64,000 nt of DNA, taken from the NCBI RefSeq assembly GCF_009754905.2, contig NZ_CP066775.1, positions 2,728,001 through 2,792,000 on the forward strand. Reading direction: 5' to 3'. Source of the stretch: Mucilaginibacter ginkgonis (GTDB lineage Bacteria; Bacteroidota; Bacteroidia; Sphingobacteriales; Sphingobacteriaceae). The translations under genes and the position numbers were made by a program. Below, piece after piece: positions 1-64,000 of the stretch. The notes under the pieces were generated by a model that saw only the letters and a program-made list of their open reading frames with translations, did no database searches and had not been told where the DNA came from. Each line of letters opens with the position of its first letter. Position 1 is the stretch's first letter.

Positions 1-202
1 TGGCCATCAACCCGAAAGTAATTGCGCCTGACAGCACGTAGGCCCCGCCAAACTTAGGCACCAGCCCCTTCCAGGAAATAAGGATGATAACAGGCACCGC
101 GATTGCCAGCACTGCCGACCGCCTGTTAGCTTTCAAAATAGCAAAATCTGCACGCAGCAGTGTAAAAAACGCACTAGATGATTTAGGTACAATTGTAGCC
201 AT
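1..202 (-). CDS. ABC transporter permease, N-terminal part
   Basis: Partial gene: the ATG lies at 202 on the minus strand and the frame stays open to the left edge, giving about 67 residues. The visible part starts MATIVPKSSSAFFTLLRADF, then a basic turn and a hydrophobic segment ending in a Gly/Ala-rich stretch, as expected for the first membrane span of an ABC-2 type permease. It starts 10 bp downstream of the stop of the ATPase gene on the same strand, so the two are almost certainly co-transcribed as one exporter. Substrate cannot be told from this fragment. Confidence 0.7.
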   Translation of the reverse strand, partial: MATIVPKSSSAFFTLLRADFAILKANRRSAVLAIAVPVIILISWKGLVPKFGGAYVLSGAITFGLMA

Positions 203-212
203 GATAATGATT

Positions 213-989
213 TTAAGCGCGAACAGCGCGGCCGGTTAATGCAATGAAAACGTCTTCTAAGGTTACCTTTCCGCGGCGGGATACCGCGATAACTTCAGGG
301 TCGTCGCGGTGTCTGTCTATCAGGTTTTGCGGGGTGTCTATGGTTAAAATATTCCCGTGATCGACAATAGCGATACGGTCGCACACCGCTTCCGCCTCTT
401 CCATAGAGTGGGTAGTTAAGAGTACCGAATGCCCCTGCCCGCGGATGGCTTCTATACGCTCCCACAGTTGCCTGCGCGATTGCGGGTCCAGGCCTGTTGT
501 AGGCTCATCAAGCATTACCAAACGTGGGTTATGTATGGTTGCAATAACCAACGATACACGCTGCTGCTGCCCGCCTGAAAGCTGACTAAATTTTTTATGC
601 GCGGCGTCTTCAAGTTGTATATCGCGCAATATGCTTTGCAGTTTGTCGCGGTTCATATCAACGCCATAAATACCGCCAAACAGCTGCAGTATTTGGGTAA
701 CATTTAACTCGGGTTGGAAACTGGTAGATTGCAGTTGAACACCCATGGCTGCCCTAGCGTGCAAAGGGTCTTTCAAAACGTCATAACCGTCAACGGTTAT
801 GCTGCCGGCGTCGAATTTTATCAGGCCTTCTATCGCGCTCAAGGTACTGGTTTTGCCGGCGCCGTTGGGGCCAAGCAGACCAAATATTTCGCCTTGCTGT
901 ACGCTGAAGCTAATGTCCTGCACGGCTTTAAAATTGCCGTAGCTTACATAAAGGCCCTGTACATTTAAAAGAAAAGTATCGTCACTCAT
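213..989 (-). CDS. ABC transporter ATP-binding protein
   Basis: 258-residue nucleotide-binding subunit that would energise the permease encoded immediately downstream. Visible motifs: Walker A GPNGAGKTS near residue 40, signature LSGGQQQRV near 138, Walker B with catalytic Glu VMLDEPTTGLDP near 157, and the H-loop TTHSMEEAE. The C-terminal stretch GKVTLEDVFIALTGR is typical of CcmA/DrrA-type ATPases paired with ABC-2 permeases, which export lipids, drugs or polysaccharides. Start ATG at 989 gives a full-length family member. Upstream lies repeat copy A. Substrate is not inferable. Confidence 0.93.
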   Translation of the reverse strand: MSDDTFLLNVQGLYVSYGNFKAVQDISFSVQQGEIFGLLGPNGAGKTSTLSAIEGLIKFDAGSITVDGYDVLKDPLHARAAMGVQLQSTSFQPELNVTQILQLFGGIYGVDMNRDKLQSILRDIQLEDAAHKKFSQLSGGQQQRVSLVIATIHNPRLVMLDEPTTGLDPQSRRQLWERIEAIRGQGHSVLLTTHSMEEAEAVCDRIAIVDHGNILTIDTPQNLIDRHRDDPEVIAVSRRGKVTLEDVFIALTGRAVRA

Positions 990-1127
990 ATAGGGGTCGG
1001 TTTGTGAATGTAAGATTGAAATTTGGATTGATTGTTACAAGGCTTCTCACAAAAAGTCCTTCGTGCAGTCATGCCGTCCCGATCACTATCGGGATCGATT
1101 CGGCATCTCAAAGAACATTTATTTTAT

Positions 1128-1487
1128 AGCGCTCATTCGCCGCTAAAGCTCGTTAATTTGTCTTAGCAACAAAGTAACCAAAATGCTAAGTCAGCGCAAG
1201 GCTTCTTTTGCCGCACAAGGCCTTTGCCCTGCAATGCTTCGAGAGCCTCAGCATGACACCTCACGCTCATCATTACACAAGCCCTCAGTAGCGCAAAATA
1301 TTTATCACCGAAGCTGTGCGCTGATGTTGGAATAAAGAGAAACTGTTGGCACTGGTTTTCCATAATCGAAAAATGCGGCATCAGCGTGTGCGGCAACCAC
1401 AGACACTGAAGCTTGCAGCAACTATGTAGCTCACGGTGCAGCCGCGAGTTCTTTTGGTTACTTTTCTTAACGGCCAAGAAAAGTAAA
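1128..1487 (+). repeat. Dispersed intergenic repeat, family 1, copy A
   Basis: About 360 bp sharing blocks with six other intergenic copies in this window. Order: end motif AGCGCTCATTCGCCGCT (1128-1144), a GTCTTAGC hairpin, the block AGTCAGCGCAAGGCTTC, its partner GAAGCTGTGCGCTGA, a TGCGGCATCAG block, GGTGCAGCCGCGAGTT, and a right hairpin (arms 1458-1468 and 1476-1486). The matching right-hand end motif is absent, so this copy is truncated on the right, 20 bp from the aat stop codon. An imperfect ATGCCG/CGGCAT hairpin lies just to its left (1070-1106). No real protein is encoded; open frames here do not match between copies. Confidence 0.85.
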
Positions 1488-1506
1488 ATTTACATCGGAA
1501 ATTATA

Positions 1507-2151
1507 TTATGGGATATTGCTCGCTGAACTTAAATACCCCATATACTCCACTCTACTTATCATTTTTGCACCCAAATATTCCAGGTGCCCGGTATATACC
1601 TGGCAGTCTATCAGATCATACAAGCCGGAATGGGTTAAAGCAACTAATGCCAATTTGGATGCATTGCTGACTTTTGCGAACATGCTCTCACCACAAAATA
1701 CTTTGCCAACGGCAACACCATACAATCCGCCAACTAAATCACAATCCTGCCAAACTTCGTAAGAATGGGCGTAGCCTAATTGGTGTAGATCGGTGTATGC
1801 TGCCTGCATATCTTCAGTTATCCAGGTACCGTCCTGACCTTCACGGGGTGCCGTTGCACAAGCAGCTATGACATCAGAAAATGCAGTGTCGACTGTAACT
1901 TTAAACCTGCCCGAATTAATTACCTGCCGCATGCTTTTGGATATCTTCAGTTCGGCAGGTTTTAATACAAAACGTTCGTGCGGCGAGTACCAAAGGATGG
2001 GCGTATCATCACTATACCAGGGGAAGATACCGCTGCGATAAGCGAGCATTAACCGCTCCGGCGACAGATCGCCGCCTACTGCGAGCAGGCCATCCTCTTC
2101 AGCAAGTTCGGGGTTGGGAAACAGCAAGCGGTTGTCTAATCGGAAGATCAT
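1507..2151 (-). CDS. aat: Leucyl/phenylalanyl-tRNA-protein transferase
   Basis: 214 residues. Aat moves Leu or Phe from aminoacyl-tRNA to the N-terminus of proteins bearing N-terminal Arg or Lys, marking them for ClpAP degradation (N-degron pathway, cytoplasm). The family pattern is clear: FPNPELAEEDGLLAVGGDLS near the N-terminus, then YRSGIFPWYSDDTPILWYSP, the TWI.EDM.AAY block, and GGLYGVAVGKVFCGESMFA. Length matches the family. The ATG at 2151 is right at the start of conserved sequence. A HAD hydrolase lies 48 bp upstream on the same strand, with a CCTCCTTT/AAAGGAGG hairpin in the gap. Confidence 0.95.
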   Translation of the reverse strand: MIFRLDNRLLFPNPELAEEDGLLAVGGDLSPERLMLAYRSGIFPWYSDDTPILWYSPHERFVLKPAELKISKSMRQVINSGRFKVTVDTAFSDVIAACATAPREGQDGTWITEDMQAAYTDLHQLGYAHSYEVWQDCDLVGGLYGVAVGKVFCGESMFAKVSNASKLALVALTHSGLYDLIDCQVYTGHLEYLGAKMISRVEYMGYLSSASNIP

Positions 2152-2167
2152 ATGGCCTCATCCCAAA

Positions 2168-2184
2168 CCTCCTTTGAAAGGAGG
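2168..2184. repeat. Small perfect hairpin between HAD gene and aat
   Basis: An 8-bp inverted repeat, CCTCCTTT and AAAGGAGG, separated by one base. It belongs to the CTCTCC..GGAGAG type hairpins scattered in gene gaps here (14.7 kb, 14.85 kb, 39.2-39.4 kb, 43.1-43.25 kb, 56.6 kb). No T-run follows on either strand, so a terminator role is not supported. Confidence 0.5.
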
Positions 2185-2199
2185 CTGGCTAACTCCTTG

Positions 2200-2811
2200 T
2201 TAAATTTTTATGCCGTAAACTTCTGCAAACTCGGCGTGTAACGCCTCGGGCGAGGTAAAATGTATGGATGGGATGCCTAGCTCTTTCGCGGCTTTTACAT
2301 TACGCAAGTTGTCGTCAATAAATAAAGCTTCAGCCGGATTTACGCTGTAGCGGTTAAGTAGTACCTGATAAAACTCAGGATAGGGTTTTCGCACTTTCTC
2401 CTCGCCCGAAACCACGATGCCATCAAACCAGCCCAAGAAATCATACCGTTCCATAGCAATGCCAAATGTCTCTGCCGACCAGTTGGTCAGCGCGTAGATC
2501 TTGTAATTGCCACTGGCTTTCAGTTTTCTGAAAAGTTCGACGGTTTCTGGGATAGGCCCGCCAAGCATTTCTTCCCAGCGGCCATAAAACGCGCGAATAT
2601 TTTCTTCGTGTTCCGGGTATTGGCTTAGTAAAAGTTCGGTAGCCTCATGCAAACTGCGGCCGGCATCCTGCTCCTCATTCCATTCTGATGTAACAATGTT
2701 TGTCAGGAAATGCTGCATGGCAGTTTCGTCTGTAAACAATTTGCGGTATAAGTAAACAGGGTTCCAGTCGATGAGCACGGCGCCCAGATCGAATATGATA
2801 GTCTTGATCAT
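2200..2811 (-). CDS. HAD-family hydrolase (subfamily IA)
   Basis: 203-residue haloacid-dehalogenase-like phosphatase, probably cytoplasmic. Motif I is IIFDLGAVLIDW: the first catalytic Asp is present (D8), but the usual second Asp (DxD) is replaced by Gly-Ala, as in the YihX-like branch where the motif reads DLGNVLID. Motif II is ALTNWS near residue 107, motif III the Lys in EEKVRKPYPEF near 140, motif IV FIDDNLRN near 164. These small HAD enzymes hydrolyse sugar phosphates such as glucose 1-phosphate, but the substrate cannot be assigned from sequence. Sits upstream of aat on the same strand and could be co-transcribed. Confidence 0.85.
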   Translation of the reverse strand: MIKTIIFDLGAVLIDWNPVYLYRKLFTDETAMQHFLTNIVTSEWNEEQDAGRSLHEATELLLSQYPEHEENIRAFYGRWEEMLGGPIPETVELFRKLKASGNYKIYALTNWSAETFGIAMERYDFLGWFDGIVVSGEEKVRKPYPEFYQVLLNRYSVNPAEALFIDDNLRNVKAAKELGIPSIHFTSPEALHAEFAEVYGIKI

Positions 2812-2827
2812 GGCAGATTAATGTAAA

Positions 2828-2859
2828 CAAAAAAGCCTTTCTGAAAATACAGAAAGGCT
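2828..2859 (-). terminator. Intrinsic terminator of rplS
   Basis: Perfect 10-bp stem (AGCCTTTCTG / CAGAAAGGCT, 2834-2843 and 2850-2859), 6-nt loop, and on the minus strand a T-run immediately after it. It lies 22 bp past the rplS stop codon and ends the ribosomal-protein transcript before the HAD gene. Confidence 0.88.
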
Positions 2860-2881
2860 CTTACAAATATCGTAAAGAAAC

Positions 2882-3229
2882 TTACACTCTTTTTGATTTG
2901 ATACGTGCAGCTTTACCGGTAAGGGCGCGCAGATAATATAATTTAGCGCGGCGAACTTTACCATGGCTGTTAACATCAATCTTGTCGATGTTTGGCGAGT
3001 TGATAGGGAAAATACGCTCAACACCTATACCGTTAGAAACTTTACGTACAGTAAAAGTTTCGCTGTTGCCGGCACTATTGCGCTGAATGCACACACCCTG
3101 GTAAACCTGGATACGTTCTTTGTTTCCCTCTCTGATCTTGTAGTGAACACTAACTGTATCGCCTGCCTTAAACTGTGGGGCCTGCTTTTTTTCTATCGAT
3201 TGCTCTTCAACAAATTTTACTAAATCCAT
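2882..3229 (-). CDS. rplS: 50S ribosomal protein L19
   Basis: 115 residues, normal for L19, which sits at the 30S-50S interface of the ribosome. The signature [20 protein letters not shown] and the [21 protein letters not shown] block are both present. Start ATG at 3229. It is the last member of the rpsP-rimM-trmD-rplS set but is separated from trmD by 376 bp of repeat-rich DNA, so it probably has its own promoter. A strong terminator follows. Confidence 0.97.
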
Positions 3230-3605
3230 GATTCTTAGCTCTTAAAGCGATTTTTAACCCGTAAAAATCGGATTGCAATTATAGGGATTTTTTCGCTGAT
3301 ATAAAAACAATTTTCAAAAATATGTAACATGCTTTGTTGCCGGCCAGTCATTGATTCTGTAATGCCTTAAAAAATTGTCATATCGAGTGAAACGAGATAT
3401 CTTCTTGATTTTGACTTTAAGATCACAGAAGATTTCTCCCTCCGGTCGAAACGACAACATGATAGATTTTTTTTAGGGCGTTACCCAACGGGTCGCGCTA
3501 TCCGCTTATAGTTTTCGTTCGCTGCACTCCACTCAAAGCTATCCGCTACTATCGCTAACGCAAGCATCTTGATTCCTGGCTCTTGATTCCTGGTTCTTAA
3601 ACATA
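3230..3605. other. Repeat-rich gap between trmD and rplS
   Basis: No gene seen. It holds two kinds of dispersed sequence. At 3376-3456 is a GTCATATCGAGTGAAACGAG type block with a GATTTCTCCCTCCGGTCGAA half; similar fragments recur near 14513-14600, 31497-31528 and 37862-37930. At 3476-3561 is a copy of repeat family 2 (GGGCGTTACCC at the left, ATCGCTAACGC at the right, two CTATCCGCT blocks inside). A promoter for rplS should lie near 3240-3330 but I could not pin a clear match. Confidence 0.6.
3476..3561 (+). repeat. Repeat family 2, copy 1
   Basis: About 86 bp running from GGGCGTTACCC to ATCGCTAACGC, with internal CGCTATCCGCT and AGCTATCCGCT. Two other copies are at 14740-14831 (minus) and 37550-37640 (plus). 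The ends GGGCGTT and TAACGC are roughly inverted, so the unit can fold on itself. All three lie between genes. Confidence 0.6.
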
Positions 3606-4283
3606 TTATTCCAACAAGTCCGGCCTTCGTGTTTTGGTGCGCTCCATCGCTTGTTCAAAGCGCCATTTCTCTATCTCGGGTGTATTGCCGCTTAATAATA
3701 TATCCGGCACTGTATGTCCGTTCCAATCGGCAGGTCGGGTATAAACCGGCGCGTCAAGCAACTCGCCCTGAAAAGAGTCGGAAAGCGCCGAAGTCTCATC
3801 AGACAACACACCGGGAATCAGCCTTACAACAGCGTCAACCAATATCGCCGCAGGCAATTCTCCGCCCGATAGCACATAGTCGCCGATGGACATTTCGCTG
3901 GTTACATACAAGTCGCGTATGCGCTGGTCAATGCCCTTATAGTGCCCGCAAAGGATCATAATGTTCGCCGCGCCCGATATTTTATTGGCTGTCTGCTGGT
4001 TTAAAGTTACTCCATCAGGTGTCATAAATATCACCTCATCATAATTGCGTTCAGCCTTTAATTTTTCAATGCAAAGCGCAAAAGGCTCCAGCATCATCAC
4101 CATTCCGCTACCGCCACCATAGGGGTAATCGTCTATACTTTTATGCTTGTTTGTGCTGTAGTCGCGAAGGTTGTGAACGTATATCTCTGTCAACCCCTTC
4201 TTTTGCGCACGGTGTAGTATGGAGTGCGCAAACGGACTTTCCAGCAGGCCGGGCAAAACAGTTATAATATCAAAGCGGAGCAT
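3606..4283 (-). CDS. trmD: tRNA (guanine37-N1)-methyltransferase
   Basis: 225 residues, matching TrmD. It methylates G37 next to the anticodon of tRNAs reading CNN codons, preventing +1 frameshifts. Conserved parts: [18 protein letters not shown] at the N-terminus, [13 protein letters not shown], the trefoil-knot SAM site [11 protein letters not shown] and the [11 protein letters not shown] motif. I start at the ATG at 4283 because the TrmD family begins there; an upstream TTG would add 14 unrelated residues. Lies 38 bp downstream of the LytTR regulator gene on the same strand. Confidence 0.95.
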
Positions 4284-4321
4284 AGGATAGGCTGCAAATA
4301 TAACAGCTTTTGCGGAGTGCC

Positions 4322-4996
4322 TCAAAAGCCTTTAAAATAAGACTGACTGACCGGCACCGTGTAACCACCATCTAACTGCAATTGATGGCGCTCTATTTTA
4401 CACACTTTATTTTTGTTGACAATGTAGGAACGGTGTACGCGGTTAAATTTATTTGCAGGGATAAGGTCAATGGCCTCTGTCATGGTTAAACGGCTTAAAA
4501 GGCTTTTGCCGCTGGTAAGCACAAATGTTATGTAGTTTCCGCCGCTTTCCAGGCATAGGATGTCATCAAAATTAACCTTTACCGACTCGTAACCCGTTTT
4601 TATGAAAATACTTTCGCCGGCTGAGCCATTCTGTCCGGAAGCATTCAACATGTCGTTTACTTTATTGCATGCCTTCAAAAAACGGGCAAAAGAAAACGGT
4701 TTCAGCAAATAATCAACAGCATTAAGCTCATAACTCTGCACCGCGTGTTCTGCAAAAGCCGTGGTAAATATGGTCAGCGGTTTTTGCGGCAAACTTTCTG
4801 CCAGTTCTATACCCGAGATATCGGGCATCTTTATATCGAGAAATATCAGGTCTGTTTTGTTTTTAGCCAGATATGCTATGGCTTCAAAGGCGTTTGTAAA
4901 ACATTGCGCAAGTTCTAAGAAAGGCACCTTTGCCGCATGGGCGCGTATCACCTCAAGGGCAAAGGGCTCGTCATCTACAGCAATGGCTTTTATCAT
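4322..4996 (-). CDS. LytTR-family response regulator
   Basis: 224-residue two-component regulator. The receiver domain (about 1-120) has the acidic pair VDDEP (D8, D9), the phosphoacceptor D54 in FLDIKMPD, and the Lys of LLKPFSF. A LytTR DNA-binding domain follows (about 130-224; [33 protein letters not shown]). Such regulators bind direct repeats spaced about two helical turns. The cognate LytS-type kinase gene lies 52 bp upstream. The pair is embedded between rimM and trmD, breaking a normally compact ribosomal/tRNA-modification operon. Confidence 0.93.
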
Positions 4997-5048
4997 TTAG
5001 GAGAGTTATGTTATTCCTAATATAAAACTTTCAGAAGGAATTACCGCT

Positions 5049-6533
5049 TTAATCCAAGTCAATAGAAAGTTCAACAGAATGAGATGTTTTGCTATTTGTT
5101 ACATTTAGCGAATACCTGCCCGGATAAATTAACTCCAACCTTTTTTTAACGTTATCTAAGCCGATACCGGAAGATGTGTCATCAATCTTATCGGCATTGT
5201 CTGCGTGGGCACTATTGTCAACTTCGAAATGCATTTTCTTGCCAGAAAAATAAAGCTTAACATTTATCCACGAAGCTTCTTTTAAACTAATGCCGTGTTT
5301 AAAAGCATTCTCCACAAATGGTATCAGTAGCATAGGCGCAATGTTTAGGTTTTCGCCCGCGTCTGGTAATTCTACCTGTACATTTATGGTTTGTCTTCCA
5401 GCAGTTCGCAGTTTTTGGAAAGCTATGTAGTTTTGCAGGTATTGGATCTCGTGGGCGAGAGATATCTGCTCGCGGTTGTTATCATGTAACATAAAGCGCA
5501 TCATGTCGCCCAGCTTTTGTACACCGTCGGCAGTATATTCGGCATGCTCTTTTAATGCTACGCCGTAAAGCGTATTAAGGGCGTTAAAAAGAAAGTGAGG
5601 GTCTATTTGCGAACGCAGAAAACTAAGATCGGCATCGGCGCGGCTTAACCCGGTTTGCAAGCCTGTAATTTCTTCACTGGTAGCTTTTCTGCGGTAATAT
5701 ATATAAATGCTTAGCGGTAGAAGTACCACTAATTGAGCGGCCCATGACAGTATAAACATAAACCCTCTCGTCCAAAGCTCGTAAGCGCTTTTATAAGCAA
5801 AATAACCTGTTAGCGGTAAATTGATCAGTAATGTTATAACAATTATAGTAAGCCAGAATTTAGATTTGTCTGTTTGGCCATGCCAAAAGGCAGGAATGAT
5901 ATAGTACATCAACACCATGTATACTATAAAACAGCATGGCACCATAAAGCCGAAGAAAAGCTTCCACCCCCAATAAATATTCATTGTAAAACAGGCGGCC
6001 ATAATAATTACCCAGCAGATTACAAAGGCTGTAACTTCTGTCTTTAAGGGAGTTGGGCTGTTGCTCTGCTTGCCGTTTGTAAAGTAATACAAAGCGGCAT
6101 ATTTAATTGCCTGGTAGATAAGCAATGCGCCATACAGTGTTAATACTGAATAAATGCTGTAATCTGTCATCGCGTTACCTGAATGAAAGCCCCTCATCCA
6201 GATTTTTAAATACAGCAGCAGCCATGTGCATATCCCGCCTAAAATGGTGGTTAGCATAAAGCCTATCCATTTGCGGCGAGCAAGAAATTTATTTGGATAA
6301 CTGCAGGCCATCCACAAAAAAGAAAAGTAGAAAGTGAAGCGCACCAACAGTTCTGGCAACATATAGTTGTTTACAAAGCTGTATTTTAAATGAAGGGCGC
6401 GATAGGCTCGTGCATTGGGATCATGCGGAGTAAACGGGCTATACACATGATAGTGGGCGGTGGCAACAAACTCGAAGAGGCTAATGAGTAAGAGTACTGA
6501 TGCGACAATGATCTCGGCGTGTTTAGTTTTCAT
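5049..6533 (-). CDS. LytS-type sensor histidine kinase
   Basis: 494 residues with ATG at 6533; the frame extends 9 codons further upstream but without family support. The N-terminal half carries roughly eight hydrophobic spans. The His_kinase domain (PF06580 type) starts with SFLRSQIDPHFLFNALNTLY, where the His of DPHFLFN is the phosphorylation site, followed by an HATPase_c with PMLLIPFVENAFKHGI and GIGLDNVKKRL. It should phosphorylate the LytTR regulator encoded directly downstream. Signal unknown. A pair of direct repeats lies 38-68 bp upstream of the start. Confidence 0.9.
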   Translation of the reverse strand: MKTKHAEIIVASVLLLISLFEFVATAHYHVYSPFTPHDPNARAYRALHLKYSFVNNYMLPELLVRFTFYFSFLWMACSYPNKFLARRKWIGFMLTTILGGICTWLLLYLKIWMRGFHSGNAMTDYSIYSVLTLYGALLIYQAIKYAALYYFTNGKQSNSPTPLKTEVTAFVICWVIIMAACFTMNIYWGWKLFFGFMVPCCFIVYMVLMYYIIPAFWHGQTDKSKFWLTIIVITLLINLPLTGYFAYKSAYELWTRGFMFILSWAAQLVVLLPLSIYIYYRRKATSEEITGLQTGLSRADADLSFLRSQIDPHFLFNALNTLYGVALKEHAEYTADGVQKLGDMMRFMLHDNNREQISLAHEIQYLQNYIAFQKLRTAGRQTINVQVELPDAGENLNIAPMLLIPFVENAFKHGISLKEASWINVKLYFSGKKMHFEVDNSAHADNADKIDDTSSGIGLDNVKKRLELIYPGRYSLNVTNSKTSHSVELSIDLD

Positions 6534-6570
6534 GCTACAAGCGTATGAAGAACTACACACCCCATAAAAT

Positions 6571-6601
6571 AAATGTGACGAACCCGCCCTAAAATGTGAC
6601 G
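6571..6601. promoter_or_regulatory. Direct-repeat pair upstream of LytS gene, possible LytTR operator
   Basis: The 10-mer AAATGTGACG occurs exactly at 6571-6580 and 6592-6601, a 21-bp period, on the same face of the helix. LytTR regulators bind two direct 9-bp repeats spaced by about 12 bp, so the geometry fits autoregulation of the adjacent kinase/regulator pair. The base sequence does not match the best-known LytTR consensus, so this is inference from spacing and position. Confidence 0.45.
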
Positions 6602-6655
6602 GATAATAACTTAAAGGTTTTAAAGCTATTTTAAGAGTTTTGCGGAAGGCTAGTG

Positions 6656-7174
6656 TTAAGTGTACAATTCAAGCAGACCATCGGGCAGGTCAACGTAAAC
6701 CTCTTCGCCTTCCAAGTCTATACCCTTGATTATATCGGTATTCAACGGCACCAATATCTCGGTTTCATTGTAGTCGACCGTGGCGATCAATTGCTGCGGA
6801 TACTCGTTTATTTCTATAATCTCGCCCAGTTCGCCGTGCGTTTCATCTATCATAAAGAAACCTTCCAGGTCCATCAATGTAAATTCGTCACTTTCCTCGG
6901 GTTTTAAAGTCAGCGGCAGGTACAGGTCTTTCTTTACTAACAGACCGGCTTTTTCAAGGGTATCTACGTCTTCCAGGTAAACATAAGCCGTGTTTTTTTG
7001 CGGATATTTGATTGAGGTTAGAAAATATGGCACCAGCTTACCACCCATGTCGGCAAACACAGCGTCGAACTTAATATCGTTTAGCCCGTCGAAATCGACG
7101 TAAAGCTGCAGCTCGCCTTTAAGCCCGCGTGTTTTTAGAAATGTACCTATCCTGAATGCCTCTTCTATTTTCAT
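6656..7174 (-). CDS. rimM: 16S rRNA processing protein RimM
   Basis: 172 residues. RimM helps mature the 30S head by binding S19 and assisting 16S rRNA processing. N-terminal RimM domain starts MKIEEAFRIGTFLKTRGLKGEL; the C-terminal PRC-barrel contains LMDLEGFFMIDE and GEIIEINEYPQQLIATV. Family length. It lies 76 bp downstream of rpsP, with a hairpin/T-run in the gap that should lower its expression relative to S16. Confidence 0.95.
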   Translation of the reverse strand: MKIEEAFRIGTFLKTRGLKGELQLYVDFDGLNDIKFDAVFADMGGKLVPYFLTSIKYPQKNTAYVYLEDVDTLEKAGLLVKKDLYLPLTLKPEESDEFTLMDLEGFFMIDETHGELGEIIEINEYPQQLIATVDYNETEILVPLNTDIIKGIDLEGEEVYVDLPDGLLELYT

Positions 7175-7185
7175 TGCTATATCCT

Positions 7186-7224
7186 AAAAAAACAATAGCG
7201 AAGAACGGTTAAGAACTTCGCTAT
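7186..7224 (-). terminator. Attenuator between rpsP and rimM
   Basis: On the minus strand a 9-bp perfect stem (ATAGCGAAG / CTTCGCTAT, 7195-7203 and 7216-7224) with a 12-nt loop is followed by seven T residues (7186-7192). This is an intrinsic terminator shape placed just downstream of rpsP and just before the rimM start. Partial read-through would give much more S16 than RimM. Confidence 0.7.
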
Positions 7225-7250
7225 CGAAAATAAATGTTGTCGTGCTGAAA

Positions 7251-7817
7251 TTATTCTTCAGTAGCTGCAGGGGCTTCAGTAGCACCTTCAGTTTCTTCGG
7301 TTGCAGCATCTTCAGCCGGAGTAGCCTCGTCAGCAACTTCTTCTGTTTCTTCTGCAACAGGGGTATTTTTAGCAGCAATTGCAGCGGCCCTGTCTTCTTT
7401 TTTCTTAGCCTCTGCAGCCAAAGCAGCTTTACGCGCGTCGGCCTTAGCAGTAGATAAGTTATCTTTTTTACCGGTGATCTTTCCTTCTTTCTGATCTAAC
7501 CAAGCCTGGAATTTCTCTGCAGCTTGCTCTTCTGTAAAGGCACCTTTTGCCACACCACCTTGCAGGTGTTTGCGGTACAATACGCCTTTATAAGAAAGGA
7601 TAGCACGGCAGGTATCAGTTGGCTGTGCGCCACTGTTTACCCACTCTAAAGTTTTGTCGAAATTAATATCGATGGTTGCAGGGTTGGTATTTGGGTTATA
7701 AGTACCAACACGCTCAATAAAACGGCCATCGCGTGGTGCGCGTGAATCCGCTACTACGATGTAGTAAAGAGGTTTGCCCTTTTTACCGTGTCTTTGCAAT
7801 CTGATTTTAGTTGCCAT
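7251..7817 (-). CDS. rpsP: 30S ribosomal protein S16, long C-terminal tail
   Basis: 188 residues, about twice the length of E. coli S16. The conserved core is the first 80 or so ([20 protein letters not shown], then [18 protein letters not shown]). After a region with [14 protein letters not shown] the tail from about 120 on is rich in Ala, Glu and Lys and ends in an acidic Glu/Ala/Thr stretch, a low-complexity extension common in Bacteroidota. First gene of the rpsP-rimM unit. Start ATG at 7817. Confidence 0.96.
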
Positions 7818-7869
7818 TTTCTTTTGTTTATGTATTCAACATGCCCCCGGAGTTCATTCTGCGGGGCTG

Positions 7870-7900
7870 CAAAGGTAGTAATATTTTTTATTGTTTAAAA
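7870..7900 (-). promoter_or_regulatory. Probable promoter of rpsP
   Basis: On the minus strand TACCTTTG (7870-7877) matches the Bacteroidota -7 box TAnnTTTG exactly. A TTTT-type -33 element lies about 19 nt upstream (near 7897-7900), one base off TTTG. The start site would be near 7863, giving a leader of about 45 nt that can pair CCCC with GGGG around 7843-7866. Confidence 0.5.
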
Positions 7901-7998
7901 TTCTGACTGTAAATAGTTTCGCGGTTAATTGATGCAGCAAAATCGCCAAACCATGTTGAGCACTCGTTACAAACGAGCGCAAGAGAAAAACTTGAAAC

Positions 7999-8360
7999 GT
8001 TACTTTTCTTGACCGTCAAGAAAAGTAACCAAAAGAACTCGCGGCTGCACCCTGTGCTACAATGTTCCTGCACGTTTCAGCGCCAGTAATCCCCGCACAG
8101 ACTGATGCCGCATTTTTCGGTGCTGTAAAGCCAGTGCCAACAATTCTCCATCTTTTAAAAGTCAGCGCGCAGCTTCGGTGATAAATATTTTGCGCTACTG
8201 AGGGCTCATGTGATGATGAGCGTGGGGTGTCATGCTGAGGCTCTCGAAGCATTGCCTGGCAATGGCCTTGTGCGGCAAAAGAAGCCTTGCGCTGACTTGG
8301 CATTTTTGATTCTTTTGTTGCTAAGACAAAAGAACGAAAGCTTTAGCGGCGAATGGGCGC
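7999..8360 (-). repeat. Dispersed intergenic repeat, family 1, copy B
   Basis: Minus-orientation copy lying between rpsP and the DUF6249 gene. A perfect hairpin with 15-bp arms GTTACTTTTCTTGAC sits at 7999-8029, then the CGCGGCTGCACC block, the ATGCCGCATTTTT block, GTCAGCGCGCAGCTTCGG, the GCGCTGACTTGG block, a GTTGCTAAGAC hairpin, and the end motif AGCGGCGAATGGGCGC at 8345-8360 (one change from copy C). Much of the middle (AATATTTTGCGCTACTGAGG) is shared with copies A and F. Confidence 0.87.
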
Positions 8361-8424
8361 AACGGAATAAGAATGTGCAGCACTTTAAAATTTAAGACCT
8401 AAATTTCGGCGCAGGAAACAAAAA

Positions 8425-8450
8425 AGCCTTTCCGTTTATACGGAAAGGCT
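8425..8450 (-). terminator. Intrinsic terminator after DUF6249 gene
   Basis: Perfect 10-bp stem AGCCTTTCCG / CGGAAAGGCT with a 6-nt loop; on the minus strand it is followed by a T-run. It lies 24 bp past the stop of the DUF6249 gene. Confidence 0.85.
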
Positions 8451-8474
8451 TCGCTGTCATAGGTAGCTATAATA

Positions 8475-8849
8475 TTATTCCTGCTCTATAAAATTCACTC
8501 TTTGGTTGGCTGTCTCTTTCATCTCTACGCGGTATGATTGAAACAAACCCAAGCCGCCAAAAATGGCTATCAAAGCAAAGTAAATAGACGGGTTGTCTTC
8601 GCCGGGTGTAGAGAATACATGCCAGCTGTCTAATGCATAAGCTAAGAACAAACCTAAGCCAGATCCGATCAGTAACAAACCCCATTTAAGGTTTTGATAG
8701 GGTGCCGATTGCGATTTGTAACGGCGCGGGTCCATGCCTCGCTCTATAAGCGCCATGCGCTCACGCTTGTGTAAATAAACAATACCAAAAATGGTTAAAA
8801 AGAATCCCAGTGGAACTAAGATGGGAATTAAGATGCCTGCGTTATCCAT
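8475..8849 (-). CDS. DUF6249-type small membrane protein
   Basis: 124 residues. Starts MDNAGILIPILVPLGFFLTIFGIVYLHKRERMALIERGMDP, i.e. an N-terminal membrane span followed by a conserved KRERMALIERGMDP segment typical of DUF6249 proteins. Two further hydrophobic spans follow (LLLIGSGLGLFLAYAL, IYFALIAIFGGLGLFQSYRV). Function unknown. It is divergent from the ECF sigma gene 267 bp away; in this family a link to sigma/anti-sigma loci is common, but a role here is inference. Its terminator is well defined. Confidence 0.8.
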   Translation of the reverse strand: MDNAGILIPILVPLGFFLTIFGIVYLHKRERMALIERGMDPRRYKSQSAPYQNLKWGLLLIGSGLGLFLAYALDSWHVFSTPGEDNPSIYFALIAIFGGLGLFQSYRVEMKETANQRVNFIEQE

Positions 8850-9116
8850 GATTTCTATGTTTTAAATTTATAATTAATTGTTTGTGTTGAAGCACTATTG
8901 CAATGTTTTCGAAAGCTATGACCACAAGCTTTTTCATGAGGTTACACCTTATTGGAAAAAAAATAGAAGTAAGAGCCAAGACACAAGATCAAGACGGTGT
9001 AATTACAAACGCCGGTCAGACAATTGTTCTATCTTAAGTAACTTAAAAACTTTATAACAAATAACTAAATTGCTGTAACCTGCGGCTTAAATATGTGGTC
9101 AGAGCTTATGTAAATA

Positions 9117-9698
9117 ATGCAAAGCAAGCTTTCTGATATAGAACTGATACAACAAACCCTTGATGGTAACCAGTTTGCATACGCCGACCTGGTGAAACGT
9201 CACCAGCGGTTTGTGTTTACACTGGCTATGCGTTTTGCAAAAAACCGAGAGGATGCCGAAGAAATATCGCAGGACTGTTTTATAAAAGCGTATAGATCGC
9301 TGGCATCATTCCAGGGTACGTCGAAGTTTAGCACCTGGCTTTACACTATAGTATATACCAGTGCCATGACCTTTTTAAGAAAGAAGCGGGTTGATACTAC
9401 TTCAATCGATGATGAGAATGTGTACCTGGAAGTTGCTGATACCGGCGGCGGGTATGATAATGATACGGCCGAAAAAAGGTCGCGCAGCTATTATGTAAAT
9501 AAAGCTATCAGCCAGTTATTGCCTGATGATGCCGCGATCATAACTTTGTTTTATAACGGCGAGCAATCGCTGGAAGAGATTGGCACCGCTTTAAACATGG
9601 AACCAAATACCGTTAAAGTGAAACTGTTTAGGGCGAGGCAACGTTTAAAAGAAAAGCTGGAAAAAATGCTGAAAGGCGAAGTAAAGGAATTGATATGA
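9117..9698 (+). CDS. ECF-type RNA polymerase sigma factor
   Basis: 193-residue sigma-70 family factor. Region 2 (about 18-92) holds FAKNREDAEEISQDCFIKAY and FSTWLYTIVYTSAMTFLRKK, which contact core polymerase and the -10 element. Region 4 (about 128-185) holds LPDDAAIITLFYNGEQSLEE and MEPNTVKVKLFRARQRLKEKL, a helix-turn-helix for the -35 element. The stop overlaps the start of the next gene by 4 bp (ATGA), so the downstream product is translationally coupled. Start ATG at 9117. Confidence 0.93.
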   Translation: MQSKLSDIELIQQTLDGNQFAYADLVKRHQRFVFTLAMRFAKNREDAEEISQDCFIKAYRSLASFQGTSKFSTWLYTIVYTSAMTFLRKKRVDTTSIDDENVYLEVADTGGGYDNDTAEKRSRSYYVNKAISQLLPDDAAIITLFYNGEQSLEEIGTALNMEPNTVKVKLFRARQRLKEKLEKMLKGEVKELI

Positions 9699-10192
9699 AC
9701 AGCATAGAAGAAAAACTTTGGGATTATATAGATGGCACTTGCAGCGCAGATGAGCATGCCGCTATTGCACGTCTTATTGAAACAGATGCTACCTATCGTG
9801 AAAAGTACGAAGAGCTGATAGCTTTCAATGTCGATATGGCCGGCCTTGACCTTGAAGAACCATCAATGGGTTTTACCTTTAAAGTAATGGAAGCGGTCAA
9901 ACAAGAAACCGTTGCCGTTCCGCTTAAGGCAGGCATCAACAAAAATGTAATTCGCGGATTGGTAGGCATTTTTATAGCGCTTATTGTATCATTAATAATT
10001 TACGCTTTTCTGAACATCAACTGGTCAGCTGGCGGCAACGGTGCATATGAATTACCAAAAGTATCGCTGCCTGCCTTGAGCAAACCTGAAGGCCACTTTA
10101 TTATGCAGGCGTTTGTGTTTGTAGATGCGGTGTTGCTATTGTTTTTTGCAGATCTGTACCTGCGCAGGCAGCGCATGGCAAAACAATTGTAA
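9695..10192 (+). CDS. Probable membrane anti-sigma factor
   Basis: 165 residues, no strong domain match by eye. The N-terminal about 60 residues (LWDYIDGTCSADEHAAIARLIE) look like the cytoplasmic sigma-binding part of anti-sigma factors, though without an HxxxCxxC zinc motif. Two hydrophobic spans follow, about 87-110 and 138-157, ending in basic residues LRRQRM. It overlaps the sigma gene by 4 bp. The assignment rests mainly on coupling and topology. Confidence 0.65.
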   Translation: MNSIEEKLWDYIDGTCSADEHAAIARLIETDATYREKYEELIAFNVDMAGLDLEEPSMGFTFKVMEAVKQETVAVPLKAGINKNVIRGLVGIFIALIVSLIIYAFLNINWSAGGNGAYELPKVSLPALSKPEGHFIMQAFVFVDAVLLLFFADLYLRRQRMAKQL

Positions 10193-10333
10193 TCAAGGGG
10201 CAAAATGTAGCGAATGTGCTACACTGTGTTTTTTGTTATGTACATGTGACGCAAAGAAACAGCATAGAGTACACCAACAGGCGGGATTTCCCGACAACGG
10301 CAGTTTGGTACAGTAATTGTTATAAACTCTTTG

Positions 10334-10353
10334 AACTGGTAAACTTACCAGTT
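10334..10353. promoter_or_regulatory. Perfect inverted repeat, operator-like
   Basis: AACTGGTAA and TTACCAGTT form 9-bp arms separated by AC. It has no T-run of its own and sits in the 267-bp gap between the anti-sigma gene and the M28 peptidase gene, 29 bp before a terminator. Such symmetric ACTGGTA..TACCAGT sequences are typical operator shapes, but no matching regulator gene is next to it. Confidence 0.4.
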
Positions 10354-10381
10354 TAATTGTGATAAGGTTTAGGTTGAAAGT

Positions 10382-10409
10382 CCTCAGGCGCAAGGCCTGA
10401 GGGCTTTTT
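10382..10409 (+). terminator. Intrinsic terminator before M28 peptidase gene
   Basis: Stem CCTCAGGC / GCCTGAGG (10382-10389, 10395-10402) followed by GCTTTTTATTTTTG. It lies 190 bp past the anti-sigma stop, so either the sigma operon has a long 3' leader or a short RNA is made from 10.2-10.4 kb. The T-tract also contains TATTTTTG (10409-10416), an exact -7 box for the next gene, but without a matching -33 element. Confidence 0.75.
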
Positions 10410-10459
10410 ATTTTTGTACCTGTCGCAATTTGCATGGCAATGCTTATTTTGTGCTTGCT

Positions 10460-11926
10460 ATGAAAAAACTCGCCTTGTTAATACCTGCTTTATTAGCCTA
10501 CAGCGCAATAGTTGCGCAGCCAAAATCTACCACCTTACCCCCGGCCTTATCTTCTATAAAAGAAGCTGACCTGAAGCGCGACATATTCGACATTGCAAGC
10601 GATGGCTTTCGCGGCCGCAGGGCAGGCACTATAGATGAGTTCCGGGCGGCGGCATGGGTTGCGCAAAAAGCAATGGAAGCAGGCCTAAAACCTGCCGGTG
10701 AAGATGGCACTTACTTTCAGTTCTATAATATCAAGCGCACGCAGATGGCTGCCAACAGCATGCTATCTGTAAATAATCAGCCGCTTACATTGTCAAAAGA
10801 CTACTGGGCGTCACAGCCTGTTGACGCACGCTTCAGCGGCAATGTAAAATGGTTGAATACGATGGCAGATACCAGTGCAGACCTCCAAGGGAAGATCGTA
10901 GCCATGCCGATATTGCCGCCGACACCACTGCCCGCAAAATGGATCAGCCTTTACGGTTACCGTTACGCGGCACTGGCCATCCGGCAGCAGAGTGCGATAT
11001 TAAGGCGCCATGGCGTAAGCGCCATCATTTTTGTGGCTGATGCTGTTATTGAAAGCGAAGGTACGCTGGCATTTGTAAGCCATAACTTCCAGGAAGGGCA
11101 ATATGTAGTGCAGGGTTCGCCGGTAACGGCAAGGGTGAAACCTTTGCCAACACTGTTAATGAGGGGCGCACTTGCACAGCAGCTGAAAGCAGGCGCTTCA
11201 ATAGAAGCCGACTTGCGCGCTGAAACGTATTTATACCCTTCTGTAAACGTGATCGCTAAGGCTGCGGGCACAGACGTTAAATTGAAAGAAGAATATATAC
11301 TGTTCAGCGGGCACCACGACCATGATGGTATTGGTAACCCGGTTGCGCAAGATTCAATTTGGAATGGCGCGGATGATAACGCTTCTGTAACTGTAGGTAT
11401 GCTGGCCATTGGCCGCGCCTGGGTAGCGCACCCCGGCAAGCGCAGCGTTTTGTTTGTATGGCATGGCGCCGAAGAGCGTGGCCTGCTTGGTTCGCGCTGG
11501 TATGCAGCGCACCCAACCGTCAACAAGCAAAGCATTGTAGCAGTGTTAAACGGCGACATGATAGGCCGCAACAGCGTAGATTCCGCAGCGTTATTGGGTA
11601 GCATTGCTCCGCATAAAAATTCCACGGCTTTGGTTGACATGGCTTACAAAGCCAACAGCAGTTTAACGAAGTTCAATATTGACACCTCATGGGATGATGC
11701 CAAACACCCCGAAGGTTGGTATTTCCGCAGTGACCATGTACCTTACGCGCAGGCAGGCATCCCGTCTATTTTCTTTACCAGTTTGCTCCACCCCGACTAT
11801 CACACACCAAAAGACGAACCCGCAGGTATCAGCATTCCCAAACTTACTAAAATGACAAAGTGGATGTATGCTACCGGCTGGCTGGTGTCGCAAACAACGG
11901 CCAGGCCTGCATTGGATGGCAAATAA
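10460..11926 (+). CDS. Secreted M28-family zinc aminopeptidase
   Basis: 488 residues with start ATG at 10460, chosen because the signal peptide MKKLALLIPALLAYSAIVAQ begins there; an ATG 30 bp earlier would spoil it. The M28 catalytic set is visible: first His in GHHDHDG, bridging Asp in NGADDNASVTVG, general base Glu and ligand in GAEERGLLGSRW, Asp in NGDMIGRN, and last His in HPDYHTPKDEP. A PA-like insert lies between residues 115 and 240. Expected to release N-terminal amino acids from peptides in the periplasm or outside. Monocistronic by context. Confidence 0.92.
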   Translation: MKKLALLIPALLAYSAIVAQPKSTTLPPALSSIKEADLKRDIFDIASDGFRGRRAGTIDEFRAAAWVAQKAMEAGLKPAGEDGTYFQFYNIKRTQMAANSMLSVNNQPLTLSKDYWASQPVDARFSGNVKWLNTMADTSADLQGKIVAMPILPPTPLPAKWISLYGYRYAALAIRQQSAILRRHGVSAIIFVADAVIESEGTLAFVSHNFQEGQYVVQGSPVTARVKPLPTLLMRGALAQQLKAGASIEADLRAETYLYPSVNVIAKAAGTDVKLKEEYILFSGHHDHDGIGNPVAQDSIWNGADDNASVTVGMLAIGRAWVAHPGKRSVLFVWHGAEERGLLGSRWYAAHPTVNKQSIVAVLNGDMIGRNSVDSAALLGSIAPHKNSTALVDMAYKANSSLTKFNIDTSWDDAKHPEGWYFRSDHVPYAQAGIPSIFFTSLLHPDYHTPKDEPAGISIPKLTKMTKWMYATGWLVSQTTARPALDGK

Positions 11927-12045
11927 GTGTCCGTCTGGATTAGCGAGAAAGTATGTTGGTGGACAGGGTGGACAGGTAATCTATAGTGTCATGCCGATTC
12001 CGACCCTTCGGGATTTTTCGGCATCCCAAATGACATTTTTTTGAA

Positions 12046-12450
12046 AGCGCTCATTCGCCGCTTTGGCTTGTTACTTCTTTTGGCCGTCAAAAGAAGTAAC
12101 CAAGAAAACTCGCGGCTGCACCCTGCGCTATAATGTTTATGCTGTTTTCAAAACCTGCAGTTGCCGCACAGACTGATGCCGCATTTTTTGGCGTTGTGAA
12201 TGCAGTGCCAACAATTCCTTATACATTTTTAGAGTTTTTCAACGTCAGCTCGCAGTTTTAACTTAAAGAGCGGCGGCCTCGGCAGAAAAGGCGGGCCAGC
12301 GTTGGGGTGAATACCGTTTTAGCTTTTTCGGGCCGTAACCGAAAAAGCGTTAGAAAACGGTAGAGCGGGCTGAAGCGTTTTTCTGCCTTGATTTTTTGGT
12401 TACTTTTTCATCAAAGGAAAAAGTAACTAGCCCAGCGGCGAATGAGCGCT
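12046..12450 (-). repeat. Dispersed intergenic repeat, family 1, copy C (complete, with terminal inverted repeats)
   Basis: 405 bp between two convergent genes. Both ends carry the same 17-bp sequence in inverted orientation: AGCGCTCATTCGCCGCT at 12046-12062 and AGCGGCGAATGAGCGCT at 12434-12450, a perfect match. GAA flanks both outer sides and may be a 3-bp target duplication. Inside are a hairpin at 12070-12100, the CGCGGCTGCACC block, the TGCCGCACAGACTGATGCC block, and a second hairpin near 12398-12427. The middle differs from other copies (GGCCTCGGCAGAAAAGGCGG), so parts are mosaic. Confidence 0.85.
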
Positions 12451-12567
12451 GAAAGAAATATTCTACAGGATTGCTGCGCTCGCATTGACAAATTGGTAAG
12501 GTGCTCCGACAGGAACGTTACCCGGAGCTTGTCAAAGGGTAGCGCGACAAGTTTGTCTAAGTCACCT

Positions 12568-13599
12568 CTACTCCCACCAGATCTTTTGGTCAAATTCTTC
12601 GCCGATAGCATATGGTTCACCGATCTGCGGGATCACTATCGGTTGGTGCAAGGCTTTGGCCTCTGCCATCACACGGATTGGAGGCTCGTTCCAGGGGTGA
12701 ACGGACAGCGTAAACTTTGCCCAGTGCACGGGCATTAACACTTTAGCTTGCAGGTCTTGTGCGGCTTGTGCGGTTTGCTCGGGCATCATGTGTATATCGG
12801 GCCAATTAATGTTGTATTGCCCGCACTCGAGCAGTGCGAGATCAAACGGGCCAAACTTATCGCCGATGACTTTAAATTGCCCGTCATAACCCGAGTCGCC
12901 GCCCAGGAATATTTTATAGTCATTTAGTTTGAGCACAAATGACGACCAAAGCGATTGCCCGCGCTTAAGTCCCCGGCCCGAGAAATGCCTCGCAGGCGTT
13001 GCAGTAAACTCAACCTCTTGATTGATCTTTGCGCTTTGCCACCAATCCAGTTCGGTGATTTTATCAGGCGCTATACCCCAATATTCCAGGTGACTGCCTG
13101 CGCCTAAAGAGGTAACTATCTGTTTTATGTTTGGGTGAAGCTTAGTGATCGTCTCGTAATCCAAATGGTCATAATGATCATGCGTTATGAGCAAAACGTC
13201 TATATCCGGCATATCCTCAGCCTTATAAATATCTGCCCCAAGAAAAGCCTTACCGAAAAAACTTACCGGCGACGCATGCCCACTCAACACCGGATCTACA
13301 AAGATATTAAATCCCTGATGAGAGATGAGATATGATGAATGCCCGAACCAAACCACGGTTGGTACTTTTGCATTTAAGTTCCGGAGGTCCGTTTTTACAG
13401 ACGGTATTCCTTGACCTGGCCTGACAGTTTTCGGCTGGCTAAGCAATGTTTTAAACAGGTCGAGGTAAGACGCATCTTCCCGCTTTATAGCAGTAGGCAA
13501 TATGTTCTGAAAGCTACCGTCGCGGTATTGGAGAGAAGTTTTTATCCGTTTTTTCCGTACGTCCGCAGGGAGTTTACCAAATGCTTTTATATCGATCAT
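12568..13599 (-). CDS. MBL-fold metallo-hydrolase (UlaG/NAPE-PLD-like)
   Basis: 343 residues from the ATG at 13599 (a TTG 9 bp upstream is possible). The metallo-beta-lactamase signature is THDHYDHLD near residue 140, preceded by VVWFGHSSYLI and FVDPVLSG. Later metal ligands are in ATPARHFSGRG, FLGGDSGYDG and MPVHWAKFTL. The layout resembles the lipid- or lactone-cleaving branch that includes NAPE-PLD and UlaG. No signal peptide, so cytoplasmic. Convergent with the M28 gene across repeat copy C. Substrate unknown. Confidence 0.85.
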   Translation of the reverse strand: MIDIKAFGKLPADVRKKRIKTSLQYRDGSFQNILPTAIKREDASYLDLFKTLLSQPKTVRPGQGIPSVKTDLRNLNAKVPTVVWFGHSSYLISHQGFNIFVDPVLSGHASPVSFFGKAFLGADIYKAEDMPDIDVLLITHDHYDHLDYETITKLHPNIKQIVTSLGAGSHLEYWGIAPDKITELDWWQSAKINQEVEFTATPARHFSGRGLKRGQSLWSSFVLKLNDYKIFLGGDSGYDGQFKVIGDKFGPFDLALLECGQYNINWPDIHMMPEQTAQAAQDLQAKVLMPVHWAKFTLSVHPWNEPPIRVMAEAKALHQPIVIPQIGEPYAIGEEFDQKIWWE

Positions 13600-13699
13600 T
13601 ACGGACAAATGTAATATTTAGCACTAATCGCTTCGCGGGAGTTATGTCTGCCGAACATCCTTTTTAGCTTTAAGGCGTATTTCGTATTTTAGCGCTTTC

Positions 13700-14494
13700 A
13701 TGCCGATTAGAGACAAAATTTACTTCGCTTCAGATTTTCATTTAGGTAACAGTAACTACCATGCCCATACCGAACGTGAGCTGCGTATAGTTCGCTGGCT
13801 GGATATGGTCAAGGAAGATGCTGCCGAGCTTTACCTGGTGGGCGATATTTTCGACTTCTGGTTTGAGTATAAAACGGTAGTGCCGAAGGGATACATCCGC
13901 TTCTTAGGTAAACTGGCAGAATTTGCCGACCTGGGCGTAAAGCTCACTTTTTTTAAAGGCAACCACGATATGTGGATGTTTGGCTACCTTACCGAAGAAC
14001 TGGGCGCCGATATCATCAGCGATGAACTGATCATTGAACGCGGCGGCAAACGCTTTTACATTCACCACGGTGATGGCCTTGGCCCCGGCGACCGTAAGTA
14101 TAAATTCCTTAAGAAGTTTTTCCGCAGTCCGGTATGCCAGTGGTTATTCGAGAGGTTGCACCCCAACCTGGGTGTAGGTATTGCCAACGCTTGGAGCAAA
14201 CGCAGCCGCATCAGCAACGGCAAAAAAACCGACAGGGTAATGCATCAGCACGAATGGCTTGCAGAATACAGCCGTGATGTGCTTACTAAAGAGCATTTCG
14301 ACTACCTGATCTTTGGCCACCGCCACATGGCTATGGATGTAAAGCTAAGCGACACCAGTCGCTATATCAACCTGGGCGAATGGGTGTACACCAGCAGCTA
14401 CGCCGTTTTCGACGGAAAGGATGTAAAACTGCTTGCCTTTGAGCGCGACCTGGAGCTGATGGATTTTACCGCAGCATTGACGGTGGGGCATTAA
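13700..14494 (+). CDS. UDP-2,3-diacylglucosamine diphosphatase (LpxH-type)
   Basis: 264 residues of the calcineurin-like phosphoesterase fold. Metal-binding motifs in order: ASDFHLGN (about 10-17), LVGDIFDFWFEY (about 46-57), FKGNHDMWMFGY (about 88-99), HHGDGLGPGDRKY (about 122-134) and FGHRHMAMD (about 207-215). This matches LpxH, which splits UDP-2,3-diacylglucosamine to lipid X in lipid A synthesis at the inner membrane. Start ATG at 13700 just before the conserved core. Divergent from the MBL gene, 100 bp gap. Confidence 0.88.
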   Translation: MPIRDKIYFASDFHLGNSNYHAHTERELRIVRWLDMVKEDAAELYLVGDIFDFWFEYKTVVPKGYIRFLGKLAEFADLGVKLTFFKGNHDMWMFGYLTEELGADIISDELIIERGGKRFYIHHGDGLGPGDRKYKFLKKFFRSPVCQWLFERLHPNLGVGIANAWSKRSRISNGKKTDRVMHQHEWLAEYSRDVLTKEHFDYLIFGHRHMAMDVKLSDTSRYINLGEWVYTSSYAVFDGKDVKLLAFERDLELMDFTAALTVGH

Positions 14495-14946
14495 TCAACA
14501 ATTACGGCGTTGTCATTTTGAACGAAGTGAATCCTGATAGCTATCGGGATTATTCAGCCACCGCATTACTCATAAGATCCTTCGTTACACTCGGGATAAC
14601 AACTCTTATATTTTAGTATAAGCACCCCAAGAGTTTAACAATCCGCTGATTTATTATACGCCTTAAAAGCAGTACCTTTGACCTCTCCTAAATTCTCTCC
14701 AAAGGAGAGAGGATTTTGAAAGGAAGATTAGTAAAGGTTGCGTTAGCGATTGCAGCGGTTAGCCCGCATCCGTCAGCTGACGTAGAGGACTATGAGCGTA
14801 AAGCGCGGCACGACGAAGGAGTGCAACGCCCAAATACAAATACACCCCTCCCAACCCTCCCCAAGGTGGAGGGCTAAAAAAATAAAAAGCTCCCTCTCCT
14901 TCGGAGAGGGCTGGGGAGAGTAAATTAGAGTACATAGGATAACACC
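14495..14946. other. Repeat-rich gap between lpxH-like gene and prfA
   Basis: 452 bp without a gene. Contents: a GTCATTTTGAACGAAGTGAA block with the palindrome GATAGCTATCGGGAT (14513-14600); a TCTCTCCAAAGGAGAGA hairpin near 14694-14711; repeat family 2 copy 2 (14740-14831, minus); CCCTCCCAACCCTCCCC and CCCTCTCCTTCGGAGAGGG hairpin elements at 14846-14915. A prfA promoter is not obvious within the repeats. Confidence 0.6.
14740..14831 (-). repeat. Repeat family 2, copy 2
   Basis: Read on the minus strand it runs from GGGCGTTGCACTCC to CAATCGCTAACGC, with CGCTCATAG and GGGCTAACCGCTGC inside, matching copies at 3476-3561 and 37550-37640. About 92 bp. Confidence 0.55.
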
Positions 14947-16020
14947 ATGTTAGATAAATTAGAACTGATTAAAGAACGCTGGAAAACGGTTGAAGGCGAG
15001 TTGAGCAGCCCCGACGCGATGGCCGACATGAAGCGCTTTGCCCAACTGAGTAAAGAATATAAAGACCTTACACTTATTGTGAACGAGTATGATGTTTATA
15101 AGAATATTATGAGCAACATAAACTCGAGCAAGGAGATTTTGGCTACCGAGAAGGACGAGGAGTTTCGGGAGATGGCTAAGATGGAGCTGGATGAACTGCT
15201 GACCCAGCAGGAAGAGATGGAAGAAAAGATACGCCTGATGCTGATCCCCAAAGACCCCGAGGATGCCAAGCATGCCATTATCGAGATACGCGGTGGTACC
15301 GGCGGCGACGAGGCTGCTCTTTTTGCCGGCGACCTCTACCGTATGTACATGCGCTACTGCGAACGCCAGGGCCTGCGTACCGAATTGGTTGATTATACCG
15401 AAGGCACCGCAGGTGGCTATAAAGAGATTGTGTTTAATGTATTGGCAGATGACGCCTACGGCACGTTGAAATATGAGTCGGGGGTGCACCGTGTACAGCG
15501 CGTGCCTGATACCGAAACCCAGGGAAGGGTGCATACTTCGGCGGCGTCTGTAGTGGTACTGCCCGAGGTTGACGAGTTTGACATAGACCTTCAGGTGAGT
15601 GATATCCGTAAGGACCTGTTCTGCGCTTCGGGGCCGGGCGGGCAGTCGGTAAATACTACCTATTCGGCAGTTAGGCTTACGCACATCCCTACTGGTATCG
15701 TCGCCCAGTGCCAGGACCAGAAGTCGCAGCTGAAAAACTATGACAAGGCCTTACAGGTATTGCGCAGCCGTGTATACGAAATGGAATTGCAGAAACACAT
15801 GGAGGAGGTTTCTAAAAAACGCAAAACCATGGTATCTACCGGCGACCGCTCTGCCAAAGTACGCACCTACAACTACCCGCAAGGGCGCGTAACAGAGCAC
15901 CGCATAGGTTTAACCATATACAATTTGCCTAATGTAATGAACGGCGACTTGCAGGAAATTATGGAATCGCTGCAGTTTGCAGAGAACGCAGAAAAGCTGA
16001 AAGAGGGTACGGTAGCGTAA
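14947..16020 (+). CDS. prfA: Peptide chain release factor 1
   Basis: 357 residues. RF1 ends translation at UAA and UAG. The codon-reading tripeptide PxT is seen as PDT at residues 187-189 within [17 protein letters not shown], which separates it from RF2 (SPF). The catalytic GGQ is at 231-233 in [20 protein letters not shown]-terminal helical domain 1 is a little short compared with E. coli, as in other Bacteroidota. Start ATG at 14947. tRNA-Asp lies 59 bp downstream. Confidence 0.97.
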
Positions 16021-16033
16021 TTTTTAAAATATT

Positions 16034-16064
16034 TTTGAGAATATAAGCCGAAACTCTATATTTG
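16034..16064 (+). promoter_or_regulatory. Promoter of tRNA-Asp
   Basis: TTTG (16034-16037), a 19-nt spacer, then TATATTTG (16057-16064). This is an exact match to the Bacteroidota primary-sigma promoter TTTG-N19-21-TAnnTTTG. Transcription would start near 16071, about 9 nt before the tRNA. Confidence 0.85.
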
Positions 16065-16079
16065 CATTCCCAAACGGGA

Positions 16080-16153
16080 GGAGTGGTAGTTCAGCTGGTT
16101 AGAATACATGCCTGTCACGCATGGGGTCGCGGGTTCGAGTCCCGTCCATTCCG
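16080..16153 (+). tRNA. tRNA-Asp (GTC)
   Basis: 74-nt cloverleaf: acceptor GGAGTGG pairs with CCATTCC (one G-U), D-arm GTTC..GAA, anticodon stem CATGC/GCATG with loop CTGTCAC (anticodon GTC), T-arm GCGGG-TTCGAGT-CCCGT, discriminator G at 16153. CCA is not encoded. A promoter and an intrinsic terminator flank it closely. Its 3' end and terminator are duplicated at 16525-16572. Confidence 0.96.
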
Positions 16154-16190
16154 CTAAGAAGCCTTTAGATGATATCTGAAGGCTTTTTTT
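16143..16190. repeat. Direct repeat, left copy (tRNA-Asp 3' end plus terminator)
   Basis: 48 bp from the T-arm/acceptor of tRNA-Asp (CGTCCATTCCGCT) through the terminator T-run. The copy at 16525-16572 is identical at 44 of 48 positions. The pair bounds 334 bp holding one GIY-YIG gene, as attL/attR sites do around elements integrated into tRNA 3' ends. Confidence 0.85.
16161..16190 (+). terminator. Intrinsic terminator of tRNA-Asp
   Basis: Stem GCCTTTAGAT / ATCTGAAGGC (16161-16170, 16174-16183) with one G-T pair, followed by seven T residues to 16190. Six bases later the GIY-YIG gene starts. Confidence 0.9.
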
Positions 16191-16195
16191 GTTGA

Positions 16196-16465
16196 ATGGC
16201 TTTTTACGTTTACATTATCCAGAGTCAGGTTGAAGGAAGCTTTTATAAAGGCTTTTCAGAAAATCCCGTGCAAAGACTTGCGCAGCATAACGACGGTAGT
16301 GCTACTTACACGTCAAGAAAAATTCCATGGAAACTTGTTTATGTAGAAGAGTTTCCATCAAAACAAGAGGCTTTAATTCGCGAGAAAAATTTAAAGAATG
16401 CTACCATCGAACGAATTAACGCATTGATAAATCACCCAAAAAATATCGTGGCGAGGTTAGAATAA
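16196..16465 (+). CDS. Single-domain GIY-YIG nuclease
   Basis: 89 residues, almost entirely one GIY-YIG endonuclease domain (YhbQ/UPF0213 type): the family motif is seen as YVYIIQS..YKGF (GIY-YIG equivalent), then Arg27 in NPVQRLAQHN, SRKIPWKLVYVEEF, and the catalytic Glu in KQEALIREKNLK. The ATG comes 6 nt after the tRNA-Asp terminator T-run, with no room for a promoter, so expression needs read-through from the tRNA promoter. The gene lies between 48-bp copies of the tRNA 3' end. Biological role of these small nucleases is not settled; some cut branched or damaged DNA. Confidence 0.85.
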   Translation: MAFYVYIIQSQVEGSFYKGFSENPVQRLAQHNDGSATYTSRKIPWKLVYVEEFPSKQEALIREKNLKNATIERINALINHPKNIVARLE

Positions 16466-16477
16466 TAGGGCTTGTCA

Positions 16478-16526
16478 TCCCCACAGTAATGTGGGGACGG
16501 GTACTCCCCACAGCCTTGTGGGGACG
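16478..16526. repeat. Tandem hairpin pair next to the right direct repeat
   Basis: Two 22-nt units of the form TCCCCACA-N4-TGTGGGGA-CG at 16478-16499 and 16505-16526, period 27 bp. Arms are perfect in both; only the 4-nt loops differ (GTAA, GCCT). The second unit runs straight into the right-hand tRNA repeat, sharing its first bases. Confidence 0.75.
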
Positions 16527-16572
16527 TCCATTCCGCTTAGAGGTCTTTAGATAATATCTGAAGGCTTTTTTT
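16525..16572. repeat. Direct repeat, right copy (tRNA-Asp 3' end plus terminator)
   Basis: 48-bp copy of 16143-16190 with four substitutions, two of them in the terminator stem (GTCTTTAGAT / ATCTGAAGGC keeps pairing through G-T). It lacks the rest of the tRNA, so it is not a tRNA gene. It acts as a terminator downstream of the GIY-YIG gene. Confidence 0.85.
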
Positions 16573-16668
16573 GTGCTGGTGGCATTACTGGTATGTTGAG
16601 ATTTAATTCTGCCTGAATGATCGTCCTATTCCCCCCAAACCTAAACCCCTCCTGCTGGTTGTCATTGT

Positions 16669-16890
16669 ATGAGCAGGGCATTTGTAAAAGAAGGTGAGAG
16701 CGACCAACTGAAGGATGTGGCGCCTAATATGGCTTCGCTGCAGTTTTTTCTGAAACGCGAGAATGGCTACACCATTACCGAAATGAGAACACGCTTTAGC
16801 GAGCAGTTTCAGCGCGAGGTACATGATATGAGCGACGGCCTTAGCTATGGCCTTAATGATGCCAACCAGTGGCAGGTATACCTCGACTAA
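16669..16890 (+). CDS. Small conserved-type protein, function unknown
   Basis: 73 residues beginning MSRAFVKEGESDQLKDV. The N-terminal MSRAFVKE.E pattern recurs in small Bacteroidota proteins of unknown role, which supports this being real; the rest (SLQFFLKRENGYTITEMR) has no motif I recognise. Charged, no signal peptide or membrane span. Its TAA is immediately followed by the stop of the convergent gene (no spacer). Confidence 0.6.
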   Translation: MSRAFVKEGESDQLKDVAPNMASLQFFLKRENGYTITEMRTRFSEQFQREVHDMSDGLSYGLNDANQWQVYLD

Positions 16891-17088
16891 TTACAACTGG
16901 CAGGTGCGTTTGCGCTCTTTCTGCATCAGGGCAAGGGCAATAACTTCGCTCGCCAGGCCTATACCCGTAATAAAGCCTGCAGCACCATCGGGCAAATGAT
17001 AGTGTTTATTGATGATCGGGGTAAGTGTTACCAGCATTAACCCGGTAATAAGAAATGCTAAAGCCTTTTTTGTAAATCTTTGTTTCAT
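16891..17088 (-). CDS. Small two-span membrane protein
   Basis: 65 residues from the ATG at 17088 (MKQRFTKKALAFLITGLMLV). Two hydrophobic stretches, about 8-24 and 34-52, separated by a short NKHYHLPDGA turn, then a basic C-terminus QKERKRTCQL. No family recognised. The stop is directly next to that of the convergent 73-residue gene. IS copy 1 lies 50 bp upstream of its start and may have displaced its promoter. Confidence 0.5.
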   Translation of the reverse strand: MKQRFTKKALAFLITGLMLVTLTPIINKHYHLPDGAAGFITGIGLASEVIALALMQKERKRTCQL

Positions 17089-17221
17089 GATTGCTTTATT
17101 AGCAATGTTTAGATACGCCAAGGTAAGTATTGTTTCATTGACCTGTCCTAAAAAAAGTTGACACTTTTAATTGTTAATACTGAATTGAATTTACACTTTT
17201 TATTTTAGTCCTTAAAGGGGT

Positions 17222-18094
17222 TTACACTTGCTCTGTTATTTGTTGATGATTGGGATAATAGTTTCGCCATCGCCGCCTGAGGGGTCCGGATTCCCGGTGT
17301 GCTGCCTGTGGTGTCATCATATCTATACTGCTGTGCGGCCTTAAGTTGTTGTAAGTATTTATAGCGCTGCGTACCGCACGTGTTGCACCGCTCAGGTTTT
17401 TGTAAGCCTCATTTAACAGTTCAAGTTTAAGTATACCGTTTACACGTTCTGCAATGGCATTATCACGCGGGTTCCCGCTTTGGGTCATACTGATACCAAT
17501 GCCTTCTTTGATCAAAAGTGCTGTATAGGTACCGCTGCAATATTGCGTGCCGCGATCCGAATGATGGATCAGCGGGGTGTCGGGTTGCTTTTGTGATAAG
17601 GCCATTTCAAGTGCTGTAAGGCAGCTGCCGGTAGAAAGATCATGGCTCAGACAGAAGCCAATGATCTTTCGGCTGTAAGCATCCGTGACCAGGCTCAGGT
17701 AAGCAAAGCCCTGCCCCACGCGGATGTAAGTGATATCGCTCACCCACAGCCGCCCCGGCGCTGCAGGCACCAGGCCGCCCGTCAGGTCGGGGTATTTCTT
17801 AAAGCGGTGGCAGGAAAAGGTGGTACGCGTACGGTATATTTTCCTGCGCACCAGCAAGCCGTTTTCTCTCAAAAGCTCAAAGAATGCATCCCGCCCTATG
17901 CCGGGCCGTATCAGTTCAAGCAGTTTCCTTGCACCCAGCCGCGGCTGGCGGCGACGGTGTGCCATTACTTGCTGAATGATTTCTTCTTGTTTAAAAGTCC
18001 GCATTTCTGTGGACCGGTGATGCTGGTAATAGGCTTGTGAACTGTAACCAAGCAGTCTGCATAACTCGCGCAGCCCGCGGCTGCGTTTTTGCAT
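17222..18094 (-). CDS. IS3-family transposase OrfB (DDE integrase core), copy 1
   Basis: 290 residues. N-terminal HTH_21-like part (MAHRRRQPRLGARKLLELI) followed by the rve/DDE catalytic core: first Asp in LWVSDITYIRVG, second Asp in PLIHHSDRGTQYCS, and Glu in NPRDNAIAERVNGILKLELL. Made mainly as an OrfAB fusion by -1 frameshifting; it also has its own ATG at 18094. Identical to the copy at 40881-41753. Confidence 0.95.
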   Translation of the reverse strand: MQKRSRGLRELCRLLGYSSQAYYQHHRSTEMRTFKQEEIIQQVMAHRRRQPRLGARKLLELIRPGIGRDAFFELLRENGLLVRRKIYRTRTTFSCHRFKKYPDLTGGLVPAAPGRLWVSDITYIRVGQGFAYLSLVTDAYSRKIIGFCLSHDLSTGSCLTALEMALSQKQPDTPLIHHSDRGTQYCSGTYTALLIKEGIGISMTQSGNPRDNAIAERVNGILKLELLNEAYKNLSGATRAVRSAINTYNNLRPHSSIDMMTPQAAHRESGPLRRRWRNYYPNHQQITEQV

Positions 18095-18096
18095 GC

Positions 18097-18405
18097 TTAC
18101 TCCGACTGCCTGGTGCCAGACTTTTTTCTGATGTTGGTACCCAGCTCCTTATCTGCTATATCTATGATGTTATTCAGCAGCTCATTCTTTAGCTGCTCTG
18201 TCCGTAACATCGCTTTCAATAAAGACACATCATCGGGAAGAACTGTCTTCTTCGAACTTCTCAATGCCTTTTCGTTTAACTTGTCCTTGTTCACTATGCG
18301 GGAAATAGTTGTGGGTGATACGCCGTACTTTTTTGCTAAGGTACGCAAACTCTTACCCATGATCTCACGCTCATGTATGATACGCTCCGCTTTCCATTTG
18401 TCCAT
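18097..18405 (-). CDS. IS3-family OrfA (helix-turn-helix), copy 1
   Basis: 102 residues. The helix-turn-helix is RTLAKKYGVSPTTISRIVNK (about 19-38), used for binding the element ends. A leucine-rich stretch follows (LLKAMLRTEQLKNELLNNII) that would mediate oligomerisation. It ends in RKKSGTRQSE just past the slippery site where a -1 shift enters orfB. Confidence 0.92.
   Translation of the reverse strand: MDKWKAERIIHEREIMGKSLRTLAKKYGVSPTTISRIVNKDKLNEKALRSSKKTVLPDDVSLLKAMLRTEQLKNELLNNIIDIADKELGTNIRKKSGTRQSE
18121..18127 (-). promoter_or_regulatory. Programmed -1 frameshift site (A AAA AAG)
   Basis: On the minus strand the heptamer is read A-AAA-AAG in the orfA frame. The -1 frame from here is open and runs without a stop into orfB through its ATG, so slippage yields an OrfAB fusion transposase. 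The equivalent in copy 2 is 41780-41786. Confidence 0.85.
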
Positions 18406-18525
18406 CTTGTTCCTCTACTTTTCTGTAAACTTATTTCAGGACAAGTCACATCGCGCCAAAACTTTTTGGCAAAAATTTAAAACAAACCCGGCCCCGCACA
18501 GTTGTTTACTAAAAATATTAGTATC

Positions 18526-18789
18526 ATGAAAAGCAACGATCAGGAAGAAAAACTATTCGACGAGCAGCATACCGGCAATATCAAAGGTTCTAATATGATT
18601 AAAGACCCGCAGGACTGGAAGACCGGGGATGAACCAATGACCGGTGCACAGCACTCGTACCTGGAAACGCTGTCGGCAGAGGCGGGCGAAGAAATGGATG
18701 AGACGCTAAACAAAGCGCAGGCATCACAAAAGATCGACGAACTGCAGCACCAAACCGGCCGCGGTGTAGATGACGGCGGCGGAAAGTAG
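18526..18789 (+). CDS. DUF3072 domain protein
   Basis: 87 residues from ATG 18526 (MKSNDQEEKLFDEQ). The DUF3072 hallmark is MIKDPQDWKTGDEPMTGAQ (about 24-42) followed by SYLETLSAEAGEEMDETLNK and KIDELQHQTGRG. Small, acidic, cytoplasmic; function unknown. Its promoter region was cut close by IS copy 1, whose right end is 77 bp upstream. Confidence 0.85.
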   Translation: MKSNDQEEKLFDEQHTGNIKGSNMIKDPQDWKTGDEPMTGAQHSYLETLSAEAGEEMDETLNKAQASQKIDELQHQTGRGVDDGGGK

Positions 18790-18815
18790 TATCATACGCT
18801 CTATAGGCAGGCGGC

Positions 18816-19298
18816 TTATCCCCGCTCTTTTTTCCAGGCTTTTTTCATTGTGGCATAATGGATATTTGCTTCCGCGGCTTTCCATTTCTTATAAAATATC
18901 GCCGCGGAGGCTGCCTTTTCCGTTTCGCCGGTGCCCCGTTCAAGTTGTTGGTAGTGGTTATCCTTATTGTACTTTTTGCCGCCTTTGTAGTTAGCATACC
19001 TACGTGCACGGGTGTAGCCCATTTGCAGATATTTACGGGCCATATCGGCACCTACAAAATCATCTTTTTCAAGATAGCCCTCAAATAGTATATATATCTG
19101 TTCACTGCTTTGTTTGGCAACCGCAACATCCTTAAAACGCCAATGTTGTCCAATTTCAGATTTATACGGCTCACAAATAAGCACCCCCTGCTCACCTTTG
19201 CCAACTTTATATAATTCCGGGTGCTTGCGGTAATCTATATCCGGCTTCCAGGAGTAAGCCGGCTTGTCAAAATCGAGATATGATGGCTTGTCGCTCAT
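18816..19298 (-). CDS. DUF4385 domain protein
   Basis: 160 residues from ATG 19298 (MSDKPSYLDFDKPAYSW). Family pattern: DIDYRKHPELYKVGKGEQGV, LICEPYKSEIGQHWRFKD, and KDDFVGADMARKYLQMGYTR, then GGKKYN. Function unknown; no signal peptide. Convergent with the DUF3072 gene. Confidence 0.85.
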   Translation of the reverse strand: MSDKPSYLDFDKPAYSWKPDIDYRKHPELYKVGKGEQGVLICEPYKSEIGQHWRFKDVAVAKQSSEQIYILFEGYLEKDDFVGADMARKYLQMGYTRARRYANYKGGKKYNKDNHYQQLERGTGETEKAASAAIFYKKWKAAEANIHYATMKKAWKKERG

Positions 19299-19391
19299 AT
19301 GGTTAGTAGATGAAACCCGCACGGCAAGTGTTCTGTTTGCAGGAGTATACCGATGCTCTTCAAAATGGAAATACTACTTTTGGTTATGGAG

Positions 19392-20027
19392 ATGCAGCAA
19401 AAGAAACCGCTTGAGTTAGAGCGACTGATATTTTTCAGCGACGCCATCGTCGCCATTGCCATTACCCTTTTGGCATTCAACTTAAAGCTGGATGTACCCG
19501 CAGGCAAGCCGCTCACCTTTGCCGACCTGATGCGCCCCTGGGAAACCTATCTTACTTTTGTACTCTCGTTCCTTAACATAGCCGGGTTCTGGCAAACGCA
19601 TCACACCATTTTTGTATTCATCCGCAAGATAGACCGTAAGATGGTAGTGCTTAACCTGGTTTGGTTGTTCTTTATCGTGATACTGCCGTTCACCACTTCT
19701 GTAATCGGATCACACTTTGGCAGCATCCCTGCAGTGTTTCTGTATTGCAGCAACGTGTTTATGCTTTCGCTGATGCAGAAATTTATCTGGGATTACGGCA
19801 ATGATGAAACCGCCGACAAAGCTTATCAGGCAGACCAAAAACTGGAACACATCGATACAATGTTTACCCTGCACCTGCTGAACGGCGTAGTGGCTATAGC
19901 CTGCTCCTTCTTTTATCCGGTAACGGCTTTTATACTGCTCTTCTTCAAAATACCGCTCTTTGTGGCAGCATCATTCTACATAGCAGGTATCCGCAGGCAA
20001 CAAAAAAGGGCAGGGAAAGTGAGTTGA
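19392..20027 (+). CDS. TMEM175-family (DUF1211) potassium channel-like membrane protein
   Basis: 211 residues if it starts at ATG 19392 (MQQKKPLELERLIFFSD); in-frame ATGs at 19353 and 19386 are possible, but family members start close to the FSD motif. The hallmark RLIFFSDAIVAIAITLLAF forms the first pore-lining helix with the FSD selectivity-filter signature. Five further hydrophobic spans follow. Prokaryotic TMEM175 proteins form tetrameric, leak-type K+ channels in the inner membrane. TACTTTTG (19375-19382) is a -7-like box but lacks a partner. Confidence 0.82.
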   Translation: MQQKKPLELERLIFFSDAIVAIAITLLAFNLKLDVPAGKPLTFADLMRPWETYLTFVLSFLNIAGFWQTHHTIFVFIRKIDRKMVVLNLVWLFFIVILPFTTSVIGSHFGSIPAVFLYCSNVFMLSLMQKFIWDYGNDETADKAYQADQKLEHIDTMFTLHLLNGVVAIACSFFYPVTAFILLFFKIPLFVAASFYIAGIRRQQKRAGKVS

Positions 20028-20043
20028 TCCTTCAGGCTAAGCC

Positions 20044-20883
20044 TTATCTTTTCGCTTGCGCGATCACTTCGTTATTAAGGCGAACATACTCGTCGGTCTT
20101 GGCAGCGGCAGCAATTTTAGCACCCTCCTCGGCGGTGGCGATGGCAGCAGCTTTATCGCCTTTCCTTAATAGCACGCGGGCCTTCCACAGCTTAGGCACA
20201 AACGGTGGAAAGTTTTTGTCTTTTTCCAACTCATTTGCCCACGCCAAGGCCTTGTTCATGTCTTTGTTATTGTTATAGTAATAGATCAGCGCTTCATAGT
20301 AAGGCTTTTTGGCGGTGTTCATGGCCGAGTCTATCCTTGCCATTACTTTGGCGTCGATGTCGGTAGCCATATGGATAGTAAAGCCGCTATGATCCCACAT
20401 CATTTGCAGGTTGCAGGTGGTAGGCAGCACGCTGGTAAAGGCAAGCGTCATGGTTTCTGTAAGCGCGGGCAGGTGTTCTGTCTTAACCTTGAAGCGCACA
20501 TAATCATCTGCTTCTTTGTAGGAATAGGCACCCCATTGTTTAGGTTGTTTGCTCAGGATGATGGTCCACTCGCTTACGCCGGGGATGCTGAATAAGCCAT
20601 ACTCGCCCGCCGGCACTTCGTGACCTTCCAAAGTAACATCATCGCTGAATTTTATTACCGTAGCCGAGTTTGCACCTGTACGCCAAACCGTTCCGTATGG
20701 CTCCATCCCGCCGAATATTTTACGGCCCTTTACATTAGGGCGGGAATAGGTTAGATTAATCTTACCGAGGCCAAAATCCTGTACTACACTTTGGGTAGTA
20801 CTTGGCTGGGGAGTTATTTGTGCTTGTGCATTGAAAGATATAAATGCGGCAATGGCTGCTAAAATGATAGATAGCTGTTTCAT
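20044..20883 (-). CDS. DUF2911 secreted protein
   Basis: 279 residues with a signal peptide MKQLSIILAAIAAFISFNAQAQ. DUF2911 region (about 30-175): LTYSRPNVKGRKIFGG, YGTVWRTGANSATVI, and VPAGEYGLFSIPG. The C-terminal 100 residues (YYEALIYYYNNNKDMNKALA) look like tetratricopeptide-type helices. Periplasmic, function unknown, widespread in Bacteroidota. Convergent with the TMEM175 gene, 16-bp gap. Confidence 0.9.
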   Translation of the reverse strand: MKQLSIILAAIAAFISFNAQAQITPQPSTTQSVVQDFGLGKINLTYSRPNVKGRKIFGGMEPYGTVWRTGANSATVIKFSDDVTLEGHEVPAGEYGLFSIPGVSEWTIILSKQPKQWGAYSYKEADDYVRFKVKTEHLPALTETMTLAFTSVLPTTCNLQMMWDHSGFTIHMATDIDAKVMARIDSAMNTAKKPYYEALIYYYNNNKDMNKALAWANELEKDKNFPPFVPKLWKARVLLRKGDKAAAIATAEEGAKIAAAAKTDEYVRLNNEVIAQAKR

Positions 20884-21012
20884 AGATAAGTGGTTTTATG
20901 CCACTAAGTTAATATTTAAGTCATCCGACAAAAACAAAAAAAGCCGGCCAGCTACCCGGGCGACTTCTTTATATAACTTAACTATTTACAGATGCCGTTC
21001 TTCCGGTGCATC

Positions 21013-21297
21013 TTATTCAGCCAGAATATGGTGTTTTAGCAGATCTTCACGGTCTGTTTTTGGTGCTTTGTGCTTTTTATGCAGGTAGTCCTTTGAGTGA
21101 TCTTCGACATTTTCGGTAGCGGACTCGCCGCCCTTAATTTTTTTTAGTAAGGTATTTAATTGTTTGGATACCTCGCCGCGTATAGTTGCACCTCTTTTGG
21201 TCATGAACAAATATGTTGCCGCGCCTGCGGCCAGCGAACCAATTAGCATACCAATGATTAGTGAGCTATTGTCTTCCTTTTCAAATGGATTTTTCAT
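21013..21297 (-). CDS. YtxH-like small membrane protein
   Basis: 94 residues. One glycine/alanine-rich membrane span (IIGMLIGSLAAGAATYLFMT) followed by KRGATIRGEVSKQLNTLLKK, the usual YtxH layout. The C-terminal part is charged (KDYLHKKHKAPKTDREDLL). YtxH proteins are linked to general stress in Firmicutes; role here unknown. Confidence 0.75.
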   Translation of the reverse strand: MKNPFEKEDNSSLIIGMLIGSLAAGAATYLFMTKRGATIRGEVSKQLNTLLKKIKGGESATENVEDHSKDYLHKKHKAPKTDREDLLKHHILAE

Positions 21298-21403
21298 TTA
21301 ATTACTTTTATTAATTAACGTGATATAGTGCTTTTGGTTCTGCAGGGCTTTGTTTAAATTTTAAACCGCTTAACGGTCCAGACCAGCCACTTTGCTGGTT
21401 ATA

Positions 21404-21433
21404 AAAAAGCCTGTCATCGTAAATGAACAGGCT
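21404..21433 (-). terminator. Terminator of the RND efflux operon
   Basis: On the minus strand AGCCTG pairs with CAGGCT and inner TCAT with ATGA, followed by a run of six T residues. It lies 26 bp past the stop of the outer-membrane channel gene. Confidence 0.75.
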
Positions 21434-21458
21434 TATCGGTGATCAGGTTATCGGCAGG

Positions 21459-22871
21459 TTATTTCCACCCGCCACCAAGCGAGCGGTACAGGTTTGATAC
21501 GGCAGCCAGTTCGTTCCGTTTAATCGAAGCCAGTTCCAGCTCTCCTTGCAGCACATTGCTTTGGGCCGTGATCACTTCCAGGTAATTAGCCATTCCGTTT
21601 TTAAACAGCAGATTGGCATTACCGGTAGCTTTTTGTAAAGTGCTTACGCGGTTAGCGGCAATGGCTTGTTGCTCTTTAAGCTTGTTAATACTTACCAGCG
21701 CGTCTGAGACTTCGCCAACGGCGTTCAATACCGACTGGCGGAATTGTATGACCACCCGCTCACGTTCTACCTGAGCAACTTTGTACTTAGTGCTCAATTC
21801 TTTGTGGTCTAAAAGCGGCTGTATCACGCTCCCGACCACCACGCCAAACAGCGATGCGGGCACGTTAAACCAGTTACTGGCTTTAAAGGAGTTAACGCCA
21901 CCTTGTGCAGAAATGCGCAATGCAGGGTACATATTCGCTTTGGTGATCCCTACGTTTGCGTTGGCGATATTAAGCTGCAGTTCCGCGCTGCGCACGTCCG
22001 GCCGGCGGCTTACGATGGCGGATGGAATGCCTGTGCTCAAACTTTCGGGCACCGTGATCTGGTCAATGGATGCACTACGGGCGATCTTGTCCGGCAATTC
22101 TCCGGCGAGTAAGCGCAATGCGTTTTCCTGTATCGCAATATTTTGTTCAAATTGCGGAACCAATTGCTTGGCTACCTGGCGTTGCGCTTCTGCTTGTTGT
22201 ACAGCCAGTAAGGTTACTTGGCCGGCGTTGTATTGCAAGCGGATTATCTGCAGCGTACTGTCGTTTAACTTCACGTTCTTTTGCGCGATATCCAGTTGCG
22301 CGTCCAGCATCAGTAGATTATAGTATCCCTGCGACACATCAGCTACAATATTAGTTTGTATCAGCTTACGGGCTTCCTGTGACTGCAAGTAAGCGGCTAG
22401 AGTACTCTTCTGCTGATTTTTGATCTTTCCCCAGATGTCTGCCTCCCATGAAAGGGAAATGTTCGCCGAGTAATCTTCGATATGCTTACTTCCTAAAAAT
22501 TGTGATAAACTGATGCCGTTTAAGCTGTTGTCGGAAGGGCGGGTAGTGCTCGCGGTAACGTTCGCATCTACCTGCGGCACGTAGTTCCACTTTACCTGCC
22601 TGAACAATAATTCAGACGCTTCGATATTTTTCAAAGCAACCTGCATATCATAATTCTTAGCGATAGCTGTATCTATCAGCCTTTGCAAATCGGATTGGGT
22701 AAAAAAGTCCCTCCACCTGATGTCAGCAATGCTGCTGTCAGCGGTTGTTTTAGGCTCCGCTTCTCTGAATGCTGTGGGCGACTGGTAAGCCGGGTTTTTT
22801 ATGTCTTTAGAGACCGAGCAAGCGCCCAGCAGCAATACTGCCAGGGCAAGCCCGCTTAAATATTTTATCAT
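21459..22871 (-). CDS. RND efflux outer-membrane factor (OprM/NodT family lipoprotein)
   Basis: 470 residues from ATG 22871 (MIKYLSGLALAVLLLGACS); the lipobox LGAC gives an outer-membrane lipoprotein. Two OEP repeats are present; conserved parts include ANISLSWEADIWGKIKNQQK, IVSRRPDVRSAELQLNIANANVG and YPALRISAQGG. Forms the trimeric exit duct for the RND pump. Last gene of a three-gene operon (adaptor, pump, channel), 27 bp after the pump gene. Confidence 0.93.
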   Translation of the reverse strand: MIKYLSGLALAVLLLGACSVSKDIKNPAYQSPTAFREAEPKTTADSSIADIRWRDFFTQSDLQRLIDTAIAKNYDMQVALKNIEASELLFRQVKWNYVPQVDANVTASTTRPSDNSLNGISLSQFLGSKHIEDYSANISLSWEADIWGKIKNQQKSTLAAYLQSQEARKLIQTNIVADVSQGYYNLLMLDAQLDIAQKNVKLNDSTLQIIRLQYNAGQVTLLAVQQAEAQRQVAKQLVPQFEQNIAIQENALRLLAGELPDKIARSASIDQITVPESLSTGIPSAIVSRRPDVRSAELQLNIANANVGITKANMYPALRISAQGGVNSFKASNWFNVPASLFGVVVGSVIQPLLDHKELSTKYKVAQVERERVVIQFRQSVLNAVGEVSDALVSINKLKEQQAIAANRVSTLQKATGNANLLFKNGMANYLEVITAQSNVLQGELELASIKRNELAAVSNLYRSLGGGWK

Positions 22872-22898
22872 GATGATATTATTAAATTGATGATGCAA

Positions 22899-25800
22899 TT
22901 AGTCGTTTGGCACTTCCTGTAAATCTTCTAATAAGATGCCGATAGGTTTGCCGGGCTTACGTTCTTCGCCATCCATCAGCACAGCAACCGGGATACCGGT
23001 CAGGCGTTCCTGCAATCCCTGGAAGATGACGAACAGTACCGGGATTATAAATAGGCCCAGCAATACGCCCGACACCATACCGCCTGCAGCGCCAATACTG
23101 ATGGAGTGGTTACCCTGCGCAGAAGGCCCGGTGGCGATACTCATTGGGAACAGACCGAATACGAATGCCATAGAGGTCATGATGATAGGGCGCAGTCTTA
23201 ATCTCGATGCCTCGATTGCTGCATTGATAAGGCTCAAGCCTGCCTTACGGCGCTGGACGGCAAATTCAACTATCAGGATGGCGTTCTTGGCAAGCAAACC
23301 AATGAGCATAATCAGCGCAACCTGCACATAGATGTTATTTTCTATACCTGTTAAGCCTAATACTACAAACACACCGAGTATACCTGTAGGGATAGACGCG
23401 ATAACCGCCAATGGAAGGATGTAACTTTCATACTGTGCGGATAGCAAGAAGTAAACGAATACCAGACATAACAGGAACACGATGGTAGACTGCCCGCCTG
23501 ATGATATTTCTTCGCGGGTTTGGCCCGAGAATTCATACGCGAAGCCGGATGGCAATTGTTCTTTAGCGGTTTCCTGGATGGCTTTAATGGCATCGCCCGA
23601 GCTGTATCCTGGCTTAGGGATGGCATTGATCTCGATAGAATTGAAAAGGTTATAACGTGAAGCCGTTTCTGAGCCGTATACACGGGTAAGTTTCACCAAT
23701 GTGTTGATTGGTACCATTTCTCCTGTGCGGTTTTTCACATATACTCTGTCAATAGATTCCGGGTCGGTACGGTCGGCAATATCTGCCTGAACAACCACCC
23801 GGTAATATTTGCCAAAGCGGTTAAAGTCTGACGCTTGCGCGCTACCAAAGTAAGCCTGCATAGTTTGTAAAACATCTTTCACGCTCACGCCAAGCTGGTT
23901 GGCCTTTTCGTCATTCACCTCTAATTGCAATTGAGGATAGTCTGCCTTGAAAGATGTAAAGGCGTAGGCTATAGCCGGTTTCTGCATTAGCTTGCCAATG
24001 AAATCATTCGCCACGCCGCTAAACTTGTCCAGTTTGCCGCCGGTCTTATCCTGCAGCACCACATCCAATGCCTCTACGTTACTGAAGCCCGGTACTGTTG
24101 GAAAGCTGAACACGAAAAAGCTGCCTCCGGTAATGGCGCCCAACTCTCCGCGGATAACGTTCTGTAACTCGTTAATATCTTTAACCTTGCCGCGGTCTTC
24201 ATTTGGCTTCAGCAGCACAAAGATCACCGCTGCCGAGGGACTGTTTGAGGATGTCAGCAAGTTGAACCCCGATATGGCTGTCACAAATCGCGCGGCAGGT
24301 AAAGCCCGCAGTTTGGCCTCGGCATCATTTAACACTTTGGTTGTACCGTTTAACGAAGTGCCCGAAGGGGTGGATACGGATATCGCCACAAACCCCTGAT
24401 CTTCTGTAGGGATGAAGCCTGATTTAGTAGTGCTTACCAGGTAAACCGTGGCAAGTACAACTAACGCCAAACCGCCCATGCTTAGCCATTTATTTTTGAT
24501 CAGGAACTTAATACCGCCAACGTATCTTTCGGTCACAGCGCTAAAGCTTTTGTTGAAGCCTGCATAAAATTTCTCTTTGAAACCTTTGGGAATTTCGCCG
24601 CTATCTTTATGGTTGCTTTTTAAGAACAGTGCAGCTAAAGCCGGGCTCAGGGTCAACGCGTTAACCGCTGATATAACAATAGCTATAGCCATAGTGAATG
24701 CGAACTGGCGATAAAATATCCCTGTCGAGCCGCTCATAAAACCTACGGGAAGGAACACTGCAGCCATTACCAGGGTAATGGAAATAATGGCGCCCGTAAT
24801 CTCGTGCATAGCCTTTGTAGTGGCAGCCTTTGGTGCAAGATGCTCGTGCTCCATTTTTGCGTGTACCGCCTCAACCACAACAATGGCATCATCCACAACA
24901 ATACCGATAGCTAGTACCAGCGCGAACAGTGTTAACAGGTTGATGGAAAACCCGAACAACTGCATAAAGAAGAAGGTTCCCAAAATGGCAACCGGGACCG
25001 CAATAGCAGGTATCAACGTCGACCTGAAGTCTTGCAGGAAGATAAATACCACGATAAACACCAATATGAAGGCTTCTATCAGCGTGTGTTCTACCTGGCT
25101 GATCGATTCATCCAAAGCAGTTTTGGTACGATAGAACTGGTTCCACTTAATACCGGCAGGGAATTCTTTGGCTGCCTTTTCCATCACCTTGTCAACCGCT
25201 AATTGTATTTCATTGGCGTTTGAACCGGCAAGCTGAATTAAACCGATGGCGACACCATCTTTACCATTCAAATGGCTCACACTGGTGTAAGAGTATGCAC
25301 CAAGCTCCACCCTGGCTACATCCTTTAAATGCAATACAGAACCATCGGCATTAGCGCGAATGGCGATGTTTTCGTATTCTTCGGGCTTGTTAAGCTTACC
25401 CTTGTATTTTATCACATATTCAAACACTTCTTTGCTGCGCTCGCCCAGTTTACCGGGAGCCGCTTCCAGGTTTTTATCCTGTATGGCAGCCATCACTTCG
25501 GCAGGGGTAATTTTGTAGGCAGCCATCTGGCCGGGGTTAAGCCATATCCGCATGGAATAATCCTTTACCCCACCGAATATCATCGCAGAGCCAATGCCGG
25601 GTATACGTTTGATCTCGGGGATGATATTGATCTGCGCGTAGTTGGCAACAAAGGTTTGGTCGTACTTTTTAGGGTCTTCGGTGTACATACCCACCGCTCC
25701 TATCAGACTGTTTTGCTGTTTGGTGGTAGTGATCCCTTGCTGTACAACTTCGGCAGGTAACTGACTGGTGGCCTGGGCAACCCTGTTCTGCACGTTAACC

Positions 25801-26111
25801 GCCGCCTGATCGGGATTAGTCCCCTGCTTAAAGTACACGGTGATAGCCAAAGTACCATCGTTACTGGCGGTCGAGCTCATGTAGCTCATGTTCTCCACCC
25901 CGTTGATAGACTCTTCTAAGGATGGCGCTACCGAACGCAGAACGGTTTCGGCGTTTGCACCGGGGTACACTGCAGATACCAACACTGCCGGCGGGGCAAT
26001 GTCGGGGAATTGCTGTAAGGGCAATTTGGTTAAACCAAGCACGCCTACGATCACCAGCAATATGGAGATCACTGTAGACAATACCGGCCTTTCTATAAAT
26101 TTCTGAAACAT
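22899..26111 (-). CDS. RND multidrug efflux pump (HAE1 family, AcrB-like)
   Basis: 1070 residues, normal for AcrB-type inner-membrane proton/drug antiporters. Twelve membrane spans with the large periplasmic loops after the first and seventh. N-terminus MFQKFIERPVLSTVISILL is typical. Proton-relay acidic pair is in IGIVVDDAIVVVEAVHAKME and the Lys in LIGLLAKNAILIVEFAVQ. ATG at 26111 follows the adaptor stop by 20 bp. Substrates likely hydrophobic drugs or detergents, not deducible precisely. Confidence 0.96.
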   Translation of the reverse strand: MFQKFIERPVLSTVISILLVIVGVLGLTKLPLQQFPDIAPPAVLVSAVYPGANAETVLRSVAPSLEESINGVENMSYMSSTASNDGTLAITVYFKQGTNPDQAAVNVQNRVAQATSQLPAEVVQQGITTTKQQNSLIGAVGMYTEDPKKYDQTFVANYAQINIIPEIKRIPGIGSAMIFGGVKDYSMRIWLNPGQMAAYKITPAEVMAAIQDKNLEAAPGKLGERSKEVFEYVIKYKGKLNKPEEYENIAIRANADGSVLHLKDVARVELGAYSYTSVSHLNGKDGVAIGLIQLAGSNANEIQLAVDKVMEKAAKEFPAGIKWNQFYRTKTALDESISQVEHTLIEAFILVFIVVFIFLQDFRSTLIPAIAVPVAILGTFFFMQLFGFSINLLTLFALVLAIGIVVDDAIVVVEAVHAKMEHEHLAPKAATTKAMHEITGAIISITLVMAAVFLPVGFMSGSTGIFYRQFAFTMAIAIVISAVNALTLSPALAALFLKSNHKDSGEIPKGFKEKFYAGFNKSFSAVTERYVGGIKFLIKNKWLSMGGLALVVLATVYLVSTTKSGFIPTEDQGFVAISVSTPSGTSLNGTTKVLNDAEAKLRALPAARFVTAISGFNLLTSSNSPSAAVIFVLLKPNEDRGKVKDINELQNVIRGELGAITGGSFFVFSFPTVPGFSNVEALDVVLQDKTGGKLDKFSGVANDFIGKLMQKPAIAYAFTSFKADYPQLQLEVNDEKANQLGVSVKDVLQTMQAYFGSAQASDFNRFGKYYRVVVQADIADRTDPESIDRVYVKNRTGEMVPINTLVKLTRVYGSETASRYNLFNSIEINAIPKPGYSSGDAIKAIQETAKEQLPSGFAYEFSGQTREEISSGGQSTIVFLLCLVFVYFLLSAQYESYILPLAVIASIPTGILGVFVVLGLTGIENNIYVQVALIMLIGLLAKNAILIVEFAVQRRKAGLSLINAAIEASRLRLRPIIMTSMAFVFGLFPMSIATGPSAQGNHSISIGAAGGMVSGVLLGLFIIPVLFVIFQGLQERLTGIPVAVLMDGEERKPGKPIGILLEDLQEVPND

Positions 26112-26131
26112 GACGTTTGTGTTTAAGTAGA

Positions 26132-27268
26132 TTAATTTTTTGCAACCACGGCTTTTACTTCGGGTGCTTTTTGCGGCTGGATCTTAGTGCCCTCCTGCAA
26201 GTGGTCGATGCCGCTTAATACGATTTGGTCACCTGCTTTAAGACCGCTATTTACCAGGTAGTTGGTTCCGCTTTTTCCCTCGATCCCGATAGGTGTCTTC
26301 TTTACCTTATTGCTATCGGCAACTGTAAATACAAATACCTTGTCTTGCATCTCAATGGTAGCTTGCTCAGGTACAACCAAAGCATCTTTGTGAATAAGGC
26401 TAAGGCGGACCTTGCCTGTATTACCCGAGCGCAATAATCCTTGCGGATTAACGAAACTTGCCCTTAGTGTAATGGCCCCGGTAGTTTTATCGAACTGGCC
26501 GTCTATCATATCTACCTTGCCTTGTTTAGCGTAAGGCGTATTATCGGCCAGTAACAGCGACACGTTTGGCAGGTGTTGCAACTTATCTTTTAAAGTCTCG
26601 CCGGGATATTGCTCTTTAAAGCTGACGAAGTCTTTTTCGCTAAGTGAAAAGTACACATGCACGTTATGCACGTCCGAAAGCTGGGTAAGTGCCGCTACGT
26701 CTGCCGGGGTAACCAGGCTCCCTTGTTTCTTTTCTAAACGGCCAATGTAACCGCTTACAGGCGCCTTAATTATTGTATATCCCAGATTTATACGCGCGGT
26801 GGAAACGTTCGCCTTTGCCTGTTCTACATTTGCCTTGGCAACGTTATAAGCAGACCGGGCTGTCTTTAGCTGAAAATCTGACACCACTTTGTTTTGCACC
26901 AGCGGCGTTAGCTTATCTATTTCTAACTGAGCGTTTGCCAGGGCACCTTCAGCAGCATGCTGACTGGCTAAAGCACTATTTAATGCGGCCCGGAAAGGTT
27001 GCTCATTGATCTTGAATAATGGCTGGGCCGCGTTAACGAAAGTTCCCTCGTCTACAAAGACCCTGTCTAAAGCGCCGCTAACCTGCGGGCGCACTTCTAC
27101 GTTTATCGCGCCCTCAATTGAAGCGGGATAATCCTGGTAGGTTGTGTCGGTGCTGCTTTGTACGGTTTGCACCGGCAGAGATGGCGGCGGTGGCGCAGCC
27201 GCATTTTGTTGTTTGGGCGAACAGCTGAATAATGCCATCGCTATAATAATTGCTAATAGAGTTTTCAT
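26132..27268 (-). CDS. RND periplasmic adaptor (membrane fusion lipoprotein)
   Basis: 378 residues from ATG 27268: MKTLLAIIIAMALFSCSPKQ has a lipobox LFSC. A longer reading frame runs upstream to 27454 but that stretch holds the regulatory palindromes and no signal peptide. Adaptor pattern: VEVRPQVSGALDRVFVDEGT (lipoyl half), helical hairpin about 100-165, second half GYTIIKAPVSGYIGRLEKKQ, then beta-barrel GQFDKTTGAITLRA. First gene of the efflux operon, repressed in all likelihood by the TetR regulator encoded upstream. Confidence 0.94.
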   Translation of the reverse strand: MKTLLAIIIAMALFSCSPKQQNAAAPPPPSLPVQTVQSSTDTTYQDYPASIEGAINVEVRPQVSGALDRVFVDEGTFVNAAQPLFKINEQPFRAALNSALASQHAAEGALANAQLEIDKLTPLVQNKVVSDFQLKTARSAYNVAKANVEQAKANVSTARINLGYTIIKAPVSGYIGRLEKKQGSLVTPADVAALTQLSDVHNVHVYFSLSEKDFVSFKEQYPGETLKDKLQHLPNVSLLLADNTPYAKQGKVDMIDGQFDKTTGAITLRASFVNPQGLLRSGNTGKVRLSLIHKDALVVPEQATIEMQDKVFVFTVADSNKVKKTPIGIEGKSGTNYLVNSGLKAGDQIVLSGIDHLQEGTKIQPQKAPEVKAVVAKN

Positions 27269-27375
27269 GATGATTAAAATTGACTTAGAGTTGTTTGATG
27301 TTAGCGCCGCGCGGATGCTGCGCGTATAAGAAGTATCGTCTTCATGTGAGTATTCGTATTTATCGGCGTTAAGAT

Positions 27376-27392
27376 ATTTAACATCGTTAAAT
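27376..27392. promoter_or_regulatory. TetR-type operator-like palindrome 2
   Basis: ATTTAACATCGTTAAAT: 7-bp arms with a 3-nt centre, 108-124 bp upstream of the adaptor start. It shares ATTTAAC/GTTAAAT arms with the perfect palindrome at 27454-27474 but the centre differs. Confidence 0.5.
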
Positions 27393-27453
27393 GAAAGGCA
27401 TGGATTTGAGCTGTCTGGTGTTTTCATAGGGCAGAGATAAATTAAGGTCGGCA

Positions 27454-27474
27454 TTATTTAACAGTGTTAAATAA
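27454..27474. promoter_or_regulatory. TetR-type operator palindrome 1 upstream of the efflux operon
   Basis: A perfect 21-bp palindrome centred on G27464 with core TTTAACAGTGTTAAA. The same 13-bp core TTAACAGTGTTAA occurs just upstream of the tetR-like gene at 28126-28138. A partial repeat AATAACACTGTATATT follows at 27476. Placement upstream of both transcription units and within 35 bp of the regulator's stop argues for repressor binding. Confidence 0.75.
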
Positions 27475-27505
27475 AATAACACTGTATATTAAATTAAAAA
27501 TTTTT

Positions 27506-28108
27506 TTAAGGGGTGATAGAAGTGATGATACCACCGATAGCGTCGCGCAGCACCTGGCGATTGATCTCATCTGATGATCCACGACTAAGTATATTGATTG
27601 ATATAAGGCCATGTATAACAGACCAAAACGTGTAATATTTTGTACAGATAACCGGCGATTCCATATCGTCTATCTTCATCAGCTCACCGATTGAACCGGT
27701 AATGATATCCCATGGCAGGTCTGCTTCGGGCAAGCCGTTAACCTGCTCGCAAGAGCAGTTAGTAGTCACTCCGAACATGGCCTGGTACAGCTCTTTATTG
27801 GCAAACGCGAAATTCCAGTAGGCGGTCCACATAGCTTCTAACTGGTGTGCCGGCGACCGATGCTTTGCCTTTGCTTCTTCCAGATCGCGGCCCAGCATCA
27901 GGTAGCCCTTACGTGTAAGCTCCAATATGATCGCTTCTTTGTTGGCAAAGTATTCGTAAATGATGGGGGCAGTATATTCTATCACGTCGGCTATTTTGCG
28001 CATGCTTAGTGCCGCCCAGCCCTCTTTTTTTACAATGCACATGGCAGCATCAAGGATGTTTATCCTTGTTTCTTCTTTCAATCTAAGTATCCTGTCCTTG
28101 CTTGCCAT
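27506..28108 (-). CDS. TetR/AcrR-family repressor of the RND operon
   Basis: 200 residues. N-terminal helix-turn-helix about 18-63: ILDAAMCIVKKEGWAALSMR, KIADVIEYTAPIIYEYFANK. The C-terminal part fits the WHG-domain subgroup (YWNFAFANKELYQAMFGVTT). Contains a CSC near residue 114 (TNCSCEQ), possibly only structural. Upstream of the efflux operon on the same strand, with the TTAACAGTGTTAA site both in front of itself and in front of the operon, so autoregulation plus operon control is likely. Confidence 0.92.
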   Translation of the reverse strand: MASKDRILRLKEETRINILDAAMCIVKKEGWAALSMRKIADVIEYTAPIIYEYFANKEAIILELTRKGYLMLGRDLEEAKAKHRSPAHQLEAMWTAYWNFAFANKELYQAMFGVTTNCSCEQVNGLPEADLPWDIITGSIGELMKIDDMESPVICTKYYTFWSVIHGLISINILSRGSSDEINRQVLRDAIGGIITSITP

Positions 28109-28125
28109 AACACGCTTTAAATTAT

Positions 28126-28138
28126 TTAACAGTGTTAA
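28126..28138. promoter_or_regulatory. TetR-type operator at the regulator's own promoter
   Basis: TTAACAGTGTTAA, perfect palindrome with central G, 18-30 bp upstream of the ATG at 28108. Identical to the core of the 27454-27474 site. Confidence 0.75.
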
Positions 28139-28312
28139 GCAAATATACAGCCGTTAATTTTAAAATAGTATAAAATGAATGTCATTTAATCTCGTCACAA
28201 ACGTTGCCAATAATTGAAATTAAAATAGGGTGTTTTCACGGTAGCGGCTATTCATTACTGTTCATAAATTGCCCGAAAGCAATTTTAGCTTACACATTTT
28301 AGCTGTTACGAT

Positions 28313-28582
28313 ATGTCTGTTGAGAAGATTTTGAATGCCGATTGGTCGGGCATTGACAAGAAAAAACCAATTGGCGATAAAGGCACCATTACCTGCGAAG
28401 AGGTTTATGAGATAGATCACCTCATTGAAGTTTTTAAAGAATTTTACCCGGGTTATAACGAAAAGGAGATCATTTATGCCATTGCCGCTTCCTGGCGCGG
28501 CATGAATGGCAAACAACCCCGCAGCCGTTTTGTGGCTGCTGTCGCCTCGCGTCTATGCGGATATTACCAATTGGTAAATTAG
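28313..28582 (+). CDS. Small protein, function unknown
   Basis: 89 residues: MSVEKILNADWSGIDKKKPI, then a helical acidic part EVYEIDHLIEVFKEFYPGYN and a basic end RSRFVAAVASRLCGYY. No signal peptide or membrane span, no family I recognise. Its last codons and stop (28580-28582) overlap the first bases of the left comM-like repeat, so its 3' end marks the junction of that rearrangement. Confidence 0.5.
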   Translation: MSVEKILNADWSGIDKKKPIGDKGTITCEEVYEIDHLIEVFKEFYPGYNEKEIIYAIAASWRGMNGKQPRSRFVAAVASRLCGYYQLVN

Positions 28583-28620
28583 CCCGCCCAGCCCTCGCGG
28601 TCTAGGCTGCGGAAGTGGAT
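28579..28620. repeat. Second copy of the comM 3' end
   Basis: 42 bp matching 29509-29550 at 41 positions, then weaker similarity for about 13 bp. Read on the minus strand it still encodes [17 protein letters not shown] and a stop, against [17 protein letters not shown] in comM, so it is a slightly diverged comM terminus and not a chance match. Its frame hits a stop 4 residues further upstream, so it is only a remnant. Confidence 0.88.
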
Positions 28621-28696
28621 AGCTTTTGCAAGGTAATGGTATCTTTAGTATCATTAAGTAACGCTTATGTATGAAGAAAAGCGTTAATTTTCCTGA

Positions 28697-29467
28697 GTGA
28701 AAACTTATACAAGTTTTGTGCTGGGGCTGGCGTCCGTAGGAACCCTCTCTTATATCGTTGCAGATCTGTCCCACGAGGCATTAGGACACGGAATAATGTG
28801 CCTGTTATTAGGTAATAAAGTATCGCTAATAAGTTCGGTGTATTTTAGAAGCGTACCACACAGCTTTATTACGGATACAGGTGGCCCTTTAGGCAATTTG
28901 ATAATAGGCGCGGGCTCTGCATGGTATCTTAAAAACACCAGCGCTAAACATTTTTGGAGATCGCTGTTGCTATATTTCTTCGCGTCATTTAACCTTTATT
29001 GGTTTTCCTGGATGTTGCTTTATGGAGGCTTAAGTGGTGTTGGCGATTTTATACTGGCATTTGCCAAAAATATTCAACTGATATGGAGAACGTTACTGAT
29101 ATTTTTTGGTATAACGTTTTACATCATCAGTTTTAAAAAGTTAGCGACTTTATTTCGTATGTCTATAATACCGCTAGCGGCCAACTTTTCTACCCCGTTG
29201 CTACGCCAAACTTTTTTTATTCCTTGGTTAGCAGCTGGTGTGGCGTCCCTTGTAGCGGCCGGTTTTTATAAAAGCGTAAATGCTGGGACGTTTTATGAAG
29301 CGATAAATTTCCCGATGTTTCTGCCGGTATTATTGATTCCACGTTATTTAAATTTAAGAACAAAAATTTCAGAAAGTGAGCTAACGACTAGCATTGAGCT
29401 ACCGTTGATTGCCTTAGCAACTTTTATAGCATTTTGTGCTGTAATGGGACGTGGCATCACTTTTTGA
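28697..29467 (+). CDS. Integral membrane protein with HEALGH motif
   Basis: 256 residues from a GTG at 28697; the first ATG in frame would remove the first span. About six hydrophobic spans. Near the N-terminus is YIVADLSHEALGHGIMCLLL: a His-Glu pair with a second His four residues after the Glu. Zinc peptidases of the M50 type need HExxH, and here there is one extra residue, so catalytic function is doubtful; HExxxH-like motifs do occur in M50-related membrane proteins. Lower GC than neighbours. The gene is enclosed between the two comM 3' ends and is probably an acquired passenger. Confidence 0.6.
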   Translation: MKTYTSFVLGLASVGTLSYIVADLSHEALGHGIMCLLLGNKVSLISSVYFRSVPHSFITDTGGPLGNLIIGAGSAWYLKNTSAKHFWRSLLLYFFASFNLYWFSWMLLYGGLSGVGDFILAFAKNIQLIWRTLLIFFGITFYIISFKKLATLFRMSIIPLAANFSTPLLRQTFFIPWLAAGVASLVAAGFYKSVNAGTFYEAINFPMFLPVLLIPRYLNLRTKISESELTTSIELPLIALATFIAFCAVMGRGITF

Positions 29468-29508
29468 ATTTAATAGTCAAAGACGTAACCAAGTAAGCAC
29501 ACAAGCAG

Positions 29509-29550
29509 TTAGCCAGCCCAGCCCTCGCGGTCTAGGCTGCGGAAGTGGAT
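29509..29550. repeat. comM 3' end (native copy of the direct repeat)
   Basis: The last 42 bp of the intact comM gene, repeated at 28579-28620 in the same orientation, 930 bp apart. One mismatch (position 29515 versus 28585). Confidence 0.88.
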
Positions 29551-31047
29551 TGCTTCGGCCAGGTGTTCGAGTTTTATTTCCTCACTTGCGGCAAGATCTG
29601 CTATGGTACGTGCAACTTTAAGTATGCGGTCGTAAGCACGTGCGGAAAGGCCCAGCTTTTCCATTGCGCGCTTCAATAAGTTCTGCCCCGCCTCATTTAT
29701 CTTACAAAGCTCGCGCACCATTTGCGGGCTCATTTGCGCATTGGCATGCAGATCGGGTTTATTGCCGAAGCGCTCTATCTGGATGTCGCGCGCTTTAATT
29801 ACGCGTTCGCGGATGTCTTCGCTCTTCTCGGCCAACCGTTCGGAAGAAAGTTCATTAAAATTCACCGGTGTAACCTCGACATGTAAGTCGATACGGTCAA
29901 GCAGCGGTCCTGATATCTTGCTCAGGTACTTTTGTACAACTCCCGGCGGACAAACGCATTCCTTCTCGGGGTGGTTGTAATAACCGCATGGGCATGGGTT
30001 CATACTGGCCACCAGCATAAAGCTGCTGGGATAATCTACCGTAAACTTCGCCCGGCTGATGGTAACCCGGCGCTCTTCTAACGGCTGTCGCATCACTTCC
30101 AGCACACTGCGCTTAAACTCGGGCAACTCGTCTAAAAATAATACACCGTTATGCGCCAGGGATATTTCGCCGGGTTGCGGGTTGCCGCCCCCACCGACTA
30201 AAGCAACATCAGATATGGTATGATGCGGCGACCTGAACGGCCTTACCGTTACAAGCGCATCGGCAGCGGCCAGTTTACCGGCCACAGAATGGATCTTGGT
30301 GGTCTCTAACGACTCATGCAAACTCAACGGCGGTAAAATAGAAGGCAGGCGTCGCGCCAGCATGGTTTTACCTGCTCCCGGCGGCCCGATCAGGATCACA
30401 TTATGGCCACCCGCGGCAGCGATCTCTAAAGCACGCTTAATATTCTCCTGACCCTTTACTTCGCTAAAGTCGCTGTCGTAATTGCTAAGGCTGTTATAGA
30501 ATTCTTCGCGGGTGTTTACAATTTCCTGCTCCAGCAAAGCATCACCATTAAAAAACGAAGCGACCTGTTTTATGCTGTCCACACCATAAACTTCAATGCC
30601 ACTAACTATCGCAGCTTCCCTTGCATTTTGTTTGGGCAGGATAAATCCTTTAAAACCTTCTTTACGTGCCTGGATAGCAATAGGTAGCGCACCCTTTATG
30701 GGCTGTAATGTACCGTCGAGCGAAAGCTCACCCATAATAATATACTTAACAAGGTTCTCTGCTTCCATCTGCCCCGAAGCAGCAAGTACGGCAGTCGCAA
30801 TAGTAAGATCGTACGCGGAACCTTCTTTGCGGATATCGGCCGGGGCCATGTTGACCACAACCTGCTGGCGCGGCATGCGATAGTCGCAATTCTTTAAGGC
30901 AGACTCGATACGGAAATAACTTTCTTTAATGGCTACGTCAGGCAAACCAACTATGAAATATTTGGTGCCGGCAAGTATGTTTACTTCGACAGTTATGGTA
31001 GTGGCTTCTATCCCGTAAACAGCACTGCCAAAGGTTTTAACTAACAA
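29509..31047 (-). CDS. comM: ComM/YifB-family AAA+ ATPase
   Basis: 512 residues. In naturally competent bacteria ComM is a hexameric helicase that drives branch migration during integration of incoming DNA; YifB homologues are widespread. N-terminal Lon-like part ([20 protein letters not shown]), Mg-chelatase AAA domain with Walker [16 protein letters not shown] (about 218), Walker [16 protein letters not shown], a Cys cluster [18 protein letters not shown], and the C-terminal lid ending [11 protein letters not shown]. Full length. Its 3' end is the target of the duplication described at 28579-28620. Confidence 0.95.
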
Positions 31048-31141
31048 GGTTTAAATATTTAGAAAGCTAAATATAGGCGTGTTGAGGTGGAGAAGCAAGA
31101 GGGGTTGAGTTTTTATGCAATATTGAGTGCAGTTTTATTAC

Positions 31142-31390
31142 GTTCTTTTGTCTTAGCAATAAAAGAACCAAAAGTGCCAAGTCAGCGCAAGGCTTCTTTG
31201 CCGCACCCGGCCTTCGCTTGCAAGTAAGACAAAACCACGGGCCGGGATATTTTCGCCGAATAAACCTAAAAGGTGTTTAACCTGCATGCAAAAATCTCCA
31301 ATGCCCTTTCCGACGCTCAAGGCCTTCATCGTTTTGCCTCACTTTATCCGAAGCTGTGCGCTGACGTTTTAAAAGTCTGCAATAAAGAGC
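31142..31390 (+). repeat. Dispersed intergenic repeat, family 1, copy D (partial)
   Basis: Begins with the hairpin GTTCTTTTGTCTTAGC..AAAAGAAC, then CCAAGTCAGCGCAAGGCTTC, a private middle segment (CGGGCCGGGATATTTTCGCC), and CCGAAGCTGTGCGCTGACG at about 31349-31367. The right-hand third, including the second hairpin, is absent. Lies between comM and the DUF4920 gene; a short ATTTCTCTCTGCGTTCGAAA fragment follows near 31504-31523. Confidence 0.75.
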
Positions 31391-31549
31391 TGTGGTATTC
31401 GCGAAAGATGGGCATCACAGGCTTTCCACTGTTATCCCTAACGCTTATTTCTGTGTTAACTTTAAGCTCAGTAAGATATTCTCTTTAACAAAAAACGCAG
31501 AAGATTTCTCTCTGCGTTCGAAATGACAGTTTAGTTTGGGTATTAAATT

Positions 31550-32020
31550 TTACTTCACTACCAGCACTCCATCAGCCATAATGGAAATATCTTTCTTCGG
31601 CTGACTAATCTTTGCAATTTCCTCGGGCGATTTACCGGCGTCGGCGGCATAATGTTTTAAGCTGGCTACAGATGTTTGTTTCATTTTGGCTGTACCTTCA
31701 ACCACAACAGTTTTGCCCACAATATCCTGCGGCATAAAGTAAGCGTAGTCTGTAAACTGGACCATAATAGGCGAACCATTGGCCTGCGCCAGTTTCATAA
31801 AGCAGCCTTTTTTCTTACAAACTTCAACTACAGTCCCGGTAATTTTTCCATTGTAAACAGAATCTGCACCAAACTTGCCGTTGATAGCGTCTGTACTCAC
31901 CGCGTTATAAGCAGTTACGGTTTTGCCGTAAGTTACGCCCGCTTTGGCAGGAGTAATAGTTTGCCCCTTAGCCATTACACCGGTGCAAGCCAGTGCAGCT
32001 ATGAAGATCAATTTTTTCAT
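31550..32020 (-). CDS. DUF4920 secreted protein
   Basis: 156 residues with signal peptide MKKLIFIAALACTGVMAKGQ. The DUF4920 core has an OB-like beta pattern with VYNGKITGTVVEVCKKKGCF, a CxxxxC pair (VCKKKGC), and FTDYAYFMPQDIVGKTVVVE. Periplasmic, function unknown; a metal-binding or redox role for the two Cys is only a guess. Confidence 0.88.
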   Translation of the reverse strand: MKKLIFIAALACTGVMAKGQTITPAKAGVTYGKTVTAYNAVSTDAINGKFGADSVYNGKITGTVVEVCKKKGCFMKLAQANGSPIMVQFTDYAYFMPQDIVGKTVVVEGTAKMKQTSVASLKHYAADAGKSPEEIAKISQPKKDISIMADGVLVVK

Positions 32021-32086
32021 GATTGTAAAGTTTGACGTAAAAGTAAGTATTCTATGTTTACTTAAAGATTTATAATGCGTTAGCGT

Positions 32087-32464
32087 TTAACCCAGATCTT
32101 CCCAAAGTTCTATTTTATTGCCTTCGGGATCCATTATGTGCACGAATTTACCGTACTCGTCGCTAAGCATCTCGTCAACAAAAGTTACACCCGCCGCCTT
32201 TAATTCCTTAACCAATGCTTCCAGATCATCTACACGGTAATTGATCATAAACTCCTTGGCAGATGGTTCAAAACTTTGCGCATCCCTTTTAAAAGTGCTC
32301 CATACGGTAGTGCCTTCTTTGTCGGGATTTTCCGCATCGCGCCATCTGAACATTGTACCCCATTTCTGCACGGGCAGCCCCAGGTTTTTAGCATACCAAT
32401 CGTTCATTTGCTGCGGATCATCACATTTGAAGAAGATGCCGCCAATACCTGTTACTTTTTTCAT
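32087..32464 (-). CDS. VOC-family (glyoxalase-like) protein
   Basis: 125 residues, one glyoxalase/bleomycin-resistance fold. Family features: GIGGIFFKCDDPQQMNDWY at the start, the central FMINYRVDDLEALVKELKAA, and the terminal MDPEGNKIELWEDLG, where the Glu is a usual metal ligand. Cytoplasmic; substrate unknown. No close operon partner. Confidence 0.87.
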   Translation of the reverse strand: MKKVTGIGGIFFKCDDPQQMNDWYAKNLGLPVQKWGTMFRWRDAENPDKEGTTVWSTFKRDAQSFEPSAKEFMINYRVDDLEALVKELKAAGVTFVDEMLSDEYGKFVHIMDPEGNKIELWEDLG

Positions 32465-32556
32465 GAGAGTAAGTTAGGGAATAAATCGGGAGAGTTTACT
32501 TAGAAAATGGTTCTGCAACGTTAAGTAAAAGCGTGAAAACTTTACCATTGGTCCTC

Positions 32557-32946
32557 GTTCTTTTGTCTTAGCAACAAAAGAACCAAAACGAAGCGCAGCG
32601 ATCTCATGAACACCATTGAAATAAACAACGGTGAATAAATGCCAAGTCAGCGCAAGGCTTCTTTTGCCGCACAAGCCTTTGCCCTGCAAAATTGCTGCTT
32701 CGGCCCTCAACCCCACAGGCCCAGTGCCTGCAGCAATTTATCTTCGAAGCTGTGCGCTGACGTTTGAAAGATGGAGAAATTTTTGGCAGTGAATTGACAG
32801 TACAGAAAAATGCGGCATCAGTCTGTGCGGCAACTACTGTCCCTGAAAATTGCAGAAACGTTGTAGCGCAGGGTGCAGCCGCGAGTTTTCTTGGTTACTT
32901 CTTTTGACGGCCAAAAAAAGTAACAAGCCACAGCCGCGAATGAGCG
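32557..32946 (+). repeat. Dispersed intergenic repeat, family 1, copy E
   Basis: About 390 bp. Left hairpin GTTCTTTTG..CAAAAGAAC at 32557-32583, an extra 55-bp segment, then CCAAGTCAGCGCAAGGCTTC, CGAAGCTGTGCGCTGACG, AAAAATGCGGCATCAGTCTG, GTAGCGCAGGGTGCAGCC, the right hairpin near 32893-32924, and the right end motif AGCCGCGAATGAGCG (32932-32946), close to the terminal repeat of copy C. Most of the 546-bp gap between gltX and the VOC gene is this repeat. Confidence 0.87.
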
Positions 32947-33010
32947 AAACAAATTAGTTATTTTCAATAAAATGCGTCGACAGGCTCAGCATGACAATGG
33001 CGATTTATTG

Positions 33011-34531
33011 TTACGCGACAAATCTATCCAACCCAACCGCTATCCTCTCCACTGTCTCTTCCTTACCCAACACAGCGGCAATATCAAACACATGCGGGCC
33101 AAATTTGCCGCCCACCAGCATCACACGGAAGGGCAGCATCAGCTCGCCAAGTTTTATGCCGGCTGTTTCTGCCAGCGATTTAAATTGCAATTCCAGTTCG
33201 GTATGTTCCCAGTTAGTGACAGAGTTATAAACTTCGATCAACATGTTAAAGAAATCTGTCTTGGCATCTGTCCATTTAGGTTTAACAGCGCCCAGATCAT
33301 ATTCCTTTGGTAGTTCGAAGAAGTAACCGGCCTGCTGATAAAAATCGGGTAGCAGGGTAACACGGTCTTTCACCATATCAATTACGATTGCCAGTTTTTC
33401 ATCGTCAGTAACGGTCAGGCTATTGTCTGCAAACACATCTTTAACTTTCGGCATTAATTTCGTTGCCGTCGCCGTTTTTATCCATTCAGCATTGAACCAT
33501 TTGGCTTTTTCGAAATCGAATTTTGCACCTGCTTTGCTGATGCGCTCCATCGAGAATTTCTCTACCAATTCGTCAAGCGTAAATATCTCCTGGTCGGTAC
33601 CGTCGTTCCAGCCCAAAGTGGCCAGCAAGTTGATGAATGCTTCGGGCAGGAAACCCAGCTCCCGAAAACCCGGCGTTACCTCACCTGTAGCAGGGTCGGT
33701 CCAGCTCATAGCATAAACCGGGAAGCCAAGGCGTGCGCCATCGCGCTTGCTTAGTTTACCATGCCCATCGGGTTTCAAGATTAGCGGCAGGTGTGCCCAC
33801 CGCGGCATGTGTTCCTTCCAGCCCAGATATTTCCAAAGCAATAAATGCACCGGGGCAGATGGCAGCCACTCTTCGCCGCGAAAGGCGTGCGTGATCTTCA
33901 TCAGGTAGTCATCAACCACAACCGCCAAATGGTACGTGGGCATACCATCGGCTTTCAGCAGTACTTTATCATCTACCAATGTGGTATCGAAAGCTACATC
34001 GCCGCGTATCATATCATGAAAACTTACCTGCTCATCGGCAGGTACTTTTATCCTGATCACATGCGGCGTATGCGCATCAAGCAACGCATCAACTTCATGC
34101 TCGCTTAGCGAAAGCGAGTTGCGCATATCCATGCGGTGTGCCTGTCCATATTGAAAGTTTGGGATCTCTTTTCGCTTTTGTTCCAGTTCTGCAGTGGTGT
34201 CAAAAGCGTAATAGGCATGTCCTAGTGCTACTAAGCTCTCTGCATATTCGCGGTAAAGCGACTTGCGTTCACTCTGGCGATAAGGGGCAAACGGGCCGCC
34301 AACAACAGGGCTTTCATCAGGCGGTAAGCCGCACCAGTTAAGGCAGTCTATAATGTATTGCTCTGCCCCTTCAACGTAGCGGTTCTGGTCGGTATCCTCA
34401 ATGCGTAAAACAAAAGTACCGTTGTTTTTCTTTGCAAAAAGGTAGTTGAACAGTACGGTGCGTACGCCGCCAAGGTGCAGGCCGCCGGTTGGACTGGGCG
34501 CAAAACGCACCCTCACTTTCTGATCGCTCAT
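33011..34531 (-). CDS. gltX: Glutamyl-tRNA synthetase
   Basis: 506 residues from ATG 34531 (MSDQKVRVRFAPSPTG); the frame is open 48 codons further upstream but lacks similarity. Class I synthetase that charges tRNA-Glu. HIGH-type motif is PSPTGGLHLGGVRT near residue 10, KMSKS-type motif is GHGKLSKRDGARLGFP near 255. C-terminal anticodon-binding helices are full length. CAAAGATA at 34539 is an exact -7 box on the minus strand placed almost at the start codon, so a very short leader is possible. Confidence 0.96.
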   Translation of the reverse strand: MSDQKVRVRFAPSPTGGLHLGGVRTVLFNYLFAKKNNGTFVLRIEDTDQNRYVEGAEQYIIDCLNWCGLPPDESPVVGGPFAPYRQSERKSLYREYAESLVALGHAYYAFDTTAELEQKRKEIPNFQYGQAHRMDMRNSLSLSEHEVDALLDAHTPHVIRIKVPADEQVSFHDMIRGDVAFDTTLVDDKVLLKADGMPTYHLAVVVDDYLMKITHAFRGEEWLPSAPVHLLLWKYLGWKEHMPRWAHLPLILKPDGHGKLSKRDGARLGFPVYAMSWTDPATGEVTPGFRELGFLPEAFINLLATLGWNDGTDQEIFTLDELVEKFSMERISKAGAKFDFEKAKWFNAEWIKTATATKLMPKVKDVFADNSLTVTDDEKLAIVIDMVKDRVTLLPDFYQQAGYFFELPKEYDLGAVKPKWTDAKTDFFNMLIEVYNSVTNWEHTELELQFKSLAETAGIKLGELMLPFRVMLVGGKFGPHVFDIAAVLGKEETVERIAVGLDRFVA

Positions 34532-34648
34532 AGTTGGGCAAAGATAAGATTTTGAGGCCGATTGGCGGATAGTTGCGTCAATGCATAGTTTTAACCACTT
34601 AGTGATTGCCGCATATACCAAATAGAAATAAAATAAGTTACTTTGAAT

Positions 34649-35914
34649 ATGCTGCTGATAAATCCGTACGAGCAAAGACGCACCTTCAAATACATTTTAT
34701 TAGCGTTCGCGGTGCTCATTGCAGGCGGGTCGTTATTGTACACCAATTATCTTGTACGCAACATAGCCCACTCAGAACGGACGCGCGCGCAAGTTTGGGC
34801 CATAAGTATGCAGCAACTGGTACGGTCTGACGATGATGAGAACCTGCAGTTTATCTTAAAGGTCCGCGACAGTTTATCTGTGCCGGCAATTGTTGTGGAT
34901 GAAAAAGGCGACATCAAATTCTCCCGTGGCTTAGACACCGCCAAGACTTTTATCCCAAGCGTCATTGGCGGTAAAGATCAATCCTTTCCAAAATATGACC
35001 CCGCTTATTTCCAAAGCGAGCTGGAGTTCATGAAGTCGCAGCACAGGCCCATCCGCATTGCAACGTTCAATAAAAATTACTGGCTGGTGTACTATAAAGA
35101 TTCGCAGTTACTAACCCAGCTACGCATATTCCCCTATGTGCAATTGACCGTAATTGCCATTTTCCTGCTGATAGCGTATTACGGTTTTAGCTCGTCGCGC
35201 AAGTCCGAGCAGAACCAGGTTTGGGTGGGTTTGGCCAAAGAAACTGCCCATCAGCTGGGCACACCTATTTCCTCCCTGATGGCGTGGATAGAGTTAATGC
35301 GCGAGAAATTTGATGCGGAGAATGACCCGCTAATTGCCGAGATGCAGAACGATGTGCGCCGATTGGAAATCGTTGCCGACCGGTTTTCTAAAATCGGATC
35401 GAAGCCTGTATTAGAACCGCACCGGGTTTATGACGTGGTGAAGGATTTTGTAGATTATTTTAAGATCCGTACAAGTAAGCTCATCAGCTTTGAAGTGCAT
35501 GGCAGCCGCAACTTAAAAGCCGGATTGAATATTCCGCTGTTTGACTGGGTGATAGAAAACCTGCTGAAAAATGCCGTGAACGCCATAGACGGGCCGGGGT
35601 CCATCCGTGTAGACATATCGGGCAGCCGCAAAAAGAAACAGGTTTATATTGATGTTACCGATACAGGCAAAGGTATACCCCGTTTAAAGTTCGAAACAGT
35701 TTTCCGGCCAGGTTACACTACCCGTAAACGCGGCTGGGGATTGGGGCTGTCGCTTACCAAGCGCATGGTAGTTAATTACCACAACGGCAGCATCTTTGTA
35801 AAGGACTCCGAACTGGGAAAGGGCACTACGTTCCGTATCGTTTTAAAAAGCCTGACCGATGAAGCGAAGCCGAATTTTAAACCTGCAACGCAACGGCTCG
35901 AAGAACAAGCCTAG
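34649..35914 (+). CDS. Orphan sensor histidine kinase
   Basis: 421 residues from ATG 34649 (a TTG two codons earlier is possible). Two membrane spans (about 12-32 and 158-178) enclose a periplasmic sensor region of about 125 residues. HisKA motif GLAKETAHQLGTPISSLMAW carries the phospho-His; HATPase_c has N-box ENLLKNAVNAIDG, G1 DTGKGIPRLKFE and G2 RGWGLGLSLTKRM. No response regulator is adjacent, so the partner is encoded elsewhere. Its TAG stop overlaps that of the convergent prohibitin gene in the palindrome CTAG. Confidence 0.92.
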   Translation: MLLINPYEQRRTFKYILLAFAVLIAGGSLLYTNYLVRNIAHSERTRAQVWAISMQQLVRSDDDENLQFILKVRDSLSVPAIVVDEKGDIKFSRGLDTAKTFIPSVIGGKDQSFPKYDPAYFQSELEFMKSQHRPIRIATFNKNYWLVYYKDSQLLTQLRIFPYVQLTVIAIFLLIAYYGFSSSRKSEQNQVWVGLAKETAHQLGTPISSLMAWIELMREKFDAENDPLIAEMQNDVRRLEIVADRFSKIGSKPVLEPHRVYDVVKDFVDYFKIRTSKLISFEVHGSRNLKAGLNIPLFDWVIENLLKNAVNAIDGPGSIRVDISGSRKKKQVYIDVTDTGKGIPRLKFETVFRPGYTTRKRGWGLGLSLTKRMVVNYHNGSIFVKDSELGKGTTFRIVLKSLTDEAKPNFKPATQRLEEQA

Positions 35915-36816
35915 TTTTTATCGCTCAGCATAATCGGCGTTTTGCTGCCGCCCATTACGATCACTTTGGCGTTTGATGATAGCGCAATTTCCTTTTGTGC
36001 CTTTATACTTTCGTACTGTAGTTGCTTATCTGTTAGATTGGAAGATATGATCTTTTGATAATCAGCAATACCCTGTGCTTCTACACGCTTACGGTCTGTC
36101 TCCTGGCGTTCTTTCTGTAAAACGAATTGCATTTTCTGGGCTTCCTGTTCGGCGTTGATCTTAGATTCAATGCTTGCCTTTACAGATGCGGGCAAGCTCA
36201 CGTTGCGGACTAGTATCTGTTGCAGTTCTAATCCATTTTTAGCAAAGTTAGCCGCGATGGTACGGTTGATTCGCTCCTGAAACTCCTGGCGTTTGGTAGA
36301 GAACAGGTCAACCGCTTGATAGTTAACCGCGTTGTCACGTATAGCGGTGCGTGATACCGGGCGAACTATCTTTTCTATATAATCCTGGCCGATGTTCTGA
36401 TAAATAAACGGGGCCTTATCCGGGTTTACTTTGTAAAGCACAGAAAGGTCTATAGTAACTTCCAAGCCGTCTGACGACAATACCCTGATAGCATCATCAC
36501 CTTCTTTAACGCCCTCGCTATTCACCGCGCTCATGGTATAATTTTCGGTTTGGATACTAAAGGTAGTTACATCAACCAGGGGGTTGATCACATGTAAGCC
36601 GCTGGTAAGCACATGGTCTTGTACCTTGCCAAAAAGCGTTTGCACCCCAACCCGCCCCGGATCTATCACCTTAAATGAAGATAGTATGATGCCTACGACA
36701 ATTATCGCTATCCCAACCTTAGTTATCAACCCGCTGTAATGGCTTGCGTTTGACGGCGAACGCGACAAAACATAACCTACAAACAGGGCGATAAGGCCAA
36801 TGATAGCGAGGAACAT
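35911..36816 (-). CDS. Prohibitin/SPFH-family membrane protein
   Basis: 301 residues. Two N-terminal hydrophobic spans (about 1-18, 31-48), then the SPFH/PHB domain (about 48-210: IDPGRVGVQTLFGKVQDHVL, GLHVINPLVDVTTFSIQTEN), then a helical coiled-coil region rich in Glu/Gln/Lys (SKINAEQEAQKMQFVLQKER). Prohibitin-like proteins form large membrane rings that organise the bilayer and control FtsH. Co-transcribed with the 66-residue membrane protein and rhodanese genes upstream (gaps of 5 bp and 1 bp). Confidence 0.92.
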   Translation of the reverse strand: MFLAIIGLIALFVGYVLSRSPSNASHYSGLITKVGIAIIVVGIILSSFKVIDPGRVGVQTLFGKVQDHVLTSGLHVINPLVDVTTFSIQTENYTMSAVNSEGVKEGDDAIRVLSSDGLEVTIDLSVLYKVNPDKAPFIYQNIGQDYIEKIVRPVSRTAIRDNAVNYQAVDLFSTKRQEFQERINRTIAANFAKNGLELQQILVRNVSLPASVKASIESKINAEQEAQKMQFVLQKERQETDRKRVEAQGIADYQKIISSNLTDKQLQYESIKAQKEIALSSNAKVIVMGGSKTPIMLSDKN

Positions 36817-36821
36817 GACTT

Positions 36822-37022
36822 TTAAGATTTAGCGTTATTTTTATTTATAGTGCTGCGCACTTCTTTAAGCAGTTTTATTTTTAGATAAACAAATAAGGCA
36901 CCTATCAGCACAGCGCCGGCAACCATTTCGTACCTGCTGTGCTGCACACCCCATACCAATGTAATTATGCAGATGAAAAGTCCTACAGTGTACAGGGTGT
37001 TGATCAATATTTTCTTACCCAT
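36822..37022 (-). CDS. Small two-span membrane protein (DUF6358-like)
   Basis: 66 residues: MGKKILINTLYTVGLFICII, a first span, a short loop, and a second span AGAVLIGALFVYLKIKLLKE, ending in a basic tail. It resembles small Sphingobacteriaceae proteins annotated DUF6358, from memory. Sits between rhodanese and prohibitin genes with 1-bp and 5-bp gaps, so it is part of that operon. Function unknown. Confidence 0.7.
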   Translation of the reverse strand: MGKKILINTLYTVGLFICIITLVWGVQHSRYEMVAGAVLIGALFVYLKIKLLKEVRSTINKNNAKS

Positions 37023-37023
37023 A

Positions 37024-37338
37024 TTAATACACCGTTATTGTCGGGTCTATTTCTGCCTGCCATGCCAGTATACCACCTTGCAGGTTAGCCAAGTTAGTAT
37101 ACCCTTGCGCTTCTAACTGGTGTAACGCAACGGCGCTGCGTTTGCCGCTGCGGCACATAATTACCACCGGTTTATCTTTGCTTATTTTATCTGTCTCAAT
37201 TAAAATTCCTCCCAGAGGAATGTTTTGGCCTGCCAGGTTAGACATTTCATATTCAAAATCTTCGCGCACATCTATCAGTTGAAAATCTGCACCGTTATCT
37301 CTCATTTCTTTCAGTTCCTGAACCGTAACTTCTTTCAT
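37024..37338 (-). CDS. Rhodanese-like sulfurtransferase
   Basis: 104 residues from ATG 37338 (MKEVTVQELKEMRDNG); a longer frame adds 7 residues without support. Single rhodanese domain: FQLIDVREDFEYEMSNLAG, then the active loop VIMCRSGKRSAVALHQLE with catalytic Cys, then GGILAWQAEIDP. Carries sulfur as a persulfide in the cytoplasm, like GlpE/PspE types. First gene of a three-gene operon. Confidence 0.93.
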   Translation of the reverse strand: MKEVTVQELKEMRDNGADFQLIDVREDFEYEMSNLAGQNIPLGGILIETDKISKDKPVVIMCRSGKRSAVALHQLEAQGYTNLANLQGGILAWQAEIDPTITVY

Positions 37339-37549
37339 AGTAATAATATATAGTGCCAAATGTAGGTGTTAGGAATGAAAAATGAGAAGGTTATTAAGTG
37401 TTGTGAAATTGCCCCTTTTGGTTACTGCTTACTTATTGATCAGTGTAGTTTGATGTTAGAATGAAGCCATTGACGGATGTTACAAGTTGGCAATAAAATA
37501 AGTTTGTATCATCGTAAATAGCGCTTTTATGAATAATTAACAAAGATTT

Positions 37550-37640
37550 GGGCGTTGCCCCAACTACGTTGGAGCCGGGCCATACGCTCATACTGCGCAG
37601 GCCTTAGCCACGGGCCGGTATCCGCTGCTGTCCCTAACGC
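37550..37640 (+). repeat. Repeat family 2, copy 3
   Basis: From GGGCGTTGCCCC to GTCCCTAACGC with CGCTCATACTGCGCAGG and CGGTATCCGCTGCTG inside. About 91 bp; other copies at 3476-3561 and 14740-14831. It directly abuts copy F of family 1. Confidence 0.6.
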
Positions 37641-37670
37641 GGCACTGCATTTTGTATAAAGCTTTTCCCC

Positions 37671-37845
37671 GTCAGCGCGCAGCTTCGGTGATAAATATTT
37701 TGCGCTACTGAGGACTTGTGTGATGAGGGCCTGCAAAATATTTTGCAGGGCAAAGGCCCGTGCGCCAAAAGAAGCATTGCGCTGACTTGGCATTTTTGGT
37801 TCTTTTGTTGCTAAGACAAAAGAACATAGCCAGTGGCGACTGAGC
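37671..37845 (-). repeat. Dispersed intergenic repeat, family 1, copy F (partial)
   Basis: Minus orientation: GTCAGCGCGCAGCTTCGG, AATATTTTGCGCTACTGAGG, GCATTGCGCTGACTTGG, hairpin GTTCTTTTGTTGCTAAGACA..AAGAAC (37799-37825), and a degenerate end motif AGTGGCGACTGAGC (37832-37845). The half with the GTTAC hairpin has been replaced by a family 2 unit. Lies in the 723-bp divergent gap between rhodanese and DUF4407 genes; the rest of that gap (37862-38040) has only a GTCATTGC/GACAATG type fragment. Confidence 0.8.
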
Positions 37846-38061
37846 ATTTTAGAACTAATTATCTGATGATATTGCCACGCTTCGCTCGCAATGACGAGGT
37901 GGAGAATATTTCGACAGGGTCAGCATGACAATGAGACTTGTAATTCTTAACCTCAATTCAACTATCATCAAACCTGCATATCTCTACCAAACCACACAAT
38001 ACTGACACTATACCTGTAACAATCAGGCATTAAGAGCGTTCAATAGGTATAAATTGTATTG

Positions 38062-39180
38062 ATGAATAAAGTTACCCGCTTTTTCTGGTTCTGTTCTGGC
38101 GCGCACGTGGCTACGTTAAAGAAGTACCCAATTGAGCATAATAAATATGTGGGCATTGGCGCGACTATATTTTTTACGGCGCTGTTTGCCAGCCTGTCCG
38201 GCGGGTATGCTATGTACTTCGTATTTAGCGGTAATCCGCTGGCTGTTGTTTTCGCCGTTTTATTTGGGTTGATCTGGGGCACGGCCATTTTCAATATGGA
38301 CCGTTACATCGTAGCAAGCATTAACAAACAAGGCAGCACCAATTCGCAGATCTTACAGGCTTCGCCGCGCATTCTGCTGGCAATCATGATAGGTATTGTG
38401 ATATCACGCCCGCTGGAGTTGAAGATATTCGACAAAGAGATCCGCGAGAAATTAAAGTTCGCTTATAACAAAGGACAACATAGTAAAATAGACACGCTGC
38501 AAAAAACTTATACAGATAAGTACGCGCAAGAGCTAAGCAAGAACAAGGACCTGAAGGCCGAAAAAGATTCGCTCGAGAAGGATATTAACCGCTCGCGCTA
38601 CCAACTAAACCAGGAAGTTTTTGGCGATAAAACCAACCAGACATCGGGCATAACAGGTTACGGCACGTATGCCAAGCAAAAGGCAGCAGTGCTGGCAGAG
38701 AAGGAAGCCCGCCTAAAAACTGTAACCGATGACATGGGCAAAATGGATCAGTACCTGGCCACCAGGAAAAATTATGAGGGACTCAATAACCTCAAATTAT
38801 TTTCTGATCACCAGTTAGATAGCCTGGTGAATATTGCAGGCTTTGCCGATCGTAACTGGGCGCTGGGCCAGCTATCCTATAACAGTAACGGCACCCGTGA
38901 TTTGGATACCTATATGGCCGAGTCGTTCATTGCTTACCTGTTTATCTTGTTTGAGTGTTTGCCGGTATTTGTGAAACTGATGTCGCCGCGCGGGCCGTAT
39001 GACGTGGCCCTCGCCAAAACCGCGGAAGCCAATATGCATTACGCTGAGCGCGACAAGGAGCGGGATATTATGGTAACCGACGAAACGTACGACTACCACG
39101 TGGGTAACGACATTGAAAACCGCAAGCGCATTATCAGCGGGCAATCTGCTTACGATGCTGAGCGGTATAGGTATGATTGA
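38062..39180 (+). CDS. DUF4407 membrane protein
   Basis: 372 residues from ATG 38062. N-terminal block MNKVTRFFWFCSGAHVATLK and two to three spans (FTALFASLSGGYAMYFVFSG, VVFAVLFGLIWGTAIFNMDR) are the DUF4407 signature including FNMDRYIV. A charged central coiled-coil (about 130-235: LQKTYTDKYAQELSKNKDLK) follows, then a last span AESFIAYLFILFECLPVFVK and a cytoplasmic tail. Function unknown; common in Bacteroidota and cyanobacteria. Confidence 0.88.
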   Translation: MNKVTRFFWFCSGAHVATLKKYPIEHNKYVGIGATIFFTALFASLSGGYAMYFVFSGNPLAVVFAVLFGLIWGTAIFNMDRYIVASINKQGSTNSQILQASPRILLAIMIGIVISRPLELKIFDKEIREKLKFAYNKGQHSKIDTLQKTYTDKYAQELSKNKDLKAEKDSLEKDINRSRYQLNQEVFGDKTNQTSGITGYGTYAKQKAAVLAEKEARLKTVTDDMGKMDQYLATRKNYEGLNNLKLFSDHQLDSLVNIAGFADRNWALGQLSYNSNGTRDLDTYMAESFIAYLFILFECLPVFVKLMSPRGPYDVALAKTAEANMHYAERDKERDIMVTDETYDYHVGNDIENRKRIISGQSAYDAERYRYD

Positions 39181-39470
39181 ATAAGAGAATTGCAAGATCC
39201 CCCTCTTGAGAGGGGCGGGTAAGACTGTGCTGTGGCAGGATTGTGTACTTCAGTAAACAACACATCCCTAACTCCTCTCAAGAGGGGAATGAAAAACATC
39301 CTCCTTTTGGAATGTCCCATTGAGGTTGCCGAAGTTTTGGGTAAGGCAAGCAGAACCTCTCCCCAACCCCTCTCCAAAGGAGAGGAGCTAGACGTCTGCC
39401 CGTCATGCCGAACTTGTTTCGGCATCCCATTTATAGACGCTCGCTTTACCAAGGAAGTTGCGAGGGATAT
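39181..39470. other. Gap with CCCCTCT-type hairpin repeats
   Basis: No gene. Contains CCCCCTCTTGAGAGGGG (39199-39215), an inverted partner CCTCTCAAGAGGGG at 39275-39288, CCTCTCCAAAGGAGAGG (39370-39386), and an ATGCCGAA..TTCGGCAT hairpin (39403-39425), the same hairpin type found beside copies A and C of repeat family 1. The first hairpin may end the DUF4407 transcript but has no T-run. Confidence 0.55.
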
Positions 39471-39614
39471 TGTTGGCAATGACTTACCATAACCGAAAAA
39501 TGCCGCCTCAGTCTGTGCGGTAACTACAACATTTGAAGATAGCAGAAGCATTGTAGCACAGGGTGCAGCGGCGAGTTTTCTTGGTTACTTCTTTTGACGG
39601 TCAAAAGAAGTAAC
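39471..39614 (+). repeat. Dispersed intergenic repeat, family 1, copy G (right part only)
   Basis: Keeps only the right third: GTTGGCAATG, AAAAATGCCGCCTCAGTCTG, GTAGCACAGGGTGCAGC, and a perfect hairpin with 15-bp arms GTTACTTCTTTTGAC around a single G (39584-39614). Lies between convergent genes DUF4407 and the Lrp regulator. Confidence 0.8.
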
Positions 39615-39766
39615 GTAACAAAATTTAGTTTTGACAAAAATTCTTCTTCGCCGGCCGACGGATTTAAATGACAAAAAAGAAATGTCCTTTGAGATCCCGA
39701 AACAAGTTCGGGATGACTTTAAAAATTGAATTGCTGTTAAGTAAAAGTCTCTGCAAATAATCCGCT

Positions 39767-40243
39767 TTAGTCTAAACTGATCTGTCTTTTAACACTCTCT
39801 TCTAACGAAATAAAAGTTTCGGTACGCTGTATACCCGGTACGCTTTGGATATGCTCATTAAGAACTTCGCGCAGGTGCTGGGTATCATGGCAAACTATTT
39901 TTGCAAAGATGCTCCAGCTGCCGGTGGTGTAGTACAATTCCACAATTTCTTTAATGGCTTTTAACTGCTGCACAGCTTCATTGTATTGCGATCCTTTCTC
40001 GAGATAGATACCCAGGAACGCCGTAATATCGAAACCCAGTTTCTGCGGATCTACCTCAAGGCTGGCACCCTTTATCACACCCATCTCTTCCAGCTTTTTC
40101 ATCCTCACGTGTATGGTTCCGCCCGAAACGATCAGCTCTTTTGCTATCTCTGTATAAGGTGTGGTAGCGTTTTTCATCAATATGGATAGTATCTGAATAT
40201 CCAGATTATCAATTTCTAAATTTTGGGCTTTTTTATGAGGCAT
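39767..40243 (-). CDS. Lrp/AsnC-family transcriptional regulator
   Basis: 158 residues. N-terminal winged HTH (LDIQILSILMKNATTPYTEI, SGGTIHVRMKKLEEMGVIKG), then the ligand-binding RAM domain (DITAFLGIYLEKGSQYNEAV, ELYYTTGSWSIFAKIVCHD). These octameric regulators sense amino acids. Monocistronic; no metabolic gene next to it to suggest a target. Divergent from the tRNA-like gene, whose promoter is 74 bp away. Confidence 0.92.
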   Translation of the reverse strand: MPHKKAQNLEIDNLDIQILSILMKNATTPYTEIAKELIVSGGTIHVRMKKLEEMGVIKGASLEVDPQKLGFDITAFLGIYLEKGSQYNEAVQQLKAIKEIVELYYTTGSWSIFAKIVCHDTQHLREVLNEHIQSVPGIQRTETFISLEESVKRQISLD

Positions 40244-40316
40244 AAATTTTCAATTCATTAGTTAATCACAAGTCTAATTAAAATAAAAATAAAAATAAAA
40301 ATATTTTATTGAAAAA

Positions 40317-40348
40317 TTTGCAAGAAAAGGTTAACGGCTTTAAATTTG
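40317..40348 (+). promoter_or_regulatory. Consensus promoter of the tRNA-like gene
   Basis: TTTG (40317-40320), 20-nt spacer, TAAATTTG (40341-40348): an exact match to the Bacteroidota promoter consensus. Transcription should begin near 40355, about 42 nt before the tRNA-like fold. Confidence 0.82.
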
Positions 40349-40396
40349 TTGTAAGCAACAGTGAAAAAGTTGTTCGTTCTTTCTAAAACAAAACAA

Positions 40397-40511
40397 TGTT
40401 GGGTGGTGAAATTTTTGGCAGACACACCTCCTTGTCCCGGTGGCGGAGAATAATAGGAAATCGGTTTTACCGACCAACTACTCTGTGGAGGTTCGAATCC
40501 TTCCCCAACAG
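40397..40511 (+). tRNA. Unusual tRNA-like gene with 43-nt variable region (anticodon GTC if canonical)
   Basis: 115 nt. Acceptor TGTTGGG/CCCAACA is 7 perfect pairs, D-stem GTG/CAC with a loop containing GG, anticodon arm CCTCC-TTGTCCC-GGTGG with a central U-U mismatch, T-arm GGAGG-TTCGAAT-CCTTC, discriminator G (40511), CCA not encoded. The variable region (40444-40486) is 43 nt, far longer than normal class II tRNAs (about 13-21), and folds as an outer imperfect stem plus a TCGGT/ACCGA hairpin. With 7-nt loop counting the anticodon is GTC, but C at position 37 is abnormal. A long variable arm with G73 would fit SerRS recognition. Bounded by a consensus promoter and a terminator, so it is probably transcribed. 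Alternatives: degenerate tRNA or regulatory tRNA mimic. Confidence 0.6.
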
Positions 40512-40545
40512 CTCTTCTCATAATTTAGGTTTATAATTGGTTAGT

Positions 40546-40582
40546 AAAGCCCTCCTGCCCATCAGGAGGCTTTGCTGTTTTT
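40546..40582 (+). terminator. Terminator of the tRNA-like gene
   Basis: Stem AAAGCC(C)TCCTG / CAGGAGGCTTT with one bulged C and a 5-nt loop, followed by GCTGTTTTT. On the minus strand no T-run follows, so it serves plus-strand transcripts. 35 nt after the tRNA-like fold. Confidence 0.75.
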
Positions 40583-40623
40583 AGGGGTTTCGTTAATTTT
40601 TTTTGGATAATTATTTCGCAACC

Positions 40624-40656
40624 TGTTTCACTGTTTCAGCTGAAACAGTTGAAACA
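40624..40656. repeat. TGTTTCA palindromic cluster
   Basis: 33 bp made of TGTTTCACTGTTTCAG and its near reverse complement CTGAAACAGTTGAAACA, one base longer on one side. Four TGTTTCA/TGAAACA units in all. A further TGAAACAGTTG lies at 40769-40780 just left of IS copy 2, and GTGAAACAG-N3-CTGTTTCAC just right of it (42116-42136). Confidence 0.6.
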
Positions 40657-40880
40657 CCTGCCCCCTACTTTTAAGTATGTGACAAGAATTTGCTCTTGCC
40701 TTATTATCAGCTGTTTGCAGCGTTTACCTGCAAGCACTACTTTGTCACTACCAGGGCAAAAACTTACTTTGAAACAGTTGTTGTACTGACAAACTATTGA
40801 CCTGTCCTAAAAAAAGTTGACACTTTTAATTGTTAATACTGAATTGAATTTACACTTTTTATTTTAGTCCTTAAAGGGGT

Positions 40881-41753
40881 TTACACTTGCTCTGTTATTT
40901 GTTGATGATTGGGATAATAGTTTCGCCATCGCCGCCTGAGGGGTCCGGATTCCCGGTGTGCTGCCTGTGGTGTCATCATATCTATACTGCTGTGCGGCCT
41001 TAAGTTGTTGTAAGTATTTATAGCGCTGCGTACCGCACGTGTTGCACCGCTCAGGTTTTTGTAAGCCTCATTTAACAGTTCAAGTTTAAGTATACCGTTT
41101 ACACGTTCTGCAATGGCATTATCACGCGGGTTCCCGCTTTGGGTCATACTGATACCAATGCCTTCTTTGATCAAAAGTGCTGTATAGGTACCGCTGCAAT
41201 ATTGCGTGCCGCGATCCGAATGATGGATCAGCGGGGTGTCGGGTTGCTTTTGTGATAAGGCCATTTCAAGTGCTGTAAGGCAGCTGCCGGTAGAAAGATC
41301 ATGGCTCAGACAGAAGCCAATGATCTTTCGGCTGTAAGCATCCGTGACCAGGCTCAGGTAAGCAAAGCCCTGCCCCACGCGGATGTAAGTGATATCGCTC
41401 ACCCACAGCCGCCCCGGCGCTGCAGGCACCAGGCCGCCCGTCAGGTCGGGGTATTTCTTAAAGCGGTGGCAGGAAAAGGTGGTACGCGTACGGTATATTT
41501 TCCTGCGCACCAGCAAGCCGTTTTCTCTCAAAAGCTCAAAGAATGCATCCCGCCCTATGCCGGGCCGTATCAGTTCAAGCAGTTTCCTTGCACCCAGCCG
41601 CGGCTGGCGGCGACGGTGTGCCATTACTTGCTGAATGATTTCTTCTTGTTTAAAAGTCCGCATTTCTGTGGACCGGTGATGCTGGTAATAGGCTTGTGAA
41701 CTGTAACCAAGCAGTCTGCATAACTCGCGCAGCCCGCGGCTGCGTTTTTGCAT
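40881..41753 (-). CDS. IS3-family transposase OrfB, copy 2
   Basis: 290 residues, same protein as 17222-18094 with the DDE residues in SDITYIRVG, HHSDRGTQY and NAIAERVNG. Full length, no disabling change seen. Confidence 0.95.
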   Translation of the reverse strand: MQKRSRGLRELCRLLGYSSQAYYQHHRSTEMRTFKQEEIIQQVMAHRRRQPRLGARKLLELIRPGIGRDAFFELLRENGLLVRRKIYRTRTTFSCHRFKKYPDLTGGLVPAAPGRLWVSDITYIRVGQGFAYLSLVTDAYSRKIIGFCLSHDLSTGSCLTALEMALSQKQPDTPLIHHSDRGTQYCSGTYTALLIKEGIGISMTQSGNPRDNAIAERVNGILKLELLNEAYKNLSGATRAVRSAINTYNNLRPHSSIDMMTPQAAHRESGPLRRRWRNYYPNHQQITEQV

Positions 41754-41755
41754 GC

Positions 41756-42064
41756 TTACTCCGACTGCCTGGTGCCAGACTTTTTTCTGATGTTGGTACC
41801 CAGCTCCTTATCTGCTATATCTATGATGTTATTCAGCAGCTCATTCTTTAGCTGCTCTGTCCGTAACATCGCTTTCAATAAAGACACATCATCGGGAAGA
41901 ACTGTCTTCTTCGAACTTCTCAATGCCTTTTCGTTTAACTTGTCCTTGTTCACTATGCGGGAAATAGTTGTGGGTGATACGCCGTACTTTTTTGCTAAGG
42001 TACGCAAACTCTTACCCATGATCTCACGCTCATGTATGATACGCTCCGCTTTCCATTTGTCCAT
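41756..42064 (-). CDS. IS3-family OrfA, copy 2
   Basis: 102 residues, identical to 18097-18405: helix-turn-helix RTLAKKYGVSPTTISRIVNK and a leucine-rich C-terminal part. The A6G heptamer at 41780-41786 lets ribosomes shift into orfB. Confidence 0.92.
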   Translation of the reverse strand: MDKWKAERIIHEREIMGKSLRTLAKKYGVSPTTISRIVNKDKLNEKALRSSKKTVLPDDVSLLKAMLRTEQLKNELLNNIIDIADKELGTNIRKKSGTRQSE

Positions 42065-42115
42065 CTTGTTCCTCTACTTTTCTGTAAACTTATTTCAGGA
42101 CAAGTCATATTGCCA

Positions 42116-42136
42116 GTGAAACAGTTGCTGTTTCAC
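42116..42136. repeat. GTGAAACAG inverted repeat right of IS copy 2
   Basis: GTGAAACAG and CTGTTTCAC, 9-bp arms with a 3-nt centre TTG. Before the IS arrived this sat about 40 bp from TTTGAAACAGTTG, so it is part of the same cluster as 40624-40656. Confidence 0.6.
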
Positions 42137-42293
42137 TCTTAAAATTCGATCAGGACATTTTTGCTAAGTTTTGAACAAATGTCAGTACTCGTTTCGGTTA
42201 ACATGGTCACCGCAAACGTAGCGGATTGTGGGGAATTAATACGATCGTAGATATCATAGTGCCACAAGTGGATACTTAGGTAGCAAGGGTAAC

Positions 42294-42947
42294 CTAAGTA
42301 ATTATCGAAGCATGAAAAGCCTTTAATAAATCTTCACTTTTCTTCAAATCATCATCAGCACCAGAAATATCATTAATGCTAGTTTTACAAATCGCTCTTT
42401 CGGAATAAATATCTTTTAAAAGATATATTACATCTTCATTAAAGTTTAAACCTAAAATTTCATTTTCGGACAAATCGAAAGATTTGATAGCTTCAAAATA
42501 ATCGCCAGATTTCTTGTATTGGAGCGCAACTTTGAATAATAAAATGGCTCTCTCGTATTGTGAAAAATTCGGTTTAGCCAAATACCTTTTCATGCTTGAC
42601 CAAAAATCATCTTTTAAATCTCGTCTTCCTTTCTGTGTGAATATTGACCTAAAGACTAATCCAATAACCATCAACATCGCTATTGTCACACTTAACGGGT
42701 TATTTACATATAAGAAGAATTTGGTATTTACAAAACTGGGGTAAAAATATCCTACACAAAACGGGACGAGAATCCATAGTAATGGGGCCCATAAACAAAA
42801 TAAGATTGCATTGATTCGAAGAGTACCTTTAATTACCAAATAACTTGCTTTAGGTAGAGAATAAAACAAAGGAAAGATTATTTGAGAATAATAAAAAACT
42901 GATAATATCCCCAATAAGAATCCGATAAATATTTGAACTGCAAACAT
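42294..42947 (-). CDS. Membrane protein with C-terminal TPR-like helices, function unknown
   Basis: 217 residues. Three to four hydrophobic spans (about 4-24, 40-68, 82-102), then a soluble C-terminal part (YERAILLFKVALQYKKSGDY, FEAIKSFDLSENEILGLNF) that looks like two tetratricopeptide helices. No family recognised. The gene is clearly more AT-rich than its neighbours and lies next to the IS and the tRNA-like gene, suggesting horizontal acquisition. Confidence 0.6.
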   Translation of the reverse strand: MFAVQIFIGFLLGILSVFYYSQIIFPLFYSLPKASYLVIKGTLRINAILFCLWAPLLWILVPFCVGYFYPSFVNTKFFLYVNNPLSVTIAMLMVIGLVFRSIFTQKGRRDLKDDFWSSMKRYLAKPNFSQYERAILLFKVALQYKKSGDYFEAIKSFDLSENEILGLNFNEDVIYLLKDIYSERAICKTSINDISGADDDLKKSEDLLKAFHASIIT

Positions 42948-43030
42948 ATTATGAGAAGGCTTAATTTTTAATAAATATATTGAGTGTCAATTAATTTATC
43001 AAATTTTGCTCCTAACAGTCCGTCCATCCT

Positions 43031-43287
43031 AAACATTCCCGCCTGCTTATAAAAGCCTCACCCCAATCCTTTGACAAGCTCAGGAAGACATTCCCTTCTC
43101 CGGAAGAGAGGGGCTTTCAAATCCTCACTCCCGGCGAGGTCCCGATAGCTATCGGGTTAGCAGGGCCTTCCTAGTAATCCGGGAGAATAAGGTGTAATAA
43201 TACATGATTAGATAGTTTAGTAACTCTTAAGCTCCCTTCTCCTTCGGAAAAGGGCCGGAGAGGAGGCCAAACATTCCCGCCTGCTTA
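43031..43287. repeat. 19-bp direct repeats flanking a hairpin-rich insert
   Basis: AAACATTCCCGCCTGCTTA occurs at 43031-43049 and again at 43269-43287, exactly. Between them lie TTCTCCGGAAGAGAGGGG-type and CTCCTTCGGAAAAGGG-type hairpin elements and a CCCGATAGCTATCGGG palindrome (43141-43156). The gap 42948-43316 holds no gene besides this. Confidence 0.7.
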
Positions 43288-43316
43288 CTGTATATTAGTA
43301 TTCACATACCGTTAAC

Positions 43317-44549
43317 GTGGATTACACAGCTTTACTTAAAAACGTACAACAGTTTGTAACTACCTATTTTGCCACCCACCACGATGACAGGTTTAGCTAT
43401 CACAATAGCGGCCATACGCTTGATGTGGTAAAGGCGGCCACGTCTATTGCAGACCATTATCAGCTGAGCGACGAAGACCGATTTATCGTATTATGCGCTG
43501 CCTGGTTTCATGACATTGCCCACCAGAATGACGACCCTGCCGAGCATGAAGCAAAAGGCGCTTTAATGGCAATGGACTATCTTAAAGGCCTTAATGTTGA
43601 CGAACCCGTTGCAGAAAAAGTGCGCGGCTGTATCATGGCAACCCAAATGCCGCAAAACCCGCAAAACCTGCTGGAAAATATTATCTGCGATGCAGACCTA
43701 TATCATTTGGGCACTACAGATTTTAAAGAAAAAAGCAAAGAACTGCGTAAGGAGTTGCAGCGCGTTTATAATAAAGACATCAGTAAACAGGATTGGCGGA
43801 AAGGCACCATCTGTTTGATGGAACAGCACCGCTACCATACTGACTACTGCCGCCTGCTGCTTAACGACCAGAAAGAGAAAAACCTGGAAGAGCTAAAGGC
43901 CAAATTAAACGAGAAGGACGAAGAAGATACTAATCAAATGTCAAAAGATAACAAGCCAGAAAAGGTTACCCTGCTGCCGCCGGCACCGGGCGAAAACAAA
44001 AAAGACGCTAAAAAGCGCAAAAAAGAAAAGCCGGTTAAAGGCCGCGAAACCATGTTCCGCGTTACCAGCAGCAACCACCAGCGTTTAAGTGATATGGCCG
44101 ATCGTAAGGCACATATCATGATATCTGTAAACGCTATTGTGATCTCTTTGCTGCTAAGTTTAATGCTGCGCCGTTTAGATGAACACCCGCGCCAAACTAT
44201 TCCGGCTATAGCTTTACTGTTGGTAAGCTTGGTGACCATCATCTTTTCCATTTTGGCTACCCGTCCAAACCTTCCCGGCGGAACTTTTACGCAGGAAGAC
44301 ATCGACCGTAAACAGGTTAACCTATTGTTTTTCGGTAACTTTTATAAAATGAGCCTGGACCAATACAATCACGGTATGGTAGCCATGATGAACGACAGCG
44401 ACTTTCTGTACGGCAGCCTTATCCGCGATCTGTATACACAAGGCACCGTGCTTGGCCGTAAGTACCAATTGCTGCGCATATCCTACAGCGTTTTTATGTA
44501 CGGCCTTATCGCTTCTGTACTTATGTTCATTATCTCCGCTGTTATTTAA
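43317..44549 (+). CDS. HD phosphohydrolase fused to a PycTM (Pycsar effector-type) domain
   Basis: 410 residues from a GTG at 43317. N-terminal HD domain (about 10-175): first His in YHNSGHTLDVV, the HD pair in AAWFHDIAHQ, and late Asp in ICDADLYHLG. A charged linker (about 190-245, rich in Lys/Glu/Pro) follows. The C-terminal part (SSNHQRLSDMADRKAHIMIS, two spans, GNFYKMSLDQYNHGM, and a final span) fits the DUF5706/PycTM family that includes Pycsar membrane effectors. No cyclase gene is adjacent, so it may not be a defence effector here. Inner membrane, predicted nucleotide hydrolase activity. Confidence 0.85.
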   Translation: MDYTALLKNVQQFVTTYFATHHDDRFSYHNSGHTLDVVKAATSIADHYQLSDEDRFIVLCAAWFHDIAHQNDDPAEHEAKGALMAMDYLKGLNVDEPVAEKVRGCIMATQMPQNPQNLLENIICDADLYHLGTTDFKEKSKELRKELQRVYNKDISKQDWRKGTICLMEQHRYHTDYCRLLLNDQKEKNLEELKAKLNEKDEEDTNQMSKDNKPEKVTLLPPAPGENKKDAKKRKKEKPVKGRETMFRVTSSNHQRLSDMADRKAHIMISVNAIVISLLLSLMLRRLDEHPRQTIPAIALLLVSLVTIIFSILATRPNLPGGTFTQEDIDRKQVNLLFFGNFYKMSLDQYNHGMVAMMNDSDFLYGSLIRDLYTQGTVLGRKYQLLRISYSVFMYGLIASVLMFIISAVI

Positions 44550-44560
44550 TCATTACCCCT

Positions 44561-45427
44561 ATGAAAATACAATTGAAATACCTTGCAACACTGGCTTTGG
44601 CCGGCGGAATATTTATGCTGATGGCCTGCAAGCCAAAGCGCGATTACCCAAGTCCGCCTGGATATAACTTAAATAAACCGCAAAAATTTAATATGCCCGA
44701 CGATCTTGAAGAGATCTCTGGCATAGCGTTTTACAAAGGCAACCCCGATGTTTTATATGCCGAGGAAGATGAAAGCGGCCGCGTATATTACCTGAAACCG
44801 CCTTACAAAAAACAAAAGCATTCTATATTTAAAGATAGCGGCGACTTTGAAGACATTGCCCTTTGCAGCGACCGTGTAATTATGCTGCAAAGTAAAGGCC
44901 GACTATATACCTTCCCCCTTGCAGAAACGCAGAATCCACGTGTAGAACATGTGCAGCGCTTTGAAGATATGCTGCCTAAGGGGCAATATGAAGGTATGTA
45001 CGCCGACTCGGCAACTAACCAGGTTTACGTAATGTGCAAACACTGTGATATCGACAAAACCAGCAAGCAAACCAGCGGCTTTATATTTCAGTTAGGCGCA
45101 GATGGCAGCCTTAAACAAACAGATACCTTTAAGATCAATGTAAAGCACATTGCCGACCAGCTATCAGACCCTAAGATCAATTTCCACCCATCGGCATTGG
45201 CTCAAAATAAGCGCAGCAAAAATTGGTTCGTGCTCTCATCTGTAAATAAATTATTGGTGATATTAAATGAAAAGTTTAAGGTGCAGCAGGTGTATAAACT
45301 AAACCCCGAATTTTTCCCGCAGCCCGAAGGGATGGCTTTTGATGATAAGAATAACCTGTATATCTCTAACGAAGGCGACAAACTTGAACCGGGCAACGTG
45401 CTGAAGTTTGAATGGCACGGCAGATAA
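44561..45427 (+). CDS. SdiA-regulated-domain lipoprotein (YjiK-like)
   Basis: 288 residues. Signal peptide with lipobox LMAC (MKIQLKYLATLALAGGIFML then MACKPK). Beta-propeller-like pattern with DDLEEISGIAFYKGNPDVLY, SGDFEDIALCSDRVIMLQSK, YEGMYADSATNQVYVM and FPQPEGMAFDDKNNLYISNE, as in SdiA-regulated/YjiK proteins. Likely outer-membrane anchored; function unknown. Placed 11 bp after the HD-PycTM gene and 16 bp before the large phosphoesterase-barrel gene. Confidence 0.8.
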   Translation: MKIQLKYLATLALAGGIFMLMACKPKRDYPSPPGYNLNKPQKFNMPDDLEEISGIAFYKGNPDVLYAEEDESGRVYYLKPPYKKQKHSIFKDSGDFEDIALCSDRVIMLQSKGRLYTFPLAETQNPRVEHVQRFEDMLPKGQYEGMYADSATNQVYVMCKHCDIDKTSKQTSGFIFQLGADGSLKQTDTFKINVKHIADQLSDPKINFHPSALAQNKRSKNWFVLSSVNKLLVILNEKFKVQQVYKLNPEFFPQPEGMAFDDKNNLYISNEGDKLEPGNVLKFEWHGR

Positions 45428-45443
45428 ACACTGTATTTATTGA

Positions 45444-48400
45444 ATGAAACGTTTATGGCTCATCTTGTTGCTAAGCATTCCCTTGCTGTTAAGGGCACAA
45501 GATAGCAAGGTTGTTCAGCGTATTATCTACATAGGTGACGCCGGCGAGGCCGATACACAGCAAGGCGGCGTGTTAAGCCATGCCCAGGCCAGAATCTTAC
45601 CAGGAAAAACTAATGTCATTTACCTGGGCGATAACATTTATCCAACCGGCATGGGTTTGCCCGGCGCGCTAAACGAAAAAGAGACCGGCGATATATTGAA
45701 GTCGCAATTCGAGCCAATGCGCGCCAAGGGCGCCCCTGTTTATTTTATCCCGGGTAACCATGACTGGGACCGCATGGGCCCGCAGGGCTTAGCCAAGATA
45801 AAGCGGCAGTGGGAATTCATTACAGAGCAAAAAGACTCGCTCTTAAAAGTGGTGCCGGGTAACGGCTGTGCGGACCCCTACGAGATAAAGATCAATGATA
45901 GCCTCGTCGTCATCGCGTTCGACTCTGAATGGTGGCTCTACCTGTATTCAAAAGAAAACCCCGACGCGGACTGCGATTGCAAAACAGAAGATGAGATCAT
46001 TGCTCGATTCAAAGAGATCCTTAACCGTAACCGCGATAAGGTGATCATGCTGGCAGACCACCATCCGTTCATTTCTTACGGCCACCATGGGGGCTATTAC
46101 GGCATTGGCGATTACTTCTTCCCGCTTACATCCGTTAACAAAAATTTATATATCCCGTTGCCTGGCCTGGGCGCGCTTTACCCTGTGCTTCGCGACGGCT
46201 TCCCCGCCGCCGAAGATCAGAGCCATCCGCTTTACCGCACAATGGTTGATAAGATCTACAAAGCGTTTGAAGGCTTTCCAAATATGATGGTGGTGTCGGG
46301 GCATGAGCATGGTTTGCAGTTTAATAAAGACCATGATCGCATACAGGTGGTCAGCGGATCTGGCGCCAAAGAAGCTTTCGTAAAAAAAGGGCCGCATTCG
46401 CTTTATGCCGAAACCAAACCCGGCTTTGTGATAGCCGATCTCCTTGCGGATAAAAGCATCAAATTTACTTATTACGCCGGGGTCGACACCGTTTACTCAC
46501 AAGTGTTTACCTATACAAAGCCTTATGTTCCTATACAACCTCTCAAACTAATCACGGCACAGCCAATTGCTGCAGACAGTATAATTGTTAAAGCCCGCCC
46601 CGATTTCGACAGGGTAAACCCCTTGCATAGAAAGATCTATGGTGAAAATTATCGCAAGGAATGGGCAGCAGCGGTTAAACTGCCGGTAATCAAGATAAGC
46701 ACTTTTAAAGGCGGTTTAACACCTGTAAGGCTGGGCAGCGTACACCAAACCTCATCATTGTTATTGAAGGACGCGAGCGGTAAGGAGTGGATATTAAGCA
46801 GCATAGAAAAATATCCAGAAATAACGCTTCCGCAACAACGCCGCGAAACCTTTGCAAAATCGTGGTTTAGCGACGCGCTATCTGCACAGCATCCTTACGC
46901 CGCTATGGTTGTTCCAGTGCTGGCCAGGGCGGTTAAGGTGGCGCATACCAATCCCGTTATCGGTTATGTATCCCCGGACAGGCGGCTTAGCTTTTATGAG
47001 CCTGATTTTGCGGGAAAGATATGCGTTATAGAAGAAGCCAATCCGGGCAACCGGTCGGATAATACAGGTGTGATGATGAAACAACTCGACCGTAATGATA
47101 ATAACCGTGTTGATACATTAGAGTTTTTGCGCGCGCGTCTCCTCGACTGGTTTATTGGCGATTGGAACCAGCAGCAAGATCAGTGGCGCTGGGTAAACCG
47201 TTCGCAAGGCAATTTCAAATATTACAGTGCCCTGCCCCGCGACCGCGACCAGACATTCTTTGTAAATCAGGGTATCATCCCTAACGCGGCGTCTGCCAAA
47301 TGGATGTCACCGTACCTGAAAGGCTACACCACCGATAAAGATTACATCAAAGACTTTTACTTTAACGGCCATGAGCTTGATTCCAGGTTTTTATCAGGGA
47401 TCGACTTGGCAACCTGGGACGCAACTGCAAAACTGTTTGCCGCCAACCTTACCGACTCGGTTTTAGAAGCAGCATTACGCAGGCTGCCTTTGGCGGCATA
47501 CAATATCAGGCATAAAACGTTGCTTAAACAGATGCAATATCGCCGCGACCATTTGGTGGCAGAAGCAGACAAATACTACAGCTTTTTTAACCGGGTGGTT
47601 GATTTTAAGGCGACCGACGATGACGAAGTTTTTATTGTAAAGGATACAATTGACAACAATCTGTTGGTAGCCGTTTACAAAAGGTCGAAACGTGGCTACA
47701 CCGGCAGTGCCATCTATACAAAGATATTCGACCATACTGTCACCCGCGAAGTGCGCATTTACGCGGGCAAGGGTAATGATAGTGTGTCTATAGATGACAA
47801 ATCGGGACTTATTAAGGTAAGGGTGATCGGTGGCCGGGGCCAAAAAGTTTATAACGTTGCCAGTACTAATCAACACACAAAAATTTATGGCAAACAAAGT
47901 GATGTGAAATTGAGCGGCGCGGCGGCGCAATTGGTCACCAGGCATTTTTCCAATGATTCAACCACTGTAAGCTATCAGCCCGTCAATCTTTTTAACACTA
48001 CCATCCCGATTCTCAATTTTGGCTATAACCCGGATGATGGCGTTTGGGCCCAGGGCGGCGTAAGAGTAATATTAAATGGTTTCCGCAAATCGCCGGGGCA
48101 AATACAGCAGATCACTTACATGCATGGCTTTGGCAACAACGCCAACCGCGTTGACTATACCGGGGAATGGTTAAACACTCTCGGCAAACCAGACCTGGAA
48201 ATTAATGCACGCATCTATACACCGCAAGTGAGCAATTTTTTTGGGGCAGGCAATGATTCGCCGTTTAATAAGACAGGCGCCTATAAAGATTATTACCGCG
48301 CCCGCTATGACCTTATTGGTCTGGATGCTTACGCGCGTTTCCATAACCGGGCACGGTCTACGTTTGTCAGGATAGGTCCGGCATTTGAATACTATCATTA

Positions 48401-49046
48401 TCAGCCCGGCGATAATTTACGGCTGATAGACCAACCAAACCTTATTCACAATTACGACAGCACCTCGATCAACAAAGACAAACTGCACGCGGGTATCAAC
48501 GTGTGGTACGTGAATGACAAGCGCAACAGCGCAATCTTACCTGCTTATGGTGTTTACATCAGCTTAAAGCTACAGGGTTTGATCGGTCTTAACGGTTATT
48601 CAAATTCTTTTACGCAGTTTATTCCGCAAGTGCAATTGATCAAAAGCGTAACTACTAATTCGTCGTTCGTAATTAATAACACTATTGGCGGCGGGCTTAC
48701 ACTGGGCCGCCCCGCATTCTACCAGTTACTGTATCTCGGCGGACCTGAAAACCTGGCTGGCTTACGCCAGTATCGCTACGCCGGTACACAAATGTTGTAC
48801 GATACATTCTCGGCACGGTACAAGTTCAATGTGCTGGCGCCATATATTTTACCGGGGCAGTATGGCATAACGGCAACCTACGGTATTGGCCGGGTGTGGG
48901 GTAATAATATATCATCAAAAACCTGGCATAACAGCTTAGCCTGCGGTTTTTATTTCGCGCCTGCGGATATGGCTTTGCTACAGATCCAGACGGGCTATTC
49001 CAAAGACGGCTGGTATCCTTTTGTCACATTAAAACTTAATATTTAG
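45444..49046 (+). CDS. Metallophosphoesterase, kinase-like (degenerate) domain and outer-membrane beta-barrel fusion
   Basis: 1200 residues. Signal peptide MKRLWLILLLSIPLLLRAQ. Domain 1 (about 25-330) is a calcineurin-like phosphoesterase: YIGDAGEA, YLGDNIYPTG, IPGNHDWDRMGP, LADHHPFISYGHHGG and VSGHEHGLQF. Domain 2 (about 390-740) resembles the downstream 858-residue protein: KEWILSSIEKYPEITL, then RARLLDWFIGDWNQQQDQWR and ALPRDRDQTFF. Domain 3 (about 850-1200) has beta-barrel strands of the BamA/TamA surface-antigen type (PAFYQLLYLGGPENLAGLRQ, final aromatic end). Its kinase-like catalytic loop reads N-Q-Q instead of D-R-H. Acts at the outer membrane by inference. Confidence 0.82.
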   Translation: MKRLWLILLLSIPLLLRAQDSKVVQRIIYIGDAGEADTQQGGVLSHAQARILPGKTNVIYLGDNIYPTGMGLPGALNEKETGDILKSQFEPMRAKGAPVYFIPGNHDWDRMGPQGLAKIKRQWEFITEQKDSLLKVVPGNGCADPYEIKINDSLVVIAFDSEWWLYLYSKENPDADCDCKTEDEIIARFKEILNRNRDKVIMLADHHPFISYGHHGGYYGIGDYFFPLTSVNKNLYIPLPGLGALYPVLRDGFPAAEDQSHPLYRTMVDKIYKAFEGFPNMMVVSGHEHGLQFNKDHDRIQVVSGSGAKEAFVKKGPHSLYAETKPGFVIADLLADKSIKFTYYAGVDTVYSQVFTYTKPYVPIQPLKLITAQPIAADSIIVKARPDFDRVNPLHRKIYGENYRKEWAAAVKLPVIKISTFKGGLTPVRLGSVHQTSSLLLKDASGKEWILSSIEKYPEITLPQQRRETFAKSWFSDALSAQHPYAAMVVPVLARAVKVAHTNPVIGYVSPDRRLSFYEPDFAGKICVIEEANPGNRSDNTGVMMKQLDRNDNNRVDTLEFLRARLLDWFIGDWNQQQDQWRWVNRSQGNFKYYSALPRDRDQTFFVNQGIIPNAASAKWMSPYLKGYTTDKDYIKDFYFNGHELDSRFLSGIDLATWDATAKLFAANLTDSVLEAALRRLPLAAYNIRHKTLLKQMQYRRDHLVAEADKYYSFFNRVVDFKATDDDEVFIVKDTIDNNLLVAVYKRSKRGYTGSAIYTKIFDHTVTREVRIYAGKGNDSVSIDDKSGLIKVRVIGGRGQKVYNVASTNQHTKIYGKQSDVKLSGAAAQLVTRHFSNDSTTVSYQPVNLFNTTIPILNFGYNPDDGVWAQGGVRVILNGFRKSPGQIQQITYMHGFGNNANRVDYTGEWLNTLGKPDLEINARIYTPQVSNFFGAGNDSPFNKTGAYKDYYRARYDLIGLDAYARFHNRARSTFVRIGPAFEYYHYQPGDNLRLIDQPNLIHNYDSTSINKDKLHAGINVWYVNDKRNSAILPAYGVYISLKLQGLIGLNGYSNSFTQFIPQVQLIKSVTTNSSFVINNTIGGGLTLGRPAFYQLLYLGGPENLAGLRQYRYAGTQMLYDTFSARYKFNVLAPYILPGQYGITATYGIGRVWGNNISSKTWHNSLACGFYFAPADMALLQIQTGYSKDGWYPFVTLKLNI

Positions 49047-49076
49047 CACGTACGTATAGTATAGTAACTTTGTATA

Positions 49077-51419
49077 GTGCATAGCGGCATCTTCCATATT
49101 AACAAGCATACCAACGCTACCATAGATGTAGATACCGCCTATTCCTACAAGGCATTTACGGATGACCTGCGCCACCGCATCTCGACGGAAACAACCATAA
49201 AAGGCCAGTTTTATAAAATGATCCTGGACAGCTTCAGTAAGCATCCGGAATTGGAAGGACGCCTTACCGCTGAAGAGGCGATCAAGTACCCCGACATTCT
49301 GGAATTAGTGTACGCGGTGATATCGCCGGCGATAGTTAACGAACAGGATTATTATTGGGGTATAGGTTCTGCTATCCCGGGTGAAGTGATTTACAGTACT
49401 AACGGCTTTTACAAGTTTATCAAGGCTTACCATGAATACAAAAACAGCATTATCAACCAGGATAAGGCGCACTTTAAAAACCGCCAGGAAGATTTTTTTT
49501 ACAGGCTGATACTTGAAAAACTTTACCGTATATCTTCAGACTTGCGCAATGATGTGATCTACACCCAGATGGACGAAGCGCGCCATCTGGAAAAATATTT
49601 TCAGATCCGCATTGATACCACCTATGTGCAAGTCACACCTAAACAGCCATTGCCCGAGCTAAATCCCGAGTTGATCGAGCAGTTTTTGCATGAGAACGCA
49701 GGTCACGAAATATTTTGCGACCTGATACCTATGGACATGTTTACGGTTACCGGCTTTAGCCTTATCACCGTAGAAGATATTACCGCACAGCACTCTATCG
49801 ATAAAATAAAATTGGCGCTGGTGAATGATTCGGCTAATACTGCCGAGCTATTTGCAGAAGTTGGCCACCATCTGCAAACGCTTACCAATCATAGCTCTAT
49901 TGAGTTTTCGTTGCTCCCTTTTTTAAAGGTTAACGGCAATTTGGTACTGCAAACAGAGGAATGTTTCGGCAGTGTGCTGATGAATGCCTTCTCCGTCTCT
50001 AAAGTGTCTGACGAAAAATACAATGCCACTTTAAAAGACTATATAAAGAACCCTCGCGCGGTGTTTTATAATGAAATAAAGGAGGGTAAGATAAAGGATA
50101 ATTTAAGTCTTGAGTCCCTGCACAAGGCGGGAATTGTGGCCTACGCGGTGCTGCCGGTTTACTACAGCCGGCAACTTACGGGCGTACTGGAAATATACTC
50201 GCGCAAAAATGTGATCCATTTCGAAAGGCTCCTTTCTAAACTAGAGGCTGCAGTACCCTTGTTGTCTCAGTTGCTTCATAACAGCATTGAACAATTTAAC
50301 GCGCGTATCCAAAACGTGATCAAAGAAAAATTTACCAGGCTGCAAAAATCTGTCGAGTGGAAATTTAACGAGGCCGCCTGGGACTACATTCGCGCAAAAG
50401 ACAGCGGCAAACGCCAGAAAGAGATAGACTCGGTTTCGTTTAGGGATGTTTATCCGCTGTATGGCGCGGTTGATATCCGCAACTCTACCCATAAACGTAA
50501 CGAAGCGCTGCAGCAAGACCTCGATTACATTTTAACGCACGCGGTGCAAACATTGTCGGCGCTGTCAAAACTTAAACCAAAGGCAACCTATGCACGGCAG
50601 ATTAAGCAGCTAAACAGGTGGAAAAACCGTATTGGTGTACAGATCACAGATAATGATGAGATGCATATCCGCACGTTTGTTCAGGAAGACATCCACCCGT
50701 TGTTAGATAAACTGAAAGACAGCGGCGCCGAAGCGTCCAAATTGATAGAAAACTATTTTGAGCAGATAGATGAACATATTGGCGAAGGCTTTGCACGCCG
50801 CCGCGACCTCGAATCTTCTATGAGCCTTATCAACAGGTCGCTTAATAGTTTTTTCGAGAGTGCGCAGCATGATCTTCAGCGCATTTATCCTTCTTATTTC
50901 GAAAAGTTCAGGACGGATGGCGTAGAGTATGATGTTTACGCCGGGCAGGAGATAGCACCAGCCGTTCCGTTCACGCCCGCTCATGTGCACAAGTTCAGGA
51001 AATGGCAGCTAACATCTATGATAGAGATCGTTAAACTCACTGCCGGCCTCAAAGCAAAAATGCGGTGTAAGCTGGATACAACACAACTGATATTTGTACA
51101 TGCTAACCCTATCGACATCTGCTTTAGAAAAGATGAACGCCGTTTTGATGTAGAGGGTGCGTACAACATCAGATACGAAGTGGTTAAAAAGCGTATAGAT
51201 AAAGTTTTCATTAAAGGCACAGAAGAGCGCCTTACGCAGCCGGGCATGATAGCCATTGTATATTTTGATGAAGCCGAGGCCGACGAGTTTATCAGCTACA
51301 TAGACGAAGCCCGTAAGCAAAAACTCATCTCGGGCAAAACACAGTTCCATGATCTGGAATCCCTGCAAGGTGTCACTGGTCTTAAAGCATTACGCGTAAA
51401 GGTAAACCTCAAAGGTTAA
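49077..51419 (+). CDS. GAF-type regulatory protein, large
   Basis: 780 residues from a GTG at 49077. No signal peptide or span, so cytoplasmic. A GAF-like segment is plausible at about 245-410 (SSIEFSLLPFLKVNGNLVLQ, GIVAYAVLPVYYSRQLTGVL). After it comes a conserved-looking FRDVYPLYGAVDIRNSTHKR and long helices to about 620. TAACTTTG (49065-49072) is an exact -7 box only 4 bp before the GTG, so either translation is leaderless or the true start is further in. Function unknown; it sits between two related outer-membrane proteins. Confidence 0.65.
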   Translation: MHSGIFHINKHTNATIDVDTAYSYKAFTDDLRHRISTETTIKGQFYKMILDSFSKHPELEGRLTAEEAIKYPDILELVYAVISPAIVNEQDYYWGIGSAIPGEVIYSTNGFYKFIKAYHEYKNSIINQDKAHFKNRQEDFFYRLILEKLYRISSDLRNDVIYTQMDEARHLEKYFQIRIDTTYVQVTPKQPLPELNPELIEQFLHENAGHEIFCDLIPMDMFTVTGFSLITVEDITAQHSIDKIKLALVNDSANTAELFAEVGHHLQTLTNHSSIEFSLLPFLKVNGNLVLQTEECFGSVLMNAFSVSKVSDEKYNATLKDYIKNPRAVFYNEIKEGKIKDNLSLESLHKAGIVAYAVLPVYYSRQLTGVLEIYSRKNVIHFERLLSKLEAAVPLLSQLLHNSIEQFNARIQNVIKEKFTRLQKSVEWKFNEAAWDYIRAKDSGKRQKEIDSVSFRDVYPLYGAVDIRNSTHKRNEALQQDLDYILTHAVQTLSALSKLKPKATYARQIKQLNRWKNRIGVQITDNDEMHIRTFVQEDIHPLLDKLKDSGAEASKLIENYFEQIDEHIGEGFARRRDLESSMSLINRSLNSFFESAQHDLQRIYPSYFEKFRTDGVEYDVYAGQEIAPAVPFTPAHVHKFRKWQLTSMIEIVKLTAGLKAKMRCKLDTTQLIFVHANPIDICFRKDERRFDVEGAYNIRYEVVKKRIDKVFIKGTEERLTQPGMIAIVYFDEAEADEFISYIDEARKQKLISGKTQFHDLESLQGVTGLKALRVKVNLKG

Positions 51420-51494
51420 TTTACGTCACATCGCACAAAAGCTACTCTTGATTGTTGTAGCGTGACAACATACCTGGTATTGCGAAATAATTAC

Positions 51495-54071
51495 ATGGGG
51501 CCCTATTTACGTTTTTTTCTGTTTCTACTTTTTACGGCGCTTAGCTGCGTTTCTGTATTTGCGCAAAAAATCAAAAATGACAGCATCACTGTAGCGGTTG
51601 CGCCGGAATATGATCATGTCAGTAAGTTCCATAGGCAGCTATTTGGCGAAAATTACCGTAAACTATGGGCTACGCCGGTTAAAATGAAGGTGTTCTATCT
51701 GGAACATGAAAAAGGCGGATTAAAGGTTGTAGACCAAGGCGGAGGCAAGCAAACACGGTCGCTTAAATTAAAAGATAAGGCAGGTAATGACTGGTCGCTG
51801 CGGACTGTGCAGAAATACCCGGAACGCGCCTTACCTAAAAACCTGCGTAAAACCATTGTCAAAGATATTTTGCAGGACGAAGTATCAACCTCGCATCCAT
51901 TTTCTGCGCTCGTAGTACCGCCCCTGGCAGAGGCACTTAGCATTCCGCATTCAAACCCTCAAATCGTTTACGTAGCCGATGACCCGGGGCTTGGCAAATT
52001 CCGGCAGGAATATGCTAACCATGTGTTCCTTTTTGAAGAACGCGATCCGCTGGATGTAGACAAAACAGATAATACAGACAAGGCCGAGAAGAAATTGGAA
52101 GATGACAACGACAACCGCGTTGATCAAAAAATGGTATTACGTGCACGGCTGCTTGACATCGTGATTGGCGATTGGGACCGCCACGAAGATCAATGGCGAT
52201 GGGACCGCGAAAAGAACGACACCGGCATAGTTTACACACCCATTCCCCGCGACCGCGACAAGGTATTTTACACTACATCCGGCATTTTTCCATTTGTGCT
52301 GTCGCATCAATATTTAAAATCCCAGTTGCAGCCATACACAGGCGACATCAGAAACATTGAAGCATGGAATTATAACGCGCGATTTTTTGACCGGTACTTT
52401 CTTACTCAGCTAAGCGAAAAAGACTGGCGTGAGCAGATCGCCTATGTACAAAACGCGCTAACAGATGACCTTATCGCATCGGCGATGCGCCGAATGCCGG
52501 CAAATATTTACCGGCTGTCCGCAGCTCCTCTTATTAAAGCTATGGAGCAGCGCCGAAACAACCTGATGCATGAAGGTTTGAAGTACTACCGCTTTTTAGC
52601 AGACCATGTAGATATACCGGCCACCGCAAAAAAAGAACAGTTTAATATTGCAGAACAAGACAGAGGCAAAGTAGCAGTTAGCATCGTAAAAATTAAGAAA
52701 GACGGCACTCTGGGGCAGTCTATATACAATCGCACATTCTATCCTGCAGACACCAAAGAGATCAGGCTATACGGCATGGCAGGTAAAGATGTCTTTAATG
52801 TAACCGGCAACATAGCTTCGCCTATAAAAGTGCGCATGATAGGCGGCGACGGTGTGGACAGCTTTTCTGTAGATAAACAGTTGCACAACAAAGCCAACTT
52901 GTACGTTTACGACCGCAAGGATCAGCAAAACTTTTTACCGTCGCGGACGGATGCCAAGGTGCGCACATCCTCAGATACCATTGTAAACTATTTTAACCGT
53001 ACGGCTTTTAAGTTTGATAATTTTTCGCCTTTGGTATCTGCTAATTTTAACGTGGACGAAGGGCTTACCTTAATCGCGGGATACCTGTTCGAGAAGCAGG
53101 GCTTCAGGCAGGAACCATACAGATATCGCCAGTCAATTCTTGGAGGTTACTCGTTCGGGCGGCAGTCTTTTCTGTTTAACTACTACGGAGATTTTAAAAA
53201 GATATTCGGCAGTAATAATGATTTGTACATAACGGCTGTATCGAAAGGGCCTAACAACGTCAGCAACTTCTTCGGCGTGGGTAACAATACAGTTTTTGAG
53301 AACGAAGACCCGCATGACATCAAGTACTATCGCAATCACTTTAATACGGTCTCTGCCGATGCCAGGATCTATCATACGTATAACAACTGGCAACTTAGCG
53401 GCGGTATCACCGGTCAGTATTATTACAGCAATGCCGATGCGAATGCTAGTCATTTCCTGGCAACCTACGCCGGACAACACCCTGAAGAAGCGGTTTACAA
53501 TGCCAAATCATTCGTCGGATTAATAGTCGGTGCCAAATATGACAACCGCGATAAAGCTAACAACTCTACAGCCGGCATTTATTGGAACACCACTGTTAAT
53601 ACAGTTGCCGGCCTTACCAATAGCAAAAATTCTTACACGCAAATATTAACGGATTTTCGCACTTATTTTAACCCCGACCGGGATTCGATCTTCGTTATAG
53701 CTAACCGCATTGGCGGCGGCACTACATTCGGAACGGCAGAGTTTTTCCAACAGCTCAAATTGGGCGGGCCAGATAATTTGCGCGGGTTCCACTCCTATCG
53801 CTTCACCGGCAAAACTATGTTGTATGATAACCTTGAATTGCGATTGAAAGTGTTTGATTTTAGTTCGTACCTTTTCCCGGGTTCTGTCGGGGTTATCGGG
53901 TTTAACGACATTGGCAGGGTTTGGGTCCCAAATGAATCGTCAGACAGTTGGCATGACGGCTATGGCGGCGGCATTTACGTGGTGCCTGCCAAATTGCTCA
54001 TCATCGAGGTCGTAGTAGGTATTACGCATGAAAGCGTTTTGCCTTACCTAACTTTTGGCTTCAGGTTTTAA
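51495..54071 (+). CDS. Outer-membrane protein with predicted kinase-like domain and BamA-type barrel
   Basis: 858 residues from ATG 51495, chosen because the signal peptide MGPYLRFFLFLLFTALSCVS (cut near VFAQ) begins there. The N-terminal half has an N-lobe-like DKAGNDWSLRTVQKYPERAL, then VIGDWDRHEDQWRW near residue 225-236 and PIPRDRDKVFY near 250. GDWDRHxD plus a later D-x-D resembles the catalytic and metal loops of Fam20/CotH-like kinases. The C-terminal half is a barrel (FQQLKLGGPDNLRGFHSYRF, terminal Phe-Arg-Phe). It is a paralogue of domains 2 and 3 of the 1200-residue protein upstream but lacks the phosphoesterase and keeps the D-R-H residues. Confidence 0.75.
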   Translation: MGPYLRFFLFLLFTALSCVSVFAQKIKNDSITVAVAPEYDHVSKFHRQLFGENYRKLWATPVKMKVFYLEHEKGGLKVVDQGGGKQTRSLKLKDKAGNDWSLRTVQKYPERALPKNLRKTIVKDILQDEVSTSHPFSALVVPPLAEALSIPHSNPQIVYVADDPGLGKFRQEYANHVFLFEERDPLDVDKTDNTDKAEKKLEDDNDNRVDQKMVLRARLLDIVIGDWDRHEDQWRWDREKNDTGIVYTPIPRDRDKVFYTTSGIFPFVLSHQYLKSQLQPYTGDIRNIEAWNYNARFFDRYFLTQLSEKDWREQIAYVQNALTDDLIASAMRRMPANIYRLSAAPLIKAMEQRRNNLMHEGLKYYRFLADHVDIPATAKKEQFNIAEQDRGKVAVSIVKIKKDGTLGQSIYNRTFYPADTKEIRLYGMAGKDVFNVTGNIASPIKVRMIGGDGVDSFSVDKQLHNKANLYVYDRKDQQNFLPSRTDAKVRTSSDTIVNYFNRTAFKFDNFSPLVSANFNVDEGLTLIAGYLFEKQGFRQEPYRYRQSILGGYSFGRQSFLFNYYGDFKKIFGSNNDLYITAVSKGPNNVSNFFGVGNNTVFENEDPHDIKYYRNHFNTVSADARIYHTYNNWQLSGGITGQYYYSNADANASHFLATYAGQHPEEAVYNAKSFVGLIVGAKYDNRDKANNSTAGIYWNTTVNTVAGLTNSKNSYTQILTDFRTYFNPDRDSIFVIANRIGGGTTFGTAEFFQQLKLGGPDNLRGFHSYRFTGKTMLYDNLELRLKVFDFSSYLFPGSVGVIGFNDIGRVWVPNESSDSWHDGYGGGIYVVPAKLLIIEVVVGITHESVLPYLTFGFRF

Positions 54072-54185
54072 CGGTTTAAATCAATTCTATATAGTAATTA
54101 GTGGCTGCATACCCATTAAATGATGCGGTAGAATATTAAATTGCACCACAGAAGCTACTAATTAATTTAAGCCGATTGAACCTCT

Positions 54186-55931
54186 ATGAGTGACATCCAG
54201 ATAAAAAAATCGCCCGAAGTGTATGATGCCGTAATAGTGGGATCGGGCGCCGGTGGCGGTATGGCGGGTTATGTACTTGCACACGCGGGCCTTAAGGTGC
54301 TGATGCTCGAAGCCGGTGCATACTTCGATCCTGCTAAAGATTCACAGCAACTGAAGTTTTCTTACGAATCACTGCGCCGCGGCGCAGGCAGCACGCGCCC
54401 TTTTGGTGATTTTGACGCCGCCTTTGGCGGATGGGAGTTAGACGGAGAGCCTTATACCACCAAAGATGGCACCGAGTTCGACTGGTTCCGCTCGCGCATG
54501 CTGGGTGGCCGTACAAACCATTGGGGGCGTATTTCGCTTCGTATGGGGCCGGACGATTTTAAAAGCCATCATATAGACGGGCTAACAGATGACTGGCCTA
54601 TCACTTACGACGATATAAAACCTTTTTATGATAAGGTTGACCGTCTGATAGGCATTTATGGTACTGCCGAAGGTTTGCCCAACGAGCCGGATGGTATTTA
54701 CCTGCCCCCGCCTAAACCGCGTTTGCACGAACTGTTTATTAAACAAGGTGCAACTAAAGCGGGTGTTACTGTTATCCCGGGCAGGGGCTCTGTGTTGACA
54801 GAAGCTTTACCAAATAACAAAGACCGCGGCCAGTGTTTTAATTGCGGGCAGTGCGGCCGCAGCTGTAAAATTTACGGCGATTTTTCTGCTTCATCTTGCC
54901 TTGTGATTCCGGCACTTAAGACCGGGAACTTAAAAGTGATAACAGATGCGATGGTGCGCGAAGTGTTAACCGGGCCGGATGGATCGGCTACAGGTGTATC
55001 TTATGTAAACAAAAACGACCTGCAGGAATATCAGGTACGTGCTAAGACCGTTATCCTTGGCGCCAGCGCGGGCGAAACTGCCAGGTTGCTGCTCAATTCA
55101 AAATCAAAAACACACCCCAATGGTGTGGCCAACAGCACAGGTATAGTAGGTAAATACATTCATGATTCTACGGGTGCCTCCATGGGTGGCTTTTTGCCAA
55201 AGCTGATGGACCGCAAACGCTACAATGAAGACGGTGTAGGCAGCGTGCATATTTACTCGCCGTGGTGGCTGGATAATAAGAAACTAAACTTCCCGCGTGG
55301 ATACCACATAGAGTATGGCGGCGGCATGCACATGCCAAGCTATGGTTTCGCCGATGCCATTCATGCGTTGAACGGCTTGGTGCCTAAACCTGATGGCACC
55401 GCCGGCGAAGCGGGCGGATTTGGCGCTTCATTAAAGAACGATTACCGCCGTTTTTATGGCACACGTGTAGGTATGGCCGGCCGTGGCACCGCTATTGCCC
55501 GCGAGACCAATTACTGTGAAATAGACCCAGCCGTTGTAGATAAATATGGTATTCCGGTTTTGCGCTTCCATTACAAATGGAGCGATGCCGAGATACAACA
55601 AGCCAAACACATGCAGGACACCTTTGAAGAGATTATGCATGGTATGGGCGCAGTGCTCACTTCGCCCAAACAGGGCGCGGACACCAATTACGGGCTCGAG
55701 GCTCCGGGCCGCATTATCCACGAAGTAGGTACAGTGCGCATGGGCGACGACCCGAAGAAATCTGCACTAAACAAATATTGCCAGGCGCACGATTGTAAAA
55801 ATCTTTTCGTGGTTGATGCTGCGCCATTTGTTCAGCAGGGCGATAAAAACGCCACATGGACCATATTAGCGCTATCTATGCGCACCAGCGAATACATATT
55901 AAGTCAGAAACAAAAATTAAACATTGTATGA
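54186..55931 (+). CDS. GMC-family FAD oxidoreductase
   Basis: 581 residues. FAD-binding [20 protein letters not shown] near residue 16 then [13 protein letters not shown]-terminal region has [20 protein letters not shown] and [18 protein letters not shown] Cys-rich stretch [16 protein letters not shown] lies near residue 218, typical of gluconate-2-dehydrogenase-like large subunits. No own signal peptide: it is probably exported with the Tat-signal-bearing small subunit that follows with a 4-bp overlap. Oxidises a sugar or polyol; substrate unknown. Confidence 0.92.
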
Positions 55932-56584
55932 ACAGGCGCGACTCACTTAAGGCCCTTGGCCTAACCACCCTTTCTACCGGTTTATTGGTTGCAGCCTGCA
56001 AAACCGACGATAAAAAAGCTGACGACAGCGCTGCAGGCGCCAAGTTCGATGAACAGGGCAAGCAACCCTTTGAGATAGAGCGTGATAAAAAACTATTAGC
56101 CGATTCCTTCTTCACCGACCACGAAATGGCTACGATTACCGTTCTGGCAGATATCATAATCCCGAAAGATGACCGCTCAGGCAGTGCAAGTGACGCGGGC
56201 GTACCGGCCTTTATTGGTTTTATTGTAAAGGATATGCCTGACCACCAAACACCGATGCGCGGCGGCTTAAAATGGCTCGACCTGAAATGCCTGAACCTGT
56301 ACGGCAAATCTTTTGTGGATTGCAGCCATAACCAGCAGATAGAAATGGTAACCGCGATAGCTTACCCTGCCAAAGCCACACTAGAGATGCAGCCTGGCGT
56401 AACCTTCTTTAACCGCATGCGCGACTTAACCGCCACAGGATTTTTTAGCAGCAAAATGGGCATGAAAGACATCGGCTATATGGGCAATAGCCCTATGCCC
56501 GGCGTTTTCCCCGGCCCACCAAAAGAAGTATTACACCAATACGGCTTTAGTGAAAAGGATTTGAACTTGAGTTTGAAGGGATAA
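55928..56584 (+). CDS. Gluconate 2-dehydrogenase subunit 3-like protein with Tat lipoprotein signal
   Basis: 218 residues from ATG 55928, overlapping the GMC stop by 4 bp. The N-terminus [20 protein letters not shown] then VAAC has twin arginines and a lipobox. The rest matches subunit-3 proteins: FTDHEMATITVLADIIIPKD, GVPAFIGFIVKDMPDHQTPM, FFNRMRDLTATGFFSSKMGM, GYMGNSPMPGVFPGPPKEVL. It would carry the FAD subunit through the Tat route and anchor the complex. Confidence 0.9.
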   Translation: MNRRDSLKALGLTTLSTGLLVAACKTDDKKADDSAAGAKFDEQGKQPFEIERDKKLLADSFFTDHEMATITVLADIIIPKDDRSGSASDAGVPAFIGFIVKDMPDHQTPMRGGLKWLDLKCLNLYGKSFVDCSHNQQIEMVTAIAYPAKATLEMQPGVTFFNRMRDLTATGFFSSKMGMKDIGYMGNSPMPGVFPGPPKEVLHQYGFSEKDLNLSLKG

Positions 56585-56589
56585 TGTTT

Positions 56590-56672
56590 TAGATTCCCCT
56601 CTTGAGAGGGGTTAGGGGTGTGTTAAAAATCTAATTTTAAATAGGGTTGAGACACACCCCTCCCAACGCACT
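56590..56672. repeat. CCCCTCTTGAGAGGGG and ACACCCCT elements between convergent genes
   Basis: TTCCCCTCTTGAGAGGGG (56594-56611) followed by TTAGGGGTGTG, and in inverted orientation ACACACCCCTCCCAACGCA (56652-56670). With the terminator hairpin at 56683-56698 this gives a large nested palindrome filling the 120-bp gap. Confidence 0.6.
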
Positions 56673-56682
56673 ATCTACGCTC

Positions 56683-56706
56683 CCCCTCTCAAGAGGGGAT
56701 TTTTTT
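56683..56706 (+). terminator. Terminator of the GMC operon
   Basis: CCCCTCT / AGAGGGG stem with a 2-nt loop followed by A and seven T residues. The T-run overlaps the stop codon of the convergent hydrolase gene. Confidence 0.65.
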
Positions 56707-57532
56707 ACCACACCTTCCTATTCTCGAAATCGCCGGAGAAGAATTTGTTCAAGCCCCACATAAATTTGTATTTGTGTTCAAATAAAACACCGTGGCCGGT
56801 GTTAGGTACTATCCAAAGGTTGGCGTTGGGGATATTGTCATAAATAAGGCGCAGGTGTTTTTGCCGTATCACGTCGTGGTCGCCGCCCATAATGAGGCCC
56901 GCAGGTTTTATCCGGTGCAGGTGGTCAAGAGTGATATGCGGCTCAAACATATCCAGTAACAGCAATCGCCAGCGCTCCTTTTGCGCAGTGGTTATTTTTG
57001 GCTGGTCTTTTAATTTTTTATATTCTTCCTGCTCTTCTTTAGAAACGTTAGAGTTAATGGCAGAGGTTCCGGGCCAAAGGTTTAAGCCGGATGATATAAA
57101 GCGGCGCACCTTTTTGGGGTGCAGCATGGCCATCTCGAGTGCTACGATTCCGCCGTCGCTCCAACCATAAACATTTGCCGAGTCGATGTGCATCTTATCA
57201 AGCAACGCTGCATAGTCGTCGGCCATCATTTCAAAGTTGAGCGAATCGCGGGTATAAACTGTTTTGCCTTGGGCGCGGCCGTCCGCAACGATCACCTTAT
57301 ATTTTAAAGAAAGATAAGGTATGACACCTGCAAAAGTGCTGATACTGCCCCCATTGCCGTGAAGGAGCAGCAAAGGCTTACCACTTCCGTAAGTTTCGGT
57401 ATACATTTTTATGCCGTTAACGTCGTAATATTTTCCAACGGCTTTATTGTTGCCATAAGGCGCGTGCTTACATGCAGAAAGAAAGGCACAGCACAAAATT
57501 GCAATGGCAAACTGCAAAAAAAGGGATTTCAT
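56705..57532 (-). CDS. Alpha/beta-hydrolase lipoprotein
   Basis: 275 residues from ATG 57532 (MKSLFLQFAIAILCCAFLSA then CKH), lipobox LSAC. Alpha/beta-hydrolase fold: oxyanion-region LLLLHGNGGSISTFAGVIPY, nucleophile elbow VYGWSDGGIVALEMA with Ser, acid near MGGDHDVI, and catalytic His in NTGHGVLFEHKY. Anchored in a membrane facing the periplasm by prediction. Last gene of a three-gene operon after the peptide synthetase and GT14 genes, 23-bp gap. Could release or tailor the product, by inference. Confidence 0.85.
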   Translation of the reverse strand: MKSLFLQFAIAILCCAFLSACKHAPYGNNKAVGKYYDVNGIKMYTETYGSGKPLLLLHGNGGSISTFAGVIPYLSLKYKVIVADGRAQGKTVYTRDSLNFEMMADDYAALLDKMHIDSANVYGWSDGGIVALEMAMLHPKKVRRFISSGLNLWPGTSAINSNVSKEEQEEYKKLKDQPKITTAQKERWRLLLLDMFEPHITLDHLHRIKPAGLIMGGDHDVIRQKHLRLIYDNIPNANLWIVPNTGHGVLFEHKYKFMWGLNKFFSGDFENRKVW

Positions 57533-57555
57533 TAGCGGGAAATTCGTCAACAGGT

Positions 57556-58401
57556 TTACACCTTAATCAGGCTATCAAGATAATCAAGAATTTCCGAATC
57601 TACAGCAGGGTCAAATTTGCGGGCGTAAAACTTGCCCGAGTTTACCATCAGATCTTTATCAGCAATGGTCAATACATCCGGACTGAATGCCCGGCTCGGG
57701 AATTTTAAAAAGCGCAAATGGTCATTTACAATTTTTTCTTTTAGCGGCGAATTAAGCAGTATGGTTTGGAATACCAGTTCGTCAACACCCCACGTCATGC
57801 GGAAGAAACGGCGGAGCGCTTTATTATTTCTTAGATAATCCAAAGAATATTGCGCGGCTTCGGGGGTCATGGTAAACCATTGAGAAAAACCATAAGGCTC
57901 CAGGCCGCGGGGCAGTTTGCGGTTTCCTAAAATGCGCGACACAAGTTTCTGCAACCTGAACCTTAAGGGGAACTTATAATCGCCAAAGCTATACAGATCA
58001 AACCGTGAACGGGTCTCCGGCCAATCGTTATAGATATGTTTATAGCGAATAAAGGTCTTATCCGCGTTAGCGAACAGAAATTGCTTTATCGTCTCCGGAT
58101 CTTTAAGCGGATAGTCCGCGCCACTCAACAAGTTAATGTGACTGTAGGTGTTGCCCATACCTAAAATTTCTTGCAGGCCGTTGAGCGTTGCCTGCATTAT
58201 ACTGAAATTACCCCAACCCGCATCAACCCGCCCTGCAATGAATTGCACCCCTGGCAATTTGTTTATATCCGCGAATACTGATGTATCAGCCTTTTTATCC
58301 AAGTGGATAAAAACATCAGTATCGGCACAAACCAACCTGCTTACCAGTCTGTGCAACTGCTGCGGATTGTTATGTGCTAATATGAGGTGGGCTAACCGCA
58401 T
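57556..58401 (-). CDS. GT14-family (core-2/I-branching type) glycosyltransferase
   Basis: 281 residues. Begins MRLAHLILAHNNPQQLHRLV, then DTDVFIHLDKKADTSVFADI, GWGNFSIMQATLNGLQEIL, HINLLSGADYPLKDPETIKQ, and FRMTWGVDELVFQTILLNSP with the GADYPL and DE motifs of Branch-type N-acetylglucosaminyltransferases. Cytoplasmic. Its ATG (58401) directly follows the stop of the peptide synthetase gene without a spacer, indicating coupled translation. Acceptor unknown. Confidence 0.88.
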   Translation of the reverse strand: MRLAHLILAHNNPQQLHRLVSRLVCADTDVFIHLDKKADTSVFADINKLPGVQFIAGRVDAGWGNFSIMQATLNGLQEILGMGNTYSHINLLSGADYPLKDPETIKQFLFANADKTFIRYKHIYNDWPETRSRFDLYSFGDYKFPLRFRLQKLVSRILGNRKLPRGLEPYGFSQWFTMTPEAAQYSLDYLRNNKALRRFFRMTWGVDELVFQTILLNSPLKEKIVNDHLRFLKFPSRAFSPDVLTIADKDLMVNSGKFYARKFDPAVDSEILDYLDSLIKV

Positions 58402-61047
58402 TTACACGTGGTGAGGCGTATCCAGGTAGGAGTGGCTTTGAACATCATCCAGCCTCTTTTGCAAAACCGTTGCCAGTTGCTTGTCGTTTGGCGGGTTAAA
58501 CATATCCTTGTGATCGCCTGGAACGTTGTAAACCCTTATACCTTTTAGGGCATACTTTTTCCAGCCCAGGTATTTACCTTCGTCCACATAAAACATACGG
58601 ATGCGTGCTTTGAACAAGATCAGCTCTATATCCAGCGGCTGCAATTTGTAGTTTCTATAGGCTGTTTCCAACTTTCCAATAATGTCAAGCATATAAACAG
58701 GCAGATTGTCGGGGTTTGGATTGAACTTTACGCCAAATCGAGACAGGATATTTCTGGCCTTACCGGCTGAGTAAACAGACAGGTATTTGAGCGCCTCTAC
58801 TGGATGGGTAAACAACGTACCTATGCGGAAAGGAACTTTTAAGATCTGGCGCGTCAGTTTTTTCTTCATGCGCTCAAAGATGGGCAGCTGCCAGTCCTTA
58901 GGTAAAATGTTTGAGTCAAACATACCCAGCATGGCTACTTCTTTACCGCGCAATTTAAGCTGCCTTGCCATTTCAAAGGCGATATACCCGCCGAAAGAGT
59001 ACCCTGCAATAAGATATGGCCCAACCGGGTTGTGCGCGATGATCTCATCAATGTAGAATTTAGCAATATCTTCCATATTGTCCATCGGGGTCATGGTACC
59101 ATCTAAGCCAACAGGTTGTAAGCCAAATACAGGCTGATCTTCATCCAGGCTGGCCACCATCGAGCGGACGTTCAGTAAATTCAAACCTATGCCATGAACA
59201 ATGTATAGCGGCACTTTGCTGCCTTCGGGTTTCAAAGGAATAAGGCTCTTGTATGAATTATCAGGGGTGTCACGGTCTAAGAACGCTGCCAGTTCTTTAA
59301 TTGTTGGGTAGCGTATCATCATTGACAGCGGCAATCGTTTACAAAATTGCTGTTCAATGTCAACCATGATCTTTACCGCCGTAAGCGAATCCATACCCAG
59401 ATCGAAGAAGTTGTCATTAATACCGATCTTTTGAATGGCAATGTGTTTTAGCGCAATAGCAGATAATGATTTTTCTGTCGCTGAACCAGCTTCTTCAAAT
59501 TTATTGACCACGCCTTCGCCTATTACAAATTCCGGCAACGATTTTCGGTCTATCTTACCATTTACCAAGCGTGGTATTGCAGGGATAGCCTTAAACACAT
59601 CGGGTACCATGTACTCCGGCAATGTTTTCTTAAGGCCCGATTTCCAATTATTTTGTTTGGCAGCATTTATTACACCTTCAGCGTCATTAAGAACCACATA
59701 AGCGCCCAAATGCTGATGGCCCAAAAAGTCTGTAAACAATACCACTAACGCATCTTTTATATCGCCTAATTGTTTTAATTGATACTCTATCTCTTCGGTC
59801 TCTATACGGTAGCCACGTATCTTGATCTGATGATCTACGCGGCCCAGGCATTGTATGTCACCGTTTTCGATGTACCGGCCCAGATCGCCTGTGCGGTATA
59901 GTTTGCCATGCCTGGAGAATTTATCGTCTATAAACTTTTCGTTGGTGAGCTCAGGCTTTTTTACATATCCGGCACCAACACCGGTGCCGCCGATGTAGAT
60001 CTCGCCGGTCTCGCCTTCAGCCACCTCATTTTGCTGCTCATCGCAAATGTATATTTGCGTATTGTCAATAGGGCCACCAATGGTTATAATTTTATCTTCC
60101 GCGGTAACGCGCTTAATGATTGAATAGATGGTTGTCTCTGTTGGCCCGTACATGTTCCATAGCTCCAGGCATTTTGGTAAAAGACCGCCCGCCAATTCTC
60201 TTGACATGGCTTCGCCGCCGCAGAATACTTTAATTTTAAGCGCATTCGCCCACCCGCTTTCCAGCATATTCACCCACATAATGGGCGTGCCTTGCATAAT
60301 AGTGATGCCTTCTTTGCGGGCAGTGTCGATTAGTAAGCGGCCATCTTTTATGATGTCAGCGTCAGCCAGTACTAAAGTAGCACCACTCACCAGTGGTAAA
60401 AATATTTCTAATGCCGCAATATCGAACGAGATAGTTGTGGTGGCCAGTACTATATCTTTAGCGGTACAACCCGGCGACTTCTGTATGCTTAACAATAAAT
60501 TTGTAAGACCGGAATGTTTGACCTGAACGCCCTTTGGCGTACCGGTAGACCCGGATGTATATAAAATATAGGCAATGTCATCAGCGCCGGCATTAAAAAC
60601 ATAGTCTGCACTGTTGTATTTTGAACTGTCCTGCCAAATGTCTTCAACAAAAAGTGATATGAGACCTTCCTGATTATTAAATAAAGATTTTTTGGAAGTG
60701 ATAAGATGTTCGGCGCCACAATCGGCAAGCATGTAGTTAATACGCGCTGCCGGAAGATTGGTGTCAATCGGGAGGTATGTTGCACCTGCTTTTACAATAG
60801 CCAAAATAGCGAATATCAGCTCGGGCGAACGCTCCAGCGCGACCGCAACTACATCGCCCTGTTTAATTTCTTTTTCCTGCAGATATAGTGCCCACTGACC
60901 GGTGTTATTATTCAGCTTTTTATAGCTGTAAGTCTCGCCATGATATTTTAATGCCGTTTTATCAGGCCTTTGAGCCGCCTGCTGCTCAAATAGCTGATCT
61001 AGCCTTAGAATACCATTCGCCAGTAATGCAGGATCTTTAAAATCCAT
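58402..61047 (-). CDS. Monomodular non-ribosomal peptide synthetase, A-T-TE
   Basis: 881 residues. Adenylation domain about 15-510: A3 YTSGSTGTPKG (163-173), A4 FDIAALE with Asp209, A5 YGPTETT (300-306), A7 YRTGDLG (384-390), A10 NGKIDR with Lys498. Thiolation domain about 520-590 with phosphopantetheine Ser554 in LGMDSLTAV. Thioesterase about 610-870 with Ser684 in AGYSFGGYIA and late His in VPGDHKDMF. There is no condensation domain, so it activates one amino or keto acid and releases it, possibly as a dimer or ester. Cytoplasmic. Divergent from the SusC-like gene and first in an operon with GT14 and hydrolase genes. Confidence 0.93.
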   Translation of the reverse strand: MDFKDPALLANGILRLDQLFEQQAAQRPDKTALKYHGETYSYKKLNNNTGQWALYLQEKEIKQGDVVAVALERSPELIFAILAIVKAGATYLPIDTNLPAARINYMLADCGAEHLITSKKSLFNNQEGLISLFVEDIWQDSSKYNSADYVFNAGADDIAYILYTSGSTGTPKGVQVKHSGLTNLLLSIQKSPGCTAKDIVLATTTISFDIAALEIFLPLVSGATLVLADADIIKDGRLLIDTARKEGITIMQGTPIMWVNMLESGWANALKIKVFCGGEAMSRELAGGLLPKCLELWNMYGPTETTIYSIIKRVTAEDKIITIGGPIDNTQIYICDEQQNEVAEGETGEIYIGGTGVGAGYVKKPELTNEKFIDDKFSRHGKLYRTGDLGRYIENGDIQCLGRVDHQIKIRGYRIETEEIEYQLKQLGDIKDALVVLFTDFLGHQHLGAYVVLNDAEGVINAAKQNNWKSGLKKTLPEYMVPDVFKAIPAIPRLVNGKIDRKSLPEFVIGEGVVNKFEEAGSATEKSLSAIALKHIAIQKIGINDNFFDLGMDSLTAVKIMVDIEQQFCKRLPLSMMIRYPTIKELAAFLDRDTPDNSYKSLIPLKPEGSKVPLYIVHGIGLNLLNVRSMVASLDEDQPVFGLQPVGLDGTMTPMDNMEDIAKFYIDEIIAHNPVGPYLIAGYSFGGYIAFEMARQLKLRGKEVAMLGMFDSNILPKDWQLPIFERMKKKLTRQILKVPFRIGTLFTHPVEALKYLSVYSAGKARNILSRFGVKFNPNPDNLPVYMLDIIGKLETAYRNYKLQPLDIELILFKARIRMFYVDEGKYLGWKKYALKGIRVYNVPGDHKDMFNPPNDKQLATVLQKRLDDVQSHSYLDTPHHV

Positions 61048-61476
61048 TAGATAGTATTAAGTGCAACGGCGCAAACCGTTGTGTGATAGTTCAGAGCGTT
61101 AACGTTTTTGCAAGCTGCCGTAGGCTTTAAGAGCAGGGGATAGCGTTGGGGCAGTGTACCAAAATTAAAATTTTTTAGAAAAACAACTGGCAGTTATTAT
61201 TCAAATCGTTCAATAAATCGAATTTGTTACAAAAGCGTGCAATTAGGGAAAGCACTCATCTTTAAACTATGTAAGCAGATATTCAAACTCTTGGAGATAG
61301 TTTAACAGGGTGACTTTTACAAACTGAAGCTTAAAACTCTCATAACTACACTTTATAGGTCATAAGATAAAATGCATAAAAAAGGTTAATTTTTTATGAA
61401 GTCTGCATGAATTTAAACTTATTTTTTACGATTATTGTAGTTAAACTAACTTTTTTAATTTAATACTGATAACAGA
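61048..61476. other. AT-rich divergent promoter region, NRPS / SusC
   Basis: 429 bp, no gene. On the minus side CAACGG-N7-CCGTTG (61064-61082) can form a hairpin in the NRPS leader, and CAAAATTA (61160-61167) is an exact minus-strand -7 box (TAATTTTG) without a clear -33 partner. On the plus side TAACTTTT (61446-61453) is one base off the -7 box, about 25 bp before the SusC ATG. No dispersed repeats are found here. Confidence 0.45.
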
Positions 61477-64000
61477 ATGAAGAAATTTTTACTCTTTTTG
61501 TTTTCTCTGAGTCTCTTTGTGCAGTTGACTGCATTTGGACAAACGCGGAGAATTTCCGGTAGGGTTACCTCTGCCGATGACGGACAATCTTTACCGGGTG
61601 TAACGGTAAAAGTTGCCGGGTCTAACACTGGTGTACAAACCGATGCCGATGGTTACTATACATTAAACCTTAATGGCGGCACCACGATTACTTTTAGTTT
61701 CATAGGCTTTGTGACTCAAACTGTCAAGGTTGGAGCCGCAAACGCTTATAATGTTAAACTATCGTCAGACCTCAAGCAACTTAATGAGGTAGTTGTTGTA
61801 GGTTACGGTAGTGAGTCTAAAAGAACAACTACAGGCGCAATTGCATCTGTAAGGTCTAAAGACATTCAGGACAGGCCGGTTACCGGTGTAGACCAAGCCC
61901 TGCAAGGTCTTACAGCTGGTGTAACAGTTACATCTGCGTCTGGTACTCCCGGTGGTGCAGTAACAGTGCGCGTGCGTGGTGTATCTACAATCAATGCCGG
62001 TTCACAGCCGCTTTACGTTGTAGATGGTACCCCTATTCAAACCGGCAGCAATTCACAGCTTGGTTTTGGTAACGGCGTTACTAATGCATTGAACGACATT
62101 AATCCAAATGATATCGAGTCAATGGACGTGCTAAAAGATGCTGCTGCAGCTGCAATTTATGGTTCACGTGCATCAAACGGCGTGATCATAATTACTACTA
62201 AAAGAGGTAAGGTTGGCCGTACCAATGTTGACGTTGACTACTACACCGGCTTTCAGCAAACGGTTAAAAAGATCCCAGCCCTCACCGGGCCGCAATATGT
62301 ACAGTTGTTTCAAGAGGCTGTAACAAACCGTTATTCAACGTTAATCGGCACAGCAACTTACCCAACACTTGCGGCATTGATCACTAACGGCTTAGGCCGC
62401 GGTAACCTTGCTAATGATCCCAGTACTTACCAAACTACCAACTGGCAAGACCAGGTTTTTAGAAACGCGCCTATCAGCAACTACAACATCTCTGTTAACG
62501 GCGGTAATGAAAAAACCCGCTTTAATTTAACCAGTGGATATTTCGATCAAAAAGGTATTGTTCGGGGTTCAGATTATGGCCGCTTTAACTTGCGTTTAAA
62601 CCTGGACCACAGTATTAGTGACAAAATCAAGGTTGGAACAAGCACAGGCTACAGCAGAAGCACCTCAAACCGTATTAACAACGACAACAATATTTATGGT
62701 GTATTAAGTACCGCTATTTTGATGAGCCCAACTATCCCTATCTATAATGCCGATGGCACTTATGGCAAAGATGTGTATAGCTCTGTAGAGAACCCGGTTG
62801 CTGCTTATAAAGAACCTTTTAATTTAAACACTGCCGGCCGTTTGCTTTCTAACGTTTATGGCGAGTACAAAGTACTCCCTTATTTAACGTTCAAAACTAA
62901 TTTCGCAGCGGATTACCAGATCACACATGAGCGCCGTTTCTTACCATCAACAACTAACGCGGGTGGTGGTTCAACCAATGGCTCAGGTGCAGAAACTTAT
63001 TATTCTGATCTTAATTTATTGAATGAAAATACGTTAAACTTTAGCAAAACTATTGGGGATCATTCATTCAATGTCCTGGTAGGTCAGTCTTGGCAAAAAG
63101 ATAACTATGAAACCGTTGATGCAGAAGGTACCAACTTTCCGGGTAATGGTATTCAAAGGTTGTCAGCAGCTGCAGTAAAAACTGTTGCCACATCGGGCGG
63201 CTCTAGTAGCACGCTTGTCAGCTTCTTTGGCCGTGCTAACTACAACTACAAACAGCGTTATATATTATCTGCTACTCTACGCAGCGACGGTTCATCTCGT
63301 TTTGCTGATGGTCACAGGTACGGGTATTTCCCGGCATTTTCTGGTGCATGGGTAATCAGTGACGAAGCGTTTATGAAAGGCATCCAACCCGTTTTGTCAA
63401 CTTTGAAGTTGCGCGGAAGCTGGGGTAAAACAGGTAACAACTTTGTAAGTGATTTTGCTTCGAGAACATTAATAGGTTCGGGCTTCAATTATAACCAGGT
63501 AGCTGGTTTAGCACCATCTCAATTAGGCGACGCAAACCTTACCTGGGAAAAAACAACATCTACAGATTTAGCTTTAGATTTCGGCTTCCTGCAAGACCGT
63601 ATCACTGTTAGTATTGACGCTTATTACAGAAAAACTAATGACCTGCTTGCGTCACTTCCATTGGCAGCACAAACAGGTTTTACCGGTTATACTACAAACG
63701 TAGGTTCATTACAGAACAAGGGTATAGAAATAGATCTTACCTCTGTCAACATCAGGAAGAAAGACTTTACCTGGACAACAAATTTTAACATAGCTTTTAA
63801 TCGCAATAAGATCCTGTCTTTGGCTAATAACAACACGCCATATGCTTCGGGCTTTGCAAGCTGGGTAGAAGTTGGTTCGTCTGTGGGCGCTTTCCGTGGC
63901 TACCAGGTTGCAGGCATTTTCCAAAGCCAGGCAGAAATAGACGCACTTAACGCTGCAGCTAAAACTGCTACAGGCAGTTCTACTGCTACCTACCAGGTGG
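61477..64000 (+). CDS. SusC/RagA-family TonB-linked outer-membrane receptor, N-terminal part
   Basis: Starts at ATG 61477 and stays open to the right edge (about 841 residues seen of an expected 1000 or more). Signal peptide MKKFLLFLFSLSLFVQLTAF cut before QT. Then a carboxypeptidase-regulatory-like domain (GRVTSADDGQSLPGVTVKVA), TonB box-like LNEVVVVGYG, plug domain (GLTAGVTVTSASGTPGGAVT, LYVVDGTPI, DVLKDAAAAAIYGSRASNGV) and barrel strands. Imports oligosaccharides or peptides together with a SusD-like lipoprotein, which should lie just past the window. Confidence 0.93.
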   Translation, partial: MKKFLLFLFSLSLFVQLTAFGQTRRISGRVTSADDGQSLPGVTVKVAGSNTGVQTDADGYYTLNLNGGTTITFSFIGFVTQTVKVGAANAYNVKLSSDLKQLNEVVVVGYGSESKRTTTGAIASVRSKDIQDRPVTGVDQALQGLTAGVTVTSASGTPGGAVTVRVRGVSTINAGSQPLYVVDGTPIQTGSNSQLGFGNGVTNALNDINPNDIESMDVLKDAAAAAIYGSRASNGVIIITTKRGKVGRTNVDVDYYTGFQQTVKKIPALTGPQYVQLFQEAVTNRYSTLIGTATYPTLAALITNGLGRGNLANDPSTYQTTNWQDQVFRNAPISNYNISVNGGNEKTRFNLTSGYFDQKGIVRGSDYGRFNLRLNLDHSISDKIKVGTSTGYSRSTSNRINNDNNIYGVLSTAILMSPTIPIYNADGTYGKDVYSSVENPVAAYKEPFNLNTAGRLLSNVYGEYKVLPYLTFKTNFAADYQITHERRFLPSTTNAGGGSTNGSGAETYYSDLNLLNENTLNFSKTIGDHSFNVLVGQSWQKDNYETVDAEGTNFPGNGIQRLSAAAVKTVATSGGSSSTLVSFFGRANYNYKQRYILSATLRSDGSSRFADGHRYGYFPAFSGAWVISDEAFMKGIQPVLSTLKLRGSWGKTGNNFVSDFASRTLIGSGFNYNQVAGLAPSQLGDANLTWEKTTSTDLALDFGFLQDRITVSIDAYYRKTNDLLASLPLAAQTGFTGYTTNVGSLQNKGIEIDLTSVNIRKKDFTWTTNFNIAFNRNKILSLANNNTPYASGFASWVEVGSSVGAFRGYQVAGIFQSQAEIDALNAAAKTATGSSTATYQV

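Follow-up and report, generated by a model that had tools for sequence, protein, structure and literature searches.

Organisation of the prfA-tRNA-Asp locus

The window (the whole 64,000-nucleotide stretch of DNA that was analysed) is drawn from the complete 3.70-Mb genome that is home to the unit described here. A release factor gene is followed by an intact tRNA-Asp gene, a short nuclease gene and an altered second copy of the tRNA sequence. The features of the locus are:

14947..16020 (+): ORF for release factor 1, which we take to be prfA from its protein (ORF list); conserved upstream neighbour, used as the anchor for finding empty sites
16057..16064 (+): TATATTTG, possible -7 element of the tRNA-Asp promoter (sequence)
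16080..16154 (+): intact tRNA-Asp(gtc), the proposed docking site (ARAGORN); empty loci carry an identical tRNA
16143..16192 (+): direct repeat, upstream copy, comprising the tRNA 3' end and terminator
16155..16192 (+): first terminator-like hairpin, with a T run (sequence)
16196..16465 (+): GIY-YIG nuclease gene, 89 amino acids, single domain (ORF list, Pfam PF01541)
16455..16536 (+): pseudo-tRNA-Asp, D-loop through 3' end, whose beginning overlaps the last codons of the ORF, with arms exchanged for hairpins
16478..16497 (+): hairpin 1, TCCCCACAGTAATGTGGGGA, which replaces the anticodon 3' strand and variable loop and is preceded by TGTCA
16505..16524 (+): hairpin 2, TCCCCACAGCCTTGTGGGGA, within the T-arm
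16525..16574 (+): direct repeat, downstream copy, comprising the tRNA 3' end and terminator
16539-16569: terminator stem inside the downstream repeat (terminator scan)

A preliminary description of this DNA had reported a duplicated tRNA-Asp 3' end and terminator, enclosing a lone 89-residue GIY-YIG gene and two hairpins, with the ORF starting a few nucleotides past the first terminator; all of this was borne out. The repeats at 16143-16192 and 16525-16574 are 92% identical over 50 nt with a spacing of 382, and their local-alignment score of 80 compares with a maximum of 24 in 100 shuffles. The GIY-YIG gene is the sole long ORF between them and an integrase gene is absent there. The hairpin at 16155..16192 failed the terminator/promoter scan of the locus; a terminator-like hairpin of the same type lies behind tRNA-Asp in genome G033. 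The prfA product is 79-93% identical to those of seven further prfA-tRNA-Asp loci (tblastn).

The ORF had also been said to be obliged to borrow the tRNA promoter. The consensus for the Bacteroidota -7 element is TAnnTTTG, and the sole sigma-70-like match in 15900-16700 precedes the tRNA, but shuffled sequences yield equally many matches; transcription of the nuclease ORF from the tRNA promoter is therefore no more than plausible. About 650 bp behind the unit, on the reverse strand, lie two adjoining ORFs of 290 and 102 amino acids (17222-18405), which by eye resemble a two-frame transposase.

A pseudo-tRNA-Asp with hairpins in place of tRNA arms

The segment behind the nuclease gene is more than the copied tRNA 3' end that had been described: it is a pseudo-tRNA-Asp that can be aligned from nucleotide 18 of the tRNA (D-loop, GGTTAGAATA), a point within the last codons of the ORF. 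In several relatives (e.g. loci L009, L072, L088 and L133) the stop codon of the ORF is the TAG of the tRNA D-loop sequence GGTTAG. Perfect TCCCCACA-N4-TGTGGGGA hairpins take the place of the anticodon 3' strand of the pseudo-tRNA and, in the window, of part of the T-arm as well, such that the order is anticodon, TGTCA, TCCCCACAGTAATGTGGGGA, CGGGT, T-arm hairpin, CGTCCATTCCGC and terminator. Both tRNA 3' copies in the window are of the host type (CGTCCATTCCGC). Folded as single-stranded DNA, the pseudo-tRNA segment has a z of -3.57, and none of 200 shuffles was equally stable.

The same hairpin-substituted design is found in relatives, in which the hairpin replaces mainly the anticodon arm and, in the tRNA-Asp and tRNA-Met types, starts just 3' of the anticodon. 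It was present by eye in 19 of the 26 tRNA-Asp-labelled genes, and a looser scripted count that includes A/T-rich stems gave 43/75. The second, T-arm hairpin is shared with L076, L077 and L081, and similar stems occur at other isotypes (TCCGTTGGCTAACGGA in tRNA-Met units, TCCCGATTTTACATCGGGA in tRNA-Val units). We aligned 17 distinct tRNA-Asp-type hairpins, one per locus, leaving out identical ones (L069, L073, L084, L193), second T-arm hairpins and L074. Seven pairs were formed in 119/119 cells, 23 of which were compensatory; none of 500 shuffles matched the real score and slid controls paired in at most 55% of cells. The tRNA-Asp-type hairpin is thus kept as a structure.

The window hairpin has an 8-bp stem and a 4-nt loop with TGTC(A) ahead of it, a tag that could be the tRNA anticodon-loop sequence itself. 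A search of the 3.70-Mb host genome with the hairpin pattern TCCCCACANNNNTGTGGGGA gave two matches and no dispersed copies; the possibility that the hairpin is a dispersed host repeat was rejected, as both matches lie at the window unit. No inverted palindrome pair surrounds the gene in the window, where the repeats are the direct tRNA repeats.

The nuclease is a single-domain GIY-YIG protein

The 89-residue protein has PF01541 (GIY-YIG) as its only Pfam match (E 2.9e-17), and a separate DNA-recognition domain is absent; no NCBIfam family matches it. The catalytic-type residues Y4, Y6, Y17, G19, R27, H31 and E63 are invariant in 21 chosen tRNA-Asp-type proteins, and a structure predicted from 21 relatives had a mean pLDDT of 90.3. 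The nearest solved structures are the UPF0213 protein BH0048 (1zg2) and the branched-DNA nuclease SLX1 (6seh, 7cq2), both in sequence searches (1zg2 E 2.7e-14; SLX1 from E 8.7e-8) and with Foldseek (UPF0213 E 3.7e-5; SLX1 about 3e-4), I-TevI being far weaker. By sequence and predicted fold, the protein therefore appears to belong with the UPF0213/SLX1 nuclease group; it is a putative DNA-cutting enzyme. SLX1 is a repair enzyme with the partner SLX4, whereas the window nuclease is a lone gene with a palindrome beside it. Among 13 nuclease pairs, the five with usable dS gave dN/dS values of 0.03-0.11, which points to purifying selection in the measured pairs. PADLOC, a defence-system search, gave no match to the unit, and a defence system was rejected on that basis.

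The unit recurs at tRNA genes of many isotypes

Similarity to the window protein was the basis for gathering 161 distinct genes, of which 131 came from the genomes of the host and its relatives and 30 from a genome contig collection; the set excludes two short contig-end matches (in G005 and G011), and L094 and L095 have no domain match. A same-strand tRNA lies within 200 nt upstream of 43/161 genes and within 200 nt downstream of 12/161, and opposite-strand tRNAs were found at 0/161 in either position. A T-arm motif precedes 60 of the 161 genes, compared with 3 on the antisense strand. The number of tRNA-linked genes depends on the definition (76 loose; 66 labelled, with 13 isotypes in all; 69 in the tree set, six rows of which were hand-marked), and 27/161 genes have neither a tRNA nor a flanking repeat by label, which counts against a selfish unit.

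In a protein tree of 154 domains, built from few columns and with a FastTree warning of long branches meeting, the isotype and repeat labels need 40 changes, compared with a shuffled mean of 85.0 and no shuffle of 200 as low. The clade of the window protein contains 26 rows, all of them tRNA-Asp units (20 automatic labels, 6 by hand), and 2/22 tRNA-Asp labels (L013, L184) fall outside it. The Met, Val and Leu(taa) labels nearly form clades and the Arg and Pro labels are scattered. The nuclease clades therefore largely follow tRNA isotype. Members of the genus differ in which tRNA the unit adjoins, and the host itself carries a second such unit behind tRNA-Met (L002).

The architecture of the unit is nuclease ORF, pseudo-tRNA with hairpin, then tRNA 3' end and terminator. 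A species-level genome collection yielded 28 homologues, 20 of them at loci with tRNA-Asp, and in 15 of these 20 the homologue match begins 32-50 nt behind the tRNA-Asp. A search of 395 phylum genomes, including the host, revealed two further close homologues (E <= 1e-20), each with a hairpin-bearing pseudo-tRNA-Asp behind the ORF and a tRNA-Asp ahead of it (by 38 nt in one case and about 400 nt in the other). The reverse search, with the pseudo-tRNA motif alone across 395 class genomes, gave 11 matches in five genomes (reversed control 0), and at 11/11 of them the motif follows the end of a GIY-YIG domain by 57-80 nt; this strict motif pattern does not match the host's own unit. The preliminary suggestions of a tRNA-targeted unit that does without an integrase, and of further GIY-YIG genes behind tRNAs with duplicated tRNA sequence, were thus upheld: the unit recurs across many loci and isotypes and such genes are common. 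Genes of the family away from tRNAs, which if equally frequent and free of repeats had been named as speaking against the idea, are indeed frequent, but they belong mostly to other clades with another kind of flanking repeat.

Some aspects of the unit vary. Duplication of the terminator as a general rule is unsupported, as the terminator/spacer duplication score exceeded 0.5 in only 13/38 loci, and in 25/38 the tRNA-ORF spacer had no clear downstream copy. Two genomes (G700 and G652) carry arrays of two to four units, and some relatives are truncated (e.g. L089 and L090). A mirror arrangement, in which the intact tRNA lies behind the gene and the partial copy ahead of it, was seen at L012, L037, L087 and L163 (tRNA-Thr, -Ser, -Asp and -Ser, respectively). 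Phage records gave 13 matches at 35-37% identity. Viral carriage was rejected because the 10 pattern matches in IMG/VR contigs included none confirmed as a relative at the sensitivity of the search.

Empty sites and patchy distribution

Using 30 fetched tRNA-Asp loci and other loci in hand, we found prfA adjoining tRNA-Asp in seven genomes of the genus, with the site occupied in the window host and empty in the other six (G002, G007, G023, G029, G031 and G033). Empty sites, which the preliminary description had proposed to look for, thus exist among relatives. The upstream tRNA-Asp of the window is intact and identical to that at empty loci such as those of G031 and G033. In the empty locus of G033 (L039), prfA is followed by a tandem pair of tRNA-Asp genes whose terminators are similar.

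The distribution of close homologues is patchy: at E < 1e-20, G029 is the only one of 36 same-genus relatives with a homologue, and at E <= 1e-20 there are homologues in 3/395 phylum genomes, host included. Among 60 searched relatives 12 had no match whatever, which counts against a selfish unit. In the species-level collection three of the four closest homologues (70-75% identity) are from Chitinophagaceae. This patchiness suggests that the unit moves horizontally; the sample holds one genome per species, such that gain and loss within a species are not visible in it. Relocation off the tRNA was considered for G029, where a 59% homologue lies away from the empty prfA-tRNA-Asp locus, and was set aside because its flanks equally fit a decayed second tRNA-Asp locus.

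Neighbouring copies have diverged at many synonymous positions at L068 (dS 3.9, saturated; dN/dS 0.03) and L077 (dS 1.04; dN/dS 0.10), although in each pair one copy is enclosed by tRNA-terminator repeats that show no difference over 45 and 48 nt, respectively. The explanation is either the arrival of a second unit at the site already occupied or homogenisation of the repeats.

Relatives away from tRNA genes are often flanked by palindromes

The inverted-flank score was above threshold for 52/90 non-tRNA genes, compared with 3/390 shifted positions at the same loci. Five GTCA-tagged or related motif classes lie beside 62/85 non-tRNA genes and 0/69 tRNA-linked genes, and the palindrome class tracks the nuclease clade (5 changes versus a mean of 34.2 and a minimum of 30 in 100 shuffles); the palindrome patterns were composed after viewing the flanks, and the tree was built from protein sequence alone. 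The host, which has six GIY-YIG family genes at the search threshold, carries one GTCAT class as 35 exact copies (control 0), and a GIY-YIG gene at 209.6 kb lies between two of them.

Searching a plasmid collection yielded 32 records, and 14 of the 15 that were fetched are from outside Bacteroidota. Inverted flanking repeats above shuffles were present at 13/15 of the fetched genes, with GTCA or CGTC in 11, e.g. CGTCATCCTCGGGCTTGACCCGAGGATCCA in Shinella, CGTCATCCCCGCGAAGGCGGGGATCCAGG in Azospirillum lipoferum and a CGTCATTCCC form in Neisseria. The remaining two of the 15, from Photobacterium and Rhizobium tumorigenes, had no flanking repeats, which counts against the selfish reading. The best reading of these data is that the window unit belongs to a larger family in which a nuclease is paired with a palindrome.

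Three loci of this kind were observed in passing. At L214 (Azospirillum lipoferum AZO_p3 255118-256178) sufB and sufC are separated by a GIY-YIG gene with flanking REPs, which looks like an insertion into the suf operon. At L205 (Planktothrix agardhii plasmid p1 18441-19522) a relative has an MmeI-type restriction gene on one side and drmA of DISARM on the other, and its flanking inverted repeat has no GTCA tag. Within the window itself, an inverted pair of GTCATnCCGAACTTGTTTCGGnAT palindromes about 270 bp apart (39402-39425 on the plus strand, 39694-39717 on the minus strand) has no GIY-YIG gene and is perhaps a REP-flanked unit in non-autonomous or emptied form.

Discussion

We consider the unit to be, more likely than not, a minimal selfish element consisting of a single-domain, SLX1-like GIY-YIG nuclease and a palindromic hairpin, docked at a tRNA gene. 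This reading draws on (i) the strand bias of upstream tRNAs, the isotype clades, the 11/11 reverse search, the conservation of the hairpin and the empty sites, and (ii) the low dN/dS, the invariant catalytic-type residues, the arrays, the inverted palindromes beside non-tRNA relatives and the SLX1/UPF0213 structures. Against it stand the unaltered upstream tRNA beside the nuclease, the lack of dispersed hairpins and the lack of inverted flanks at the window unit, as well as the many loci with an unduplicated spacer (25/38) and the labels that stray from their clades (Arg, Pro, L013 and L184). Mobility is what the sequence comparisons would imply. In the mechanism we envisage, the nuclease would nick or cut either the hairpin DNA or the corresponding part of an unoccupied tRNA gene, after which recombination repair by the host would copy the unit in behind the tRNA. 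The tRNA would stay functional, since its 3' end and terminator are either supplied or duplicated by the unit; the hairpin would disable the displaced copy as a tRNA and mark the end of the element. Recombination between the tRNA 3' repeats could later expand arrays, homogenise repeats or remove the unit.

The main rival is a plain free-standing homing endonuclease resembling SegB, which would cut the anticodon-arm DNA of an empty tRNA allele and be copied by repair, with the hairpin doing nothing other than making the displaced copy uncuttable. Such an enzyme would explain why clades follow isotype, why hairpins replace mainly the anticodon arm, why empty prfA-tRNA-Asp sites exist and why the arrays resemble those made by SegB. 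A model in which insertion would destroy the cut site is at odds with the upstream tRNA, which is intact and matches that of empty tRNA-Asp loci exactly, such that the supposed target is neither disrupted nor protected. The window protein also has no separate DNA-binding domain, its fold is closer to SLX1 than to I-TevI, and its sister clades go with palindromes and not with a conserved gene. We regard plain homing as doubtful. The preliminary proposal of a homing-type or self-spreading mini-element, or the remnant of one, is upheld in part, in that the unit recurs at tRNA genes.

The other alternatives have less in their favour. That the nuclease is a domesticated host function, retained to repair DNA or to stabilise the tRNA locus, would suit the purifying selection in the measured pairs and the UPF0213/SLX1 kinship, but is quite unlikely given the patchy presence (G029 alone of 36 same-genus relatives, 3/395 phylum genomes) and the use of different tRNAs within one genus. 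A system acting at the RNA level, in which the protein would target tRNA, with the transcribed pseudo-tRNA serving as decoy or inhibitor in the manner of a toxin-antitoxin pair, could account for a pseudo-tRNA that retains its T-arm, loses its anticodon stem and has a stem conserved as structure; it is very unlikely, as the nearest structures are those of DNA nucleases, sister genes have REP-type DNA palindromes and no tRNA copy (motifs at 62/85, against 0/69 tRNA-linked genes) and PADLOC found no match. Least credible of all is a dead remnant, or a chance tandem duplication of a tRNA end around an unrelated gene. The truncated relatives (L089, L090) show that decay happens, and many loci have no duplicated terminator, but recurrence, strand bias, clade fidelity, purifying selection and the 11/11 reverse search contradict this reading for the family, and it can hold only for single decayed loci.

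Several known systems share part of the design of the proposed selfish element. Integrative elements at tRNA 3' ends (ICE, IME or island) are likewise enclosed by direct repeats of the tRNA 3' end, but the window unit has no integrase gene between its repeats. GIY-YIG homing endonucleases have the catalytic domain, its residues and empty alleles in common with the unit, which lacks a recognition domain and, if its target is the tRNA gene, neither removes nor protects the carrier's tRNA. Phage SegB is a GIY-YIG enzyme beside tRNA genes, where recombination yields tandem tRNA-nuclease arrays (PMC13096335, in the part available); enzyme class, tRNA setting and arrays are alike, whereas SegB genes are phage genes, that part of the source mentions no pseudo-tRNA with hairpins, and the comparison is one of description, not of sequence. 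Fungal mitochondrial mORFs, such as that of Glomus atp9 with its GIY-YIG ORF, provide the gene they invade with a new 3' end; the endonuclease ORF lies behind a gene with two copies of its 3' end, of which the old one has been pushed downstream (PMC3630166, available sections). They differ in that they enter organelle protein genes, with no hairpin-substituted copy mentioned in those sections, whereas the window unit sits at a bacterial tRNA gene; as to replacement of the 3' end in the manner of mORFs, both window copies are host-type, and the spacer is duplicated in 13/38 loci.

In logic the parallel is with REP systems that have a dedicated enzyme. In the RAYT/TnpA-REP system (GTAG REPs), as outlined in the available text of PMC3733652, short palindromes are accompanied by a dedicated single-gene enzyme; the window unit also combines a short palindrome with a single enzyme gene, but its enzyme is GIY-YIG (only PF01541 in Pfam) and theirs is an HUH tyrosine transposase. 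The same portion of that paper describes a CGTC superfamily of REPs, apparently without a dedicated transposase, in hosts including S. meliloti, A. lipoferum, N. aromaticivorans and Neisseria (Di Nocera et al. 2013, PMC3733652). Palindromes of this form flank sister genes in species named there as hosts, and the window hairpin is close to the CGTC-1 form as given there (8-bp stem, 4-nt loop, TGTC ahead). By this analogy the window hairpin resembles a CGTC REP whose TGTC tag would come from the tRNA anticodon loop. We speak of resemblance and not of membership because the unit is without inverted flanks and without dispersed copies; unlike CGTC REPs, the window hairpins are non-dispersed, lie inside a pseudo-tRNA and form no inverted pair.

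We lean, if only slightly, towards a more general proposal: that single-domain GIY-YIG nucleases supply the dedicated enzyme missing from the CGTC REPs, in Bacteroidota, Proteobacteria and beyond, and that several lineages made tRNA genes their palindromic ends, one isotype each, with a hairpin-substituted pseudo-tRNA. The data name a candidate enzyme for CGTC REPs, with a repeat class that tracks the nuclease clade, and a candidate second life-style at tRNA genes. If true, such elements would make up a separate class of minimal mobile DNA that spares an essential gene in a way peculiar to itself, and the question can be put directly to test with an 89-residue protein and a 20-nt hairpin. Among the literature matches listed, mostly outside subscription journals, none links bacterial GIY-YIG genes to CGTC REPs or pseudo-tRNAs, and the combination of a GIY-YIG enzyme, REP-like hairpins and pseudo-tRNAs is absent from those matches.

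The proposal would also account for many 'GIY-YIG nuclease family protein' annotations and for some predicted tRNAs that are pseudo-tRNAs. ARAGORN calls pseudo-tRNAs as genes at L192 (1281-1355) and behind the ORF at L020 and L157, as tRNA-Ala(cgc) and tRNA-Stop(tta), and calls of this type may sit in public annotation. Additional hairpin-bearing tRNA copies lie ahead of an intact tRNA at L071 (2787-2842), L090 (2810-2849), L192 (~1309) and L013 (456-506, reverse); these may be units displaced at an earlier time, or solitary copies that have no nuclease gene.
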